Positions 1-64,000 of a stretch of DNA of 64,000 bases are shown in pieces; the stretch's first letter is position 1, and the number at the start of each line of letters is the position of its first letter. A program made the translations under genes and the position numbers. Source of the stretch: Nitrospirota bacterium (GTDB taxonomy: Bacteria; Nitrospinota_A; UBA7883); the NCBI GenBank assembly GCA_024275315.1, contig JAJRZK010000026.1:42501-106500 (forward strand), in the 5' to 3' direction. A model generated the notes under the pieces. That model ran no database searches, was not told the DNA's origin, and worked only from the letters and a program-made list of their open reading frames with translations.

Positions 1-178
1 GGACCCTGGATTCTCCCAGGCTTTCCACCCCGGCATCAAGCGCCGCAACCGCAGAAGCCACGTCCACGGTTTTCGTTACGGCGATCAACTCCACCGAACC
101 GGGGTCTCGCCCGGCCCGTTTCGCCGCCTTTTCGATCGCCCCCCTGGTGCGGGCGATATTTGCAACTATATGGCGCAT
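1..178 (-). CDS. YggS/PLPBP-family PLP homeostasis protein, N-terminal part (truncated by window edge)
   Basis: My translation of the minus strand from ATG at 178: MRHIVANIARTRGAIEKAAKRAGRDPGSVELIAVTKTVDVASAVAALDAGVESLGESRV; matches the YggS N-terminal pattern (AKRAGRDPxSVxLxAVxKT...GExRV). Not in the ORF track because it is cut by the window edge. Confidence 0.85.
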   Translation of the reverse strand, partial: MRHIVANIARTRGAIEKAAKRAGRDPGSVELIAVTKTVDVASAVAALDAGVESLGESRV

Positions 179-321
179 TTTCGCCTGAAGCCGTACAGAT
201 ACATCGTAACCGAACAACAATCCCTATTCAAACATAAACGCCTATCAGGACACTTCTGAAACAGTCGATGGACATTGGCGATGACAGCCGCGACACCTGG
301 AGCAAATCCTTGCGCAATATC

Positions 322-750
322 CTAGTGACCGCTTTGTGACAGACGGGTGAGGGTTTCGGAATCCCGGCTTTTGTTCTTGAGATTTATATAATCGCCAAAT
401 AACGTGAAATACTCCGGGTTACTGGAGAATTTTTCCCTGATAACCCCGGATTTTATGACATTTGATATGGCCTCCCTGGTAAGAGATTTCCCCTGGTCTA
501 TTCCTTGGACCAGATTCGCCCCTTTCATGGAGAGATACGCAAGTGTAGCCGCGTACGCCACCAGCGATTGTTCATCCAGGTCTGTTTGTGTTTTCATTTT
601 GTCCACTTGCTGGAGCAGAGTAAGCTTCTCGGCGGTGTTGGGTAGCGATTTTAGTGTGCCGAGCATGAGCATAGCCCAGTTTTTGACATCTGCGAGGTAA
701 GGCTGCTTGCCGGAATAATGCCGGTTGGTGTCGTCAACAGAATAGACCAT
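322..750 (-). CDS. hypothetical protein (142 aa)
   Basis: Intact ORF in the gap between dnaN and yggS, same strand, protein-like composition; no family recognised. Confidence 0.6.
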   Translation of the reverse strand: MVYSVDDTNRHYSGKQPYLADVKNWAMLMLGTLKSLPNTAEKLTLLQQVDKMKTQTDLDEQSLVAYAATLAYLSMKGANLVQGIDQGKSLTREAISNVIKSGVIREKFSSNPEYFTLFGDYINLKNKSRDSETLTRLSQSGH

Positions 751-830
751 GGCTTCTCACGATGTTTATATCCAGCCCGGTCCAACCCGGCCGGATGAGG
801 TGGTACGATTGCATACCGCCGTTTTCAACG

Positions 831-1931
831 CTATATCCGCATGGGCATTATTATGCAAAGCAGTCCAGGGTCTTCAGGGGTTTTCGCCATTACCGGCCTG
901 AGCTGATCTTGCATATTTACGACAACCTCATCCCCTCCCAGGATTCCCAGCACGTCCAAAAGGTATTGGGCGTTTAGGCCGATGGAGATTTCATCACCTT
1001 CAAAATCAATGGGTATCTCGTCCTTGGCCTCACCGAGCTCACCTCCCTCACTGACAAGCGTCAGGCTTTTCTCACTGAAAGTCAACCTTATCATGTGTGA
1101 TTTCTCATCCGCCAGGGTCGCCACACGCCGTAGGGCGTGGGAGAACTCGTTGGCGCTGAGCCTGGCCGTTTTGTCGGAAGATTTCGGAATGACCTGCTCA
1201 TAGTTGGGATAGGCTCCATCGATCAGCCGGATACTCAGACGCAGGGAGCCCTTTACGAAAATGACATGGTTGTCCTGTTTTAGAAATTTCAAATCTCCGT
1301 CAATTTCGCTGATAATTTTTGTAAGCTCCTGGATCGCTTTTCTGGCTACGATGAATGTCGTGGGTTCGCCTACTCCGAACGCGCCTTCCCTTTCCACAAA
1401 AGCGAGCCGATGCCCGTCTGTGGCCACCAGGCGGATATTTGTAGGGCTCACCTCAAAAAAAGCGCCGTTAAGTGTCAGTCGTGTTTCGTCCTGGGAGATG
1501 GCGTAGCTGGTTTTGCGGATCATGTCGCCGAGCATCTCGCCTTCGAGTCCTATCAACTTCGACTCATCGTGCTCTGGAAATGACGGGAACTCCTCGGGAT
1601 CGATCGTAGCCAGATTGAACTTGGATTTGCCGCTGGCGATACGGCATCGCCCGTCGTCATCAACCTTAAGATGGATATCTGAAGAAGGCAGTTCCCGCAC
1701 AATGTCGTGCAATTTTTTTGCCTGAACCGTAACACTGCCTGTAGAAGCGACATTGGCCCCATAAGAGCCTTTCAGCCCCATATCGAGATTGGTGGCGTAC
1801 ACGGTGATGCCGGATTCATCGGCCTCGATCAACACGTTAGCCAGTATCGGCATCGGGCCTTTGATGGAAACAACGCCCTGCACGCGTTGCAGAACTTTTA
1901 GAAAATCATCCCGGTTGATCGTAAATTCCAT
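831..1931 (-). CDS. dnaN: DNA polymerase III beta sliding clamp
   Basis: 366 aa; MEFTINRDDFLKVLQRVQGVV..., ATDGHRLA, C-terminal IMPMRI typical of DnaN. Confidence 0.97.
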   Translation of the reverse strand: MEFTINRDDFLKVLQRVQGVVSIKGPMPILANVLIEADESGITVYATNLDMGLKGSYGANVASTGSVTVQAKKLHDIVRELPSSDIHLKVDDDGRCRIASGKSKFNLATIDPEEFPSFPEHDESKLIGLEGEMLGDMIRKTSYAISQDETRLTLNGAFFEVSPTNIRLVATDGHRLAFVEREGAFGVGEPTTFIVARKAIQELTKIISEIDGDLKFLKQDNHVIFVKGSLRLSIRLIDGAYPNYEQVIPKSSDKTARLSANEFSHALRRVATLADEKSHMIRLTFSEKSLTLVSEGGELGEAKDEIPIDFEGDEISIGLNAQYLLDVLGILGGDEVVVNMQDQLRPVMAKTPEDPGLLCIIMPMRI

Positions 1932-2121
1932 GGGTTCGCCAGATTAATGATGTATACAATAGAAATATTTATTATAATGGCCCTTACCGTCATCCTACGC
2001 TAATTAACAACAATATAAAGACTTAGTAAGTCTATCAACTCTGCAAACGCATGTCAATGAATGAAGGGGACGGAGAGGGATTCCACAAACATCCCATGGC
2101 GCCATACGGATTGAATATGAT

Positions 2122-2150
2122 GGAACCGGTCTGGGCGCCAAACCGGTTCC
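2122..2150. repeat. perfect inverted repeat GGAACCGGT-N11-ACCGGTTCC
   Basis: 9-bp perfect arms just downstream of the stop of the 2180..3031 minus-strand gene; no T tract follows. Confidence 0.6.
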
Positions 2151-2179
2151 GGGTTGTTCACGAATGTGATGGAAAACCG

Positions 2180-3031
2180 TTAATCCTGATACATCAGGCC
2201 GGCTCTGTAGTTGTTCCTTTGCGCCACGTTGGCTGTGGTGATCTGGGTTGCGAACATATGAAACTGCTTGGAAAAAGGGATGTAGAGTATGAAGGCAAAA
2301 GATAGCCCAACATGGATCATCCATGTGACGATGTAAAAAAGTTGCAAAATGCCTTTGTTGCCCATAAACAGGGTGTTTATTATCAACCCGAAAAAATTTC
2401 CACCAGGTGACCAGTGGTTTGGGAAATCCTGTATCGCCAGCCGTGTGCCCTCCAGGGCGAACGCGGAAATGACAACTAACAGCAGCAATATCATGATCGC
2501 GGCGTCTTCAAAATTGCCCACTATTCTCTCCGGTGTGAACACGTATCGTCTTAAAAGAAAGAAAATCAACGTAAACCCCAGGAATATCCCGGAAAGATCC
2601 AGCGTCAACGAGAAAACCTGCCAGGTTGTTCCGTTTAGGATGCTTCCATAGAAAAAATCGTAATCCAGGGCCACCGTGGCCGTGCCGGCCACCAGGAGGT
2701 AGAACGCCCACATTGTAATAATCAAAGCCCACTGGCGGACAATATTTTGGGTTTTGACGCGATAAGCGAAAAAACACTCCTTGGAGAAAAGCTTCCTGAT
2801 GGAAAGGATTATCACACCTATGGGGGAAATTCTCTTGAGTTCCGGTGTATCGTCCTCGTCTGCGCCGGAAAGCCATATTCTGATTTTCAGGTAAGAGGCC
2901 ATGGCAAACGCGGCCATCATCATTCCGGCAAGGATATAGAACCCGGTGTGCATGAACCGGGGAAGCCCTATGAAAACCTCTCTGCACAACCCGTCCGCGC
3001 ATGCCGCGTTTTCCCAAAGAGAATCAAACAT
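2180..3031 (-). CDS. NarI/DsrM-like membrane cytochrome b (respiratory nitrate reductase gamma-type / Hdr-linked) family protein
   Basis: 283 aa, several TM segments, C-terminal GLSFAFILYIPFSKQFHMF typical of NarI/DsrM/HmeC-type cytochrome b subunits. Confidence 0.7.
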   Translation of the reverse strand: MFDSLWENAACADGLCREVFIGLPRFMHTGFYILAGMMMAAFAMASYLKIRIWLSGADEDDTPELKRISPIGVIILSIRKLFSKECFFAYRVKTQNIVRQWALIITMWAFYLLVAGTATVALDYDFFYGSILNGTTWQVFSLTLDLSGIFLGFTLIFFLLRRYVFTPERIVGNFEDAAIMILLLLVVISAFALEGTRLAIQDFPNHWSPGGNFFGLIINTLFMGNKGILQLFYIVTWMIHVGLSFAFILYIPFSKQFHMFATQITTANVAQRNNYRAGLMYQD

Positions 3032-3092
3032 GTTTCAAGCTCCCACAAAGATTACAACGTAAACTCTCCATTATCCGCTCGTTCAAGCGAAG

Positions 3093-3395
3093 TCATTCAG
3101 GCTCGATGGTGCAGGTGAGCGGAAAGCATTGCGCCCTGGCCATCCTGTGTACCGACTCTACTTTGAATTCCGCCCGTTCAAGGGGCATCAGTGAGACATA
3201 CTCAAGGCCGTTATAGTGAATGCAGTACATTAAATCAACCGCTTTGTCGTGATCCAGGTTAAAAACGCTCTTAAGTATCATGACAACAAAATCCATCGTA
3301 GTCACCGGGTCGTTGTGCATAACGACCCAATACAACGGAGACAGCCCCTCCTTACTTTTTGCTTCGGCGCTGTATTGATAATCGGCGCGGTTCAT
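3093..3395 (-). CDS. clpS: ATP-dependent Clp protease adaptor ClpS
   Basis: 100 aa; YWVVMHNDPVTTMDFVVMILKSVFNLDHDKAVDLMYCIHYNG matches the ClpS signature (xHNDxxTxMxFV). Confidence 0.9.
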   Translation of the reverse strand: MNRADYQYSAEAKSKEGLSPLYWVVMHNDPVTTMDFVVMILKSVFNLDHDKAVDLMYCIHYNGLEYVSLMPLERAEFKVESVHRMARAQCFPLTCTIEPE

Positions 3396-3600
3396 ATCCG
3401 TGTAGCCCTGCAGCTTTCTCGATATTTCACCATGTCAACTACCCTATAATAGCACAAGCTGCCGATAAATCCGCACGATCAGGGTGTTTTTGGTCCCGGC
3501 CGCCCCCTGTCAGGTAAGATCATTGATAGTTTAGGCATAAAAGTATAGTATTCATTATTGTTTGTCTTTGGCCCCAATAAAGCTATTTACCCGGGACGTG

Positions 3601-5277
3601 ATGCTGAACACAAAAATCCGTTTGGGCAAAATCCTGCTCCAGTCAGGAGCCATCACCACGGATGACCTGGCCCTGGCGCTCAAAAGACAGGATGAAACCG
3701 GTGGCAGACTGGGGTGTGCTCTGGTCTCAGCCGGTTTGATAACAGAAGAGAGAATGATCGAGGCCCTGTCTGAACAGTTGAAAATACCGGTAATCGACAT
3801 GGCGTTGATTCATCCATCCCTGGACCTTTTGCGCAAGATACCTGAATCCGCCGCCCGTAACTATGTATTGATGCCGGTGGAACAATCCAACGGGTGTGTT
3901 CATGTCGCGATGGCCGATCCGCTCAACCTGGCCGCAGTGGACGAGCTCGCGGCTATGTTGTTGTGCAATATAGACGTTTCCATCGCGGCTGAAAGCCAAA
4001 TCATGGCCACGATAGACCATTATTATGGCGTATTAAACTACCAGGACAAGGCAATGCGTTTTGCCTTCACGGATCCGCGCGCTTATGGTCTGCAAAATGA
4101 AATCATTGATAATTCAGAAGATGTGGCCCCAATAGCTGGATTGCTCGAGGCGATTATAAGACAGGCCACCAGGGACAGGGCGTCGGATATTCATATCGAG
4201 CCGGGCGAGAAAAACCTGCGGATACGGTTCAGAATAGACGGTGTCATGTTCGACACCGATTCACCAACGAAAAATGTAGAATCAGCGCTCGTGTCGAGAA
4301 TCAAGGTCATCGCGAACATGGATATCTCCGATACGAGAATTCCCCAGGAAGGTCGTTTTAAGATGACTGTCGATTCCAAAAAACTGGAGTTTCGTGTGTC
4401 GTCTTTTCCAACGATATACGGAGAATCTGTCGTTATGCGCATGTTGGAGATGGACAGCGTTTTGATGAAGTTCGAGCAAACCGGCCTTGAAGGCGGAACG
4501 ATGGAGGATTTCAGGGAGTCTGTCACCATGCGTCGGGGGATGGTCATCGTTACAGGCCCCACCGGATCGGGCAAGACGACCACGCTTTATGCGGCGCTCG
4601 GCATGATCAACTCCACAGACAAAACGATTGTGACAATAGAAGATCCGGTAGAGTACCGTCTGAAACTGATACGCCAGACCCAGGTCAATCCGAAAGCGGG
4701 GCTTACGTTTGCGGTGGGGTTGAGGTCCATGCTCCGACAGGACCCGGATGTGATTATGGTGGGAGAGATACGGGACTCTGAGACGGCCATGATAGCGACC
4801 AGGGCCGCGATGACCGGTCATCTTGTTATGTCCACCATGCACACCGTCGACGCTGTGGGCGTTATAGAGCGATTGGAGGATCTGGGGGTGGCGCCTGGTG
4901 TAATCGCTTCTACCTTGAGCGGCGTGCTGGGGCAGAGGCTTGTAAGGAAAGTATGTCCATCTTGCAAAAATGAAGCAAAAACCGCACCGGCTGAAAGAGG
5001 CTATCTTCGGGCGGCGGAAAAATCAATAGCCTATGGTCGCCGGAAATGCGCCAAATGCAAAAACAGCGGATATTTCGGAAGAATAGGAATATTTGAACAC
5101 CTGAAAGTTGACCGGGAGATAAAAGAGCTGATCGCAAGCCGGGCGCGGCCGATTGCAATCAGAACATACGCCGTTAAATCCGGCCTCCTGACCACCATGC
5201 GCACGGATGGGCAAAACAAGGTAAAGCGGCGGATTACTACGAAAGAGGAATTGGACCGGTCGTATCTGGAAGAATAA
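3601..5277 (+). CDS. GspE/PilB-family secretion/pilus assembly ATPase with N-terminal MshEN-like domain
   Basis: Walker A GPTGSGKTTTLYAAL, Walker B/Asp box RQDPDVIMVGEIRD, Zn tetracysteine CPSC/CAKC; N-terminus carries two RLGxxLxxxGxIxxxxLxxAL repeats (MshEN-like). ATG at 3601 preferred over the TTG used by the track at 3562. Confidence 0.93.
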   Translation: MLNTKIRLGKILLQSGAITTDDLALALKRQDETGGRLGCALVSAGLITEERMIEALSEQLKIPVIDMALIHPSLDLLRKIPESAARNYVLMPVEQSNGCVHVAMADPLNLAAVDELAAMLLCNIDVSIAAESQIMATIDHYYGVLNYQDKAMRFAFTDPRAYGLQNEIIDNSEDVAPIAGLLEAIIRQATRDRASDIHIEPGEKNLRIRFRIDGVMFDTDSPTKNVESALVSRIKVIANMDISDTRIPQEGRFKMTVDSKKLEFRVSSFPTIYGESVVMRMLEMDSVLMKFEQTGLEGGTMEDFRESVTMRRGMVIVTGPTGSGKTTTLYAALGMINSTDKTIVTIEDPVEYRLKLIRQTQVNPKAGLTFAVGLRSMLRQDPDVIMVGEIRDSETAMIATRAAMTGHLVMSTMHTVDAVGVIERLEDLGVAPGVIASTLSGVLGQRLVRKVCPSCKNEAKTAPAERGYLRAAEKSIAYGRRKCAKCKNSGYFGRIGIFEHLKVDREIKELIASRARPIAIRTYAVKSGLLTTMRTDGQNKVKRRITTKEELDRSYLEE

Positions 5278-5341
5278 ACCAGAGGCGATTCACCCGTTTG
5301 CAGCAGAAAATGAATTATTGGAGGTCCCCTAAAGATCGGCA

Positions 5342-6568
5342 ATGGCTCCGGTATATAAATACAAGGCGCGGAACGCGGCAGGTGGCCGGGAAGAGGGGTT
5401 GGTAAACGGCGAGACGGAAAACGAGGTCGCCAAAAGCCTTATCATCCGGGGTTTGTATCCGACGGAAATTGTCAAAACTCGGAAAAAGCATGATCTGCTG
5501 AAAATCATGCATGGCTTTTTCTCGCCCGCATCCTTTGGGGACAGGCTTCTTTTTACGACACAGCTTGCCGCCCTGTTCAAGGCCGGGATTCCCCTGATCG
5601 GATCACTAGATACGATAGCGGCGCAATCCGGAAGTGGAAAAATGGCGGAGGCTGCGCTTGGAATCAAGGCCGACGTTATAGAAGGGGTTTGCTTAAGCGA
5701 GGCGATGAAATCCCGGGGGGATATGTTTTCGGAAGTCTACACAGCCATTATTGCGGCCGGAGAGAGCTCAGGGTCCCTGGACAGCTCCCTGGATAACCTG
5801 GTGATAATGCTGGAGCGGGAAAATGATCTGAACAGGAGGATCCGGGATGTCACCAGGTACCCCAAGATAGTTCTCGCTGGCATGTTTACAGCTATTGTAA
5901 TAATCATGAACTTTGTGGCTCCAAAGTTCATATCGATATTCGAAAAAGCAGACCTTGAATTGCCCCTGGCCACACGGGCGCTTTTTTTTATCAGTGATTT
6001 TTTCCAGAATCACTGGTTCGCCGTGATCGAGATATTTCTGGCGGTGTACATTATCTCGTTATTGGTGTTTTCTACGAAGGATGGGCGTATAAAATTGCAT
6101 ACGGCCATGATAAAAGCGCCGGTGACAGGAGCAATAACCAGAGACATGCAATTGGCCAAATGGCTCAATGTCCTGGCCGCGCTTATCAAAAGCGGCATGC
6201 CAATCATACAGTCCCTGGCGATATCCTCCAGGGTCACGGAGAACGAGCGCCTCGCCCAGGTGATAACCTCTGTGCGGGAAAAGGTGGCCGATGGGTCCGG
6301 GTTGACGGGACCGTTGCGAGAGCACCGTGACGTTATTCCTCCCGTTGTCACCCAAATGGTCGCATCCGGGGAGCAATCGGGAAAACTGGACGAAATGCTG
6401 CTTAAAGCCAGCCTCTTTCTGGACAATGAAGCCCGGGGGAAAATCAAGGCTGTCTCCGTCATGGCCGAATCGGCGGTGATTGTGGCCCTGGGGCTTCTTG
6501 TGATGTTTCTCGCCCTGGCGATTTTTACTCCGATGTGGGATATGACCAAAATGGCGAGAGGAGGTTGA
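5342..6568 (+). CDS. type II secretion system F / PilC family inner-membrane protein
   Basis: 408 aa; duplicated GspF domain (FTTQLAALFKAGIPLIGSLDTIA..., MVASGEQSGKLDEMLLKASLFLD); directly follows the PilB/GspE gene. Confidence 0.93.
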   Translation: MAPVYKYKARNAAGGREEGLVNGETENEVAKSLIIRGLYPTEIVKTRKKHDLLKIMHGFFSPASFGDRLLFTTQLAALFKAGIPLIGSLDTIAAQSGSGKMAEAALGIKADVIEGVCLSEAMKSRGDMFSEVYTAIIAAGESSGSLDSSLDNLVIMLERENDLNRRIRDVTRYPKIVLAGMFTAIVIIMNFVAPKFISIFEKADLELPLATRALFFISDFFQNHWFAVIEIFLAVYIISLLVFSTKDGRIKLHTAMIKAPVTGAITRDMQLAKWLNVLAALIKSGMPIIQSLAISSRVTENERLAQVITSVREKVADGSGLTGPLREHRDVIPPVVTQMVASGEQSGKLDEMLLKASLFLDNEARGKIKAVSVMAESAVIVALGLLVMFLALAIFTPMWDMTKMARGG

Positions 6569-6585
6569 CATGTGTAAAACATGTC
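6567..6585. repeat. perfect inverted repeat GACATGT-N5-ACATGTC between convergent genes
   Basis: Overlaps the pilC-like stop codon and precedes the 3' end of the convergent pilZ gene; possible bidirectional transcription-end hairpin, no strong T tract. Confidence 0.5.
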
Positions 6586-6589
6586 GTGA

Positions 6590-6970
6590 TTAATTCTTAA
6601 TGGTTTTGCCTCTGGAAATAATAAACCCGGTCATCCTGTCCCGGACCGCCTCGTCGATGACAAGATATCGCACCATGATCATGGGCGTCATTTTACCTTT
6701 ATAGCTAACCTCTTCTTTGCGCACCACCTCTGCCGTGACCAGCACCGGCTCCTTTTGATAGGTGAAGTATATTTCAAGGTAGACAAGGGTTTTGGCTGGT
6801 AAAGGTTTGCCGACCATGATCGCCGCGCCATTGGCGGAAAAGTTGCCGCCTATCCCCCTGAAAGTGGAAGATACCCGGTATTTACCATCCTTGATTTTTT
6901 TTGCGAACCTGTACCGAACAGGAGCCCGTAGCTCCATCCTGAAGAATTGTCGCTCAGATTGTTCGGACAA
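6590..6970 (-). CDS. PilZ-domain protein
   Basis: 126 aa; RxxxR motif (RMELR) near the N-terminus and NFSANG (N/DxSxxG). Confidence 0.8.
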   Translation of the reverse strand: MSEQSERQFFRMELRAPVRYRFAKKIKDGKYRVSSTFRGIGGNFSANGAAIMVGKPLPAKTLVYLEIYFTYQKEPVLVTAEVVRKEEVSYKGKMTPMIMVRYLVIDEAVRDRMTGFIISRGKTIKN

Positions 6971-6998
6971 AATTTAAACCCCACATTGGCGCAAACGA

Positions 6999-7667
6999 TT
7001 ACATTTTCTCTCGCAACACGATGATCTCCACCCTGCGGTTCCTTGGTCTGTTCTCCGGAATCATCGGATATCTCGGCTTGTAATGGGCATAGCCGACAGC
7101 GGCGAAACGGCGCGCTTCCAGCCCCATTTCGTCGATGAAATATCTAACAACAGCGGACGCTCTCGCCGTCGAGAGCTCCCAGTTGCTCGGGTAACGTTCG
7201 CTCTTGATCGGTTCATCGTCGGTGTGCCCCTCCACCAATACCTTGTATCGGTTTTTTTTCAGGATGCGCGAAAGGTGTTTTAGAAAAAACTTGATGTCGT
7301 CGGTCAGCTCGGCGCCTCCCTGCTTGAAAAAAAGATCACCCTCGGCGAACATTACCAGGCCCCTTGTGTCCGAAGTAAGCTGTACCTGGTTTACGAGGTT
7401 GTTATCTTTGATCAGCCCTTCGATGTTTTTTTCCAGAACGCTGGGGTCGAATTTCCGCTCTACCAGCGATTTACCCCCCAGAGCGTCGCCCACTTTTCTA
7501 AGCATACCGATATAATCCTGGCTGGATGGTTCAATGATCATGAACAGCATCACGAAAAACGTGAGCAGAAGCATCATCATGTCGCTTAAGGTGGTCAGCC
7601 AGCCTGTGTCCCCCGCCCCCTCCTCCCGGGCTTTTTCCACGTCTGACAGTTTATATTTTTTGACCAT
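6999..7667 (-). CDS. motB: MotB-like OmpA-family protein
   Basis: 222 aa; single N-terminal TM with TLSDMMMLLLTFFVMLF (plug/proton Asp) and OmpA peptidoglycan-binding motif VEGHTDDEP...NWELSTARA. Confidence 0.9.
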   Translation of the reverse strand: MVKKYKLSDVEKAREEGAGDTGWLTTLSDMMMLLLTFFVMLFMIIEPSSQDYIGMLRKVGDALGGKSLVERKFDPSVLEKNIEGLIKDNNLVNQVQLTSDTRGLVMFAEGDLFFKQGGAELTDDIKFFLKHLSRILKKNRYKVLVEGHTDDEPIKSERYPSNWELSTARASAVVRYFIDEMGLEARRFAAVGYAHYKPRYPMIPENRPRNRRVEIIVLREKM

Positions 7668-7673
7668 AACGGT

Positions 7674-8483
7674 TTATTTGAAGGATCTCGGTTTGCGCCT
7701 GCTTTCCTTGAGCACCTGGTCGTAATACATGGCTCTCAGGTATGGAGGCAGAAAGGAATTGAGCTTGCGCTCTATAATCCTGGGGTTGATCCCTCCCTGT
7801 ATCATTATCACTCCTTCGATGATGATCCGGTTGACAAGCATCTCGTCATCTGACCTGGACCGGAGTTTCTCTGCAATCGGGACGAAGAAAAGGTTCGCCA
7901 TCATCGCGCCGTAAAAAGTTGTTATCAACGCCACAGCCATCCCCTCGCCTACGGTTTTTGAAGTGTCCTCACCTCCCATGCCACGTAGCATCGCCACGAG
8001 CCCGATCAGCGTGCCTATCAACCCAAACGAAGGGCTGAACCTGCCTGCGGCCCTGAATATATGTTCTCCCGCGCGATGGCGCACCTCCACAAAATCCAAC
8101 TCGGTCTCCAACACTTCTCTGATAAGCGCGCTGGGGTGGCCGTCTATCACCATTTCCAGCCCCAGCTTGATGAAACGGTTATCGCTTTTTTTCAAATCTT
8201 CCTCGAGAGACAACAATGATTTTTGCCTCGCCTTGAAAGAGAGCTGGACCATCATTTTTATCACCCATCCAGGGGTCTGCACGTCCTTCTTGAAAATCTG
8301 CATCAGAACGCCCATCACCCTTAATATCCTGGGCAATGGATAGGAGATCAGCACCGCGGCGAATGTGCCGCCGCCTACAATCATCAATGATGGCAGGCTT
8401 ACGAAAATACCTATACCTCCCTGGGTGAATATGGCGTAAAAAAGTAGCCCGACACCGGCTATGATCCCGAGAAATGTAGTCAA
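7674..8483 (-). CDS. motA: MotA/TolQ/ExbB proton channel family protein (MotA-like)
   Basis: 269 aa; FAAVLISYPL, PSFGLIGTLIGLVAMLRGM, GEGMAVALITTFYGAMMANLFFVPIAEKLR typical of MotA. Confidence 0.92.
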   Translation of the reverse strand: MTTFLGIIAGVGLLFYAIFTQGGIGIFVSLPSLMIVGGGTFAAVLISYPLPRILRVMGVLMQIFKKDVQTPGWVIKMMVQLSFKARQKSLLSLEEDLKKSDNRFIKLGLEMVIDGHPSALIREVLETELDFVEVRHRAGEHIFRAAGRFSPSFGLIGTLIGLVAMLRGMGGEDTSKTVGEGMAVALITTFYGAMMANLFFVPIAEKLRSRSDDEMLVNRIIIEGVIMIQGGINPRIIERKLNSFLPPYLRAMYYDQVLKESRRKPRSFK

Positions 8484-8507
8484 ATTCCTTTCCTCTCGAT
8501 AACGGTG

Positions 8508-9737
8508 TTAAAGATTTACAGCGCAAATCCGGTCTTTCTGGATAACGAACTTCACCATCTCGTATTCACGGTCAATGGTTGTCGAATAATCCAGGATCGA
8601 TATTTTCACACCCGGATGGGCGATTCTGCCTACCTTCAGGCACGCCTTTGCGTTTCCCTTGTCATCGGGAGCCTTGCGCTCTCCGCTTTCAAGCTCTCGC
8701 ACCACTTCTCTTAGATATACCGTGGACAGAAGAGCGGCCCCCAGCCGCCTGTAGCTCTCCTTTTTACTTTTGTCCAACTGCAAGTCTTCTTTTGTCCTGG
8801 CTATATCAGACATGCTCATCAGGCACGACATGGGATCGTCCGGGTTGTATTGGATAATGAGGGATAACCCCCTGGCGGCGAATTGGGCGTCTTTTTCCGC
8901 TTTGGCAAGCTTTTTTGCAATCTCTTTGCAATACCTTTCGAACTCGGCGTGACGAATCTTGTAAAAAGGGTTGTAACCGATCACCACTTCGGTAGCGGCG
9001 CCTCCCTCCGATCCGATTTTGGAGACGCTTATTCCGTTCCTCGACCTGGTCACTCCCCCCACGAGCGCAGAAACGCCAGAGACGACAACTTTATCCCCAG
9101 CGCTCAGGTCGCAGTCTATCAGCGAGCCGTCCACAATTATCGACCCCATCGCCTCCATGTGGCAATGCTGGGCGAAGCTGACATTGATATTTTTCCCGGC
9201 GGTGATCAACGCCTTGTTTTCACCGGTGACCCCGCCCCTCAGGGAAACGTTTCCCTTTGCCTGTAGCCTTGCTCCTTCCACAAGCTCGAACACTTCTATA
9301 TCCGCGCCAGATTCGACTTTGTAATCGTAAGCCACTCCACCTTTTATTATTATCGTCGACTCAGAGGACAAGTTCCCGGTGTCCCTGCCGACGTCGCCTT
9401 CGATTTCCATATGGGGTGTAATATCCAGCTTTCCACCTCTTGCGCATAAAAACCCGTCTATCGCGCTCAGGATCGACGATTTTTCTTCGTGGTGCAAAAG
9501 CTTGCCTGAAAGAAGCGATTTGACCTCGACTCCTTTGGGGACAATGTACCTGATTCCTTTCTTGCCGTCCTTATGGGCTGATCCAGCCTCCAGCACTCGG
9601 GCGATTTCCTGGCCCTTGGCGACTTTCACAGGAACTGCGAAGATGGAACCGAGGTTTTTGTTGCGGAATTCGGTTACGATTTCTTCGTTGAATTTCAGGA
9701 GGAACTCTATATCCAGTTCCATGTCACTATTTGCCAA
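8508..9737 (-). CDS. FapA family protein (DUF342, polymer-forming beta-helix)
   Basis: 409 aa; IEGDVGRDTGNLSSESTIIIKGGVAYDYKVESGADIEV... GENKALITAGKNINVSFAQHCHMEAMGSIIVDG typical of DUF342/FapA. Confidence 0.85.
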   Translation of the reverse strand: MANSDMELDIEFLLKFNEEIVTEFRNKNLGSIFAVPVKVAKGQEIARVLEAGSAHKDGKKGIRYIVPKGVEVKSLLSGKLLHHEEKSSILSAIDGFLCARGGKLDITPHMEIEGDVGRDTGNLSSESTIIIKGGVAYDYKVESGADIEVFELVEGARLQAKGNVSLRGGVTGENKALITAGKNINVSFAQHCHMEAMGSIIVDGSLIDCDLSAGDKVVVSGVSALVGGVTRSRNGISVSKIGSEGGAATEVVIGYNPFYKIRHAEFERYCKEIAKKLAKAEKDAQFAARGLSLIIQYNPDDPMSCLMSMSDIARTKEDLQLDKSKKESYRRLGAALLSTVYLREVVRELESGERKAPDDKGNAKACLKVGRIAHPGVKISILDYSTTIDREYEMVKFVIQKDRICAVNL

Positions 9738-11259
9738 GGGCGTTTTTTAAAAGGAGCCTGAAAGAGCTCCAGCCGGAGAGGTAGTCGTCGATCAGAAAAG
9801 CGTCGTCCGGGTGGATAGCTACAAAGCGCAACATCGCGGTATGAATCCCGTTTTCACTGGTTTCAGATTCAAACACTACCGCGATCGCGTCGAAACGAAG
9901 CTGCTTTTCCCATGGCCGGTCCACAAACATCAGAACATTCGTCCCATCGTGCAACGGTTTATCCAGAGCGACGAGCGCGCCAGCCCTGTCAATCGACAGG
10001 CAAACAGCCTTGCGCAAGGGTTTTTTGGCTTTTTCCGCGTTAAGCCCGCCCAGCGACATTTCGGCGCTCAACATGTCATGTCCCAGATAATGGGTTACCA
10101 CGCTCTCAAGACGGCTGACCCTGGCCAGGGTGGTGTTGATAGCGTTTTTCAGGTTGTCCGGCACATCGTCTCCCATATCCAGGCCTTCCAGGTCGGCTGC
10201 TTGGTCCAGCGCGGTTCGCTCGGCGGTGCTGTGTTTGATTATCACTCCTTCCAGACGCTCCGCCGCCCGGCTGTCGATAATCAAAAAACTGAAACCGAAA
10301 AAATCCTCCGTAAATTCATTTTGTGTTTTTATGGCGCCATTGTCATCCGCTCCATCTGCAAACAGCTCGTCCTGTCTTGCCGTCGTATCCTCTTCAGTCA
10401 ACTCCTGCGCGTCATCGGATAGACCCTCCTTTGGCGAAGTCAATTCGTCTATGTCACCAAGATCAACTTCGGCCGGTTCGGTTATCTCCATCTCGTCAAA
10501 GATATCGTCAATCTGCTCCGGCGGGTGTTCCGGGGGTTGTTCGGCTTGTGGTTCCTGGCTTTCCTCTTTCGGGGTCTCGTCATCCGTAAAAAGCGAATCA
10601 ACCGGACTTTTATCCAGTGAGCGTTCTATATCCACTTCCAGTTCCGCGTCCAGATCATTGGTGTCTATATCGGGGATATCCTCCAGCTCCTTGTCGATCC
10701 TGTAGAACTCGTCTTCTGGTCCAGAGGGTTTTACAGGTTCTTCGGGCATGGATTCTATCTCTTCGTCTTTTAACTCATTTACGAGAAGGTCGTCCTCCTT
10801 TGAAAACTGGTTCGATGGGGTTTCGTCAGACCAGCCATCGGCGTCTTCCCGGGTGTCCGGTGTATATTCCAGAGTTTCCATTTCAGACGAATCAACAACA
10901 TGATCGTTTTCAGCCGATTCAACCTCGCCCGACACGTCGGAGGGAGCGTTCTGGTTTACAAGATATGGCTCCGCTTCACCGGTGATACTCACGATTATCA
11001 GCGGGAACGACTGGTCCTGAATAAGCTTTGAACCCATGATCCAGGCTTCTCCGTCCCGCTCCGCGAAGAAAAAAATCTCGTCTCCCAAGGAGAGGGAGAC
11101 CATTTCCTTGTCACGGTTGGATATGACCACCGCCATCAGGTTTTCTTTTATCTTTTTTACCAGGCATGTGTACTTCTCAGCTCTTGGGGTGGAGGAAAGG
11201 CTGAATATGGCTTTGCTGTCGATGGAAAAAAGACTTTTAGGATCCACGGTTATATACAA
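9727..11259 (-). CDS. large protein with long acidic central region and degenerate PilZ-like C-terminal domain
   Basis: 510 aa; residues ~100-330 very rich in D/E; C-terminus KAVCLSIDRAGALVALDKPLHDGTNVLMFV...FDAIAVVFE resembles PilZ; overlaps the downstream fapA-like start. Confidence 0.7.
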   Translation of the reverse strand: MYITVDPKSLFSIDSKAIFSLSSTPRAEKYTCLVKKIKENLMAVVISNRDKEMVSLSLGDEIFFFAERDGEAWIMGSKLIQDQSFPLIIVSITGEAEPYLVNQNAPSDVSGEVESAENDHVVDSSEMETLEYTPDTREDADGWSDETPSNQFSKEDDLLVNELKDEEIESMPEEPVKPSGPEDEFYRIDKELEDIPDIDTNDLDAELEVDIERSLDKSPVDSLFTDDETPKEESQEPQAEQPPEHPPEQIDDIFDEMEITEPAEVDLGDIDELTSPKEGLSDDAQELTEEDTTARQDELFADGADDNGAIKTQNEFTEDFFGFSFLIIDSRAAERLEGVIIKHSTAERTALDQAADLEGLDMGDDVPDNLKNAINTTLARVSRLESVVTHYLGHDMLSAEMSLGGLNAEKAKKPLRKAVCLSIDRAGALVALDKPLHDGTNVLMFVDRPWEKQLRFDAIAVVFESETSENGIHTAMLRFVAIHPDDAFLIDDYLSGWSSFRLLLKNALGK

Positions 11260-11467
11260 TTCCCAGCAGGTTCAAGATCAATCAGGCTGTTTTGCTTGCA
11301 AACTGGCAAACAAGAGATAAAGCCAAATATATCAGGTAATGATACAACCATTGCAGGGGACGTTACAACTTATTTCATGCCAAATCCCGGGTACGGGTAA
11401 CCGCTTGAAAATATAGCCGACAGTTTCATGAATGCTTAAACTTCAGGCCGTATGCTAGAATTATATT

Positions 11468-13258
11468 ATGGCTTTGTTGCAAGATACGAGAAAACTGGCG
11501 CAGTTGCTCCTCAAAGATCGCAAGATCGACCGATCCGGTTTCGACCAGATCATGACACGCCTCACAGAAAAATCAAAAACCGTCACAGGCAAACAGGGCC
11601 ATTATTCCAAAGCGGTCGAGCAAAACGGGGCGGATGTTATACGGTTTATCAGCGGGTTGAATATCAGGTCCGCCGGCAGGAAAAACAAGGTGGTTGGCGA
11701 GGATGAAATTGTCAAGTCGGTAGCCGCTCATTTTAAACTTCCATATAAAAAGCTCGACCCCCTGGACCTGGATATAAACGTGGTCACCCGCACCATCCCG
11801 AAACCGTTCGCGCTAAAGCACATGATAGTGCCTTTAAGCGAGCAGGATGGAGTGTTAAACGTCGCCTTGATCGACCCCGAAAGCCATGAAGCCGTGGACG
11901 GCATCGCCAGGGTGACCGGCAAGAAAATAAACACCATCCTGGCCTCTCCTGATGATATTCAGCGGATTATAAACGAATTTTTCGGGTTTCGGTCGTCGGT
12001 GAGCAAGGCTGAAGAACAGATCAGCGGGCCGCACATCGATCTGGGCAACCTCGAACAGCTCAACCGTATCAAACGTCCCGACCAGATCCAGTCGAACGAC
12101 GAGCATATAAAAAACGCTGTCGACTATCTTTTTAACAGCGCATTGGAGCTTCGCGCTTCGGACATCCATGTAGAGCCGAAACGTGAAGTCAGCTTGGTGC
12201 GGTTTCGTATTGATGGGCTGTTGCATGAGGTTTACAAGGTTCCAAAAGGCATACACCAGGCCATAGTTTCCAGGATCAAGATGTTGTCCCGCCTTAACAT
12301 AGCCGAAAAGCGCCTTCCCCAGGATGGGCGCATCCGCCTGGAATACGAAGATGGAAGCTCGGAGATCAGGGTGTCTACCATGCCGATCGCGTTTGGCGAG
12401 AAGCTGGTCATGAGAGTCTTAAGGCAGGAGATGCTTTTGCGGGATATGGAGTCCCTGGGCTTTTTCCCGGAGGACCTTATAAAGCTGGAAAGGTCTCTTC
12501 ACAAACCCCATGGCATAGTCCTTGTCACCGGCCCGACCGGCTCCGGCAAGACCACTACCCTCTATTCTGCGTTGGGTCTCCTGGCCAACTCCGAAAAAAA
12601 TATCGTTACAGTGGAAGACCCGATAGAAACTATCTGCCCCGATTTTAACCAGGTGGCGGTCCAGCCTTCCATCGGGGTTACTTTCTCATCGTCAATCAGG
12701 ACAATTTTGCGGCAGGATCCGGATATCATCATGATAGGCGAAATACGCGACTATGAAACCGCCGAAAACGCCATCCAGGCCGCGTTGACCGGGCACCTGG
12801 TGTTGTCTACGCTTCACACCAACGACACAACATCCACGATCACACGCCTGCTGGACCTCGGGGTCAAGCCTTATCAGATAAACTCTTCTGTCGTAAGTAT
12901 TATCGCCCAGCGCCTGGTCAGGATAGTGTGCGCCGATTGCGCGGTGGAAACGAAATACTCAAAAAAGAAACTCGCCAGCCTGGGTGTGAAAATAGACCGC
13001 TCCGAGGTAGCGCTAAAAGAGGGCAAGGGTTGCCAGGAGTGCAGGTTCACCGGATACAAGGGCAGGACCGGCATATATGAAGCGCTGGAGATGGACGATA
13101 CGGTCCGGCGAATGATACAAGAAGGTCAATCTGTCATTTCCATCAGGAAACACGCTCTGAAGCACGGGATGACCACTATACGGGATGACTTGGTCAGAAA
13201 GATGCTTAAGGGCGTAACGACACTGTCTGAAGTATTGAGAGTCGGATCCGGATTTTAG
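11468..13258 (+). CDS. second GspE/PilB-family ATPase
   Basis: 596 aa; GPTGSGKTTTLYSAL, RQDPDIIMIGEIRDYETAENAIQAALTGHLVLSTLHTND, C-terminal CADC/CQEC. Confidence 0.93.
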   Translation: MALLQDTRKLAQLLLKDRKIDRSGFDQIMTRLTEKSKTVTGKQGHYSKAVEQNGADVIRFISGLNIRSAGRKNKVVGEDEIVKSVAAHFKLPYKKLDPLDLDINVVTRTIPKPFALKHMIVPLSEQDGVLNVALIDPESHEAVDGIARVTGKKINTILASPDDIQRIINEFFGFRSSVSKAEEQISGPHIDLGNLEQLNRIKRPDQIQSNDEHIKNAVDYLFNSALELRASDIHVEPKREVSLVRFRIDGLLHEVYKVPKGIHQAIVSRIKMLSRLNIAEKRLPQDGRIRLEYEDGSSEIRVSTMPIAFGEKLVMRVLRQEMLLRDMESLGFFPEDLIKLERSLHKPHGIVLVTGPTGSGKTTTLYSALGLLANSEKNIVTVEDPIETICPDFNQVAVQPSIGVTFSSSIRTILRQDPDIIMIGEIRDYETAENAIQAALTGHLVLSTLHTNDTTSTITRLLDLGVKPYQINSSVVSIIAQRLVRIVCADCAVETKYSKKKLASLGVKIDRSEVALKEGKGCQECRFTGYKGRTGIYEALEMDDTVRRMIQEGQSVISIRKHALKHGMTTIRDDLVRKMLKGVTTLSEVLRVGSGF

Positions 13259-13343
13259 TTTTATCGACGGTGCGGATGGAGCGCTTGCGGGCCGTGTCTG
13301 CGGCGCCCTTGAAAGTGGTATGGGTTGGTGTTGATTTTGCGAA

Positions 13344-14204
13344 TCAGGTCGCAAGGGTGGACACCGGGGTTACAAAAGGGGCTACGCTCTTTAGCGCCTG
13401 CGCCGCCTGGTTGCGCTGGTCAGCGCTCTGGTATACAGCCAGCATCGCCGGTCCGCTACCGGACATGGATACACCCAGGGGGAAAGGGGGTGTCGTTCGG
13501 ATTTTATGTTTTAATCGCGCAAGCGCCGGATAATTTTTGAGCGCCCACGGCTCCAGATCGTTGTAAAGCCTTGTGGCGATGCGGGCGGGGTCTCCCGATC
13601 GCAAATCGTCGATCGTTTCGGGGCGTTGTTCACACGGCGCAAAATCAAATGTCGATTCATTGTACGCTTGGGCTGTGGAGATCCCGAACCCCGGCTTTAT
13701 TATCAGCAACGGAACGCTTGCGACAGTGTCCAGAGGGTTGATTTTTTCTCCGATCCCCTCCACCCAGGCCAACGGGCCCCCAAGGAAAAAAGGAACATCG
13801 GCGCCAACGCCCAGCCCGATTTCCATCAGGCGGCTTGCGGGATAATTTATACCCCACATTTCGTTTAAGATGGCAAGAGTTGTGGCGGCGTTACCGCTCC
13901 CCCCTCCCAGCCCCGCCGAAACAGGGATCGATTTTTCCAGCCGTATATCAACGCCAGCCTCGACGCCAGCGCTCTGGCGCAGGGTAATCGCGGCTTTTAC
14001 AACAAGGTTGTTTTCATCAGTCGGAACATCCGCCCGGTCGCAGTGAAGTTTTATTCCCGGGGCGTCGGTTATTCTGAATGCAAGCGTGTCAGACAGGCTT
14101 ATTTTCTGGAAGATCGAGTTTAACTCGTGATATCCATCGGCCCGTCTGCCTACGATTTTTAGCAGCAGGTTGACCTTGGCTGGTGATTTAATGGTTCTTT
14201 CCAT
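13344..14204 (-). CDS. ispE: 4-diphosphocytidyl-2-C-methyl-D-erythritol kinase
   Basis: 286 aa; SPAKVNLLLKIVGRRADGYHELNSIFQ and PVSAGLGGGSGNAATTL (GHMP kinase loop). Confidence 0.96.
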   Translation of the reverse strand: MERTIKSPAKVNLLLKIVGRRADGYHELNSIFQKISLSDTLAFRITDAPGIKLHCDRADVPTDENNLVVKAAITLRQSAGVEAGVDIRLEKSIPVSAGLGGGSGNAATTLAILNEMWGINYPASRLMEIGLGVGADVPFFLGGPLAWVEGIGEKINPLDTVASVPLLIIKPGFGISTAQAYNESTFDFAPCEQRPETIDDLRSGDPARIATRLYNDLEPWALKNYPALARLKHKIRTTPPFPLGVSMSGSGPAMLAVYQSADQRNQAAQALKSVAPFVTPVSTLAT

Positions 14205-14298
14205 ACCCTGAGGCTATCATATTCCGCCGACCAAGAGGATGGCGTCCGAAAATCCCTGTGCATGAACCATGTGGTGACTGGCTCGGCTGGACCCGGTG

Positions 14299-14502
14299 TC
14301 AGGTTTGGGAGGCCTGCCCCCTTTCAAACATGTAATCCGCCAGCAGTCCGCTTGGCATTGTAACGCTGAATTTTTTTCCGTCAAAATCTATGTTCACTTT
14401 TTCAAACAGCTTGACAGAATGTTTCTCAGGTGTATCCCAGCCTGTGTGTACGCTGACGATCACGTTCGCTTCAAAACCACGGTTTTCACTAAAGCTTGCC
14501 AT
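14299..14502 (-). CDS. hypothetical protein (67 aa)
   Basis: Intact ORF in intergenic space; no family recognised. Confidence 0.5.
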   Translation of the reverse strand: MASFSENRGFEANVIVSVHTGWDTPEKHSVKLFEKVNIDFDGKKFSVTMPSGLLADYMFERGQASQT

Positions 14503-14682
14503 TTAACGCTCCGGTCCTTATATATAACTGATCGGCGAGTCCGGCCGGAAGCTTTAACTTCCGCTACCGTGTGTTACAGGCCAGCGGTTGACCGAAGCCA
14601 TGGCAGGCAAGGCCGATCTTGCTAAAATGATAGATAGATATCTGTCAAAATTATACACGAAACAGCAGAGGTTTATAATAAT

Positions 14683-14877
14683 ATGGCTACGATAACAAAA
14701 GAGATGACCATAAACGATGTGGTAAGAGATTATCCCGAAACCATGAAAGTGTTCAACAAACACAAGGTGGACTCGTGCTGTGGCGGCGCGCAAAGTATCG
14801 CCACTACCGCATCGCTTTCAGGGGCGGATATCCCCAAGCTGATCGAGGACCTTAACGCCGCCATAACCGGCAAATAG
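14683..14877 (+). CDS. standalone ScdA_N (DUF542, RIC/YtfE N-terminal)-domain protein
   Basis: 64 aa; MTINDVVRDYPETMKVFNKHKVDSCCGGAQSI matches the ScdA_N pattern (F.....DxCCGG). Confidence 0.82.
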   Translation: MATITKEMTINDVVRDYPETMKVFNKHKVDSCCGGAQSIATTASLSGADIPKLIEDLNAAITGK

Positions 14878-14967
14878 CCTGCGCTGTTTTGCAGGTTGCC
14901 TAAGACGTCTGCGCGTATTTTGCGCCAGCCTGACAAGTGTGAATTTTGCAATCGGAGGATTTAATTA

Positions 14968-15615
14968 ATGCCCCATACGAATTGGAAACAGGATTTCTTT
15001 AACCAGGTAGAACCGATAACACTTCGCGACCCTCTGGCGTCCATTCTCGGGGGCACAGAGGACAACGAGCCGATCCACTATTACTATACGGACTGTATCA
15101 AGGTCGCCGGGCACGCTTGCGCTTCTGTTTCTTCCGCTTTCCAGATGACTAAGCTTGCGTTAAAAGCTCTTTATGGAGAAGACGAGCTTCCCGTTCGCGG
15201 AGATGTCGAGGTTCGCCTGGCGGGAGAAAGAACCACAGGAGCGATTGGCCCGATAGGGCAGGTGATCCAGTTTATAACAGGAGCCGCTACAGAGACGGGG
15301 TTTCACGGGCTTGGCGGGAAATACGGACGGGACAACAAGTTTATATACGATGAAACCTTGGACAGCCAGGGCGCGGCCATCGCGGCTGTCTTTAAAAGGC
15401 TCGACACAGGCAAAGCGGTCATGGTTCAAGCCAATCCGGCCCTCGTCCCGCTTGACGATAAACAGCGTGAATATTCGCAACTTATGCCTCAGGTGATCCA
15501 GGAAACCGCCACGGAAGAGGAACGGGAGAAGTTTTATATATACTGGCAGGGGAAAAACAGGAAAATACTGCTGGAAGACAATCCCGGAGTGTTTACAGTG
15601 ACAAACCTGGAATAA
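14968..15615 (+). CDS. FmdE-like (formylmethanofuran dehydrogenase subunit E-related) protein
   Basis: 215 aa; CIKVAGHACASVSSAFQMTKLALKALYGEDELPVRGDVEVRL...GPIGQVIQFITGAATETGFHGLGGKYGR resembles FmdE-like proteins. Confidence 0.65.
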   Translation: MPHTNWKQDFFNQVEPITLRDPLASILGGTEDNEPIHYYYTDCIKVAGHACASVSSAFQMTKLALKALYGEDELPVRGDVEVRLAGERTTGAIGPIGQVIQFITGAATETGFHGLGGKYGRDNKFIYDETLDSQGAAIAAVFKRLDTGKAVMVQANPALVPLDDKQREYSQLMPQVIQETATEEEREKFYIYWQGKNRKILLEDNPGVFTVTNLE

Positions 15616-15620
15616 TATCC

Positions 15621-15632
15621 GGAAAATTTTCC
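15621..15632. promoter_or_regulatory. perfect palindrome GGAAAATTTTCC upstream of ruvB
   Basis: 12-bp palindrome 44 bp before the ruvB ATG; operator role is conjecture. Confidence 0.3.
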
Positions 15633-15675
15633 CAACATATTCGACCCCGGGAGGGTTTACCCGTATAATACAAGC

Positions 15676-16716
15676 ATGTCTGAAAACCGTATAGCAGACC
15701 CGGAACCGGAGTCGGAAGAAGAGCTTGGCATAGAAGCGAGCCTGCGCCCGGGAAGCCTGGAAGATTACATAGGCCAGAAAAAGCTGAAAGAAAACCTGGA
15801 TGTTTTCATAACCGCCGCCAGGGATAGGGGGGCTGCGCTGGATCATTGTCTTTTCTATGGTCCCCCCGGGCTTGGTAAAACTACCCTGGCCCATATTATC
15901 GCCACTGAAATGGGTGGCCATATCAAAATCACTTCCGGGCCGATAATACAACGCCCGGGGGATCTGGCGGCGATTTTGACAAACCTCAAGGGGGACGACA
16001 TTCTGTTTATCGATGAAATCCACAGGTTGAACCCCACCGTAGAGGAGATACTCTATCCGGCGATGGAGGATTACAAGATTGATATAATGATCGGCCAGGG
16101 ACCGGCGGCGCGGTCGATCAATTTGGGTCTTCCCTCGTTTACGCTGGTGGGCGCCACGACCAGGGCGGGTTTGCTGACGTCCCCGTTAAGAAACCGGTTC
16201 GGCATAATCCACAGGCTCGATTTTTACGGCGCCGAAGAGCTTGCAACGATAATAACCAGGTCCGCCGAAATATTGAAAATAAGTATACACGAGGACGGCG
16301 CCAGGGAAATAGCCTCCAGGAGTCGTGGCACCCCGCGGATAGCCAACCGTCTTCTTCGAAGGGCCAGGGATTATGCCGAGGTTAGGGCTGACGGAGTTAT
16401 CACGGGAAAGGTGGCCGACGAGGCGCTCGCGATGATGGAGGTGGATGACCGGGGATTCGACAAGATGGACAGGAAACTGCTGTTGCTGATCATCAAGGAC
16501 TTTGATGGCGGGCCAGTTGGCATAGAATCTGTCGCCGCCGCTATGGCCGAGGATCGGGAGACTATAGAAGATGTTTTTGAAGCATACCTCATACAGGAAG
16601 GGTTTGTGCAACGCACTTCCAGGGGTCGTGTAGCCACAGACAAAGCGTATCGGCATTTCGGCCTGGCAAGGGTGGCTTCGGCGAGTCCCCCGAATCTGGA
16701 ACTTCCCATATCCTGA
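15676..16716 (+). CDS. ruvB: Holliday junction branch migration DNA helicase RuvB
   Basis: 346 aa; [61 protein letters not shown]. Confidence 0.98.
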
Positions 16717-16747
16717 TTATTCTCAACCAATGTTGATAAGATATCCC

Positions 16748-17518
16748 ATGAAAACCAGGTTTTACCTGTCGATTGCGCTTGCGCTCGTTATGTTCTCCGG
16801 TTTACAGTCGGGCGTTTCAGAGGCGAAATCCGTTCCGATCGTTCGCAAGATAGAAGGTTCGTTTCTTACTAATGTGGCCGGCAGTTCCGTCACCCAGCCG
16901 CCTTACATACAGGTCATGCGCTCGCGCGAAGGGTTCGACTACGCCATCAACGGTTTTGAGCGTCTTAAAAACCGTATTACCCAGAGCCGCATCAACTACC
17001 TAAAGAAGCAATTAAAGGGGCTTGATTTCACAAAATATATGCTTGTGGGTGTATTTTCCCAGCCGATGGACAATTACAAGATGACATTAAACAGGATAAG
17101 CGTTGATGACTACAATAGCTCCATAGAAGTAAGCATTTCGTACCGGCACAAAATCCAGAACTTGAGGATACCCCCGAAAAAATCGATCCACTACGTGTTG
17201 GTCGTCGTGCGCAAAAGCGATCTTCCTGTGATCTTGCAAGCCACCGAGCTGGTTTCTTCAAAAAACAGGAAACCGGCTAAGCTTATCACGGTTACCGGAA
17301 GGCTGATGGATTTCAGCGGCGGCTCCGATTTGCAGTTGGTCCCGGTGGTGATCAAGCGAGGCAGTAAAAACAGCTACTATATCAAAGGAGAGCAAGCCGG
17401 CCCGCTGAGGCAGTATATCAGCAAGGTGGTGACGCTCCAGGGGACGGTTTCCAGGGAAAGAAACAGCCCTTACGAATGGGATCTTACAGTCATGAGCATC
17501 GTCAAGATTTACCCGTAG
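16748..17518 (+). CDS. secreted/periplasmic hypothetical protein
   Basis: N-terminal signal peptide MKTRFYLSIALALVMFSGLQSGVSEA; start set to ATG at 16748. Confidence 0.65.
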   Translation: MKTRFYLSIALALVMFSGLQSGVSEAKSVPIVRKIEGSFLTNVAGSSVTQPPYIQVMRSREGFDYAINGFERLKNRITQSRINYLKKQLKGLDFTKYMLVGVFSQPMDNYKMTLNRISVDDYNSSIEVSISYRHKIQNLRIPPKKSIHYVLVVVRKSDLPVILQATELVSSKNRKPAKLITVTGRLMDFSGGSDLQLVPVVIKRGSKNSYYIKGEQAGPLRQYISKVVTLQGTVSRERNSPYEWDLTVMSIVKIYP

Positions 17519-17568
17519 GGTAAGGCGTTAGCCGGGGTGTGGCAAGGTTGGCAAAGGCGGTGGATAAA

Positions 17569-19029
17569 TCAGGTTTCCTGTTCGTGTATGAGTTTGACGA
17601 AGGCATAGAAAACATCCTTGTCAAAATCGGATTCCTGCTTCGATATCAGGGTAAGGGCGTCGAAAGGTTTGAACGCTTTTTTATACGAGCGTTCGGTGGT
17701 GAGCGCGTCATATATGTCCATGATGCTGGCTATTCTTCCGAAAATGTGGATTTCGTCTCCTGACAGGCCATAAGGATATCCCGCCCCCGAAAGCTTTTCG
17801 TGATGCTGCAAAAGCGGAATCATGGCCTGCTCCGGAATGTCATCGTTGTCTTTAAGCCACTCGTAGCCGAGTAATACATGGCTCTTGACTTTGCGATACT
17901 CTTCCGGTGTAAGCTTGCCCGGTTTGTTTATCAGGCGGTTTTCCACTTTTGCTTTTCCCACATCGTGGAGTATGCACCCTAGCCCCAGGTCGGAGAGGTC
18001 CTCTTTCGAATTTACGCCGACAGTCATGGCAAGCGCCAGCGAAAACGTTGAAACGTTCACCGAGTGTGTGAAAGTGTAATAATCATAGTTGTTTATTTTT
18101 GTGAGCCCGTAAAATGTCGTGGGGTTTTCAATCACCATCCTCGTAAGGTCGGCTACGGAAACTTTTGTTTGCTTCATCAGTTTGCCCGACCTCGGGTTTT
18201 TCGCAAGATCTTCCACAAGAATTTTGGAGTTTTCCAGGACGAAGGTGATCTTTGTCCTTACGCTCTTGGAGTTTTTTGTGTGCTCCAGGAGATAGCTCTG
18301 GTACAGGTTTATATCCTTTTTCAGCAATAACAGGTTGGCTTTTTCCTTTGCCCATATCTCGGTCGATTTTCCATTAATATTTTCATTCTTTTCGTTGACA
18401 AGATATAGATTCCCGTTATCACGCCTGAAAATGTCAAAACCGGGCCGCACACCCTCAACGAGCGAAGCTACGTTGATCGTGTGATAGTTCTCCATGAAAT
18501 TGAGATAGCTTTCGACCTTTGCCGGATCGGTAAAAACCCCGTCGTACCCCTGTTTTCTTTGCTCCTCCACTTCTTTTTCAAGTTCAAATTTGTATTTGTC
18601 ATAGTCCTGCTTTTGCGTTTCCGGGATCGCGACTTGCCGGATACCTCCCTGGGAGAACATCTCCCGAACTTCTTCGGTGTAGGAGAGCCCCTTTCTCATG
18701 ATCAATTGCCATTGCCCCGCTTTTTTCTGGTAAAAATCCACAGGGATGGGGCGGTTGATGGCGAATTCGCGTAGCGCAACATCGAACATGTTCCCCTTGA
18801 AAACATCATCCTCAACCTCAACAGTGATTTCACCGGGGCCGGCTATATCAAGACCTTTGCTGGTGTCGATAGAGACAATGGCGATGTCATAACTTTTGAG
18901 TCTGTTGATGTCTTTGCTGGAATTAATCATGAAATTACTCATCATGATAGGAGAACGCAGCCAAGTGCTGTGAACCTTGCTGACGAACATCCCGGTCCGC
19001 AAATCAGATATATTGATTTTTTTAATCAT
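17569..19029 (-). CDS. HD-GYP domain phosphodiesterase (with DUF3391-like N-terminus)
   Basis: HDVGK motif, HHEKLSGAGYPYGL; N-terminal KKINISDLRTGMFV typical of DUF3391. Start set to the internal ATG at 19029. Confidence 0.92.
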   Translation of the reverse strand: MIKKINISDLRTGMFVSKVHSTWLRSPIMMSNFMINSSKDINRLKSYDIAIVSIDTSKGLDIAGPGEITVEVEDDVFKGNMFDVALREFAINRPIPVDFYQKKAGQWQLIMRKGLSYTEEVREMFSQGGIRQVAIPETQKQDYDKYKFELEKEVEEQRKQGYDGVFTDPAKVESYLNFMENYHTINVASLVEGVRPGFDIFRRDNGNLYLVNEKNENINGKSTEIWAKEKANLLLLKKDINLYQSYLLEHTKNSKSVRTKITFVLENSKILVEDLAKNPRSGKLMKQTKVSVADLTRMVIENPTTFYGLTKINNYDYYTFTHSVNVSTFSLALAMTVGVNSKEDLSDLGLGCILHDVGKAKVENRLINKPGKLTPEEYRKVKSHVLLGYEWLKDNDDIPEQAMIPLLQHHEKLSGAGYPYGLSGDEIHIFGRIASIMDIYDALTTERSYKKAFKPFDALTLISKQESDFDKDVFYAFVKLIHEQET

Positions 19030-19195
19030 ACTTCCGCCCTGCTGTCCAACAAATGGAATCCACATCTATGCTAGCCACTTTTTACTGAATATAATAGCTT
19101 GATTAATATCATTTTTTATATAATATTGTCCTGCAGTCCGCCAGCATTGGCTTTATGCGAAACCGTAATCTTGAAATATGAGGGATGGTTTTACC

Positions 19196-19756
19196 ATGCA
19201 CCGCGTTTTCCTGCCATTGGCTTTTGCGATATCCGTTGTTTGCGCCGTTCCAGGGGTTTTCGCCGAGGAAAACAAGTATGTTGGCAACAAGGCGTGCCAG
19301 GAGTGTCACAGTGAAATATACGCCTCCTGGGAGAAAAGCATCCACGCAAAGGCGTTCGACCTGCTGCATCCAAAAGTCCGGGCGAAAGAAAAAAAGGAAG
19401 CCGGCCTGGATCCTGAAGTAGACTTCACCGGGGACAAGTCGTGTATGCGTTGCCATGTCACCGCATGGCAACGGGGGGGATATGCTTTTGACAACCCGGC
19501 GGACGAGTGGAAGGGGGTGGGGTGTGAAGAGTGTCATGGCGCCTCGGAACGGTGGCTGGAGCTTCATGCGAACAAAAAACTGAAAAGACGTGACAGAAAG
19601 CTTAAACAAGCCGGGTTGGTAAAACCCTTTGCCGGCCAGAGCGTGTGCATGCGTTGTCATTACAACGTGAACAGCCCGTATAAATACCGCGACCCGGACA
19701 GGTTGATAGACTGGACGGACGTTAAATACGCGGATACCTATCACATTCTGCCATGA
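19196..19756 (+). CDS. secreted tetraheme cytochrome c (cytochrome c554-like)
   Basis: Signal peptide then four CXXCH motifs: CQECH, CMRCH, CEECH, CMRCH. Confidence 0.88.
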   Translation: MHRVFLPLAFAISVVCAVPGVFAEENKYVGNKACQECHSEIYASWEKSIHAKAFDLLHPKVRAKEKKEAGLDPEVDFTGDKSCMRCHVTAWQRGGYAFDNPADEWKGVGCEECHGASERWLELHANKKLKRRDRKLKQAGLVKPFAGQSVCMRCHYNVNSPYKYRDPDRLIDWTDVKYADTYHILP

Positions 19757-19876
19757 TCCCACGCAGGAGATTTATGGTCACACGACTGTTTGCCGGGAGA
19801 TATTAAATAGCTTTGCGCGTTAAACTCGATTATCGATTCCGGTTTTGCCAGTTCGAAAACCGCACGCTCCATCCAG

Positions 19877-20680
19877 ATGTTTGACAGGGACCGGTATCGC
19901 AGGTTTTTAAAAACCAAACGATTTGGCCTCGTTCTGGAAACCTTGGAGCAAGTAGACTCCACTAACAACTGGATCACCACGCGGTTGCGCCGTGAGGATA
20001 TAGAGCAGGTGGTGGTGGTAGCGGAGTCGCAGACCGCAGGAAGGGGTCGTTATGGGAGGAGCTGGGTCAGCCCGCCCGGTGTGAGCCTGGCTTTCAGCCT
20101 GGCGGTGAGCATTCCCGAATCTCTCGATTTGGCCAGCGTCCTGACGTTGACAGCAGGGGTTTCGCTGGCCGAGACGGTGGGGAGCATGGCGTCGGTGGAG
20201 CCCGGCCTGAAATATCCGAATGACCTGATGATAGGCTCCAAAAAAGTGGCTGGGATACTGGCGGAGTTTAAAAAAGAGAGGGCCAGGGATTACGCCGTTG
20301 TGGGAATCGGAATAAACGTTAATACAAGGGTTGAAATGTTTCCCGATAACCTGCATGATATCGCCACATCCTTGTTAATGGAAAGCGGGCACGAAACCTC
20401 GAGAGAGGCGTTATTGGCCATGTTTTTGTTTCAGTTCGAGAGCAGGCTCCGTGAGCTTGAAGCAGACGGGCCGAAATCGACCATACAACAATTCAGACGC
20501 CTGGCCGCTCCCTACTTTGGCAAACAGGTGACCATCGACGGAGCTGGCGAGAAGGTCACCGGAAGGACTATGGATATCTCCGATAACGGAGGGCTTGTGA
20601 TAGAAACAGCCCCGGGTGTCACCAAAACGGTGATCTCCGGAGAGGCTCGGTTCGATACACGGCCCATGGGTGACAAATAA
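19877..20680 (+). CDS. birA: biotin--[acetyl-CoA-carboxylase] ligase, no N-terminal HTH (monofunctional type)
   Basis: 267 aa; AESQTAGRGRYGRSWVSPPGVSLAFSL, LKYPNDLMIGSKKVAGILAE; begins directly at the ligase domain. Confidence 0.94.
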   Translation: MFDRDRYRRFLKTKRFGLVLETLEQVDSTNNWITTRLRREDIEQVVVVAESQTAGRGRYGRSWVSPPGVSLAFSLAVSIPESLDLASVLTLTAGVSLAETVGSMASVEPGLKYPNDLMIGSKKVAGILAEFKKERARDYAVVGIGINVNTRVEMFPDNLHDIATSLLMESGHETSREALLAMFLFQFESRLRELEADGPKSTIQQFRRLAAPYFGKQVTIDGAGEKVTGRTMDISDNGGLVIETAPGVTKTVISGEARFDTRPMGDK

Positions 20681-20728
20681 CCGTCCAACCTGTGCGAATA
20701 TAACATTACATACGGAGCGTACGGAGCG

Positions 20729-21514
20729 ATGGCCAACCTGTTGCTTGTGATCGATGTGGGCAACACTCAGATCGTGTTGGGGGTGTATGACAATACAGAT
20801 CTGAAGGCGCAATGGCGCCTCGGCACAAGAGCCAGCAGCACCGAGGACGAGTTGTCCGCATTGATAACCCAGATGTTCAACCTCGAACAGATCGATATAA
20901 AGAGCGTGGTCGATGTGGCGATATCATGTGTGGTTCCTCCGTTGGCTCCGGCGCTCAACAGGTTTTGCGTAAAAACTTTTGGCAAAGATCCGCTCACTAT
21001 CGGTCCCGGTATAAAGACCGGGATATCCATCGCCGTGGACGACCCCAGGGAAGTGGGCGCCGACAGGATAGTAAACGCCGTGGGGGGGGTTTCCATGTTC
21101 GCGCCACCGCTGGTCATCGTGGATTTTGGAACCGCCATCACCGTGGACGCCATATCCGGAAAGTCGGAATATCTTGGAGGCGCTATAGTGCCCGGAATAC
21201 AGCTTTCTCTAGACGCGCTATGTCATAAGGCCGCGAAGCTTCCCAAGGTTGAAATGGCCGAGCCACCCTCCGTGATCGGGCGCAACACCGTTCATTCGAT
21301 ACAATCGGGAGCTTTTTTTGGATATGTCAGCCTGGTTGACGGGATTGTCAACAAAATGAAACCCCTGATCGGATCATCGGCCAAGGTGATAGCCACGGGC
21401 GGCGAAGCCAGCCAGGTGGCGCCTGTTTCCGGAACTATAGACCTGGTGGTGGAAAACCTTACGCTGGAGGGGTTGCGGGTGGTCCATGAAAAAAACAGGG
21501 GCGGCGACGGATAA
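20729..21514 (+). CDS. coaX: type III pantothenate kinase
   Basis: 261 aa; LLLVIDVGNTQIVLGVYD, GADRIVNAVGG, VDFGTAITVDAIS, GGAIVPGIQLSLDAL. Confidence 0.97.
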   Translation: MANLLLVIDVGNTQIVLGVYDNTDLKAQWRLGTRASSTEDELSALITQMFNLEQIDIKSVVDVAISCVVPPLAPALNRFCVKTFGKDPLTIGPGIKTGISIAVDDPREVGADRIVNAVGGVSMFAPPLVIVDFGTAITVDAISGKSEYLGGAIVPGIQLSLDALCHKAAKLPKVEMAEPPSVIGRNTVHSIQSGAFFGYVSLVDGIVNKMKPLIGSSAKVIATGGEASQVAPVSGTIDLVVENLTLEGLRVVHEKNRGGDG

Positions 21515-21558
21515 GATAGAATTGGCATTGAGGCTTTTAATGTGCTAATAATTCTTTC

Positions 21559-22125
21559 ATGATCTTACATAAAACGTTTGTCGCGGGGTTTGCCGTTTTT
21601 TTTGCGGTATTGGTCGCCGGTTGTGCGGATGTGATGGTCATGGCCGGTTTTCAGGAGCAGGGCCCGCCTGTCACCAACTCCGAGTATTTTAACACCCAGA
21701 TGGAAAAGCTCCTTGGCAAGCTTATGGAAAACAAGTCCCGATCGTTTCGCAAGGCGGCGGTTCTGGAGTTTGTCAACACCAACGGCAAGGTGTCGGAGCT
21801 GGGGAAAATGCTTACGACCAAGTTCGGCGAGCGATCCATGGCAAAAAACCATTTCAAGGTCATCCCCCTGGGGCAGGTCAAAGAGGCGCTTTCCAAGTTG
21901 AAAATCGAGTTTCAAGGTGAGCTTAAGAGGGAGCAGGTGAAATCGATTGGAGACGAGCTCGGAGTTGACGCCGTGATCACCGGGAAAATATACGACTTGC
22001 AAAAGGGGGGCGATGTGGATCTTACGGTCAACGCCATCCAGCCGGGGTCGGGCGACCTCCTTTCGGCCGCCAGTGTGAGTATTTACCGCTCCAAACAGGT
22101 GCAGGCTCTTCTCGAACAGTTCTAG
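21559..22125 (+). CDS. lipoprotein, FlgO/CsgG-like fold candidate
   Basis: Lipobox LVAGC; AVLEFVNTNGKVSELGKMLTTKFGERSM... DELGVDAVITGKIYDLQKGGDVDLTVNAI typical of FlgO-like proteins. Confidence 0.75.
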   Translation: MILHKTFVAGFAVFFAVLVAGCADVMVMAGFQEQGPPVTNSEYFNTQMEKLLGKLMENKSRSFRKAAVLEFVNTNGKVSELGKMLTTKFGERSMAKNHFKVIPLGQVKEALSKLKIEFQGELKREQVKSIGDELGVDAVITGKIYDLQKGGDVDLTVNAIQPGSGDLLSAASVSIYRSKQVQALLEQF

Positions 22126-22152
22126 ACGGTTTATCTCGGCGATATCTTTTCT

Positions 22153-22830
22153 ATGAAGGTTAAAATCTGCGGCCAGACATCGCTCGCAGACAGCGCCATG
22201 TCCATCCGGGCGGGCGCCGATTTTATCGGGGTGGTGCTGGATGTGCCATGGTCCAAAAGATCGTTAAACCTGCAAGCCGCCCTTCCTATTTTCCAGGAGT
22301 ATGGAAACCGTTCGTTTCTGTTGACGTTTGACAAGGTCGTGGACAGGGCGATGGTGGAAATTGTCTCCACCCTTGATCCGTACGCCCTCCAGCTGACTGG
22401 GCGTGAGCCCGCAGAAGATATCAGGAAAATAAAAGAACTCACAGGCAAACCGGTATTCAAATCTATCCATATGCCTGCGGCAAATGGCGGAAGCGTGGAT
22501 GAGCGGTCTTTGTGTCGCAGAATTGAAGACTATGAAAAATCCGGGGCGGACGGGTTCATTCTGGACACCGCAACCAACGGCATGTACGGAGGAACAGGTG
22601 TAAGAAGCGACTGGGCCGCCGCCGCCAGAATCATCGAACAAGTTCACGCCCCTGTGTTTCTTGCCGGCGGGATCAACCCCGATAATGTTGCAGAGGCCCT
22701 GAAAGTTCCCGGGATATACGGGATAGACCTGGCCAGCGGTGTTGAATCCTCCAAAGGCGTCAAGTCGGGCGAGAAACTGCTGTCCCTGTTTGAGGCCGTA
22801 AAAATCGCAGGAACCCGCAGCCGGTTTTGA
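22153..22830 (+). CDS. trpF: phosphoribosylanthranilate isomerase
   Basis: 225 aa; MKVKICGQTSLADSAMSIRAGADFIGVV, FLAGGINPDNVAEAL, GIDLASGVESSKGVKS. Confidence 0.94.
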   Translation: MKVKICGQTSLADSAMSIRAGADFIGVVLDVPWSKRSLNLQAALPIFQEYGNRSFLLTFDKVVDRAMVEIVSTLDPYALQLTGREPAEDIRKIKELTGKPVFKSIHMPAANGGSVDERSLCRRIEDYEKSGADGFILDTATNGMYGGTGVRSDWAAAARIIEQVHAPVFLAGGINPDNVAEALKVPGIYGIDLASGVESSKGVKSGEKLLSLFEAVKIAGTRSRF

Positions 22831-22872
22831 CGCGGGTCAGTGCGATCGACCCGGTTTTGATACAATCAAAAG

Positions 22873-23889
22873 ATGTTCAAGCCCATACGAAAATATTTCC
22901 CATACTCGATGGCTTTTCATGTGGCGTTGTTGCTGCTGTCCGGTTTTATTCTTATCACACCGGAAAATGGCTCGTCTCCGGTCAGGATAAGTGTTATTGA
23001 CGAAACGGCTATCAGGAACAAGGATATGCAGACCGGCCGTATCGAAGAGTTGCCGGAGATGGAAAAAAAGGAAAAGCCTGAAAAATCCGGCATTCTTTCC
23101 CGTTACGACAACAAAGCCTCCAGCCCGGAAAAAGGAAAAAAGTATCAGGCTAGCAAAACAGTCGTCCCCAGGGAAAAAATAGCGCCGCCGGCGCCATCTA
23201 TGGAAAAGTCGAAGGAAGACTCCCCCGCCAAAAGGTCGGAAGAGCCCAGCAGTAAAATAGCCGCGCTGGTAGATCCGCGCAAGCGCGCTCAGGACAAACC
23301 TGCCCTCAAAGATGTAAGCGTGTTTTCCCGGAACATCGCGCCGCGGGACAACCGGACCGACGCCATGCGTCACTTTGAGAAAAGTGAGAATGTGGAAAAA
23401 CAGAAGCGCAGAATCGCCAGCGCCAGAATCACCGACAAACCCGTCCAGGCGCCAAAAGCGCCGATACAGCCCTCCGGGCTGGAAGGGGCGAAGGGATCGG
23501 AGCTGGGCAAATTCGCCATGTCGTCAACAGGCGATGTCATCGAAATGGGAGACGAGGCCATAGTATCTCTGAACACCACGTCGTTTAAGTACATGGATTA
23601 TTTTGAATCCGTCAGGGCCGCGGTGGAGGATGTATGGGCCTACCCGGAAGACGCGATAATCAACGGTCTGTCGGGCAGGGTGATCCTGCGGTTCACATTG
23701 AAAAAAACAGGGGAGCTTGAAAATGTGCGGCTGGTAAAGTCCGCCGGGCACAAAAGCCTGGACGACGAAGCCAGAGCGGCGGTCAAACTGGCCGCGCCAT
23801 ATCATCCATTCCCGCAGACGCTGGACAAAAAACGCATACACGTCGTGGCCACGTTCATTTACCAGCCCACGTTCAGCTCGATAAAATAG
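22873..23889 (+). CDS. TonB family (energy transducer) protein
   Basis: N-terminal TM, Lys/Pro/Glu-rich linker, C-terminal TonB domain ...LSGRVILRFTLKKTGELENVRLVKSAGHKSLDDEARAAVKLAAPYHPFP. Confidence 0.88.
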   Translation: MFKPIRKYFPYSMAFHVALLLLSGFILITPENGSSPVRISVIDETAIRNKDMQTGRIEELPEMEKKEKPEKSGILSRYDNKASSPEKGKKYQASKTVVPREKIAPPAPSMEKSKEDSPAKRSEEPSSKIAALVDPRKRAQDKPALKDVSVFSRNIAPRDNRTDAMRHFEKSENVEKQKRRIASARITDKPVQAPKAPIQPSGLEGAKGSELGKFAMSSTGDVIEMGDEAIVSLNTTSFKYMDYFESVRAAVEDVWAYPEDAIINGLSGRVILRFTLKKTGELENVRLVKSAGHKSLDDEARAAVKLAAPYHPFPQTLDKKRIHVVATFIYQPTFSSIK

Positions 23890-23980
23890 CCCGACCGTTG
23901 CGTGTCACCGCATGACTGCGTCATCGTATGACCGTGTCACCATTTGCCCACCGATATGTTGCGGCTGAACGCCTTTCGGT

Positions 23981-24658
23981 TTATGACGGGATGACCGGCG
24001 GAGGCGGCGGAGGCTCGTCCGGTGGTTCCGGCTGGGTGGGCACAGGTGGTGGCGGAGGAGGAGGGGGCGCAAAAGCGTCAAGAGAGCCTGCGTTTGTCTG
24101 GTGTTCATAAGCCTTTGCGATGATGCAGATTGTAAGTGGCAGTGTGAAAAGAACACCTATGACAAACGCCAACAGCCCCGCCAGATTTATCATGGCAAGC
24201 GCCAGCGCCATCAGAAAAACGTTTACGTGATTGTCAAACCCTATCTCGCGGGAAGCCTCCATCGCGGGCCAAAAGTCCAGGTTTTTCTCGATCACGAAAA
24301 GGTAAGCGAAAAGGTACCATCCGGCGATGAGAAAGCATGGAACAATAAAAAGGATCATCCCCGCCATGATAAAAACCGTGGATACTATGCCAACGAGCAC
24401 CAGTGGCACAAACTTGAGTTTGAACCCGTCGAAGATTCGCATGACGTCAACCCCCTTGCCCCGGCTGGCGTCCATCGCGATATAGAAAAAACCACCCGCC
24501 ATCGGGCCTGAAACAATGACTCCCCCAAACGGGACGAGGTTGGCCGCGAAGTGTATGGCGACAAAAATCAAGGTGACCACAACCATGTTGGACAGGTTCG
24601 CCTGGAACAGCTCCCATCCCTCTTTAAAGTATCGCTGTAAATCAAAAGCTTCTCGCAT
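23981..24658 (-). CDS. integral membrane protein with polyproline C-terminal tail
   Basis: 225 aa; several TM segments, ends AFAPPPPPPPPVPTQPEPPDEPPPPPPVIPS. Confidence 0.75.
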   Translation of the reverse strand: MREAFDLQRYFKEGWELFQANLSNMVVVTLIFVAIHFAANLVPFGGVIVSGPMAGGFFYIAMDASRGKGVDVMRIFDGFKLKFVPLVLVGIVSTVFIMAGMILFIVPCFLIAGWYLFAYLFVIEKNLDFWPAMEASREIGFDNHVNVFLMALALAMINLAGLLAFVIGVLFTLPLTICIIAKAYEHQTNAGSLDAFAPPPPPPPPVPTQPEPPDEPPPPPPVIPS

Positions 24659-24785
24659 GGATATACCCCTTAAGTAACATGGCCTTATGTTAGTGTAGCC
24701 AGAATGCGGATTGCAACTGTTTTACTCGCTTAGGCCGGAGTGGCGAGGATTGACTGGCCGGGGCCGTATCAATTATGATCCACGC

Positions 24786-25220
24786 ATGCAAGATACGTTG
24801 AAAGTCGTCAAACTGGTCCCGACGGCGCATCCTCCTGAACGGGCGAATGACGGGGATTTGGGATATGACCTGTTCGCCGCAGAAAAAGTGGTGATCGACG
24901 CCGGCGCCGCTGTGCTGGTCAAAACCGGTATAGCCATGCAGTTTCCGGATGGTTGGGGCGGGGTGATCAAGGACAGATCCAGCATGGCGGTCAGGCGGAT
25001 CACCGTCTCGGCGGGAGTGATAGACAACGGGTATCGGGGAGAAGTGGCCGTGGTGCTGAACAACAATTCCCAACACACCTTTGTGATAGAGCCGGGTCAC
25101 AAAATCGCGCAGTTGGTCCCAGTGCCGGTCACCAGTTGGCGTGTGGTCGTGGCAGACACCTTAAGCGACACGCAACGGGGGTCGGGAGGGTTCGGCTCCA
25201 CCGGAATGAAAAAGGAGTGA
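24786..25220 (+). CDS. dut: dUTP diphosphatase
   Basis: GDLGYDLFAAEKV, DRSSMAVRRITVSAGVIDNGYRGEVAVVLNN, C-terminal RGSGGFGSTG. ATG at 24786 preferred. Confidence 0.96.
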   Translation: MQDTLKVVKLVPTAHPPERANDGDLGYDLFAAEKVVIDAGAAVLVKTGIAMQFPDGWGGVIKDRSSMAVRRITVSAGVIDNGYRGEVAVVLNNNSQHTFVIEPGHKIAQLVPVPVTSWRVVVADTLSDTQRGSGGFGSTGMKKE

Positions 25221-25235
25221 CCAACCGGTCACTCC
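25206..25235 (-). terminator. intrinsic terminator of clpB overlapping the 3' end of dut
   Basis: Minus strand reads GGAGTGACC-GGTT-GGTCACTCC followed by TTTTTCATT: perfect 9-bp stem, tetraloop, T5 tail. Confidence 0.8.
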
Positions 25236-27817
25236 AGAGCGGTTCCTTGTCCCTTTTTGCTGGTTACGACCATCTTTGCGCCATCGTGGTCGATTACGGC
25301 GGTATCACCCTGGCCGATGCTTCCTTCAATAATCATCAGGGACAATTTGTCCAGGATCTCGTTCTGGATAAGCCGTTTTAAAGGCCTGGCGCCGAACACC
25401 TCGTCGTAACCGGCCATGGCGAGCCAGTCACACGCGGCGTCTGAAATGGTCAACCCGATACCTTTATCGGCGATACGTTTGGCGACGAGATCCATCTGCA
25501 GGCCCACTATCCGCCTGGTGTCGTCCCTGGTCAGGCTCTGGAAAATGACGATGTCGTCAATTCTGTTTATAAACTCGGGACGGAACGACTGTTTTAATAT
25601 CCTCAACGCCTCCCTCTCCTGGCGTTCAAAGTCGCCGGAGTATTCCATGATTTCACGGGCGCCAAGGTTGGACGTCATGATTATAACCGTGTTCTTGAAG
25701 TCGACAGTCCGCCCTTTTCCGTCTGTCAGCCTTCCGTCATCCAGCGCCTGGAGCAGGACGTTAAGCGTTTCAGGGTGGGCTTTTTCGATTTCGTCGAGCA
25801 ACACCACGCTATATGGGCGTCTCCGGACGGCCTCGGTCAACTGGCCTCCCTCGTCATATCCCACATAGCCGGGAGGGGATCCTATCAACCTCGCCACGGA
25901 GTGTTTTTCCATATACTCACTCATGTCGATACGTATAAGAGCCTTTGTGGTGCTGAACAAAAATTCGCTCAGGGTTTTGGCGAGCTCGGTTTTACCTACC
26001 CCTGTGGGGCCGAGAAAAATGAACGATCCTGTGGGGCGGTTTTCCTCCTGTATTCCCGCCCTGCCGCGCCTTACCGCGTTGGATACGGCCTTGACAGCCG
26101 GCCCCTGGCCCACCACACGGGCGGCCAGATGTCGCTCCATATCCGCCAGTCTGGCCGATTCCTCCGTCATCATCGACGAAACCGGAACGCCAGTCTGTCT
26201 GGAGACAACGTTTGCGATGTCCTCTTCGGTGACTTCCTCCTTTAACATCTTCGAGCCTTTTTCCATCTTGTCCAGCTCGGCCTGCAGTTCGGCTATTTCC
26301 CTCTCCATTGACGGTATCTGGCCATACATCAGTTCCGCCGCTCGTTGCAGGTTTCCTTCTCTTTCCGCTTTTTCCATCTCCACCCTAAGCTGGTCGATTT
26401 TCTTGCCCGATTCTCTTATGCCATCGATAATGCTCTTTTCGCGCCGCCACTGCAGCTCCAGGGTCGAGCTTCGCTCCGAACATTCCGCCAGCTCCTTTTC
26501 CAATTCTTTAAGCCTTTTGGCGGATTGCTCGTCTTTCTCCTTTTTGAGGGCCTCTCGCTCTATTTCAAGCTGTCGCACCCTTCTGCTCAGCCTGTCGATT
26601 TCCGCGGGTTTACTGTCGATTTCCAGCTTCAGCGAAGACGTAGCCTCGTCCATAAGGTCTATGGCCTTGTCCGGCAGGAACCTGTCTGGTATGTACCGGT
26701 CAGACAACGTCACCGCCGCCACTATCGCGTTGTCCTGGATGCGCACTCCATGATGCGCTTCATATTTTTCCTTGATGCCCCGCAGGATGGAGATCGAATC
26801 GCTCACTGTCGGCTCCACGACCGGCACTTGCTGGAACCTGCGCTCGAAAGCGGCGTCTTTTTCTATATATTGCCTGTATTCCTTGATCGTGGTGGCGCCA
26901 ATGGTTCTGAGCTTGCCTCTTGCAAGAGCAGGCTTGAGCAGGTTGCCTGCGTCCATGGCCCCCTCGGTCGCCCCGGCGCCTATGATCGTGTGCAACTCGT
27001 CGATAAACAGGATTATTTCCCCGGACGAGTTTTCTATCTCCTGGATAAGCGCCTTTAGCCGGTCTTCAAATTCACCCCGATACTTCGCCCCGGCGATCAT
27101 GGCGCCAAGATCAAGGCTCAGCAATCTTTTGTTTTGCAGAGTGCTCGGCACGTCGTTATCCACGATTTTTTTGGCCAACCCTTCCACTATGGCTGTTTTC
27201 CCCGTTCCGGGCTCGCCAACCAGCACCGGGTTGTTCTTTGTCCTTCGTGAAAGAATCTGCATTATCCGGCGTATCTCTTCATCGCGCCCGATCACAGGAT
27301 CTATCTCACCCTCCCGGGCCATCGCGGTGAAATCCACGGTGTATTTTTCCAGGGCCTGGTATTTGTCTTCCGGGTTCCGGTCGGTTATACGCCCTCCTCC
27401 CCGGATCCTGGCAAGCTCCTGCTGTATGTCGTCCCTGGAGATGTCGATCACGCTTTTCACCTGGGGCTGGTCGGCGATGGCCAGCAGAAGATGCTCGACA
27501 CTGACATATTCGTCGCTCATGCCGCGCGCTTCCGCTTGCGCCCGATTGAGCACTTTTTCAAGTTCGTCGGCCATGTACACCTTGTCGGCGTTCTCCACTT
27601 TGGGGAGCGTGTTGAGCTGTTTTCTGATTTTTTTCGCCACCGCGTCCGGCGAATAACCAAGCTTGGAGAGCAAGGCCGGAACCAAGCCTCCCTCGGCCTC
27701 TACCAGGGCCAAAAGAAGATGCAACGGCGCTATAGCCTGGTGAGATAAATTTCGGGCTGTGGTTATGGCGTTTTGCGTAGCCTCGGAGGCGTTGTCTGTA
27801 AAGTTATTAAAATTCAT
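25229..27817 (-). CDS. clpB: ATP-dependent chaperone ClpB
   Basis: 862 aa; two AAA+ domains ([29 protein letters not shown]) plus ClpB middle coiled coil. Confidence 0.97.
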
Positions 27818-27983
27818 ATCAGGTCACCTTATTGCTTCATCGAAAACATAAGACCGGAAACGTCAATGTCAAGCGACGGGTCGGGTTGGCGAAACCGTAT
27901 ATGCTGGAGAAAAGGATGTTTTTAAAAACGCCGATGGGCAGGATGGTCGGGGATGTCGTCCACCCTTTAAGGGCGGTAAAACG

Positions 27984-28901
27984 CTACGCTGATTTGGTGA
28001 CAGCGGCTATGATTGTTCTTTCTACCATGTACGCCGCCCAAGCCCCCAGCCTGGCGATCTCCATTTGCTTATCCCCGGTGGAAACCACGAAAATCATGTC
28101 CCCATCATAGGGTGTATGGGCGGGAGACACAGCCCTGGCAAGACCGTCATGGGCCATAATGGCGACCCTTTTTGCATCCGATTTGGACAACCTGGCGTCT
28201 GTGACGACCACACCAACCGCCGTGGCGCCGAATGACGGCGGTGTGGTTTTGCTGGCGAGATAACCGTGGGAGTTTTCAGCGCCCGCGGGTCCCGCCACTG
28301 TTGTGGCTGTTTGTGGATCAATGACGGAGCCGTAACAGTTGGCCACCAACAGCGCCCCTATCGAAATTTCGTTATCAGCCAGTACGCACCGTGAAGCCAG
28401 GCCACCTGCAGAGCAGTTGTCAAGCCCCATGTATTTGCCGACGGTGGCGCCAGCGCCGGCTCCTACCAGCCCTTCCCGCCTGTCCGGGTGTTCAGACGCG
28501 ACGCAGGCTGTGTAACCTTCCTTTGTACCTGGCCTGACGGATCCGTCCCCTGTGGCAAGATCGAAAATGACGGCCGCCGGGACTATGGGAACTCTGGCTC
28601 CCGAGGCTCTGAAACCGCGCCCTTTTTCCTCCAGGTATTTCCTGGCGCCGGAAGCCGCCTCCAGCCCGAAAGCGGAACCGCCGGCCAGTACGATCGCGTC
28701 GACACCGGGGGCGATACATGAAGGGTCGAGAAGGTCTGTTTCCTGTGATCCTGGAGCGCCACCTGCGACATGCACCGACGCCTGGCACGATCTGCCCAAA
28801 ACAATGGCGGTACACCCGGTTCGGGCGGCGGGGTCTGTCCAGTGCCCCACTTGCACCAGGTCCATATCCAGGAGCCTGGAGGATGATTTTACGGGAGTCA
28901 T
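27984..28901 (-). CDS. P1 family (DmpA/S58) peptidase
   Basis: 305 aa; VDAIVLAGGSAFGLEAASG, ENSHGYLASKTTPPSFGATAVGVVVTDARLSKSDA. Confidence 0.88.
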   Translation of the reverse strand: MTPVKSSSRLLDMDLVQVGHWTDPAARTGCTAIVLGRSCQASVHVAGGAPGSQETDLLDPSCIAPGVDAIVLAGGSAFGLEAASGARKYLEEKGRGFRASGARVPIVPAAVIFDLATGDGSVRPGTKEGYTACVASEHPDRREGLVGAGAGATVGKYMGLDNCSAGGLASRCVLADNEISIGALLVANCYGSVIDPQTATTVAGPAGAENSHGYLASKTTPPSFGATAVGVVVTDARLSKSDAKRVAIMAHDGLARAVSPAHTPYDGDMIFVVSTGDKQMEIARLGAWAAYMVERTIIAAVTKSA

Positions 28902-28905
28902 TTGC

Positions 28906-30036
28906 TCAAAGAAATTCCGCCAATACGACCGCTACGTCATCGTCGAGTGAATCCTCAAAATTGAAAGTTTTTGTGGTTAACACCAGGTTGTTGACTATAT
29001 CCGCTCCGGACTCGTCAAAACGGTCGTTCAAGTCACGCAGGAGGTTTTCCATTCCGTACATCTCCCCCTCCTTGTTCCACACTTCGAAAAGTCCGTCGGA
29101 ATAGACCAAAAGCTTGTCTCCGGGCTTGAATTCCACTTTGCCCTGCTCTATGTTTATATCCTCCACAAGCCCTATGATATCCCCCTGGACGTCCAGCTTG
29201 ACAATGGACCTGTCCTCTTTTCTGAGAATAAGGGGGTAGGGGTGGCCGGCCCGCACATATGTCAGAATGTTGGTGTTAAGGTCAGCCACGCCGAAGAACA
29301 TCGTAAGGTACCTTTCTTCGGGGATCATCTTTATGATTTTTCGGTTGAGAGACATGGCGAACTGCACCGGTGTTGTCCCTGCTTCCATATGGGATATGGC
29401 GAATGTTTTTATCATGGATACGATCAGCGCCGCTGAAGCGCCATGGCCGGATACATCGGCCAGGAGTATGCCTATTTTGCCGTTTCCATAGTCCATGATG
29501 TCGTAGTAGTCTCCCCCTATGGAAGTGGCCGCTTCGTAATATGCGTGGAACTGGATCTTATTGGAATCGGGATACTTGGTCGGCAACATCGACACCTGGA
29601 CAGCCTGCGCCATCTGAAGGTCCTCCGCCATCATTTTGTTCGCCCGCGATATCTGGTCGAATAGGGATTTCATTCGGAGCATGGACGTGACCCGCGCTAC
29701 AAGCTCTGTTTCGTAAAACGGTTTTGTGATGTATTCGTCTGCGCCGGAGGCCAGCGCTTCGACCACGTCCTCTACATCTTTTTTCTTTGCGGTCAGCAGT
29801 ATGATGGGGACATGGCGTGTCTCTTCCATTTTTTTGAGATGGGCGGCAACCTCCATTCCGTTCATTCCCGGCATCATCACGTCGAGCAGTACAAGATCGA
29901 TAGCCGTGTTTTTGGCTATTTCCAGGGCGTCTTTGCCGTTATAGGCGGTCAGTATTTCGTGGTCATGATTTTCAAGGATCATCCGCAACAGGAATATGTT
30001 ATCCTCGTTGTCGTCGACAGCCAATATTCTAGCCAT
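28906..30036 (-). CDS. response regulator with PP2C/SpoIIE-type phosphatase output (RsbU-like)
   Basis: 376 aa; receiver domain (DLVLLDVMMPGMNGMEV) then IGGDYYDIMDYGNGKIGILLADVSGHGASAALIVSM. Confidence 0.94.
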   Translation of the reverse strand: MARILAVDDNEDNIFLLRMILENHDHEILTAYNGKDALEIAKNTAIDLVLLDVMMPGMNGMEVAAHLKKMEETRHVPIILLTAKKKDVEDVVEALASGADEYITKPFYETELVARVTSMLRMKSLFDQISRANKMMAEDLQMAQAVQVSMLPTKYPDSNKIQFHAYYEAATSIGGDYYDIMDYGNGKIGILLADVSGHGASAALIVSMIKTFAISHMEAGTTPVQFAMSLNRKIIKMIPEERYLTMFFGVADLNTNILTYVRAGHPYPLILRKEDRSIVKLDVQGDIIGLVEDINIEQGKVEFKPGDKLLVYSDGLFEVWNKEGEMYGMENLLRDLNDRFDESGADIVNNLVLTTKTFNFEDSLDDDVAVVLAEFL

Positions 30037-30066
30037 TTTGCTTTCTCACGCTTTGGTAATAGCCTT

Positions 30067-31062
30067 TTAATCTCCGCGATGATTAATCTGATATTGTCTC
30101 ACAGCCCGGTTATGCTCGTTCAAGGTTTTAGAGAAATGATGTTCTCCATTATTTTTTGACACAAAATAAAGGTAATCGACCCTGGCCGGCCGATAAGCTG
30201 CGTTTAACGACGCCCTGCCCGGGTTGGCTATCGGTCCTGGTGGAAGACCACGGTTCATATAGGTATTGTATGGTGAATCATATTTCAAGTCTTTTTTTTT
30301 CAAATTTCCGTCGAAATGGGGCAGGGCGTATATGACCGTGGGATCAGACTGAAGAGGCATGTTCCTTTTGAGCCTGTTGATAAAAACGGCCGATATGAGG
30401 CTCCGTTCGTTTTTCGCTCCTGTTTCTTTTTCAATTATTGAAGCAAGCGTCACTATTTTATGCAACGTTTCCGGGGTCGAAACCACCGGCTCGGGCAACA
30501 TTTTTCGCGCCTGTTTGAAAAACATTTCCGTCATCACGGTAACCACTTTTGCCGCAGGCGTATTTTTGGGGAATTTGTACGTTTCCGGGAAAAGATACCC
30601 TTCAAGAGAACCGTGGGTCATCCTCCACTTTTTGTCCATGGCCTCTGCTGTCACGGCTTTCAGGAAATCGTCGGCGGTGACAATTTTTGCTTTTTCCATC
30701 TGGGCGGCGATTTGCAAAACTGTCAACCCCTCGGCAATGGTGACGCTGTGCAACATGGTTTTTCCCTCGACCAGTTTCGACACCACTTCACGTATCGAAA
30801 GGTTGCGCTTGAGTGAAAACTCCCCCGCCTGAAGAGGCCCTCCGGAGCTTCGGAGAAAGCGGGCTTCCATCTCGAACAGAAACGGACTGCCGATAACCCC
30901 GGAGTCAAAAAGCTTTTTGGCGATGGCTCGAACCGATTGGCCACGCTTTATTTCCACTACAACTTCTCCATGTCCGGCGTTGGGGGTGACAAGAGCCACA
31001 TTCAACATCGCAGCTGAACCCAGAAGAGCTGAGAAAAGCAGGATTGCGATCAGCTTGTACAC
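30067..31062 (-). CDS. mltG: endolytic transglycosylase MltG
   Basis: 331 aa; LEGYLFPETYKF, VTLASIIEKETG, SDPTVIYALPHF, YNTYMNRGLPPGPIANPG. Confidence 0.96.
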   Translation of the reverse strand: MYKLIAILLFSALLGSAAMLNVALVTPNAGHGEVVVEIKRGQSVRAIAKKLFDSGVIGSPFLFEMEARFLRSSGGPLQAGEFSLKRNLSIREVVSKLVEGKTMLHSVTIAEGLTVLQIAAQMEKAKIVTADDFLKAVTAEAMDKKWRMTHGSLEGYLFPETYKFPKNTPAAKVVTVMTEMFFKQARKMLPEPVVSTPETLHKIVTLASIIEKETGAKNERSLISAVFINRLKRNMPLQSDPTVIYALPHFDGNLKKKDLKYDSPYNTYMNRGLPPGPIANPGRASLNAAYRPARVDYLYFVSKNNGEHHFSKTLNEHNRAVRQYQINHRGD

Positions 31063-31076
31063 TTCTATTCCGAGTC

Positions 31077-31505
31077 CTATGGAGCGCCGGATATTTTATG
31101 GGCGTCCATCCAGCTTGACAGGATCAACTGCGCCGCCACCTGGTCGATCACCTTTTTACGTTTGCCGCGGGACATGTTGCTCTCCAGCAACGCGCGTTCC
31201 GCCGCGACGGTGGTGAGTCTCTCATCCCAAAGCACAACCTCTACCGGGACCGTTTTTGCCAGTTTCCCGGCGAACCGCTCTGTCGCTATCGCTCTTTCAC
31301 CCCGGCTACCGTCCATGTTTACGGGGTGTCCCACTATCACCCGGTCGATCTCGTATAGCTCCATAAGCTCGGTGACCCAGGCAAGGTCGGACTTGAACCC
31401 TGTCCTTTTGCGCACCCCAACCGCTTGAGCCGTGATGTTCAGGTCGTCACTTATCGCCGCGCCGGTACGTTTTGTTCCGATATCCAGAGCGAGAGTTCGT
31501 CCCAT
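31077..31505 (-). CDS. ruvX: Holliday junction resolvase RuvX (YqgF)
   Basis: 142 aa; LALDIGTKRTGAAISDD, VIVGHPVNMDGSRGERA, LWDERLTTVAAERALL. Confidence 0.95.
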   Translation of the reverse strand: MGRTLALDIGTKRTGAAISDDLNITAQAVGVRKRTGFKSDLAWVTELMELYEIDRVIVGHPVNMDGSRGERAIATERFAGKLAKTVPVEVVLWDERLTTVAAERALLESNMSRGKRKKVIDQVAAQLILSSWMDAHKISGAP

Positions 31506-31513
31506 GGTTTCAC

Positions 31514-33589
<2,076 letters not shown>

Positions 33590-33601
33590 CTAAATTTTCC
33601 G

Positions 33602-34405
33602 TTATCTGGTTTTTACGGCGTCGATAAACACCAAATGATAAGTTGACATAACGTGCCCATTATCTGCAAACCTTGATTGGTACTCCTCCATGACCCGCAT
33701 CATGATATCCCTGCGCCCCAATCCCAATTTACAGAGTCCTGGGCTGTTTTGAGCGCCACGTTTTTTCAGGCTTCTAAGCAGATGCGTAAGGCTCTTGTAG
33801 CTACGAATCCGCCTGGCTGATTGTATACGCATTTCAAACCCCGCATTGACCATTTTTTCTTCCAACTCCCGCTCAGATACAAATGGATGAAAAACAGGAT
33901 TGTCCCCCACCTTATCCACCGCCGCCGCCCAGGCCTCTCTCAACTCCCAGAATGTATCTATGCCCAGGGTGGTCGCCATGAATCTGCCATGGCTCCGCAG
34001 GGCCGGGGCTATTTGTCCAAAAAAATGGGCGGGATCGGCCATCCATTGCAAGGCAAGGTTGGATACTATCAGATCAAAGGAATTCTTCCTGACAGGTAAC
34101 GTATCGGCGTCTGCCTGCATCACGACAAACCCCGGGCTCCGGCTTGATCTTTCTTTTGCCTTTCGGCTCATCCCCAGAGATAAGTCAAGCGCGACGATAT
34201 TTTCAAAAGCTTCCGATTCTGCCATGAGAGCCGCGAGAGAGCCAGTGCCGCATCCTATATCCAACGCACGTCCGCCCGCTCCGGACCGGGCGATTTTGTC
34301 TGCCAGTTCGGCCGCTGTTTCGCGCTGGAACGTGGCGTAATTGTCGTAATGATCGGCGCTTTTATCAAACGACCGGCGGATTTTCAGTTTGGCGGTATCG
34401 TACAA
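33602..34405 (-). CDS. bioC: malonyl-ACP O-methyltransferase BioC
   Basis: 267 aa; RRSFDKSADHYDNYATFQRETAAELADKI, LDIGCGTGSLA, DLIVSNLALQWMADP; upstream of bioDA. Confidence 0.9.
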   Translation of the reverse strand: MYDTAKLKIRRSFDKSADHYDNYATFQRETAAELADKIARSGAGGRALDIGCGTGSLAALMAESEAFENIVALDLSLGMSRKAKERSSRSPGFVVMQADADTLPVRKNSFDLIVSNLALQWMADPAHFFGQIAPALRSHGRFMATTLGIDTFWELREAWAAAVDKVGDNPVFHPFVSERELEEKMVNAGFEMRIQSARRIRSYKSLTHLLRSLKKRGAQNSPGLCKLGLGRRDIMMRVMEEYQSRFADNGHVMSTYHLVFIDAVKTR

Positions 34406-34414
34406 AAGCTCACT

Positions 34415-35215
34415 CTATATGTTGGAAATGTAACTTGCTATATGATGGGCGACTTGGTGGCTTAACGTCAGGTGAGGGGCGTGCCCCGCCGATTCCAGTG
34501 TAACCTGGGCGCTTGGCGCCATCAGGCCTTTCCAAAGTTTCTGACCTCCTGATGGGCAGATTTTATCAAGTGCGCCGTTGATTATCAATACATTCCCTTT
34601 ATAGGTTGTATTTTGCGCTGTCAGGTCTGTGTTGGCAAGCTCTCTCAAAGTTTCTAAAAGGGCCTCCGTGTCCGGGGGGAAATCCTCTGTTATCAACGAG
34701 TTTTCGATTGTTTCTCTCGCTTGGGCGGATATTTTTTCACCAGATTCGAAAAACCTTTCTATAAACCCCCGAAGTCCCGACACCGGGTCGGTTTTTATTT
34801 GGCGCTCCATCTTCCTGACAGCGGCGATATGCTGGCCTTCCAGGAAATTTCCTTTTGTGGAAACGAATCTGGGCGTGGCGCACATCAGGATCAGGGATTC
34901 CGGACAAGGTTCGATCCTGTCCAGGCAGTACATCGCCCCTATTGTCCCCCCCATGGACCAGCCGAGCAGGTGAAACCGGGAGATTCGCATGCTTCTAATC
35001 AGTGAGGCTATATCGCGTCCATACCGTTTGAAGGAAAAAGGGCCGCTCTCTCCTTTTGCTTTTCCGTGGCCGGCGAGGTCAAGCGTGATTACACGAAAAC
35101 AGGGCGACAGTTGTTTTACGAGAGGGCTGAAACAAAGGGAGTTTTGCCCCCAGCCATGAATCATGACTATGGCCGGTTCGTCTCCCCCGGCATCAGTCGC
35201 CACGTCCGTTTTCAT
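34415..35215 (-). CDS. bioH: alpha/beta hydrolase, BioH-like pimeloyl-ACP methyl ester carboxylesterase
   Basis: 266 aa; IVMIHGWGQNSLCF, nucleophile elbow LLGWSMGGTIG, catalytic-His region SAGHAPHLTLSHQV; first gene of the bio operon. Confidence 0.8.
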   Translation of the reverse strand: MKTDVATDAGGDEPAIVMIHGWGQNSLCFSPLVKQLSPCFRVITLDLAGHGKAKGESGPFSFKRYGRDIASLIRSMRISRFHLLGWSMGGTIGAMYCLDRIEPCPESLILMCATPRFVSTKGNFLEGQHIAAVRKMERQIKTDPVSGLRGFIERFFESGEKISAQARETIENSLITEDFPPDTEALLETLRELANTDLTAQNTTYKGNVLIINGALDKICPSGGQKLWKGLMAPSAQVTLESAGHAPHLTLSHQVAHHIASYISNI

Positions 35216-35313
35216 GATTAATATCTGACCCCAGACATCCGTTCATGTCAACCTTGCCGTAACAAGAATTACGCATATGGTAAAAAAAGGTTTTAAAAAT
35301 TTGCGTTTTTTTG

Positions 35314-35319
35314 TTGACA
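35314..35319 (+). promoter_or_regulatory. candidate -35 box (TTGACA) of cspA-type gene, implying a long 5' UTR
   Basis: TTGACA in an AT-rich region ~195 nt before the start codon; weak -10 match 16-18 nt downstream. Confidence 0.35.
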
Positions 35320-35512
35320 ATGGCTTTGTTTTCAAAATAAGTTCTAATAGTAAGAAAGTGTATTGATCCGGGTAATTCCGGCTTTATCACTTGTTTTACG
35401 CTGTTTTTTGAAAAGATGTCCGCTTGCCGTGTTAGGTTTGATAAGAGGAGCATAAATCAAAAAATTTTATTGCCTGATGTAATTGTTAATTTTTCCCGGG
35501 GGGGGAGCAAAA

Positions 35513-35716
35513 ATGACAAGGGGTAAGATCAAATGGTTCAACAACGCAAAGGGGTACGGTTTTATTTGCGAAGAGGGCAGGGACGAAGATGTTTTCGTCC
35601 ACTATAGCTCGATCCAGGGTGAAGGCTATAAGTCCTTGAAAAACGGGCAAACCGTGGAATTCAAGCTTTGCGAAGGCGAAAAAGGTCTCCATGCCCAGAA
35701 TGTTGTGAAGGTGTAG
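35513..35716 (+). CDS. cold-shock domain protein (CspA family)
   Basis: 67 aa; [31 protein letters not shown] (RNP1/RNP2). Start at ATG 35513 after GGGGGAG. Confidence 0.95.
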
Positions 35717-35789
35717 CGTAAAATACGATTGACGCCAGAACGTCGGGCGAAGCCGCGGTCGCCAGGGCAGTTCGTGGGCGTTTCATCCG

Positions 35790-37850
35790 TCAGAAAGGGG
35801 TGATCAATTCATATACCCTGTGAAGTCCGGTCACCCCTTTAAGCTCGAAAAACCCCAACAGCCTGGTTTGAATATCGGAGTTCTTCTGTAATTCATGATA
35901 GGCGGGCTCGGTGATAAAAATACGGTTTTTCTCCGGCATGCTATCAGGATCGATGCCGTCGGGGGCTGGTATCATTTGGTCTTTTTGAACACTCTCGACA
36001 CGGAAAGCCATGTTCACCGCCAGGCCGACACGGTCCCCGCTTTTGTCCACCCTGGTTTCGCCGATATTTATCGCAAAGCGAAGCTCGATAGTATGCTTGT
36101 CATCGACAGCGGCGTTTCGCATCTGCACCTGCTCAAGGACATCCAAAGCCACGTTTACCGCGTTTAACACCGACGAAAAGGTTATGAGAAACCCGTCACC
36201 GGTGCTTTTAATAAACTGCGCGCCCTCCTGCTGGCTTACAGGCTTGATTATCTCGAAAAGGTCGCCGCTAAGTTCCAGCGCCAGGTTGTCCCCATATGTG
36301 TTGGCTATGTCCGTGGAGTGGCATATGTCGACAACCAGTATCCCCTCGGTGAGAAAGTCGCCCGGCTTGATTTCATGATTCCGCGGTTTCGCTGATTCTT
36401 TTGCAACGGAATTTTTTTCCAGATCCTCCAGAACCTCGTCCAGAAGCCAAATCCGACCGGTTATGTTTTTAAGCAATTTTAGCGCAAGGCTCTGCACCCC
36501 CTCATCGCTATCTTTCACCATCAGCTTGACGGCATCGACGGAGTCTTTGGTGTCCAGTGATGCGATGGCTTTGAGAGCTTCGATACGAACCTGTTTTTGT
36601 GGGTTTTTCGCAAGTATGGATAGCGGCTCCATCGCCTCCTCGCCTCCTATTTGCGCCAGCGCTTTCGGGATGGCCCAGACGACCTCCGGGTCTGTCACCA
36701 GCTTTCCTATCTCCGCGGCGCCTCTGCTGTCTCCTATCAATCCAAGGGCGGTTATGGCTTTTTCGCGCACCCACCAGTCGGTGTCGTCAAGCATTTTTAC
36801 CAGATGTTCAAACGCGTCAGGGTCTTTTACTCTGCAAAAAAACTCTACCGCCGATCGGCGCACCCCTTCATCCTCATCCTCAAGCAGGTCGATGATAAGC
36901 TTGCTGATTTTACTCCCGCCAAGCTCGCTCAAGGCGTCGGTGGCGATTTCACGGACCCACCAGTCGCCATCCTTAAGAGCCTTTACAAGAACCGCCGCGG
37001 ACCGAGGATCCTTCAAGCCGTTTAGCACTTCCACCGCCGCCCGGCGGATATTGACGTCTTTTTCACTAAAAAACTCCATCAACCTGGGAACCAGCGTTGA
37101 ATCGGCGATATTGATGATCGTATCGGTCGCCTGCTGTCTGATTATCATGTCCTGGTTTTTTAAATGCGGCAAAATCCGTTCCGCATCTTCAGGATCGCCG
37201 ATTTCACCCAGAGCTTTTATTATCGACCGTAAAATTGTCGGATCCTTTTCATTATCCAAAACCTCGCATAACTTCGGGATGGTGGATTTATCTTTGAGCT
37301 TGCATATTGACTCTACAGCTTTCCTGCGAATCCAAGAGTCGTTTTCGTCCAGCAACGGGAGAATCGCCGCAGACGCTTCCGACGATTTGAGCGAGCAAAG
37401 CACATCCATGGCCACTTTTTTCACTTCCCGGTTCGGATGCTTGACAAACGGAATCACCCGTCCGGTCAGAGAGCCCACACCAAGCTCTCCTATCAACTCT
37501 CCCGTTAGAATACGGATCATATGATCGTCATGGGCGAGGTATTCCACAAGGAGCGGCGCAACGGCCGCCTTGCCGCATTTGAGAATGGTGTTCTTGTAAA
37601 GTTGCCTGATATTATCCTTCGGGTCCCCGAGCCCGTCGACAAATATCTTAAGACGCTCCCGGGAAAAGAGCTTTTCAAAAATCCGCCCGGCTTCGGCGTA
37701 CAGGAGCTTGTTAAATCGCAGACTTTCAACGACGAGAGGAACAGCCAAGTCGCCATAAGACTCAAGCTGATTGATCATCTCTTTTTGCTTGTTTTCGTCG
37801 GACGAGGAAAACCTGGATAGAATCCGCTTTATCTTTGTCGCCTCGAACAT
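35790..37850 (-). CDS. HEAT-repeat protein with C-terminal class III adenylate/guanylate cyclase domain
   Basis: 686 aa; tandem ~31-aa HEAT/PBS-like repeats (e.g. DGDWWVREIATDALSELG, DTDWWVREKAITALGLIG), then GILVVDICHSTDIA...FIKSTGDGFLITF...GLAVNMAFRVES. Confidence 0.9.
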   Translation of the reverse strand: MFEATKIKRILSRFSSSDENKQKEMINQLESYGDLAVPLVVESLRFNKLLYAEAGRIFEKLFSRERLKIFVDGLGDPKDNIRQLYKNTILKCGKAAVAPLLVEYLAHDDHMIRILTGELIGELGVGSLTGRVIPFVKHPNREVKKVAMDVLCSLKSSEASAAILPLLDENDSWIRRKAVESICKLKDKSTIPKLCEVLDNEKDPTILRSIIKALGEIGDPEDAERILPHLKNQDMIIRQQATDTIINIADSTLVPRLMEFFSEKDVNIRRAAVEVLNGLKDPRSAAVLVKALKDGDWWVREIATDALSELGGSKISKLIIDLLEDEDEGVRRSAVEFFCRVKDPDAFEHLVKMLDDTDWWVREKAITALGLIGDSRGAAEIGKLVTDPEVVWAIPKALAQIGGEEAMEPLSILAKNPQKQVRIEALKAIASLDTKDSVDAVKLMVKDSDEGVQSLALKLLKNITGRIWLLDEVLEDLEKNSVAKESAKPRNHEIKPGDFLTEGILVVDICHSTDIANTYGDNLALELSGDLFEIIKPVSQQEGAQFIKSTGDGFLITFSSVLNAVNVALDVLEQVQMRNAAVDDKHTIELRFAINIGETRVDKSGDRVGLAVNMAFRVESVQKDQMIPAPDGIDPDSMPEKNRIFITEPAYHELQKNSDIQTRLLGFFELKGVTGLHRVYELITPF

Positions 37851-38134
37851 TACGGCTTAACCTGAGTTTCTATATTTATTTATTCGCCACTCTTTTTTAC
37901 AAGCGAACGCTACCGTCACATACCCCGCAAAATTCCGCCAGGGTTCGGTTGGCGCGTTTTCCTTTATGTCATCAATATGTCATAAACGTGGCGTTTTTAA
38001 TCAAACTGTAGTCATGTTTCTTTACAGTTTCGTACGTTAACATTATAAGGCCTTAAAGGCTAAATTTTTCTTCAACATTAATACTTGCGTCTCTGTTTTG
38101 GTGAAGGACAGCGCCAGTCTGGTAGAATATTAAT

Positions 38135-39289
38135 ATGGAACACAAACTGGAAAAAGTGAACTTTCTTGGCCAGTATCTGGCGGCTTCAAGGTCCATCGAG
38201 GAGACCTTGGAAATGGCCATGATAATATCCCAGGATGTGCTCGGGTATGATCACGCGATGATCCGTCTTCTGGAGGGGGATATTCTAAAGGCGGTCAAAT
38301 GGATCGGTTTTCCCAGAGAAGCGGCGGATATGGTTATCCATGTCGGGGAAGGCATCAGCGGTATCGTGGCGAAAACCGGCGAGCCTGCGCTGGTTATGGA
38401 TACTCTTGCCGATCCCCGGTTCCTGTCGGGAGTGGAGGGGTGCAGGTCCGAGCTTTGCGTGCCCATGATATACAACACTAGTATCGTGGGTGTTTTTAAT
38501 GTGGAGAGCAATGAGCCGGAGTTTTTTACGGAGCAGGACCTCCGTATACTGGAAACCTTCTCTCTGCAGATTACATCCGCCATGGAAACGACCAGGTTGC
38601 GCGATAAGCTGAGTAGCTCCGAAAAGCTTTCCTTAGTTGGTCAGTTCGCCTCTTCGATTCTCCATGACATAAGAAACGATATTCACCAGCTCCAGATATG
38701 CTCCGATTTGTTAAAAAAACCGAACCCCACGCCGGAGCGGATAGAAATGGTGTCGCAAATCGTGAAAAAGGCCGGCGCAAACATATATGGCATGATAGAA
38801 GATGTGCTTGAATTCGTAAGAACCGAAAGATCCAGGCTTGACAAAAAAAGTGTCCGCCTGGGTCCTTTTATTGATTCGATCATCAACAAGATCCACACGA
38901 AAGCCTCTGACAGCGACGTGTCCCTGACGGTTGAAACGGATGAGTCCATAGAGTTGGACATAGATCATGGCAGGTTCGGCAGGGCCGTATTGAACCTGAT
39001 AAACAACTCCATCGAGGCGATGCCGGATGGCGGTGAGCTTTCGATTATTTCATGGATGAACGGACGCGCCGTCTCCATCGAGCTACGTGACACGGGCGCG
39101 GGTATAGAAAAAGAGCGGCTCGATAAAATCTGGGAGCCTTTTTACACCCATGGAAAGGAAAAAGGAACCGGTCTTGGCCTGGCCATCGTAAAAAAAATCG
39201 TCGAGGAGCACGGTTTCACCGTGAACGTCGAATCTGAGCCCGGCGAAGGGACGCGAGTTACCATAACCGCACCCCAGATCAAATTATGA
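38135..39289 (+). CDS. GAF-domain sensor histidine kinase
   Basis: 384 aa; GAF (GEGISGIVAKTGEPALVMDTLADPRF), ILHDIRNDIHQLQ (H box), NLINNSIEAM (N box), GTGLGLAIVKKIVEEHG (G box). Confidence 0.93.
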   Translation: MEHKLEKVNFLGQYLAASRSIEETLEMAMIISQDVLGYDHAMIRLLEGDILKAVKWIGFPREAADMVIHVGEGISGIVAKTGEPALVMDTLADPRFLSGVEGCRSELCVPMIYNTSIVGVFNVESNEPEFFTEQDLRILETFSLQITSAMETTRLRDKLSSSEKLSLVGQFASSILHDIRNDIHQLQICSDLLKKPNPTPERIEMVSQIVKKAGANIYGMIEDVLEFVRTERSRLDKKSVRLGPFIDSIINKIHTKASDSDVSLTVETDESIELDIDHGRFGRAVLNLINNSIEAMPDGGELSIISWMNGRAVSIELRDTGAGIEKERLDKIWEPFYTHGKEKGTGLGLAIVKKIVEEHGFTVNVESEPGEGTRVTITAPQIKL

Positions 39290-39348
39290 CGATATGGCCG
39301 TGCAATAGACCGGTTCCCTGCGTCTTGCAACTAGCGCAGGAAGGATTG

Positions 39349-39972
39349 TTATTCGCGGGGTTTCACGGCTACCCCCTGGTACATGTTTCCCATGATTTTG
39401 AAAGTGCTTTGAAGCATGTATCTGTCCAGGGTCGCGATCTGAAGGCCTCCGCTTTTAACGATTGATTTTATGTCCCTGTTTATGTTGCATCCGCCCAACA
39501 GACGGCGTGTGACAGGGTTCCACCTGCGCTGGCTGGCGGCCACGGAGGGGTCGTCGCTCAATCCATGCTCCAGAAAGAAAAATTTTCCACCAGGTTTTAA
39601 CGTCCTGTGCACCTCCTTGATGGCGCGGCTGATATTATCGATGCTGCAAAGTGTCCATGTGCTGACAACACAATCAAAAGAGCTGTCTTCCACAGGCAGG
39701 GTGTCGCCGGAAAGACGGTGGTACATCACCGTGATGTCCGACGATGCGGTCCTGCTTTTTGCAAGAGGCTGCATTCCCGGGTTGGGTTCTATGGCGGCCA
39801 GCTTGGTGACGGCGCTGGGATAGCATGGCAGGTTAAGCCCGGAGCCTAGCCCAAGCTCCATGATTTCTCCCTCGACCTCCGCCAGAAGCTTTACCCGAAG
39901 CTCGGTATGGTCCTCTCTGGAAAGGGCCATGTCCATGATCCTCGGGAAAATGTATCTGGAATAAAATCCCAT
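39349..39972 (-). CDS. class I SAM-dependent methyltransferase
   Basis: 207 aa; IMELGLGSGLNLPCY, DCVVSTWTLCSI, EVHRTLKPGGKFFFLEHG. Confidence 0.9.
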   Translation of the reverse strand: MGFYSRYIFPRIMDMALSREDHTELRVKLLAEVEGEIMELGLGSGLNLPCYPSAVTKLAAIEPNPGMQPLAKSRTASSDITVMYHRLSGDTLPVEDSSFDCVVSTWTLCSIDNISRAIKEVHRTLKPGGKFFFLEHGLSDDPSVAASQRRWNPVTRRLLGGCNINRDIKSIVKSGGLQIATLDRYMLQSTFKIMGNMYQGVAVKPRE

Positions 39973-39986
39973 GACAACTCCGTCAA

Positions 39987-40910
39987 TCAGTGTGGCTCAA
40001 CCTTGGATATCAGCCAGTATATCATCCCCAGAACAAGCACCGACATGATGAGCGTCGCCTGGTCCTGCCATGTGACGTGGCCAATGCTGCTCATCAGGAC
40101 TTTTCTAAGTTCCGCCACCAGCGCGACGCTTACGAACACTTTGATCGCAAACGAGCGTCCCTTGATGTGCCCGATCTGTGTGTCGAGAAGCTCGATTACC
40201 ACCCATAATATCAGCAGTGATCCCAAAGCCCCCAAAACACCTCTATCAAGTTCACCATTAACTATTTGGCTAAAATCTACAAAGCACAGCGTCACCACCA
40301 TCACACCGGTGAAAAGAAGTCCAACGACCAGTATCATGTTAAACCCGTTAACGAACCATTTGGCAGTGCGGATGATCCAGCTATCGAGCTTGTACGACAG
40401 GAAATTGGATTTCAACTCCTCTTCCATAAAAGAACGAGTCATCAGATCCAGGTTAAGATCCAGAATCTTGTTTATGGAGTTGATCAGCCTTGCCGCCGTT
40501 TCGGCGTCATCGGAGTACTCCTGTCGAATAAGGTCGGCTATAAAACCTCTCACCTGGGATATCTGAATGTTCACCTGGTGCGTAGGCAACCCGATCCGGA
40601 CATGCGTTCCACCTATCCGGTTTAACTTCAGGTAATATGAGGTTGTATATTCGGTCGAGACCAGGTCCGTCAACCAGCTTGTGAACGCATTGCGAGCTTT
40701 AGCCAGGATTTTTTCATCTTTGAAAAACCGTGCCGTGTCCGAGTTGGAGAGGAGCCTGCCATAGTGGAAATCAGCGATCCTGTCCCTGTTTTCATGGACA
40801 AGCGGAGCCGCCATTCTTATATTTCCAAGATCCTCGGATCCGATGTTGTAATCATTCATCAACCTGGTCATTTCCGACATCATAGCGATATTTCCCTCAA
40901 TGGCGTCCAA
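39987..40910 (-). CDS. globin-sensor (protoglobin-like) domain fused to PsiE-like transmembrane domain
   Basis: 307 aa; N-term IADFHYGRLL...YYLKLNRIGGTHVRIGLPTHQ (GCS proximal-His motif HxRIGL), C-term ~4 TM with LLILWVVIELLDTQIG...VALVAELRKVLM (PsiE-like). Confidence 0.78.
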   Translation of the reverse strand: MDAIEGNIAMMSEMTRLMNDYNIGSEDLGNIRMAAPLVHENRDRIADFHYGRLLSNSDTARFFKDEKILAKARNAFTSWLTDLVSTEYTTSYYLKLNRIGGTHVRIGLPTHQVNIQISQVRGFIADLIRQEYSDDAETAARLINSINKILDLNLDLMTRSFMEEELKSNFLSYKLDSWIIRTAKWFVNGFNMILVVGLLFTGVMVVTLCFVDFSQIVNGELDRGVLGALGSLLILWVVIELLDTQIGHIKGRSFAIKVFVSVALVAELRKVLMSSIGHVTWQDQATLIMSVLVLGMIYWLISKVEPH

Positions 40911-40925
40911 GCCGCCGAATATAAT

Positions 40926-42017
40926 CTAGCCCAAATTATAGTATGCCGATTTTTGTTTTGCTATCAGGGACTTTTTCAGTTTGTCCATGGCCTGCTTTTC
41001 ATCCATTACACCCTCGTCGATCATCTTTCGAACCGCCGTTACCAAAGCCTGCTGGCGATGAGGGTCGCGGCAGGACAGTATATGGTCGACTCCGGCCTCC
41101 ATCGCAAGCTGTGCCGCCTCTGAGTCCTCATATCGCCCGGTGATGGCTTTCATATCCATATCATCGGAGATAATGACACCTTGATAATTCATTCCGGCCC
41201 GCAAAACGTCTGTCAATATCTTCCTGGAAAGCGTGGCCGGATATTTGTCGTCAAGTTCGGGATACATAACATGCGCTGTCATAATAAACTCCACATCCTC
41301 GGTTACAGCCATTCTGAAGGGCGCAAGCTCCGCCCGGTTGAATCGTTCGGCCGGCCGGTCGTCCACAGGTAGGTTAAGATGGCTGTCCAGGCTCGTGTCC
41401 CCGTGACCGGGAAAATGCTTTGCGCAGGTCAGTATGCCAGCGCTCCGAAGCCCCTGGATGGCGGCGCGTCCCATCATTGTCACTTTTTCCGGGTCCGCCC
41501 CGAACGACCTGTCGCCGATTACCGGATTATCGCTGTTTGTGTCCAGGTCGAGTACCGGGGCGAAATCCAGGTTGAACCCCAGATTTTTCAGGGCCAGCCC
41601 CATCTGCGCATAGGTTTTTTTTACCCTTTTCTCGTCGCCGTCATCCGCCAGCTTTCGTGATGAGGGGAACTGGGGCAAACCGTTTTTTTCTGACGAGTCG
41701 CGCCGTTGCGCTACAGCGTCGGAGGGAAGGCGAGACACCCTTCCTCCCTCCTGGTCGCAAGCTACAAAAGGAGAAACGCCCGTTTCGTCTTCGCACAGCT
41801 TTTTTAAATCTGATATCAGTGTAGCTGTCTGGTCAGAGTTTACGATGTTCCGGCCAAACAGTATCACGCCGCCGGGCTTTAACCTGCGAAACCATGATCC
41901 CAGCTCCGGTGTGTATCTTGTCCCATCAAACCCGAACGTAAAAAACTGCCCGGCGATATCCGCCGATGAACGATCGTTGGCGAACGAGCCGAGCAAATTA
42001 TCAATCGTATCCGGCAC
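40926..42017 (-). CDS. nagZ: beta-N-acetylhexosaminidase, GH3 family
   Basis: CDQEGGRVSRLP, CAKHFPGHGDTSLDSHLNLP, VIISDDMDMKAI. Track ORF starts at 42191 inside the upstream gene; GTG at 42017 (VPDTIDNLLG...) is more plausible. Confidence 0.92.
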   Translation of the reverse strand: MPDTIDNLLGSFANDRSSADIAGQFFTFGFDGTRYTPELGSWFRRLKPGGVILFGRNIVNSDQTATLISDLKKLCEDETGVSPFVACDQEGGRVSRLPSDAVAQRRDSSEKNGLPQFPSSRKLADDGDEKRVKKTYAQMGLALKNLGFNLDFAPVLDLDTNSDNPVIGDRSFGADPEKVTMMGRAAIQGLRSAGILTCAKHFPGHGDTSLDSHLNLPVDDRPAERFNRAELAPFRMAVTEDVEFIMTAHVMYPELDDKYPATLSRKILTDVLRAGMNYQGVIISDDMDMKAITGRYEDSEAAQLAMEAGVDHILSCRDPHRQQALVTAVRKMIDEGVMDEKQAMDKLKKSLIAKQKSAYYNLG

Positions 42018-42022
42018 GGGAC

Positions 42023-43270
42023 TTATCCAACACCGATAATTCCGATCACCGCTCCGGTCATCATGGTCGCGTAGGTTCCGGCGATAATCGATTTGAAACC
42101 CAGCGAGACGATCTCGTTCCTGCGTTCCGGCGCCATCGCCCCCATCCCACCGATCATAATTCCAAGACTGCCAAGGTTTGCAAATCCGCACATGGCGTAG
42201 GTCATGATCATGGCCGATCGGGGACTAAGCGCGTCTTCTGGCAGTTTGGCCAGTTGCATATAGGCCAGAAACTCGTTCAGCACTGTCTTGACACCCATCA
42301 GTGACCCCGCAGTGACCGCCTCATTCCATGGTATTCCCATGAGCCAGACAAGGGGAGCCATAATGTACCCCAGGATTTTCTGCATTGTCACAGGTTCATC
42401 GCCCATGTCGGGCAAAAGCGCGAAACCCTGGTTAACAAGGCTGACAAGCGCGACAAGCACGATCAGCATGGCGACAATGTTTATAAGCAGGGTCACCCCT
42501 TCTAGCGTTCCTTTGGTGATGGCGTCCATGGATCCGCTGTATACCTGTGGCGGCTCCAGCTCGCCTGCGGTGGGGTCGCCTGTTTCGGGGACCATTAACC
42601 TGGAGATTGTTATCGCCGCCGGGGCGCTGATGATCGACGCTGTCAATATATGCCCCATCGCCGCAGGGATTATTGGGCCCAGTATGCTGGCGTATAGCAC
42701 CATCATGTTTCCAGCGATGGTAGCCATACCGCATGTCATGATGATAAACAGTTCGCTCCTGGTCATCTCTTTCAGATACGGGCGGATAAACAGGGGAGAT
42801 TCGATCATGCCCACAAAAATATTCGCCGCCGCGCCCAGCCCCACCGCTCCGCCAAGGTTCATAGCCTTGCGTAACACCCCGGATATGCCTTTTACTATCA
42901 GGGGGGCGATGCGCCAATAGAAAAACAACGATGAAATGGCGCTTACCACCAGGATCAGCGGAAGCGCCTGCAGGGCCAGAACGAAACTGGAGCCAGGGAA
43001 TTTTTCGTCAAAAGGCAATGGGCCGCCCCCCAAATATCCAAACACAAAAGCCGATCCGGCTTTGGCGGAGCTTTGAAACGCCATGGTAACCTTGTTTAGC
43101 AAAAGGAAAAAATCCTTGAATAGCGGGAATTTAGTTAGCGTTATGGCTATGGCCAACTGCAACACGATCCCTGTGACCACAGGCTTGATGCGCGCCTCTC
43201 TCCTGTTTTCGCTCATGATCCAGGCGAGAAAGCAAAAGGCGAACAGGCCAAAAACGCTCTGAATAACCAA
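42023..43270 (-). CDS. concentrative nucleoside transporter (NupC family)
   Basis: 415 aa; VFGYLGG, GLGAAANIFVGMIESPLFIRPYLKEMTRSELFIIMTCGMATIAGNMMVLYA, CGFANLGSLGIMIGG. Confidence 0.94.
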   Translation of the reverse strand: MVIQSVFGLFAFCFLAWIMSENRREARIKPVVTGIVLQLAIAITLTKFPLFKDFFLLLNKVTMAFQSSAKAGSAFVFGYLGGGPLPFDEKFPGSSFVLALQALPLILVVSAISSLFFYWRIAPLIVKGISGVLRKAMNLGGAVGLGAAANIFVGMIESPLFIRPYLKEMTRSELFIIMTCGMATIAGNMMVLYASILGPIIPAAMGHILTASIISAPAAITISRLMVPETGDPTAGELEPPQVYSGSMDAITKGTLEGVTLLINIVAMLIVLVALVSLVNQGFALLPDMGDEPVTMQKILGYIMAPLVWLMGIPWNEAVTAGSLMGVKTVLNEFLAYMQLAKLPEDALSPRSAMIMTYAMCGFANLGSLGIMIGGMGAMAPERRNEIVSLGFKSIIAGTYATMMTGAVIGIIGVG

Positions 43271-43605
43271 GTTTTTCTACAATCCCATAATCTGGTTCAA
43301 TTTATTAGCGCTAAATTATAACCCATCGGAAAGATAATCGGGATGTTTCGTACCAATGAGAGCACCTTCTTTACAGGATTGATGAAGATCTGAGAACTGG
43401 AGCGAACCACAATGTTGTTGTGTGGGACGTGATCTGCTATATTCAGTCATGATAATTGGTTAACAAGGACTTTTTCCAGGTTTGCCATCTTGATTATTGG
43501 GCGCCCGGATACATTCGGGAACGCGATGTTCACCGTATCAGGGAGATTTCGAAGGTGAATAAAAGTGCTCGGGGAACACAAAAATAAAGTTAAAGGGGGC
43601 TGCTA

Positions 43606-44328
43606 ATGAAAATCAAATTTTTTTATCTGGTGTTTTTTATGGTGGTGTTCGCCATGTTTTCCGGAGACGCTTATGCAAAAAAGCGCAAACCCGTAATTGG
43701 CGTGGACGAGTTTAAGAACAGCACCAACGCCTCATGGTGGAAAACTGGTGTTGGGCGCGATCTGGCCAATATGCTGTCGAACGAGTTGGGATCCTCCGGC
43801 AAATTCAAGGTTGTAGAACGGAAAAAAATCAGCTCTGTATTAAGAGAGCAGGACCTGGGCGCCTCGGGAAGGGTTCGCAAAGGCACCTCCGCCAAGATCG
43901 GCAATATCACAGGCGCTCAATACCTGGTCATGGGCACGGTTAGCTCATATGAAGAAGATACATCAACACGTAGCGGCGGGCTTAGTTTTAAAGGTATATC
44001 GATAGGGGGAAGCAAGAAGAAAGCTTATATAGCCATCGATCTTAGGGTGGTAAACACATCCACTGGTGACATAGACTACTTCAGGACTATTGAGGCTAAT
44101 TCGTCGAGCGGCGGCTTGAGCCTGGGATTTTTCAAGGGCGGACTCGGTGGCAGATTGGGCGGTACCAACAAGACTCCCGCAGGCAAGGCGATACGAGCTT
44201 GCATCATGGAGATTGTCGAGTATCTGGAATGCGCCATGGTAACCAAGGGGTCATGCCTGGATGATTACGCCGAAAAAGAGCGAAAACGTAAGGCGAAAAC
44301 CAAAAGCGCGATTTCACTTGATGAATAG
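43606..44328 (+). CDS. CsgG/HfaB-family protein with Sec signal peptide
   Basis: 240 aa; IGVDEFKNSTNASWWKTGVGRDLANMLSNELGSSGKFKVVERKKISSVLREQDLG...GAQYLVMGTVSSYEED typical of the CsgG fold; no lipobox Cys. Confidence 0.82.
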   Translation: MKIKFFYLVFFMVVFAMFSGDAYAKKRKPVIGVDEFKNSTNASWWKTGVGRDLANMLSNELGSSGKFKVVERKKISSVLREQDLGASGRVRKGTSAKIGNITGAQYLVMGTVSSYEEDTSTRSGGLSFKGISIGGSKKKAYIAIDLRVVNTSTGDIDYFRTIEANSSSGGLSLGFFKGGLGGRLGGTNKTPAGKAIRACIMEIVEYLECAMVTKGSCLDDYAEKERKRKAKTKSAISLDE

Positions 44329-44378
44329 TTTTTAATAGAGCCACTTGGAAAGAATCTGCAACAAACCGTGACTTTGCC

Positions 44379-44407
44379 AGCCCCGTCGATGTGGCGGGGC
44401 TTTTTAT
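44379..44407 (+). terminator. Rho-independent terminator downstream of csgG-like gene
   Basis: AGCCCCG-TCGATGTGG-CGGGGCT followed by TTTTAT; 7-bp GC-rich stem and T tract. Confidence 0.8.
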
Positions 44408-44413
44408 GTGAAC

Positions 44414-44569
44414 CTAGAAAATGCTGGTGACAAAGGGTTTGTATATTTTTTGCTCGTAAGCCCTGGCGGCTCTGAGCGCCTTTTCCTTGTTAAAAATATA
44501 ATTAAGGGAACAAAACACGTGAAGAGGGTTCAGGTAATGCCTGACCTTGTCCTTGATACTGACCTTCAT
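44414..44569 (-). CDS. small protein (51 aa), not in the supplied ORF track
   Basis: My translation: MKVSIKDKVRHYLNPLHVFCSLNYIFNKEKALRAARAYEQKIYKPFVTSIF; upstream AAAGGAG at plausible spacing; lies in an otherwise empty gap. Confidence 0.6.
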   Translation of the reverse strand: MKVSIKDKVRHYLNPLHVFCSLNYIFNKEKALRAARAYEQKIYKPFVTSIF

Positions 44570-44912
44570 TGCTCTTAAAGCTCCTTTCACAATTTCTTAT
44601 CGACAGGAGCGCGTCAATTGATAAACGCTGTTGTCGATATTTATAAGCATTTTTAATGCCAATCGTATCTATTTGAAAACATGGCGTCTTATACACTAAT
44701 GGCCCGCCAAAAAATTTAATTCTGCCCAAAAATGACAAAAAACGGAGTATATCACTACACATCCTGTGAACTAAATTCTTACTAAAGCACTGGCATATTG
44801 TGTTTGTGACAGTTTTATGCTATTTTTCACAGGTACGTAGGGCTGTGAGATATCAAGCTCTCACCGGTTGATCGACAGTGTCTGAGGGGGCTTGTTTTAC
44901 CAGGAAAAAGCT

Positions 44913-44929
44913 GGATCAGGGCCTGATCC
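44913..44929. repeat. inverted repeat GGATCAGG-G-CCTGATCC in the MCP leader
   Basis: Perfect 8-bp arms with 1-nt centre, ~100 bp before the MCP start. Confidence 0.5.
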
Positions 44930-45026
44930 TTACATCAAGAGATTAGCGTCATACAACAAATGGTTCCACTGGTTCCACCATATTTGATGTAATCTCCCAA
45001 AAGTAAAAACCAAAAGGGAAATTGAT

Positions 45027-47093
45027 ATGAAAAGTTTACAGGCGAAGCTGGTAAGCATGTTGTCATTGATGTTGGCGGTTTCTCTCTTATTGGCTATTTT
45101 TCTCATTTTTCAAGCTCGTTCTGAGCAAAACATGGCCGCCACCTACGAAATTATGGACAAGGTGGCCGGACATATGAATATGGCCGCGTCATGGCAAGCT
45201 ATCGAGCGTGGTGTCGGCGCAACTATATTGGGAAGCGCCAGCCCTCCATCGGGCCTGGTAAGAAAATTCCATGATTTAGGTGAAAAAGGTGACAAGGAAG
45301 TCCAGGAGGGGCTTGAATATGCCCAGAAGCTGATGGAGTTACTAGACGATTCAGACATGGCCCATGCCGTCAACACCTGGAAAAGCGCCTATGAACGATT
45401 GGTGGCGGCCCGGCCAAAAGTGGTGGGGCACTCTATAAAAATACCTGACTGGATAGAGGTTGCCACAAAAAATATCGAGGCCGAGTTTTTTGTGCGAGGG
45501 GTCACTTTTGAGCCAAGAAACCATAAAGAACAAGTTCTTCTGTATAACAGCGTTCTCAGGGCTAACGTGGCGACCCTTGCCGAGTACGCCGGGCGTGAAA
45601 GGGCGCTGTTAGGCGGCGCCATTGCGGCGAAAAATCCCCTGACTCAAGATGCAAAAGAAAAACTTAAAAGATTCAGAGCCTTCGTGGAAAGCGCGTCCAA
45701 ACAAATCCTGGCCATCAAGGATCTTGCAGGCACCCCTCCCGTGCTCGCACAGGCGATCACCAATTATGAAAACGAATTTTTGGGACCATACCAGGAGCTT
45801 CGGGAAAAAGTTTACAAGGTCAGCGATTTAAAACTTCGCAACAGGTACCGTTCCGGCGGAGTGATGACCGATGACGAGGCTCAATATCCGGTCGATGGAA
45901 GCCAATGGATCGCAAGAGCGACAAAAGCCATCAACTCGGCTTTGGCCATATCCAACATCGTAGGTGACTTGTCCAAGGAGGCTGTTAGGGAAATAAACAC
46001 ACAGGCCAGAAATTCGATCATTCTGAACACATCGCTTTTTTTAGCGTCGGTGTTGATCTTTTTTCTTGTCTTCATGTTTATCAGGCGTTCCGTGGTCAAT
46101 CCGATTTATACCATCATCGGCGCCCTTTCAGAGGGGAGCCAGCAGATAGCTTCAGCGTCGAGCGATATATCCAGCTCCAGCCAATCTCTGGCGGAAGGAT
46201 CGACCGAACAAGCGTCATCGTTGGAGGAAACCTCTTCCGCGCTTGACATGGTGGCTTCGCAGACCCGGCAAAACGCCGATAACGCCAACCAGGCCAATTC
46301 GCTTGCGTCGTCGACCAGGCACGACGCCGAAGAGGGCAACAAGACGATGGATGAAATGATCGAAGCCATGAAGGCCATCAATCGGTCTTCTGACGAGATA
46401 GGCAAAATCATCAAGGTCATCGAGGAGATAGCTTTTCAGACGAACCTGCTTGCCTTAAACGCCGCCGTTGAAGCCGCCAGGGCGGGGGAGCATGGCAAAG
46501 GATTCGCCGTAGTGGCCGAGGAAGTTAGAAACCTGGCGCAACGCTCCGCGACGGCGGCTAAAGACACGGCGTCGCTGATAGAAGACGCGGTAAAAAAAGC
46601 TGCAAGTGGCAGTGAGATGGCCAAGAAGGCCGGAGAGATGCTTGGTGGAATAGTCAAAAATGTCCAGAAAGTAACAGACATCGTCGCCGAGATAGCGGCC
46701 GCTTCCAACGATCAGGCCCAGGGAGTGGACCAGGTAAACACAGCCGTGGCGCAGATGGACAAGGTGACACAGCAAAACGCCGCGACCGCGGAAGAATCCG
46801 CCGCCGCGTCAGAGGAGTTGAACGCGCAGGCGGACAGCCTCAACGATATTGTGACCAAGCTTAACGCTCTGATAAGTGGGAGTTCGTCAGTCTCCGCAAC
46901 TGTTAGCTCCAGGAGTAGAGGAGCGCAAAGCGAAGTCCCCCGCAAGATGGCGCTTCCGGCTCACGCTCCTGCAAGACAGACCACGCCCGGCAAAACCCAT
47001 GTTGCAACAACCGCTCCTCGGCCGGCTCCAAACCCGGCCAGAGACAAAAGCGCGAACGACATCATCCCGATGGATGATTTTGAGGATTTTTAA
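45027..47093 (+). CDS. methyl-accepting chemotaxis protein with large periplasmic NIT-like sensor domain
   Basis: 688 aa; N-terminal TM, ~300-aa sensor, second TM, signalling hairpin [42 protein letters not shown]. Confidence 0.95.
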
Positions 47094-47185
47094 TAGCGTA
47101 CTAAGGATCCCCGCCATCCGGGGTGTGGCTGGTTGTAAGCCGTGATGTTGGCAAACATCCAGGATGGCGTGTGTAGTTTTGTTGA

Positions 47186-47326
47186 TCAACCGCGGGGAAT
47201 CACTTTGGAAGAAGTGAAACGCGCAAGCTTGCGCGCCATGGTTTTCCCGGTCGGGAGGCCATGGATGGGACGATAAATCTCATGAATAACTTCCAGCTTT
47301 AGCTTGCAAAGCGCCAACGTTTCCAT
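47186..47326 (-). CDS. possible small ORF (46 aa), not in the supplied ORF track
   Basis: My translation METLALCKLKLEVIHEIYRPIHGLPTGKTMARKLARFTSSKVIPRG; GGA-rich sequence upstream; in the gap between MCP and yajC. Confidence 0.3.
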   Translation of the reverse strand: METLALCKLKLEVIHEIYRPIHGLPTGKTMARKLARFTSSKVIPRG

Positions 47327-47360
47327 TACCATTCCTGTTTACTTTTTTTAAGGGATCAAC

Positions 47361-47717
47361 ATGCTGACGGAATTGGCTTTACGTGTTGTCACTGCCCTGG
47401 CCCCGGCCCCGGAAGGAGCCCCGAGCACGGAGGGGCACGCCATGGTAATGGTAATTTTTTATGGCGGTCTTTTCGCCGTATTCTATTTTATGCTGATCCG
47501 TCCCCAGACAAAACGCACCAAGGAAGTGCAGGCGATGCAATCGAGCCTTGGCAAAGGCGATTCCGTCATTACTTCCAGCGGGATATACGGCACGATTTAC
47601 AAAATCAAGGATGATGTGGTCACTGTGCAGATCGCCGAAAATGTACGGGTGAAAATGCAAAGGTCCGCTATCACCGAGAGGTTGAAAGAGTCTGATTCAA
47701 ACAAGCTTGAAGGATAG
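47361..47717 (+). CDS. yajC: preprotein translocase subunit YajC
   Basis: 118 aa; FYFMLIRPQTKRTKEVQAMQSSLGKGDSVITSSGIYGTI; followed by secDF. Confidence 0.96.
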   Translation: MLTELALRVVTALAPAPEGAPSTEGHAMVMVIFYGGLFAVFYFMLIRPQTKRTKEVQAMQSSLGKGDSVITSSGIYGTIYKIKDDVVTVQIAENVRVKMQRSAITERLKESDSNKLEG

Positions 47718-49265
47718 ATGAACAAGGTTACTCTATGGCGGTTGGTGGCCATCCTGGCCGTGTTGGCGGTTTGCGCTGTTTCGGCCACCCCTTTAAATAA
47801 AAAGATCAATCTTGGCCTTGATTTGCAAGGTGGGATGCACCTGGTTTATGAAGTGGACGCTGACAAGGCGGTGCTGTCTTCTCTGGACAATCTTACGGAG
47901 GACCTGGAAAAGTTCCTGACAAGCAAGGATATAAAAGTCAGATCAATTGTTCGTGACGGTGAAAGAGTCATCCTGCATATTGGTAAAAAACAAATCCCGG
48001 ACGCCATGAAGGTCATAGAGGATGATTATGCCATCCTGGAGTTGAAAGGCCAGAACACCGATGAAGGCTCGCTGGTTTACTCGTTTACACAGGATTACAG
48101 GGACAGGGTGTTTGACAACGCGATTAGCCAGGCTTTGGAAACATTGCGCAACAGGGTGGACCAGTTCGGTGTGGCGGAGCCGACAATACAAAGCGAAGGC
48201 AAAAACCGGATATTGATCCAGCTCCCCGGAATAAAGGACAGGCGTCGCGCCATCAACCTGATCGGCAAAACCGCAAGGTTGGAGTTCAGAATGCTGGACG
48301 AAAAGACACCCGTGAGCGAGGCCCAGGAACGGGGCGCTCCAAAGGGAACGGAAATCCTGTACGAGAAACAGCTTGATCCGGTTACAAAAAAAGTGATAGG
48401 GAAAACACCCCATCTTGTAAAGAAAAAAGTTGAACTGACCGGCGGAATGCTGTCGAATGCGGAAGTCCGGATCAGCCAGATGAACATGCCATACGTCTCC
48501 ATCGATTTCAACAAGGAGGGGTCGAGAATATTCGCCAGGCTTACGTCCAATAACGTTGGTAAACGCATGGCGATAGTCCTCGACGGCAACGTCTATTCCG
48601 CCCCGGTGATAAGAGAGCGGATAACCGGCGGTTCGGCCATGATCGAGGGAAGTTTTTCCCATGAGGAGGCGAGGGATCTGGCTATCGTGCTGAGGGCGGG
48701 CTCCCTTCCCGCTCCGTTGATAAAGCTAGAAGAGCGATCCGTGGGGCCGTCTTTGGGGCAGGATTCCATCGACCGCGGCGTCAACTCCATCATCATCGGA
48801 GGTCTCATTGTTCTGGTGTTTATGCTGGTCTACTACAAGTTGGGCGGCATTTTCGCCGATATCGCCCTGCTGTTTAACATGGTTATACTGGCAGGCGCGC
48901 TCGCCTATTTCGGCGCCACGCTAACCCTGCCGGGGATCGCGGGAATTATACTTACGATCGGTATGGCTGTAGACGCCAACGTTCTTGTTTTCGAGCGGAT
49001 ACGGGAAGAAATCCGAAACGGAAAAACAGTTAGATCCGCCGTGGAGTCGGGTTTTTCAAAGGCGTTTCTGACTATTATCGACGCTAACGTAACCACCCTG
49101 ATCGCGGCGGTCGTCCTTTTTCAGTTTGGAACCGGCCCGGTCAAAGGCTTTGCGATAACGTTATCCATCGGCATAGTAGCGAGCATGTTCACCGCCGTAT
49201 TCGTGTCCCGCACATTTTTTAACTGGTACCTGGGCAACCGCAGAGTCACCAGGATTAGCATCTGA
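47718..49265 (+). CDS. secD: protein translocase subunit SecD
   Basis: 515 aa; KINLGLDLQGGMHLVYEV, LRAGSLPAPL, GPSLGQDSIDRGV, MAVDANVLVFERIREE. Confidence 0.97.
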   Translation: MNKVTLWRLVAILAVLAVCAVSATPLNKKINLGLDLQGGMHLVYEVDADKAVLSSLDNLTEDLEKFLTSKDIKVRSIVRDGERVILHIGKKQIPDAMKVIEDDYAILELKGQNTDEGSLVYSFTQDYRDRVFDNAISQALETLRNRVDQFGVAEPTIQSEGKNRILIQLPGIKDRRRAINLIGKTARLEFRMLDEKTPVSEAQERGAPKGTEILYEKQLDPVTKKVIGKTPHLVKKKVELTGGMLSNAEVRISQMNMPYVSIDFNKEGSRIFARLTSNNVGKRMAIVLDGNVYSAPVIRERITGGSAMIEGSFSHEEARDLAIVLRAGSLPAPLIKLEERSVGPSLGQDSIDRGVNSIIIGGLIVLVFMLVYYKLGGIFADIALLFNMVILAGALAYFGATLTLPGIAGIILTIGMAVDANVLVFERIREEIRNGKTVRSAVESGFSKAFLTIIDANVTTLIAAVVLFQFGTGPVKGFAITLSIGIVASMFTAVFVSRTFFNWYLGNRRVTRISI

Positions 49266-49267
49266 TC

Positions 49268-50209
49268 ATGAAAATAATTCAGCCCGGTTCCAATATAGAT
49301 TTTTTAGGAAAAAGGCGTATAGCGGCCGTTCTCTCTATCACTGCGATAGTAATTTCCATTTTGTCGCTGGTTATGCACGGCGGCCCGAACTATGGCATCG
49401 ATTTCAAGGGTGGGACCCTGGTGCAGATCAAGTTTTCCGGGCCGGCTCCGATCGCGGAAATGCGAAAGATAATCGCCCGGTTGAAAGTGGGCGATTTCAA
49501 CATACAGGAATTCGGCTCGCCCGATGAGCTCCTTATCAGGGTACAGAGGGTGGATGGAAACAACGGTGAAAGCCAGGCGGAAATCGTCGAAAAAGCCTTG
49601 CGCGAAAAATATGGCAAGAACTTCACCATAGACCGGGTGGAGATGGTCGGTCCCAAAGTCGGACGCGACCTGCGCGAAAAGGCTTTGTTGGCGCTTATCT
49701 ATTCTCTTCTTGGTATTCTCATCTATATTACTCTGCGGTTCGAGTTCCGGTTCGGCTTGGCGGCTATAATAGCTCTGGCCCACGACACTATAATAACAAT
49801 CGGTTTTTTTTCTGTGCTGGACAAGGAGTTTACCCTCACGGTTATCGCGGCGTTGCTGACGGTCATCGGCTACTCGCTCAACGATACGATAGTTGTATTC
49901 GACAGGGTGCGCGAGAACCTGCGGCTTAAAAGGGGCATGGAGATGGAATCGGTTTTCAATATCTCCATAAACCAGACCCTCAGCCGCACGCTTCTGACAT
50001 CTGGCACCACCATGGTCGTTATCCTGTCCATTTTTCTACTGGGCGGCGAAGTGATTCACGATTTTTCGTTCGCGCTGATCATCGGGATACTGGTGGGAAC
50101 CTATTCATCCATATTCATAGCCAGCCCGGTTATCCTTGTGTGGGAAAACATGTCCGCCAACCGTTACAAGGGTAAAAAACCCAGCGTGAGGAAAAGGAAA
50201 AAGGCGTAG
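49268..50209 (+). CDS. secF: protein translocase subunit SecF
   Basis: 313 aa; NYGIDFKGGTLVQIKF, GYSLNDTIVVFDRVRENLR, NQTLSRTLLTSGTT. Confidence 0.97.
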   Translation: MKIIQPGSNIDFLGKRRIAAVLSITAIVISILSLVMHGGPNYGIDFKGGTLVQIKFSGPAPIAEMRKIIARLKVGDFNIQEFGSPDELLIRVQRVDGNNGESQAEIVEKALREKYGKNFTIDRVEMVGPKVGRDLREKALLALIYSLLGILIYITLRFEFRFGLAAIIALAHDTIITIGFFSVLDKEFTLTVIAALLTVIGYSLNDTIVVFDRVRENLRLKRGMEMESVFNISINQTLSRTLLTSGTTMVVILSIFLLGGEVIHDFSFALIIGILVGTYSSIFIASPVILVWENMSANRYKGKKPSVRKRKKA

Positions 50210-50314
50210 CGCCACAGCCGTTTCCACGCTCTTTCGGAGGTGGAACCAATATATTTCTGTCATAATCCATCCCGAACAACGTCTGGCTGTCCAGCCGCCG
50301 GCTTCATGGCTGGA

Positions 50315-52774
50315 TTATTTCGCTTTGGGTTTTTTCCTGTTTTTTCCAGTTCTTGCGGCTTTTTTGGCTATCTGTTTCGGTGTTTTTGTAAGCGCCAGTT
50401 TTAACACCTGGTCGGCGGTTTTTGCGATGTGAAATTTTATGGTCCTGCGGATATCAGCCGGGATTTCCACCAGGTCCTTTTTATTCTGCTCGGGGATTAT
50501 GATCTCGTCGATACCGGCCCTTTTGGCCGCCAGCGATTTTTCCTTCAGTCCGCCGATGGGCAGCACTCTTCCACGAAGGGTGATTTCGCCCGTCATAGTG
50601 ATATCGCGCCGGACGGGAACCCCGGTCAGGGCCGATACCAGCGCCGTGGCCATCGTCACCCCCGCCGATGGACCGTCCTTCGGGATGGCTCCAGCCGGGA
50701 CGTGTATATGGATGTCCGTATGGCGTGTGAAATCCGGAGTGACGCCGAAATCCGCGGCGTGTGATCGGATATATGTGACGGCCGCCTGGGCCGATTCTTT
50801 CATCACGTCTCCGAGCTTACCGGTCAGGGTAAGCTTGCCGCCGCCTTTCATCGTGCTCGCTTCCACGTTCATGATCTCACCACCGGCCTGGGTCCACGCG
50901 ACACCGGTCGCCACTCCCACGAGGTTTTTCTCCTGCTCCTTTTCCGGTGTGAATATTCTTACGCCCAGATATTTGGACAGATCCTTTGGCGTGATATCAG
51001 CCTTTTTCCTTTTGCCGATGGCCACGTTGCGAGCCACCTTGCGGCAGATCGTGGCGATTTTTCGCTCCAGGTTGCGCAACCCGGCTTCCCTGGTGTATTG
51101 CTCTATGATTTTCAGGATAGCGTCGTCGCTGAGTTTCATGTGCCTGGTTGTGATGCCATGCTCTTTGAGCTGACGGGGCAGAAGATATTTCCGGGCTATT
51201 TTCAGTTTTTCCTCCCTGGTGTAGCCGGACAATCGGAGCACCTCCATCCGGTCCAGCAGGGCAGAGGGGATGGTGTCGACGATGTTGGCTGTGGTGACGA
51301 ACATGACTTTGGTCAGGTCGAAAGGCACTCCCAGGTAATGATCGACGTAAGCGTGGTTCTGGGCCGGGTCCAGAACCTCCAGCAGGGCGGAGCTGGGGTC
51401 CCCCCTGAAATCCGACCCGAGTTTGTCTATCTCGTCCATCATGAACACCGGATTGGCCGATCCGGCCTGCTTTAGCCCCTGAATAATCCTGCCCGGCAAA
51501 GCTCCGATATATGTGCGCCTGTGGCCACGGATTTCCGCCGCATCACGAACGCCGCCAAGGCTGATACGGATAAATTTACGCCCCAGCGCCCTCGCCAGGG
51601 ATTGACCAAGAGAAGTCTTCCCGACTCCTGGGGGGCCGGTGAAACATAGAATCGGCCCTTTAAGTTGATCTTTAAGCTTCCTGACCGCCAGGTATTCAAT
51701 AATGCGATCCTTGATTTTATCCAGTCCGTAATGATCCTCGTCGAGGACCTTCTGCGCAAGTTTGAGGTCCAGGTTATCCTTGGTAAAAGCGCTCCAGGGC
51801 ATTTCCACCATCCATTCAAGGTATGTGCGAACAGTGGTGGCTTCGGCGGAGTCCGTATGCATCCTGGACAGGCGGTTAAGCTGTTTTATGGCCTCGTCCT
51901 TTACTTCTTTGGACATACCCGCGTTTTCAATTTTTTCGCGGAACTCGTTTATCTCCTCGGTTTTTTCGTCAATGTCCCCGAGTTCTTTTTGTATGGCCTT
52001 GAGCTGTTCGCGCAGATAATACTCCCTTTGCGTCTTGGTCATCTCCTCCTGGGCCTCGCTTTGGATCTTCCTCTGCATGCCCATCAGTTCGATTTCCCTG
52101 TTCAAAAGCTCAGATACCCTGCGTAGCCTTACGGCGGGGGAGGTTATTTCCAGTATCGCCTGCGCGTCCGCCACCTTGAGCCCAAGGTTCGACGCCACCA
52201 GATCCGCCAACCTGCCGGGGTCAGTTATGTTTTCGGCGATTACAAGGATGTCGGGAGAGATGGGTTTGCCCAGGTTTACAAGCGACTCGATTTGCATCCG
52301 GACGTTTCGTATCATCGCTTCATGCTTGAGCTCTGCCGTGGAGCCTTTTTTCCGTTGCTCCACTTCTTGTTCGACGATTCTTTTTAGCCCGGCGAAGTAA
52401 TACGGCGTTTTCTGTTTATATCCGGTGACCCTGGCCTTGGCCAGGCCTTGTACCAGTATTTTCATCCGGTTATCCGGCAGTTTTAACATGCGGATCACCA
52501 TCGCTACGGTTCCCACTTTGTGCAGATCCTCTGGTTCCGGGTTTTCAACCTCCGGATCCTTCTGCGATATGAGCATCATCATCCTGTCCGCCCCAAGCGC
52601 GGCGTTTACGGCGTTTTTGGATATTGGCCTGCCAACAAAAAGCGGGAGCACCATAAACGGGAAGACGACGATATCACGAACGGGAAGAACCGGAAGCTGG
52701 TCCGGAATTTTAAAGTCCTCCGAGATGTCCTGAATCAGGCCCGTCTCATCTACAACATCCATTTTGTCTGCCAC
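50315..52774 (-). CDS. lon: ATP-dependent protease Lon
   Basis: 819 aa; [45 protein letters not shown], catalytic [15 protein letters not shown]. Confidence 0.97.
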
Positions 52775-52778
52775 GTTA

Positions 52779-53234
52779 TTACTCTTCTGTTTCCTTGATG
52801 GGTATCTGGCGTATGGATTTGCGCCTGTCGGTTAATTTGGGCATTGTAACGATCAACACTCCCTTGGTGTAAACGCAACCCACATTGTCCTGGGCCACTA
52901 CCGCGGGTATCTTGAGCAGACGCTTGAAAGGACCAAAGCATCTTTCCATACACAGGTAATTCGGCTTTTCCCCGGAGCCGGGAGCGTCGCGTTTGACACC
53001 TTCTATGATAATCCAATCCTCGCTGATCCTGACGCTGACATCTGCGATATTGACACCGGGCAGGTCTATTTCAACCTTGATACTGACGGAAGTCTCAAAA
53101 ACATCCATGGGCACAAACCTGGTCTCACCCAGAATGCTGTCCCGATCGCGCATGACGCCGCGGGGAACACCTGGCTGGTCATCGAATGAATAGGCCGGAT
53201 GAACCAAAGTTATTTTCTTGCCCTCGGAACCCAT
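52779..53234 (-). CDS. small heat-shock protein, Hsp20/alpha-crystallin family
   Basis: 151 aa; [32 protein letters not shown]...[14 protein letters not shown]...[11 protein letters not shown]; 5 nt upstream of lon. Confidence 0.9.
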
Positions 53235-53355
53235 GATTTCCTGATAAAAGTAACAGGTGTCGGCTTTGTGTTGTTATGGGAATTGTAGCACAGCCGAAAC
53301 AGGCTATCTAATTAAAGGGTGACCGGACAGGAAGAAGTGGCTATGGTCAAAAAGG

Positions 53356-54222
53356 TCAGAGTTTAATACCGGAAAGATAGTTTCTAAAACTTGGCCCCAA
53401 CTCCGGGTTGCGCAGAGCGCATTCCACGGTCGCCTTGAGAAACCCCAGTTTGTCCCCCGCGTCATAACGTTTACCTTCGAATTCGTATCCATAAATTTTC
53501 GAATCGGCCAGCATCATGTTCAACGCCGAGGTTAGCTGGATTTCACCGTTGGCGTCCGGCTCGGTCTTGTCGATATAGTCGAAAATCTCCGGTGTCAGAA
53601 TATATCTTCCGATTATGGCCAGGTTCGAGGGAGCCTGATCCACTGACGGTTTTTCCACCATGCTTTTCACCCTGCTCAGGCGTTGCTCCACCTGTTCCGA
53701 TTCGATTATCCCGTATGATGACACCTTGTCCTCAGGTACGCGCTCCACCGCCAGCACGGTCGATTCCATCTTGTCGGCGATCTGGCCCAGCTGGCCAATC
53801 ACCGGTTTGTTCACGGAATGTATTATGTCGTCACCTAGCAACACCGCGAACGGCTGGTCATCGACAAGATTGCGGGCCCTGGCGATGGCGTGTCCGAGCC
53901 CTTTGGGCTCTTTTTGCCTGATATAGGAAAAGTCGCACATATCGGATATTTTCCGGATCATCTCAAGCCGGGTTGAATCATTCTTGCTTTCCAGCAGAAG
54001 CTCCAGCTCCACGGAACGGTCGAAATGGTCTTCAATGGCGTTTTTGTTCCGTCCTGTGACCATGATTATCTCGGTAATCCCCGATTCAACCGCTTCTTCG
54101 ACAACATACTGGATCAGCGGTTTGTCGACCAGCGGCAGCATTTCCTTTGGCGAAGCTTTGGTGGCGGGAAGGAACCGGGTACCCATTCCGGCGACGGGGA
54201 ACACGGCTTTCATAATTTTCAT
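53356..54222 (-). CDS. galU: UTP--glucose-1-phosphate uridylyltransferase
   Basis: 288 aa; KAVFPVAGMGTRFLPATKASPKEMLPLVDKPLIQYVVEEAVESGI. Confidence 0.97.
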   Translation of the reverse strand: MKIMKAVFPVAGMGTRFLPATKASPKEMLPLVDKPLIQYVVEEAVESGITEIIMVTGRNKNAIEDHFDRSVELELLLESKNDSTRLEMIRKISDMCDFSYIRQKEPKGLGHAIARARNLVDDQPFAVLLGDDIIHSVNKPVIGQLGQIADKMESTVLAVERVPEDKVSSYGIIESEQVEQRLSRVKSMVEKPSVDQAPSNLAIIGRYILTPEIFDYIDKTEPDANGEIQLTSALNMMLADSKIYGYEFEGKRYDAGDKLGFLKATVECALRNPELGPSFRNYLSGIKL

Positions 54223-54439
54223 GGCAATTCAAATTCAATTAAAAGATATCATCGAAGTGGTGTGAATGTATCTAATCCCGGAGTGAAAGTCAATAATGGC
54301 GAAGCTGTTTCATCGCTCCTTGCGGTTTCATCCGGCTGGTTGTAGAATGGTCGCAATTCAGGTGGGCGGCCATGCCGGGGAGATTAATTTTGAGTCATTC
54401 ATATATCAAAAAGGTTAGAGGCTCCCTGTAATATCCAAA

Positions 54440-55783
54440 ATGAGTAAATTTCGCAAATCCTTGATCGTCCTGGCCTGCTTTGCGTCAATCACGCTGGCGC
54501 TCACACCCGCGCACAGCGCATCCACGGTCAAAGTTGGGATAGTCCTGCCGATAACAGGCAAGCACGCCAAGTTCGGCGAAATTGAAAAGCTGTCGTTTGA
54601 AATGGCCGCCGATGAAATAAATAAAAACGGTGGAATAAACGGCCATCTTATGGAGTTGATTATTGAAGACACTACCGGCAAGCCGGACGTGGGCCGCTCT
54701 GCGGCGGAAAAGCTTATTACCCACGACCGGGTGGTCATACTGGGTGGTGGTTACAGCTCTTCGGTGACCGCCGCCATTGCAGGTGTGGCGATCAACAACG
54801 GGTTTCCTTTCCTGGTCAACACCGGTTCCGCCGACATTATCACACAACCCACCGCGCATACCCCGAGCGGCAAACGGATAAACCGGCTTTTAAAAGAGCT
54901 TGCCGGCGCAAATGATCCTGCGAAGATCGTCAAACTCAAAGAGAAAATAGTTGTTCTTCAAAAGCGGGCCGACAGGGAAGTGGAGATGATATTACCCCGT
55001 TACGCTATTTTCCGCCTGAATCCCCCTGTCAGCGAATTCGCCGACGGTCTTAAAAGCTTTTTGTCGGAAGTTGTAAAACCTGAAACGGCCGTGATACTCC
55101 ACGAGAACAGCTTGTTTGGAACCAGAGGCGCGGCGGCGTTCGCCAAAAGCGCAAAACAGATCGGAACAAAGGTTCTGTTCACGGAGAGCTATGACTCCGG
55201 CGCTATTGATTTTAAGCCATTGATGGCCAAGGTCAAAAGCGCCAACCCGGACCTTGTTTATATGGTTTCGTATATTCTGGACGCATCATTGCTGATGAAC
55301 CAGTCGATGGAGTTACAACTCAACCCGAAACTCTTCGCAGGCGCGGCGGCTGGGTTTACTTTGCCGGAATTTCGGAAAACCGCTGGTGTCGCGTCCGAAA
55401 AAGTCGTATCGGCGACGTTGTGGCACCAGTCGCTCCCGTTTCCCGGGAGCAGAGAGTATTTTGACAAGTTCAGGGCCATGTATGGAAGAGACACGGAATA
55501 CCATGGCGCCGAAGCGTACGCCGCCGCGTTCGTGATCGCCGACGCCTTGAGGCGGGCGAAATCCCATTCACCGTCAGATATAAAAAAAGCTCTTAAACAA
55601 ACGGATATGATGACCGTCTTCGGGCCTGTCAAGTTCATATCCTATGGTAGGAAAATCCACCAGAACAAGCTTGACACATACGTAGTACAATGGATAGATG
55701 GCAAGCTGGAAATTATCTGGCCGCCTAAACTGGCGAAAAAAAAATACGTTTTCCCGATAAACTGGATCAAGGAACGGCAATAA
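54440..55783 (+). CDS. ABC transporter substrate-binding protein, Leu/Ile/Val (LivK) family
   Basis: 447 aa; signal peptide, KVGIVLPITGKHAKFGEIEKLSFEMAADEINKNGGINGHLMELIIEDT. Confidence 0.92.
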   Translation: MSKFRKSLIVLACFASITLALTPAHSASTVKVGIVLPITGKHAKFGEIEKLSFEMAADEINKNGGINGHLMELIIEDTTGKPDVGRSAAEKLITHDRVVILGGGYSSSVTAAIAGVAINNGFPFLVNTGSADIITQPTAHTPSGKRINRLLKELAGANDPAKIVKLKEKIVVLQKRADREVEMILPRYAIFRLNPPVSEFADGLKSFLSEVVKPETAVILHENSLFGTRGAAAFAKSAKQIGTKVLFTESYDSGAIDFKPLMAKVKSANPDLVYMVSYILDASLLMNQSMELQLNPKLFAGAAAGFTLPEFRKTAGVASEKVVSATLWHQSLPFPGSREYFDKFRAMYGRDTEYHGAEAYAAAFVIADALRRAKSHSPSDIKKALKQTDMMTVFGPVKFISYGRKIHQNKLDTYVVQWIDGKLEIIWPPKLAKKKYVFPINWIKERQ

Positions 55784-55972
55784 AGACGCGAAGGCTCCCC
55801 CGGCCGCCATGGATAAAAAAGCGGAACCGATGAAACAACCCTTTCGGAGCGGTATCCGAGTTGTTGATAGTTTAATCGTAATTACTCCGATTATGAAATG
55901 CTTGACGAACACGCAACAGCCGGGCTGGTAGTGTTCTGGTCGATATCAACAAGGATTTTGTGGGGAATGATT

Positions 55973-56110
55973 ATGCGTAATAAATTGCTGTTGTTAGTAT
56001 TTTTAATGTTGATGATTTTATCCATGATAATAGGGTGCGCAACTGGTCAACATTCAGTCTCCCGTAAAGGCAGAGTAGGTGGCAACAACCCTGTTGCGAA
56101 TCATCGGTGA
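55973..56110 (+). CDS. tiny lipoprotein (45 aa precursor, ~24 aa mature)
   Basis: MRNKLLLLVFLMLMILSMIIGC|ATGQHSVSRKGRVGGNNPVANHR: hydrophobic signal and lipobox IIGC; GGGG SD-like upstream. Confidence 0.65.
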   Translation: MRNKLLLLVFLMLMILSMIIGCATGQHSVSRKGRVGGNNPVANHR

Positions 56111-56218
56111 GGAGCATAAGCCTGCGCGGTGACACAACAAATACGCGCCGTGTCTGGGGGAGGGGTTTTAAGCGCCCAAACGGCCCGGGCCGGAGGAGTG
56201 TTGGTTGCGGTAAATTCG

Positions 56219-57676
56219 TTATAGTGTAAGCTGAACCGTTTTATTCCAGTCGTGTTGTACACCTTCGACTTGGACACCGGTCAGATACCGCTCTTTGCCT
56301 ATATTTTTCGACCATACGCAACTAACGGAAAACATCATTTCCTCGGCGTCATGGGACGAAATGATGGACCTGCATACGTATCGTTTTCCGTTTTCGGGCT
56401 TGAAATTCACAACGCCGCGAAGCCCCGTTTTGCTGATATCCTCCACCGCAAACGTCAGCCACCGCTGGTCTACCAGGATCTCCATCGATCGTATACCGCA
56501 TGGTTTTCGGCTTGCAAGTAACCGGGTAAAGCTCCGGAACGAAGACCGTTTTTCTCTATATATGGTCTTTGCTCTCTCATCCAGCCGGGATGAGCCATGG
56601 CACACCCTGTTGCGACCGCTGCGTTTTGCGGCCAGCAGACGGTTATCGGCAAGAGCCATCAAACCATCGGCGGTCTGGACGTCTTCGGACAAGGACGCCA
56701 CACCCGCTGACATGGTAATCTTGATCGGGAATCCGTCCACCAGCCCTACGGAAAGCTTGCGCTCCACGGCGCTGCGAAGTTTCTCCGCGGATAAGACCGC
56801 CTCTTTCACATCCGCTCCCGGTAGCAACACGGCGAACTCTTCACCGCCATACCGGGCGCACACATCACCTTGTCTTGTATTGTCGCGCAACAGGCGGGCG
56901 ACTTCCCGCAATACATCATCCCCCGCCGCATGGCCGTAGGTGTCGTTGACGGTCTTGAAAAAATCCAGGTCCAGAAAGATCAACGACAGTGGGGCCATGG
57001 ATCTGCGGGCTTTGCTGATTTCCTTTTCGACCGCTTCTTTGTAATACCGGCGCGAATAGAGCATTGTAAGCTCGTCGGTGATCGCTATCTGCTGGGCGGC
57101 GCGGAGAAGTCTGGAGTTTTCCAGCGCCAAGGCGATGTTCCGTGCGGCGGCGTTGTAAAGGGGTGTCTCGTTGACGGAGATAGTTCCCGGTTCGGGTTTG
57201 TGCACGTTAAAAACGCCGATGACCTTTTTTTGTCCCGTCAACAGCGGTGTGGAATAAAACGAACCGATCCGGATCTGATCCGTTTTGTAATTGAGAAATT
57301 GGTTGTCCTTCGATACGTCTGGCGCCAGCGCTGGTTTTCCTGTCTTGGCCACCATGCCGCATATACCCTCTCCTAACTTGAAGGTGACATTGCCTACGGC
57401 GTCCGTCACTAATCCGCTCGCTTTCCAGATGGAAAGGGTTTCACCCGAGTCGTCCAGTAGCATGATGGAAAAATGATCCACTCCCAGACATTCTTCCAGT
57501 ATCCGGTCCGCTTTGTTGAACAGGTTATCGATGTCAATGGTTTCGTTAAGCTGTTTGCTCAACGTATAAAGTGCGCAGATTTCGATCAAACGCTCGGCAA
57601 GCGCGGCGCTCTGGCGCTTGGTAAGGTCCACTACATCGTCATCGAATTCCGTGATCAAGGGATTTTTGGATGACAT
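56219..57676 (-). CDS. GAF-GGDEF diguanylate cyclase with C-terminal PilZ-like domain
   Basis: GAF (GEGICGMVAKTGKPALAPDVSKDNQF), GGEEF active site (ARYGGEEFAVLLPGA), C-term VEDISKTGLRGVVNF. Start set to ATG 57676 (MSSKNPLITEF). Confidence 0.9.
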   Translation of the reverse strand: MSSKNPLITEFDDDVVDLTKRQSAALAERLIEICALYTLSKQLNETIDIDNLFNKADRILEECLGVDHFSIMLLDDSGETLSIWKASGLVTDAVGNVTFKLGEGICGMVAKTGKPALAPDVSKDNQFLNYKTDQIRIGSFYSTPLLTGQKKVIGVFNVHKPEPGTISVNETPLYNAAARNIALALENSRLLRAAQQIAITDELTMLYSRRYYKEAVEKEISKARRSMAPLSLIFLDLDFFKTVNDTYGHAAGDDVLREVARLLRDNTRQGDVCARYGGEEFAVLLPGADVKEAVLSAEKLRSAVERKLSVGLVDGFPIKITMSAGVASLSEDVQTADGLMALADNRLLAAKRSGRNRVCHGSSRLDERAKTIYREKRSSFRSFTRLLASRKPCGIRSMEILVDQRWLTFAVEDISKTGLRGVVNFKPENGKRYVCRSIISSHDAEEMMFSVSCVWSKNIGKERYLTGVQVEGVQHDWNKTVQLTL

Positions 57677-57852
57677 GATCTGTTGCAATCTCGCAAACTC
57701 AAAGATATTTGACGCGTTTCGTAAAGGCGGAATTATAACCTTGGCAATTGAAAGTGTCAATATAATTTTCAGGACATAGTGTAGGCAATGCACATCTAAT
57801 AAACGATAGAATAAAAATAGTGCATATAATTATTTTCATATCTATATATAGT

Positions 57853-57870
57853 GTAAAAACTTGTTTTTAC
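57853..57870. promoter_or_regulatory. palindrome GTAAAAAC-TT-GTTTTTAC in divergent GGDEF/liv intergenic region
   Basis: Perfect 8-2-8 inverted repeat in AT-rich DNA between divergently transcribed genes. Confidence 0.45.
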
Positions 57871-58144
57871 TTCCGACCATGAAAATATCAAGCGGAGAGG
57901 TAATGTCGGCTATTTAGCGACAAAGGGTAAGGATTTTGAACGTTATAGCCGCTGATATTAATTCCATTGGCATGGTTTTCTCCATGTAAAAAGATTTGGT
58001 GATAGTGACAATTGCCATATGTGGCATGATACACTCGATCAACTTTGGGCATACAATATATAGCCAACCGGCGTCAACAAACGGGCGCATGTATGGAATC
58101 CGCCGAAACTGAAGCTTTTTGCTGGACCTCATAAACGGTAAAAC

Positions 58145-59020
58145 ATGGAATTGTTGTTGCAAACCCTGGTCTCCGGTTTCCTGAAAGGTGGCCTTTACGC
58201 CCTTATCGGGATAGGGATGACCCTTATCATGGGTGTCATGGGGATCATCAATCTGGCCCATGGCCAGCTTATGATGGTGAGCATGTACATCACGTACTCA
58301 CTGTTCGCTCTGTTCGGTGTGGATCCCTACGTTTCCCTGGCCGTCAGCGTGCCTGCGATTTTCATTCTCGGTGTCGCCATCCAAAAGTTTTTTCTAAACC
58401 CTTTGATGAAAATCGACACCATACTTCCGGAAAACCAGGTGCTGATGACTGTGGGCATCGGGATGGCGCTCACTGAAATCATGCGGTTTATTTTCACATC
58501 CGACTACAAATCCATACAAACATCTTATTCCAAGACAACCCTGCTCATGGGAAACATATCGTTCAGCCTGCCGTTGCTTATCGATTTTTTTATCGCCGTA
58601 ATACTGACAGGCGCTCTGTTTTATTTCCTTAAACACACAGATACAGGCAGGTCCATACGGGCCACCGCCCAGGACAGGGATGCGGCCATTCTGATGGGGG
58701 TAAACGCCGAGAGGATAACCTCCATCACGTTTGGTCTCGGGGCGGGGCTGGTCGCGGCGGCGGGGACAATGCTGATGCCTGTTTTTTACCTGTTCCCGGA
58801 TATAGGGGGGCCGTTTACCCGCAAGGCTTTTGTTATATGTATTCTTGGCGGGCTCGGTTCCTCGGTTGGGGCCATTTTCGGAGGGATCACGCTGGGGCTG
58901 GTGGAGGCCTTCGGGGCTACCTATATCGGGATGGAGTTTGCGGACATGATAGGGCTGATAATATTCTTCCTGGTGCTGTTAGTGCTACCGGGCGGGCTAA
59001 AACGGATAACAGGGATGTGA
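58145..59020 (+). CDS. branched-chain amino acid-type ABC transporter permease (LivH family)
   Basis: 291 aa; GLYALIGIGMTLIMGVMGIINLAHGQLMM, ATAQDRDAAILMGVNAERI. Confidence 0.95.
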   Translation: MELLLQTLVSGFLKGGLYALIGIGMTLIMGVMGIINLAHGQLMMVSMYITYSLFALFGVDPYVSLAVSVPAIFILGVAIQKFFLNPLMKIDTILPENQVLMTVGIGMALTEIMRFIFTSDYKSIQTSYSKTTLLMGNISFSLPLLIDFFIAVILTGALFYFLKHTDTGRSIRATAQDRDAAILMGVNAERITSITFGLGAGLVAAAGTMLMPVFYLFPDIGGPFTRKAFVICILGGLGSSVGAIFGGITLGLVEAFGATYIGMEFADMIGLIIFFLVLLVLPGGLKRITGM

Positions 59021-59027
59021 CAACCCC

Positions 59028-60095
59028 ATGGACCCCGGTGTGAAGAAAACAGCCATTTTTGCTTTGCTGGTTTTGTTTGTGTCGGCGCCCCTGTTTGTAA
59101 AAAACGATTACTTTTTACATTTGATGATCCTCGCGTTCATGTGGGTGGTTATAGGTTCGGCCTGGAACCTTCTGGCCGGGTATACGGGGCAGGTGCTGTT
59201 TGGTGTAGCCGCGTTTTTTGGAACGGGCGCATATACTTCCGGACTGCTGGTCAACCACCTGGGCTGGTCGGCGTGGTGGGGGCTTCCTTTGGGGGGCGTT
59301 ACCGCTGTTATCCTGGCTTTTCCCTTCGGCTGGATATGTTTCCGTTTGCGCGGGGCGTATTTCGCGCTGGCCACACTGGCGCTGAACGAGGTGATGCGCC
59401 ATGTCGCAACCATTTGGGAGTCATTGACAGACGGGATGGCCGGGATAATGATATTGCAGACTTTTTACGCTCCCATCACCACGCCTCTGGGGATTTTATC
59501 CTCAAAAACGCCATACTACTTCATATCATTTGTCATGGCCGCGCTCTCCATAGCATGCGTTATCCTGGTGACAAGATCGAAGCTGGGATATTATCTCCTG
59601 TCGATACGGGAAGACCAGGACGCGGCGGAAAGCCTTGGCATAAACACCAGATTATACAAAATGATATCGCTAAGCGTTACCGCCGCGCTGTCCGGAGTCG
59701 CGGGGGGATTTTTCACCAACTACATGGGGTTTATAGACCCGGAAACCGTTTTTTCCCTGCACGATATTTCAATCATGGCGATACTGGTGGGGATCGTGGG
59801 GGGAGTGGGGACGGTGTACGGACCTGCCGTTGGGGCGTTTATCATGGTGATTGTCCAGGAAATGTTCAGAACGGGTGTGTTTGGGTTGCTCTCCTCGCTC
59901 GCCGAAGGAACCGGCTCCGGGGCCATTATCACTCTCGAAAAGCACATTTCCTCCGCCCATGTGCTGATGTTCGGGATTCTGGTGGTTCTTGTAATCAGGT
60001 TCATGCCCAATGGCGTTGTGGGGGATTGGGGCAAGGTGGCGGCTCTGGTTACGCCCTGCAGAAGAGCGAACATGCGGCAGGAGGCCGGAGAGTGA
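59028..60095 (+). CDS. branched-chain amino acid-type ABC transporter permease (LivM family)
   Basis: 355 aa; WNLLAGYTGQVLFGVAAFFGTGAYTSGLL, IREDQDAAESLGINTRLYKM. Confidence 0.95.
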   Translation: MDPGVKKTAIFALLVLFVSAPLFVKNDYFLHLMILAFMWVVIGSAWNLLAGYTGQVLFGVAAFFGTGAYTSGLLVNHLGWSAWWGLPLGGVTAVILAFPFGWICFRLRGAYFALATLALNEVMRHVATIWESLTDGMAGIMILQTFYAPITTPLGILSSKTPYYFISFVMAALSIACVILVTRSKLGYYLLSIREDQDAAESLGINTRLYKMISLSVTAALSGVAGGFFTNYMGFIDPETVFSLHDISIMAILVGIVGGVGTVYGPAVGAFIMVIVQEMFRTGVFGLLSSLAEGTGSGAIITLEKHISSAHVLMFGILVVLVIRFMPNGVVGDWGKVAALVTPCRRANMRQEAGE

Positions 60096-60820
60096 GTTTT
60101 TTCAAAGTCGAAAGCGTTGTAAAGCGGTTCGGTGGACTTGCCGCCGTGGATAATGTGAGTTTCGAAGTGGAAAAGGGGGACATTTTTGGCCTGATAGGGC
60201 CGAACGGCTCCGGCAAAACGACAATTTTCAACCTCATATCGGGATTCATAAAACCCGATTCCGGTTCCATCAATTTCAAAGGGCGGCGCATCGACGGATT
60301 GAAGACGCACAAGATATGCCATCTTGGGATAGGCAGAACGTTCCAGGTGGTCAAGCCGTTAAAAAGGATGACCGTGCTGGACAACGTCATGGCCGCGGCG
60401 TATAGACGGGCCAACACCAAAAATCATGCGAGAAGCATCGCCATGGAGACCGTGGAATTCTGCGGATTGGGAGGCCGGGCGGATCATCTTTCCGGCAAGT
60501 TGACCCTGGGCGACAGGAAACGGCTGGAGATCGCCCGGGCGCTTGCGACCGGGCCGGAGTTGCTTTTGCTGGACGAGACATTCGCCGGGTTCAATCCGAC
60601 GGAGGTGAATGAGGCGATAAAGCTGGTGGAAAAAATAAATTCCAGCGGAGTGACTATTATTATAGTTGAGCATATCATGAAAGTGATAATGAGCATATCC
60701 GGCACAATACATGCCATCAACTTCGGCAAAACAATAACGCAGGGGACACCAGCCGATGTGGCGGCGCATCGAGGTGTGATAGAAGCCTATCTCGGGGAGC
60801 CTGGCGATGCTCAAGGTTGA
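60092..60820 (+). CDS. branched-chain amino acid-type ABC transporter ATP-binding protein (LivG family)
   Basis: GPNGSGKTTIFNLISGFIKPDSGSI, LGIGRTFQVVKPLKRMTVLDNVM, LLLDETFAGFNPTE. GTG at 60092 overlaps the livM stop; track ORF (59141) starts upstream in the wrong gene. Confidence 0.95.
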   Translation: MSFFKVESVVKRFGGLAAVDNVSFEVEKGDIFGLIGPNGSGKTTIFNLISGFIKPDSGSINFKGRRIDGLKTHKICHLGIGRTFQVVKPLKRMTVLDNVMAAAYRRANTKNHARSIAMETVEFCGLGGRADHLSGKLTLGDRKRLEIARALATGPELLLLDETFAGFNPTEVNEAIKLVEKINSSGVTIIIVEHIMKVIMSISGTIHAINFGKTITQGTPADVAAHRGVIEAYLGEPGDAQG

Positions 60821-61511
60821 GGGTGTGGACTTGCGTTACGGAGACATGCCAGCTTTGTGGGACGTGTCGTTCGAGGTTCATAAAGGTGAGATTCTGGTTT
60901 TGCTCGGCGCCAACGGGGCCGGGAAATCGACAATAATCAAAACTCTCTCCGGTATTCTGCGGCCCAGCCGCGGCTCGATTACTTTCAATAATATCCGTCT
61001 GGACACGGAACCGGCGCACGAGGTGATTTGCCACGGCCTGGTGCATGTGCCGGAAGGGCGGCGGCTTTTTCCGGAGATGACCGTAGAGGAAAACCTGATC
61101 ATGGGCTCCATGGCGCCGGAAGCCAAAAAAAAACGGGAGGAGACGATCGAATGGGTCTACTCTCTTTTTCCCAGGTTGCGCGAGCGCAAAAACCAGCTGG
61201 CCAACACCCTGAGCGGAGGAGAACAGCAGATGGCCGCTGTGGGCCGGGGGCTTATGGGTTTGCCGAAAATACTCATGCTCGACGAGCCGTCGCTGGGCTT
61301 GTCGCCGCTGTTGGCGCGGGATATATTTAAGATCATACAGCTTGTCAATAAACGGGGGGTGACGGTGCTCTTAGTGGAGCAGAACGTAAAATATTCCCTG
61401 TCGATTTGCGACAGAGCCTATGTGCTGGAAAATGGCCGGATCGTGTTAAGCGGCACAGGTGAGGAGCTTGCGCGCAACGAACATGTAAAAGAGGCTTATC
61501 TTGGCGTCTGA
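60807..61511 (+). CDS. branched-chain amino acid-type ABC transporter ATP-binding protein (LivF family)
   Basis: 234 aa; GANGAGKSTIIKTLSG, HVPEGRRLFPEMTVEENL, LSGGEQQMAAVGRGLM, LMLDEPSLGLSPLL. Confidence 0.96.
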   Translation: MLKVEGVDLRYGDMPALWDVSFEVHKGEILVLLGANGAGKSTIIKTLSGILRPSRGSITFNNIRLDTEPAHEVICHGLVHVPEGRRLFPEMTVEENLIMGSMAPEAKKKREETIEWVYSLFPRLRERKNQLANTLSGGEQQMAAVGRGLMGLPKILMLDEPSLGLSPLLARDIFKIIQLVNKRGVTVLLVEQNVKYSLSICDRAYVLENGRIVLSGTGEELARNEHVKEAYLGV

Positions 61512-61613
61512 CCGGGCGGCGCTTGTCCCGACGTGTAAATAAACGCCTCCAATATGATAAATATGCTGATAAAATATATTAAATCCTAAACGACACATTT
61601 GAGGGAACTAGCT

Positions 61614-63587
61614 ATGTCTGGCAAAACAATTGAATCGGTAATGCTCGAAAACCGGATTTTTCCACCTTCCGCCGATTTCAGCCGGAGATCCCTTGTGAAA
61701 AGTTTCGCGGACTATCAGGAAATATACAAAAGGTCCGTGGATGATGAAAACGGCTTCTGGGCGGAGAAAGCGGAGGAGCTTGAATGGTTCAAGAAATGGG
61801 ACAACGTGCGCGAAGGCGGATATGAAAATGTCGATTTCAAATGGTTCATCGGGGGCCAGCTTAACGTGTCGTACAACTGCGTGGACCGGCATCTTACCAC
61901 TGCCCGCAAGAACAAGGCGGCGCTGATATGGCAGGGGGAGCCCGAAGAGGACACCCGGATCATAACATATCAGCAACTCGGTCTTGAGGTCAGCCGTTTC
62001 GCCAATGTCCTGAAAAAACACGGAATCGGGCGGGGCGACAAGGTGATGTTATACATGCCGATGATCCCGGAGCTTGCCGTCGCCATGCTCGCCTGCGCCA
62101 GGATCGGCGCGGTGCACAGCGTCGTGTTCGGCGGGTTCAGCTCACAATCGCTGATTGACCGTATAAACGACTGCGGCGCGGTGGCCATGATAACCGCCGA
62201 CGCGGGGTATCGATCCGGCAAGGTGGTCACCCTGAAAAACAACGTAGACATCGCGCTGGAGCAATCCCCCTCGGTAAAGACCTGCATAGTTTATAAAAGG
62301 GTCGGCGGGGAAATAGACATGAAACCGGGGAGGGACTTCTGGTGGCATGAGGAGGTTACGGCCGATGACATATCCAACACGTGCCGGTGCGAGCCGATGG
62401 ATTCGGAGGATCCGTTGTTTATCCTGTATACATCAGGAAGCACAGGCAAACCGAAAGGGGCTCTCCACACCACCGCCGGTTACCTGCTCTACGCCAAACA
62501 AACGTTCGAGTGGGTTTTTGACTATCGGGACGAGGACACCTTCTGGTGTACGGCGGATATCGGCTGGATAACCGGCCACAGCTACATCGTATACGGACCC
62601 CTGGCCGCTGGCGCCACCAGCGTCATGTTCGAGGGTGTGCCCACATATCCGGACGCCGGCAGGTTCTGGAAAATCGTGGACAAATTCCAGGTGAACACCT
62701 TCTACACCGCCCCCACCGCCATCCGGGCGCTGATGCGTGAAGGGGAAAAATGGGTGCGAAAATACGATCTCGACAGTTTGCGTCTGCTCGGCACCGTCGG
62801 GGAGCCGATAAATCCGGAAGCGTGGATGTGGTATCACACGCATATCGGAAAGGAAAAATGCCCGATTGTGGACACCTGGTGGCAAACGGAAACGGGCGGA
62901 ATACTTATCACCCCGCTGCCGGGGGCCATACCGACCAAGCCCGGCTCCGCCACGTTTCCCTTTCCCGGCGTCCAGGCGGTCATCCTCCGCGAGGACGGGA
63001 CAGAGGCGGAGCTCGGGGAGGGGGGATATCTGTGCATAAAACAACCGTGGCCGGGCCAGATGCGCACAGTCTATGGCCATCCCCAGCGTTTTATCGACAC
63101 CTATTTCAGCCAGTACAAGGGTTATTACTTTACGGGTGACGGGGCCAGGAGGGACAAGGACGGCTATTTCTGGATAATGGGCCGGGTGGACGACGTGCTG
63201 AATGTATCCGGCCACAGGATCGGCACAGCGGAGGTGGAAAGCGCGCTTGTCTCCCATGACAAGGTGGCCGAGGCCGCCGTGGTCGGGTTCCCTCACGACA
63301 TCAAGGGGCAGGGCATCTACGCCTATGTGACGCTTGTGCTGGGGGATGATTCGGTGGACCGGGACAGCCTGAAAAAGGAGCTTTTAAAACATATCACAAA
63401 GGAAATCGGACCCATCGCCAAACCTGACAAGATACAGTTTTCCCCCGCTCTGCCAAAGACCCGAAGCGGCAAGATCATGCGGCGCATCCTGAGAAAAATA
63501 GCGGAAGGGGCCACCGACGAACTGGGCGACACCACCACCCTGGCCGACCCCTCGGTGGTGGCGGCGCTGGTGAAAAACCGTGTCTGA
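61614..63587 (+). CDS. acs: acetyl-CoA synthetase (AMP-forming)
   Basis: ~657 aa; [89 protein letters not shown]. Confidence 0.97.
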
Positions 63588-63760
63588 CCCTATTATTCGT
63601 AACGTTTTTCACATCCGCGCAAAATAGCCCCGGTTCCGCCCTTGCCGGAAGGTTTGCGCGTGTGAGCACATCACGGCTAAAAAGTTCTTGACTACCCCTT
63701 TTTGCATGGTACGTTCCACTCCAACATATCGCCGGTATAAAATCTTGGGAAGGGGTTTTC

Positions 63761-64000
63761 ATGTCGAAGCAGGCCGGGAACCACCTGATATGTTCCATTT
63801 GCGTAATCACTTCGCTATTGACCATCCTCTCATGCGGCGGTTCCGACAGTGGTTTATCCTTATCACCTCCGGCCAACGTCACCTGCACCCGGGACAATAC
63901 GTCCGACAACATCACCTGGGACGCGGCAACCGGCGCGGTTAAATACCAGGTTTACACGACCCAAACTTCATCCTCCCGTTCGGGCTACATCACCGGAGCC
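63761..64000 (+). CDS. lipoprotein with possible fibronectin type III-like region (truncated by window end)
   Basis: My translation: MSKQAGNHLICSICVITSLLTILSCGGSDSGLSLSPPANVTCTRDNTSDNITWDAATGAVKYQVYTTQTSSSRSGYITGA; lipobox ILSC, FN3-like ITWDAATGAVKYQVY. Runs off the end, so absent from the track. Confidence 0.7.
   Translation, partial: MSKQAGNHLICSICVITSLLTILSCGGSDSGLSLSPPANVTCTRDNTSDNITWDAATGAVKYQVYTTQTSSSRSGYITGA

Follow-up and report, generated by a model that had tools for sequence, protein, structure and literature searches.

A heme-sensor-like globin joined to a PsiE membrane domain: a predicted GsGCS-family protein whose distal pocket differs

Background

One gene in the window, by which we mean the whole 64-kb stretch of DNA analysed, appears to encode a heme globin followed by a membrane domain of the PsiE family, which raises the question of what such a protein senses and how its membrane domain responds. 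PsiE proteins are found from E. coli to archaea, and we know of no function for them; psiE of E. coli is induced by phosphate starvation, from which the family takes its name.

Results

One reading frame with two domains

The open reading frame at 39987-40910 (- strand) was confirmed in the window. The frame opens with a TTG at 40910, but the ATG at 40883, which lies behind GAGGG, is likely to be the start judging from the sequence, with the stop at 39987 (Table 1). Residue numbers given here count from this ATG (298 aa), and the Pfam domain limits use a 307-aa numbering. The frame had been described as a globin-PsiE fusion, and hmmscan against Pfam identified both domains, without overlap and far over their gathering cut-offs: Protoglobin (PF11563, 5e-27, 95.3 bits against a cut-off of 25, residues 11-165) and PsiE (PF06146, 4.1e-18, 66.1 bits against 23.9, residues 192-304). 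Because the two parts form a single unbroken frame in all relatives checked, a frame or assembly artefact is excluded.

Table 1. Features of the globin-PsiE locus, in window coordinates, and loci of rubredoxin-PsiE genes
Feature	Position	Strand	Basis
Globin-PsiE gene	39987..40883	-	298 aa from ATG; homologues begin at same site
GAGGG, Shine-Dalgarno-like	40894..40898	-	sequence; ten bases upstream of ATG 40883
Protoglobin (globin-coupled-sensor globin) domain	40416..40880	-	PF11563; 2w31 profile match; Foldseek TM 0.90
His40-Tyr41, predicted distal residues B9-B10	40761..40766	-	alignment with 2w31
Phe67, predicted E11, in place of HisE11 of GsGCS	40683..40685	-	alignment
His94 in HVRIGL, predicted proximal heme ligand F8	40602..40604	-	aligned with His93 of 2w31
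PsiE membrane domain, four predicted TM helices	39999..40337	-	PF06146; hydropathy; model helices
Glu231, TM2, near-universal in PsiE	40191..40193	-	79/80 PsiE domains
Arg260, TM3, near-universal in PsiE	40104..40106	-	74/80 PsiE domains
NagZ-type glycoside hydrolase family 3 gene, directly upstream	40926..42191	-	PF00933, 2.6e-76
Rubredoxin-PsiE loci	L174-L176, L215-L220, L223		sister-family genomes, seven in all

The solved structure that best matched a profile of the family was PDB 2w31, the heme-bound globin domain of GsGCS, the globin-coupled sensor of Geobacter sulfurreducens (E 2.2e-38, residues 1-162), and the profile also matched AfGcHK, DosC and HemAT. An AlphaFold2 model built with 61 family members reached a mean pLDDT of 89.4; an earlier run with 8 sequences had given 74, with a weak membrane half. 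In Foldseek comparisons the globin half of the model superposed on solved globin-coupled-sensor domains with TM scores of 0.90 (AfGcHK) and 0.91 (GsGCS), and the range over solved sensor globins, including HemAT and DosC/BpeGReg, was 0.78-0.91. The globin assignment of the preliminary description was thus borne out both by the Pfam search and, with regard to the fold, by the structure model.

The heme pocket

The histidine of HVRIGL, which had been taken for the proximal heme histidine, aligned with HisF8 of 2w31, and among 78 aligned globin-PsiE sequences (2w31 counted in) only one lacks a histidine at this site. The exception, L016 (= G017), has the residues GHTFVKLGL at the site and is possibly a heme-free or shifted variant. 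HisF8, TyrB10 and the E14 Trp are conserved in the family globins, Tyr-B10 being kept in about nine of ten aligned sequences and missing from a few.

The letters E7, E11, B9 and B10 were carried over from 2w31 by alignment, and their assignment leans also on what we take to be general features of sensor globins. In the alignment of 78 sequences, distal-pocket classes track clades. All eight members of the clade of this gene, the divergent L016 excepted, have His-B9, Tyr-B10, Ala-E7 and Phe-E11, and a distal histidine at E7 or E11 is absent from this clade. In the large deltaproteobacterial clade E7 is His and E11 is Leu or Ile; in the Geobacter branch E7 is Leu and E11 is His; and a further group has Arg at E7. 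With Phe67 at E11, the protein is predicted not to be bis-histidyl in the manner of GsGCS, in which the second heme ligand is HisE11 according to PMC4476040 and PMC4686822, both citing Pesce 2009.

The membrane domain

Hydropathy analysis gave four hydrophobic segments, in line with the approximately four noted earlier, and in the model the PsiE half, also proposed earlier and matched by Pfam as stated above, has helices at residues 162-208, 212-240, 247-267 and 272-295. Helix 127-160 runs directly on to helix 162-208, which holds TM1, and E156, F161 and S163 are conserved at this junction. Four crossings with both termini inside would fit the basic TM2-TM3 loop (HIKGR) and a cytoplasmic globin under the positive-inside rule.

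Alignment of 80 PsiE domains (27 globin-fused, three rubredoxin-fused and 50 solo, including that of E. coli) yielded only two near-universal polar residues, Glu231 and Arg260. They lie on adjacent membrane helices at similar depth by residue count, and could plausibly form a buried salt bridge. The 80 aligned domains gave no sign of a heme or metal site in the membrane part, nor do they conserve any His pair or Cys through which electrons could pass.

Distribution and relation to GsGCS

Counting the genomes that carry the fusion, as had been proposed, gave nine of 24 in the phylum for the full-length protein (source genome counted in), plus deltaproteobacterial and Geobacteraceae members. The eight relatives in the phylum are 46-64% identical to the protein described here, and the family as a whole 31-64%. 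Scanning genome contigs with an alignment-based profile retrieved 40 loci, which outside the phylum were mostly in deltaproteobacterial metagenome bins, whereas a single-sequence scan of genome contigs gave no match; a plasmid search also gave none. PsiE was present in 112 of 297 Desulfobacterota-type genomes, and the long PsiE frames retrieved from these 297 included 37 globin-PsiE fusions. Nine of the ten protoglobins in the 24-genome sample are tied to PsiE, the tenth (L155, G016:C43) being a globin-GGDEF diguanylate cyclase. Four other PsiE genes with longer frames (L122, L124, L126 and L131) showed no second Pfam domain.

G. sulfurreducens itself was not among the 48 Geobacteraceae genomes sampled. 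A match was found in 36 of the 48, in most cases an orthologue 57-68% identical to 2w31 over the whole domain, and in all 12 orthologues retrieved a PsiE domain follows the globin (E about 1e-49). By inference from these sequences, full-length GsGCS would itself be a globin-PsiE protein. The preliminary description had proposed a membrane domain as output rather than an MCP, GGDEF or kinase module; this holds, the domain being PsiE, but the layout is not without precedent, since GsGCS would belong to the same family. No paper naming PsiE with protoglobin or rubredoxin was found, which is weak evidence, few subscription papers having been covered.

PsiE domains fused to rubredoxin

Seven genomes of the phylum without protoglobin carry PsiE frames of 217-231 aa, with an N-terminal rubredoxin motif (CxxC...CxxC) in all seven genomes; three of three frames tested matched the Rubredoxin Pfam family at 1e-22 to 1e-21. 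In a maximum-likelihood tree of PsiE domains, whose deep branches are long and unsure, the globin-fused domains formed one group (92/96) and the rubredoxin-fused domains another (100/100), amid solo PsiE domains. Because the groups are separate, the two fusions look independent. No genome in the phylum sample carries both, an outcome with a chance of 0.02 on the assumption, which does not hold, of independent genomes. Adjoining the rubredoxin-PsiE gene are genes for a rubrerythrin (L176) or a CoA-binding protein (L215 and L216), and at L216 an Rrf2 regulator and a COX1-type oxidase subunit are also near.

Gene context

The NagZ gene lies directly upstream on the same strand in eight of the nine loci of the clade; wherever gene calls exist for both, -1 to about 40 bases separate them, and the two genes are likely to form one operon. 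In the deltaproteobacterial clade ndk and rlmN flank the globin-PsiE gene, and mtnP and a pfkB kinase are found farther out; 35 loci, some of them counted twice, have ndk directly upstream. NagZ alone was named by family search, and the other four names are those we presume from reading the neighbour sequences. No partner gene is common to both clades (NagZ in one, ndk/rlmN and other housekeeping genes in the other), and the conserved neighbours were set aside as a clue to function, as they look like inherited positions and disagree between clades. Since neighbours differ in this way, the context names no pathway. The methyltransferase at 39349-39972, suggested earlier as belonging to the same pathway, is indeed downstream on the same strand, but it adjoins the gene in only one of nine loci, that of the source genome, and was rejected as a pathway partner.

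A HEAT-repeat protein (window 35790-37850, - strand), an unusual regulator, ends in a domain resembling adenylate/guanylate cyclases (PF00211, marginally above the cut-off), and a GAF-histidine kinase is encoded near the globin-PsiE gene on the opposite strand (window 38135-39289, + strand). Several relatives also have kinases close to the gene, but this cluster is broad. At L149 (5857-8613, - strand), and also at L150, a multiheme-cytochrome-like protein of 919 aa with many CxxCH motifs is encoded two genes upstream of globin-PsiE, on the opposite strand.

Discussion

The protein is best described, as far as sequence comparison and modeling can tell, as a true heme-sensor-like globin on a PsiE domain, belonging to the GsGCS family but differing from GsGCS in its distal pocket. 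We consider it probable, though by no means assured, that it is a membrane-anchored sensor of this family, in which a cytoplasmic heme globin reads a gas or redox state and drives the PsiE module. The globin would bind heme b via His94(F8), and a diatomic gas (O2 or NO) or the redox state would be sensed in a pocket lined by Tyr-B10 and Phe-E11, B9 being His. Ligand binding may then move the long helix H, which would run via the conserved linker into TM1, and its shift may alter the packing of the four PsiE helices around the Glu231-Arg260 pair. The sensor would presumably be a dimer, and PsiE would act within the membrane, its target being either a partner protein or membrane permeability.

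The sensor reading is drawn from the matches of both domains over their cut-offs, the match to the heme-bound 2w31 and the TM scores of 0.78-0.91; from the conservation of HisF8, TyrB10, the E14 Trp and the junction residues, with helix 127-160 continuing into the TM1 helix; from the single clade of globin-fused PsiE domains and the tie of nine of ten phylum protoglobins to PsiE; and from the independent rubredoxin fusion, which puts another iron protein on the same module. Against it stand the loss of the F8 His in L016 and the lack of a partner gene common to the clades, and the globin could be enzymatic.

If it were an enzyme, a membrane-tethered globin would detoxify NO or consume O2 or peroxide, with PsiE serving mainly to anchor it or to dock an electron donor. 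That the other N-terminal partner of PsiE is rubredoxin, an electron carrier, would suit this explanation, as would the rubrerythrin beside rubredoxin-PsiE in one locus and the COX1-type oxidase gene and Rrf2 near it in another. However, globin-PsiE has neither a reductase domain nor a conserved reductase neighbour, PsiE conserves Glu and Arg in place of any His pair or Cys, and the literature calls the relatives sensors, so that we regard an enzyme as rather unlikely. The signal might instead be one of redox state, read by a switch between six- and five-coordinate heme such as is open to the bis-histidyl GsGCS. GsGCS relatives have HisE11 according to the alignment and to PMC4476040, and in the clade of this gene the invariant His-B9 adjoins Tyr-B10 and could be the sixth ligand.

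The same clade, however, has no His at E7 or E11, and we know of no precedent for His-B9 as a heme ligand; such a switch appears quite improbable for this protein. A degenerate or heme-free globin fold acting as a dimerisation scaffold for PsiE would account for the loss of HisF8 in L016 and of TyrB10 in a few relatives, but retention of HisF8 in all but one of 78 sequences, despite only 31-64% identity to the protein here, makes this explanation very hard to credit.

Among known systems, GsGCS would have the same domain order, globin then PsiE, but has HisE11 where the protein here has Phe, with His-Tyr at B9-B10. AfGcHK, HemAT and DosC/BpeGReg share the globin fold and HisF8, whereas a kinase, a chemotaxis signalling domain and a GGDEF enzyme serve as output in these proteins instead of a membrane domain. 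According to PDB titles, the Methanosarcina acetivorans protoglobin has the same Tyr-B10 and Phe-E11, but it has Trp-B9 in place of His-B9 and is a single domain without a membrane part. On the side of the membrane domain, E. coli PsiE and the PsiE-like protein of a heat-resistance island belong to the same Pfam family; E. coli PsiE keeps the Glu and Arg core but stands alone, with 136 aa and no globin. The rubredoxin-PsiE proteins of the sister family likewise carry an N-terminal iron protein on PsiE, in the same phylum, but the iron protein is rubredoxin and the PsiE clade is separate from the globin-fused one.

Mainly on the ground of the rubredoxin fusion and its neighbours, we suspect that PsiE is concerned with redox or oxygen. 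The E. coli heat-resistance island, in which a PsiE-family protein is found alongside KefB and thioredoxin (PMC7010813), may be a weak pointer in the same direction.

Conclusion

A broader proposal, which we offer tentatively and regard as doubtful, gives PsiE a general role as the membrane output module of cytoplasmic sensors that read gas or redox state through iron. In this view the module would work by way of a buried Glu-Arg pair and would have been joined at least twice independently to an iron protein (heme globin and rubredoxin), in alternative lineages of one phylum. If true, this would open a first way into the function of a widespread family so far characterised only by its induction under phosphate starvation. 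What makes the finding of interest is that PsiE has been coupled to iron proteins repeatedly. For the Geobacter sensor whose globin domain was crystallised, the untouched other half is now placed, by inference, in the PsiE family. The globin and rubredoxin fusions suggest that gas or redox signals act on PsiE, and as natural constructs they would allow the input to be switched by CO, NO, O2 or dithionite while the output is sought.
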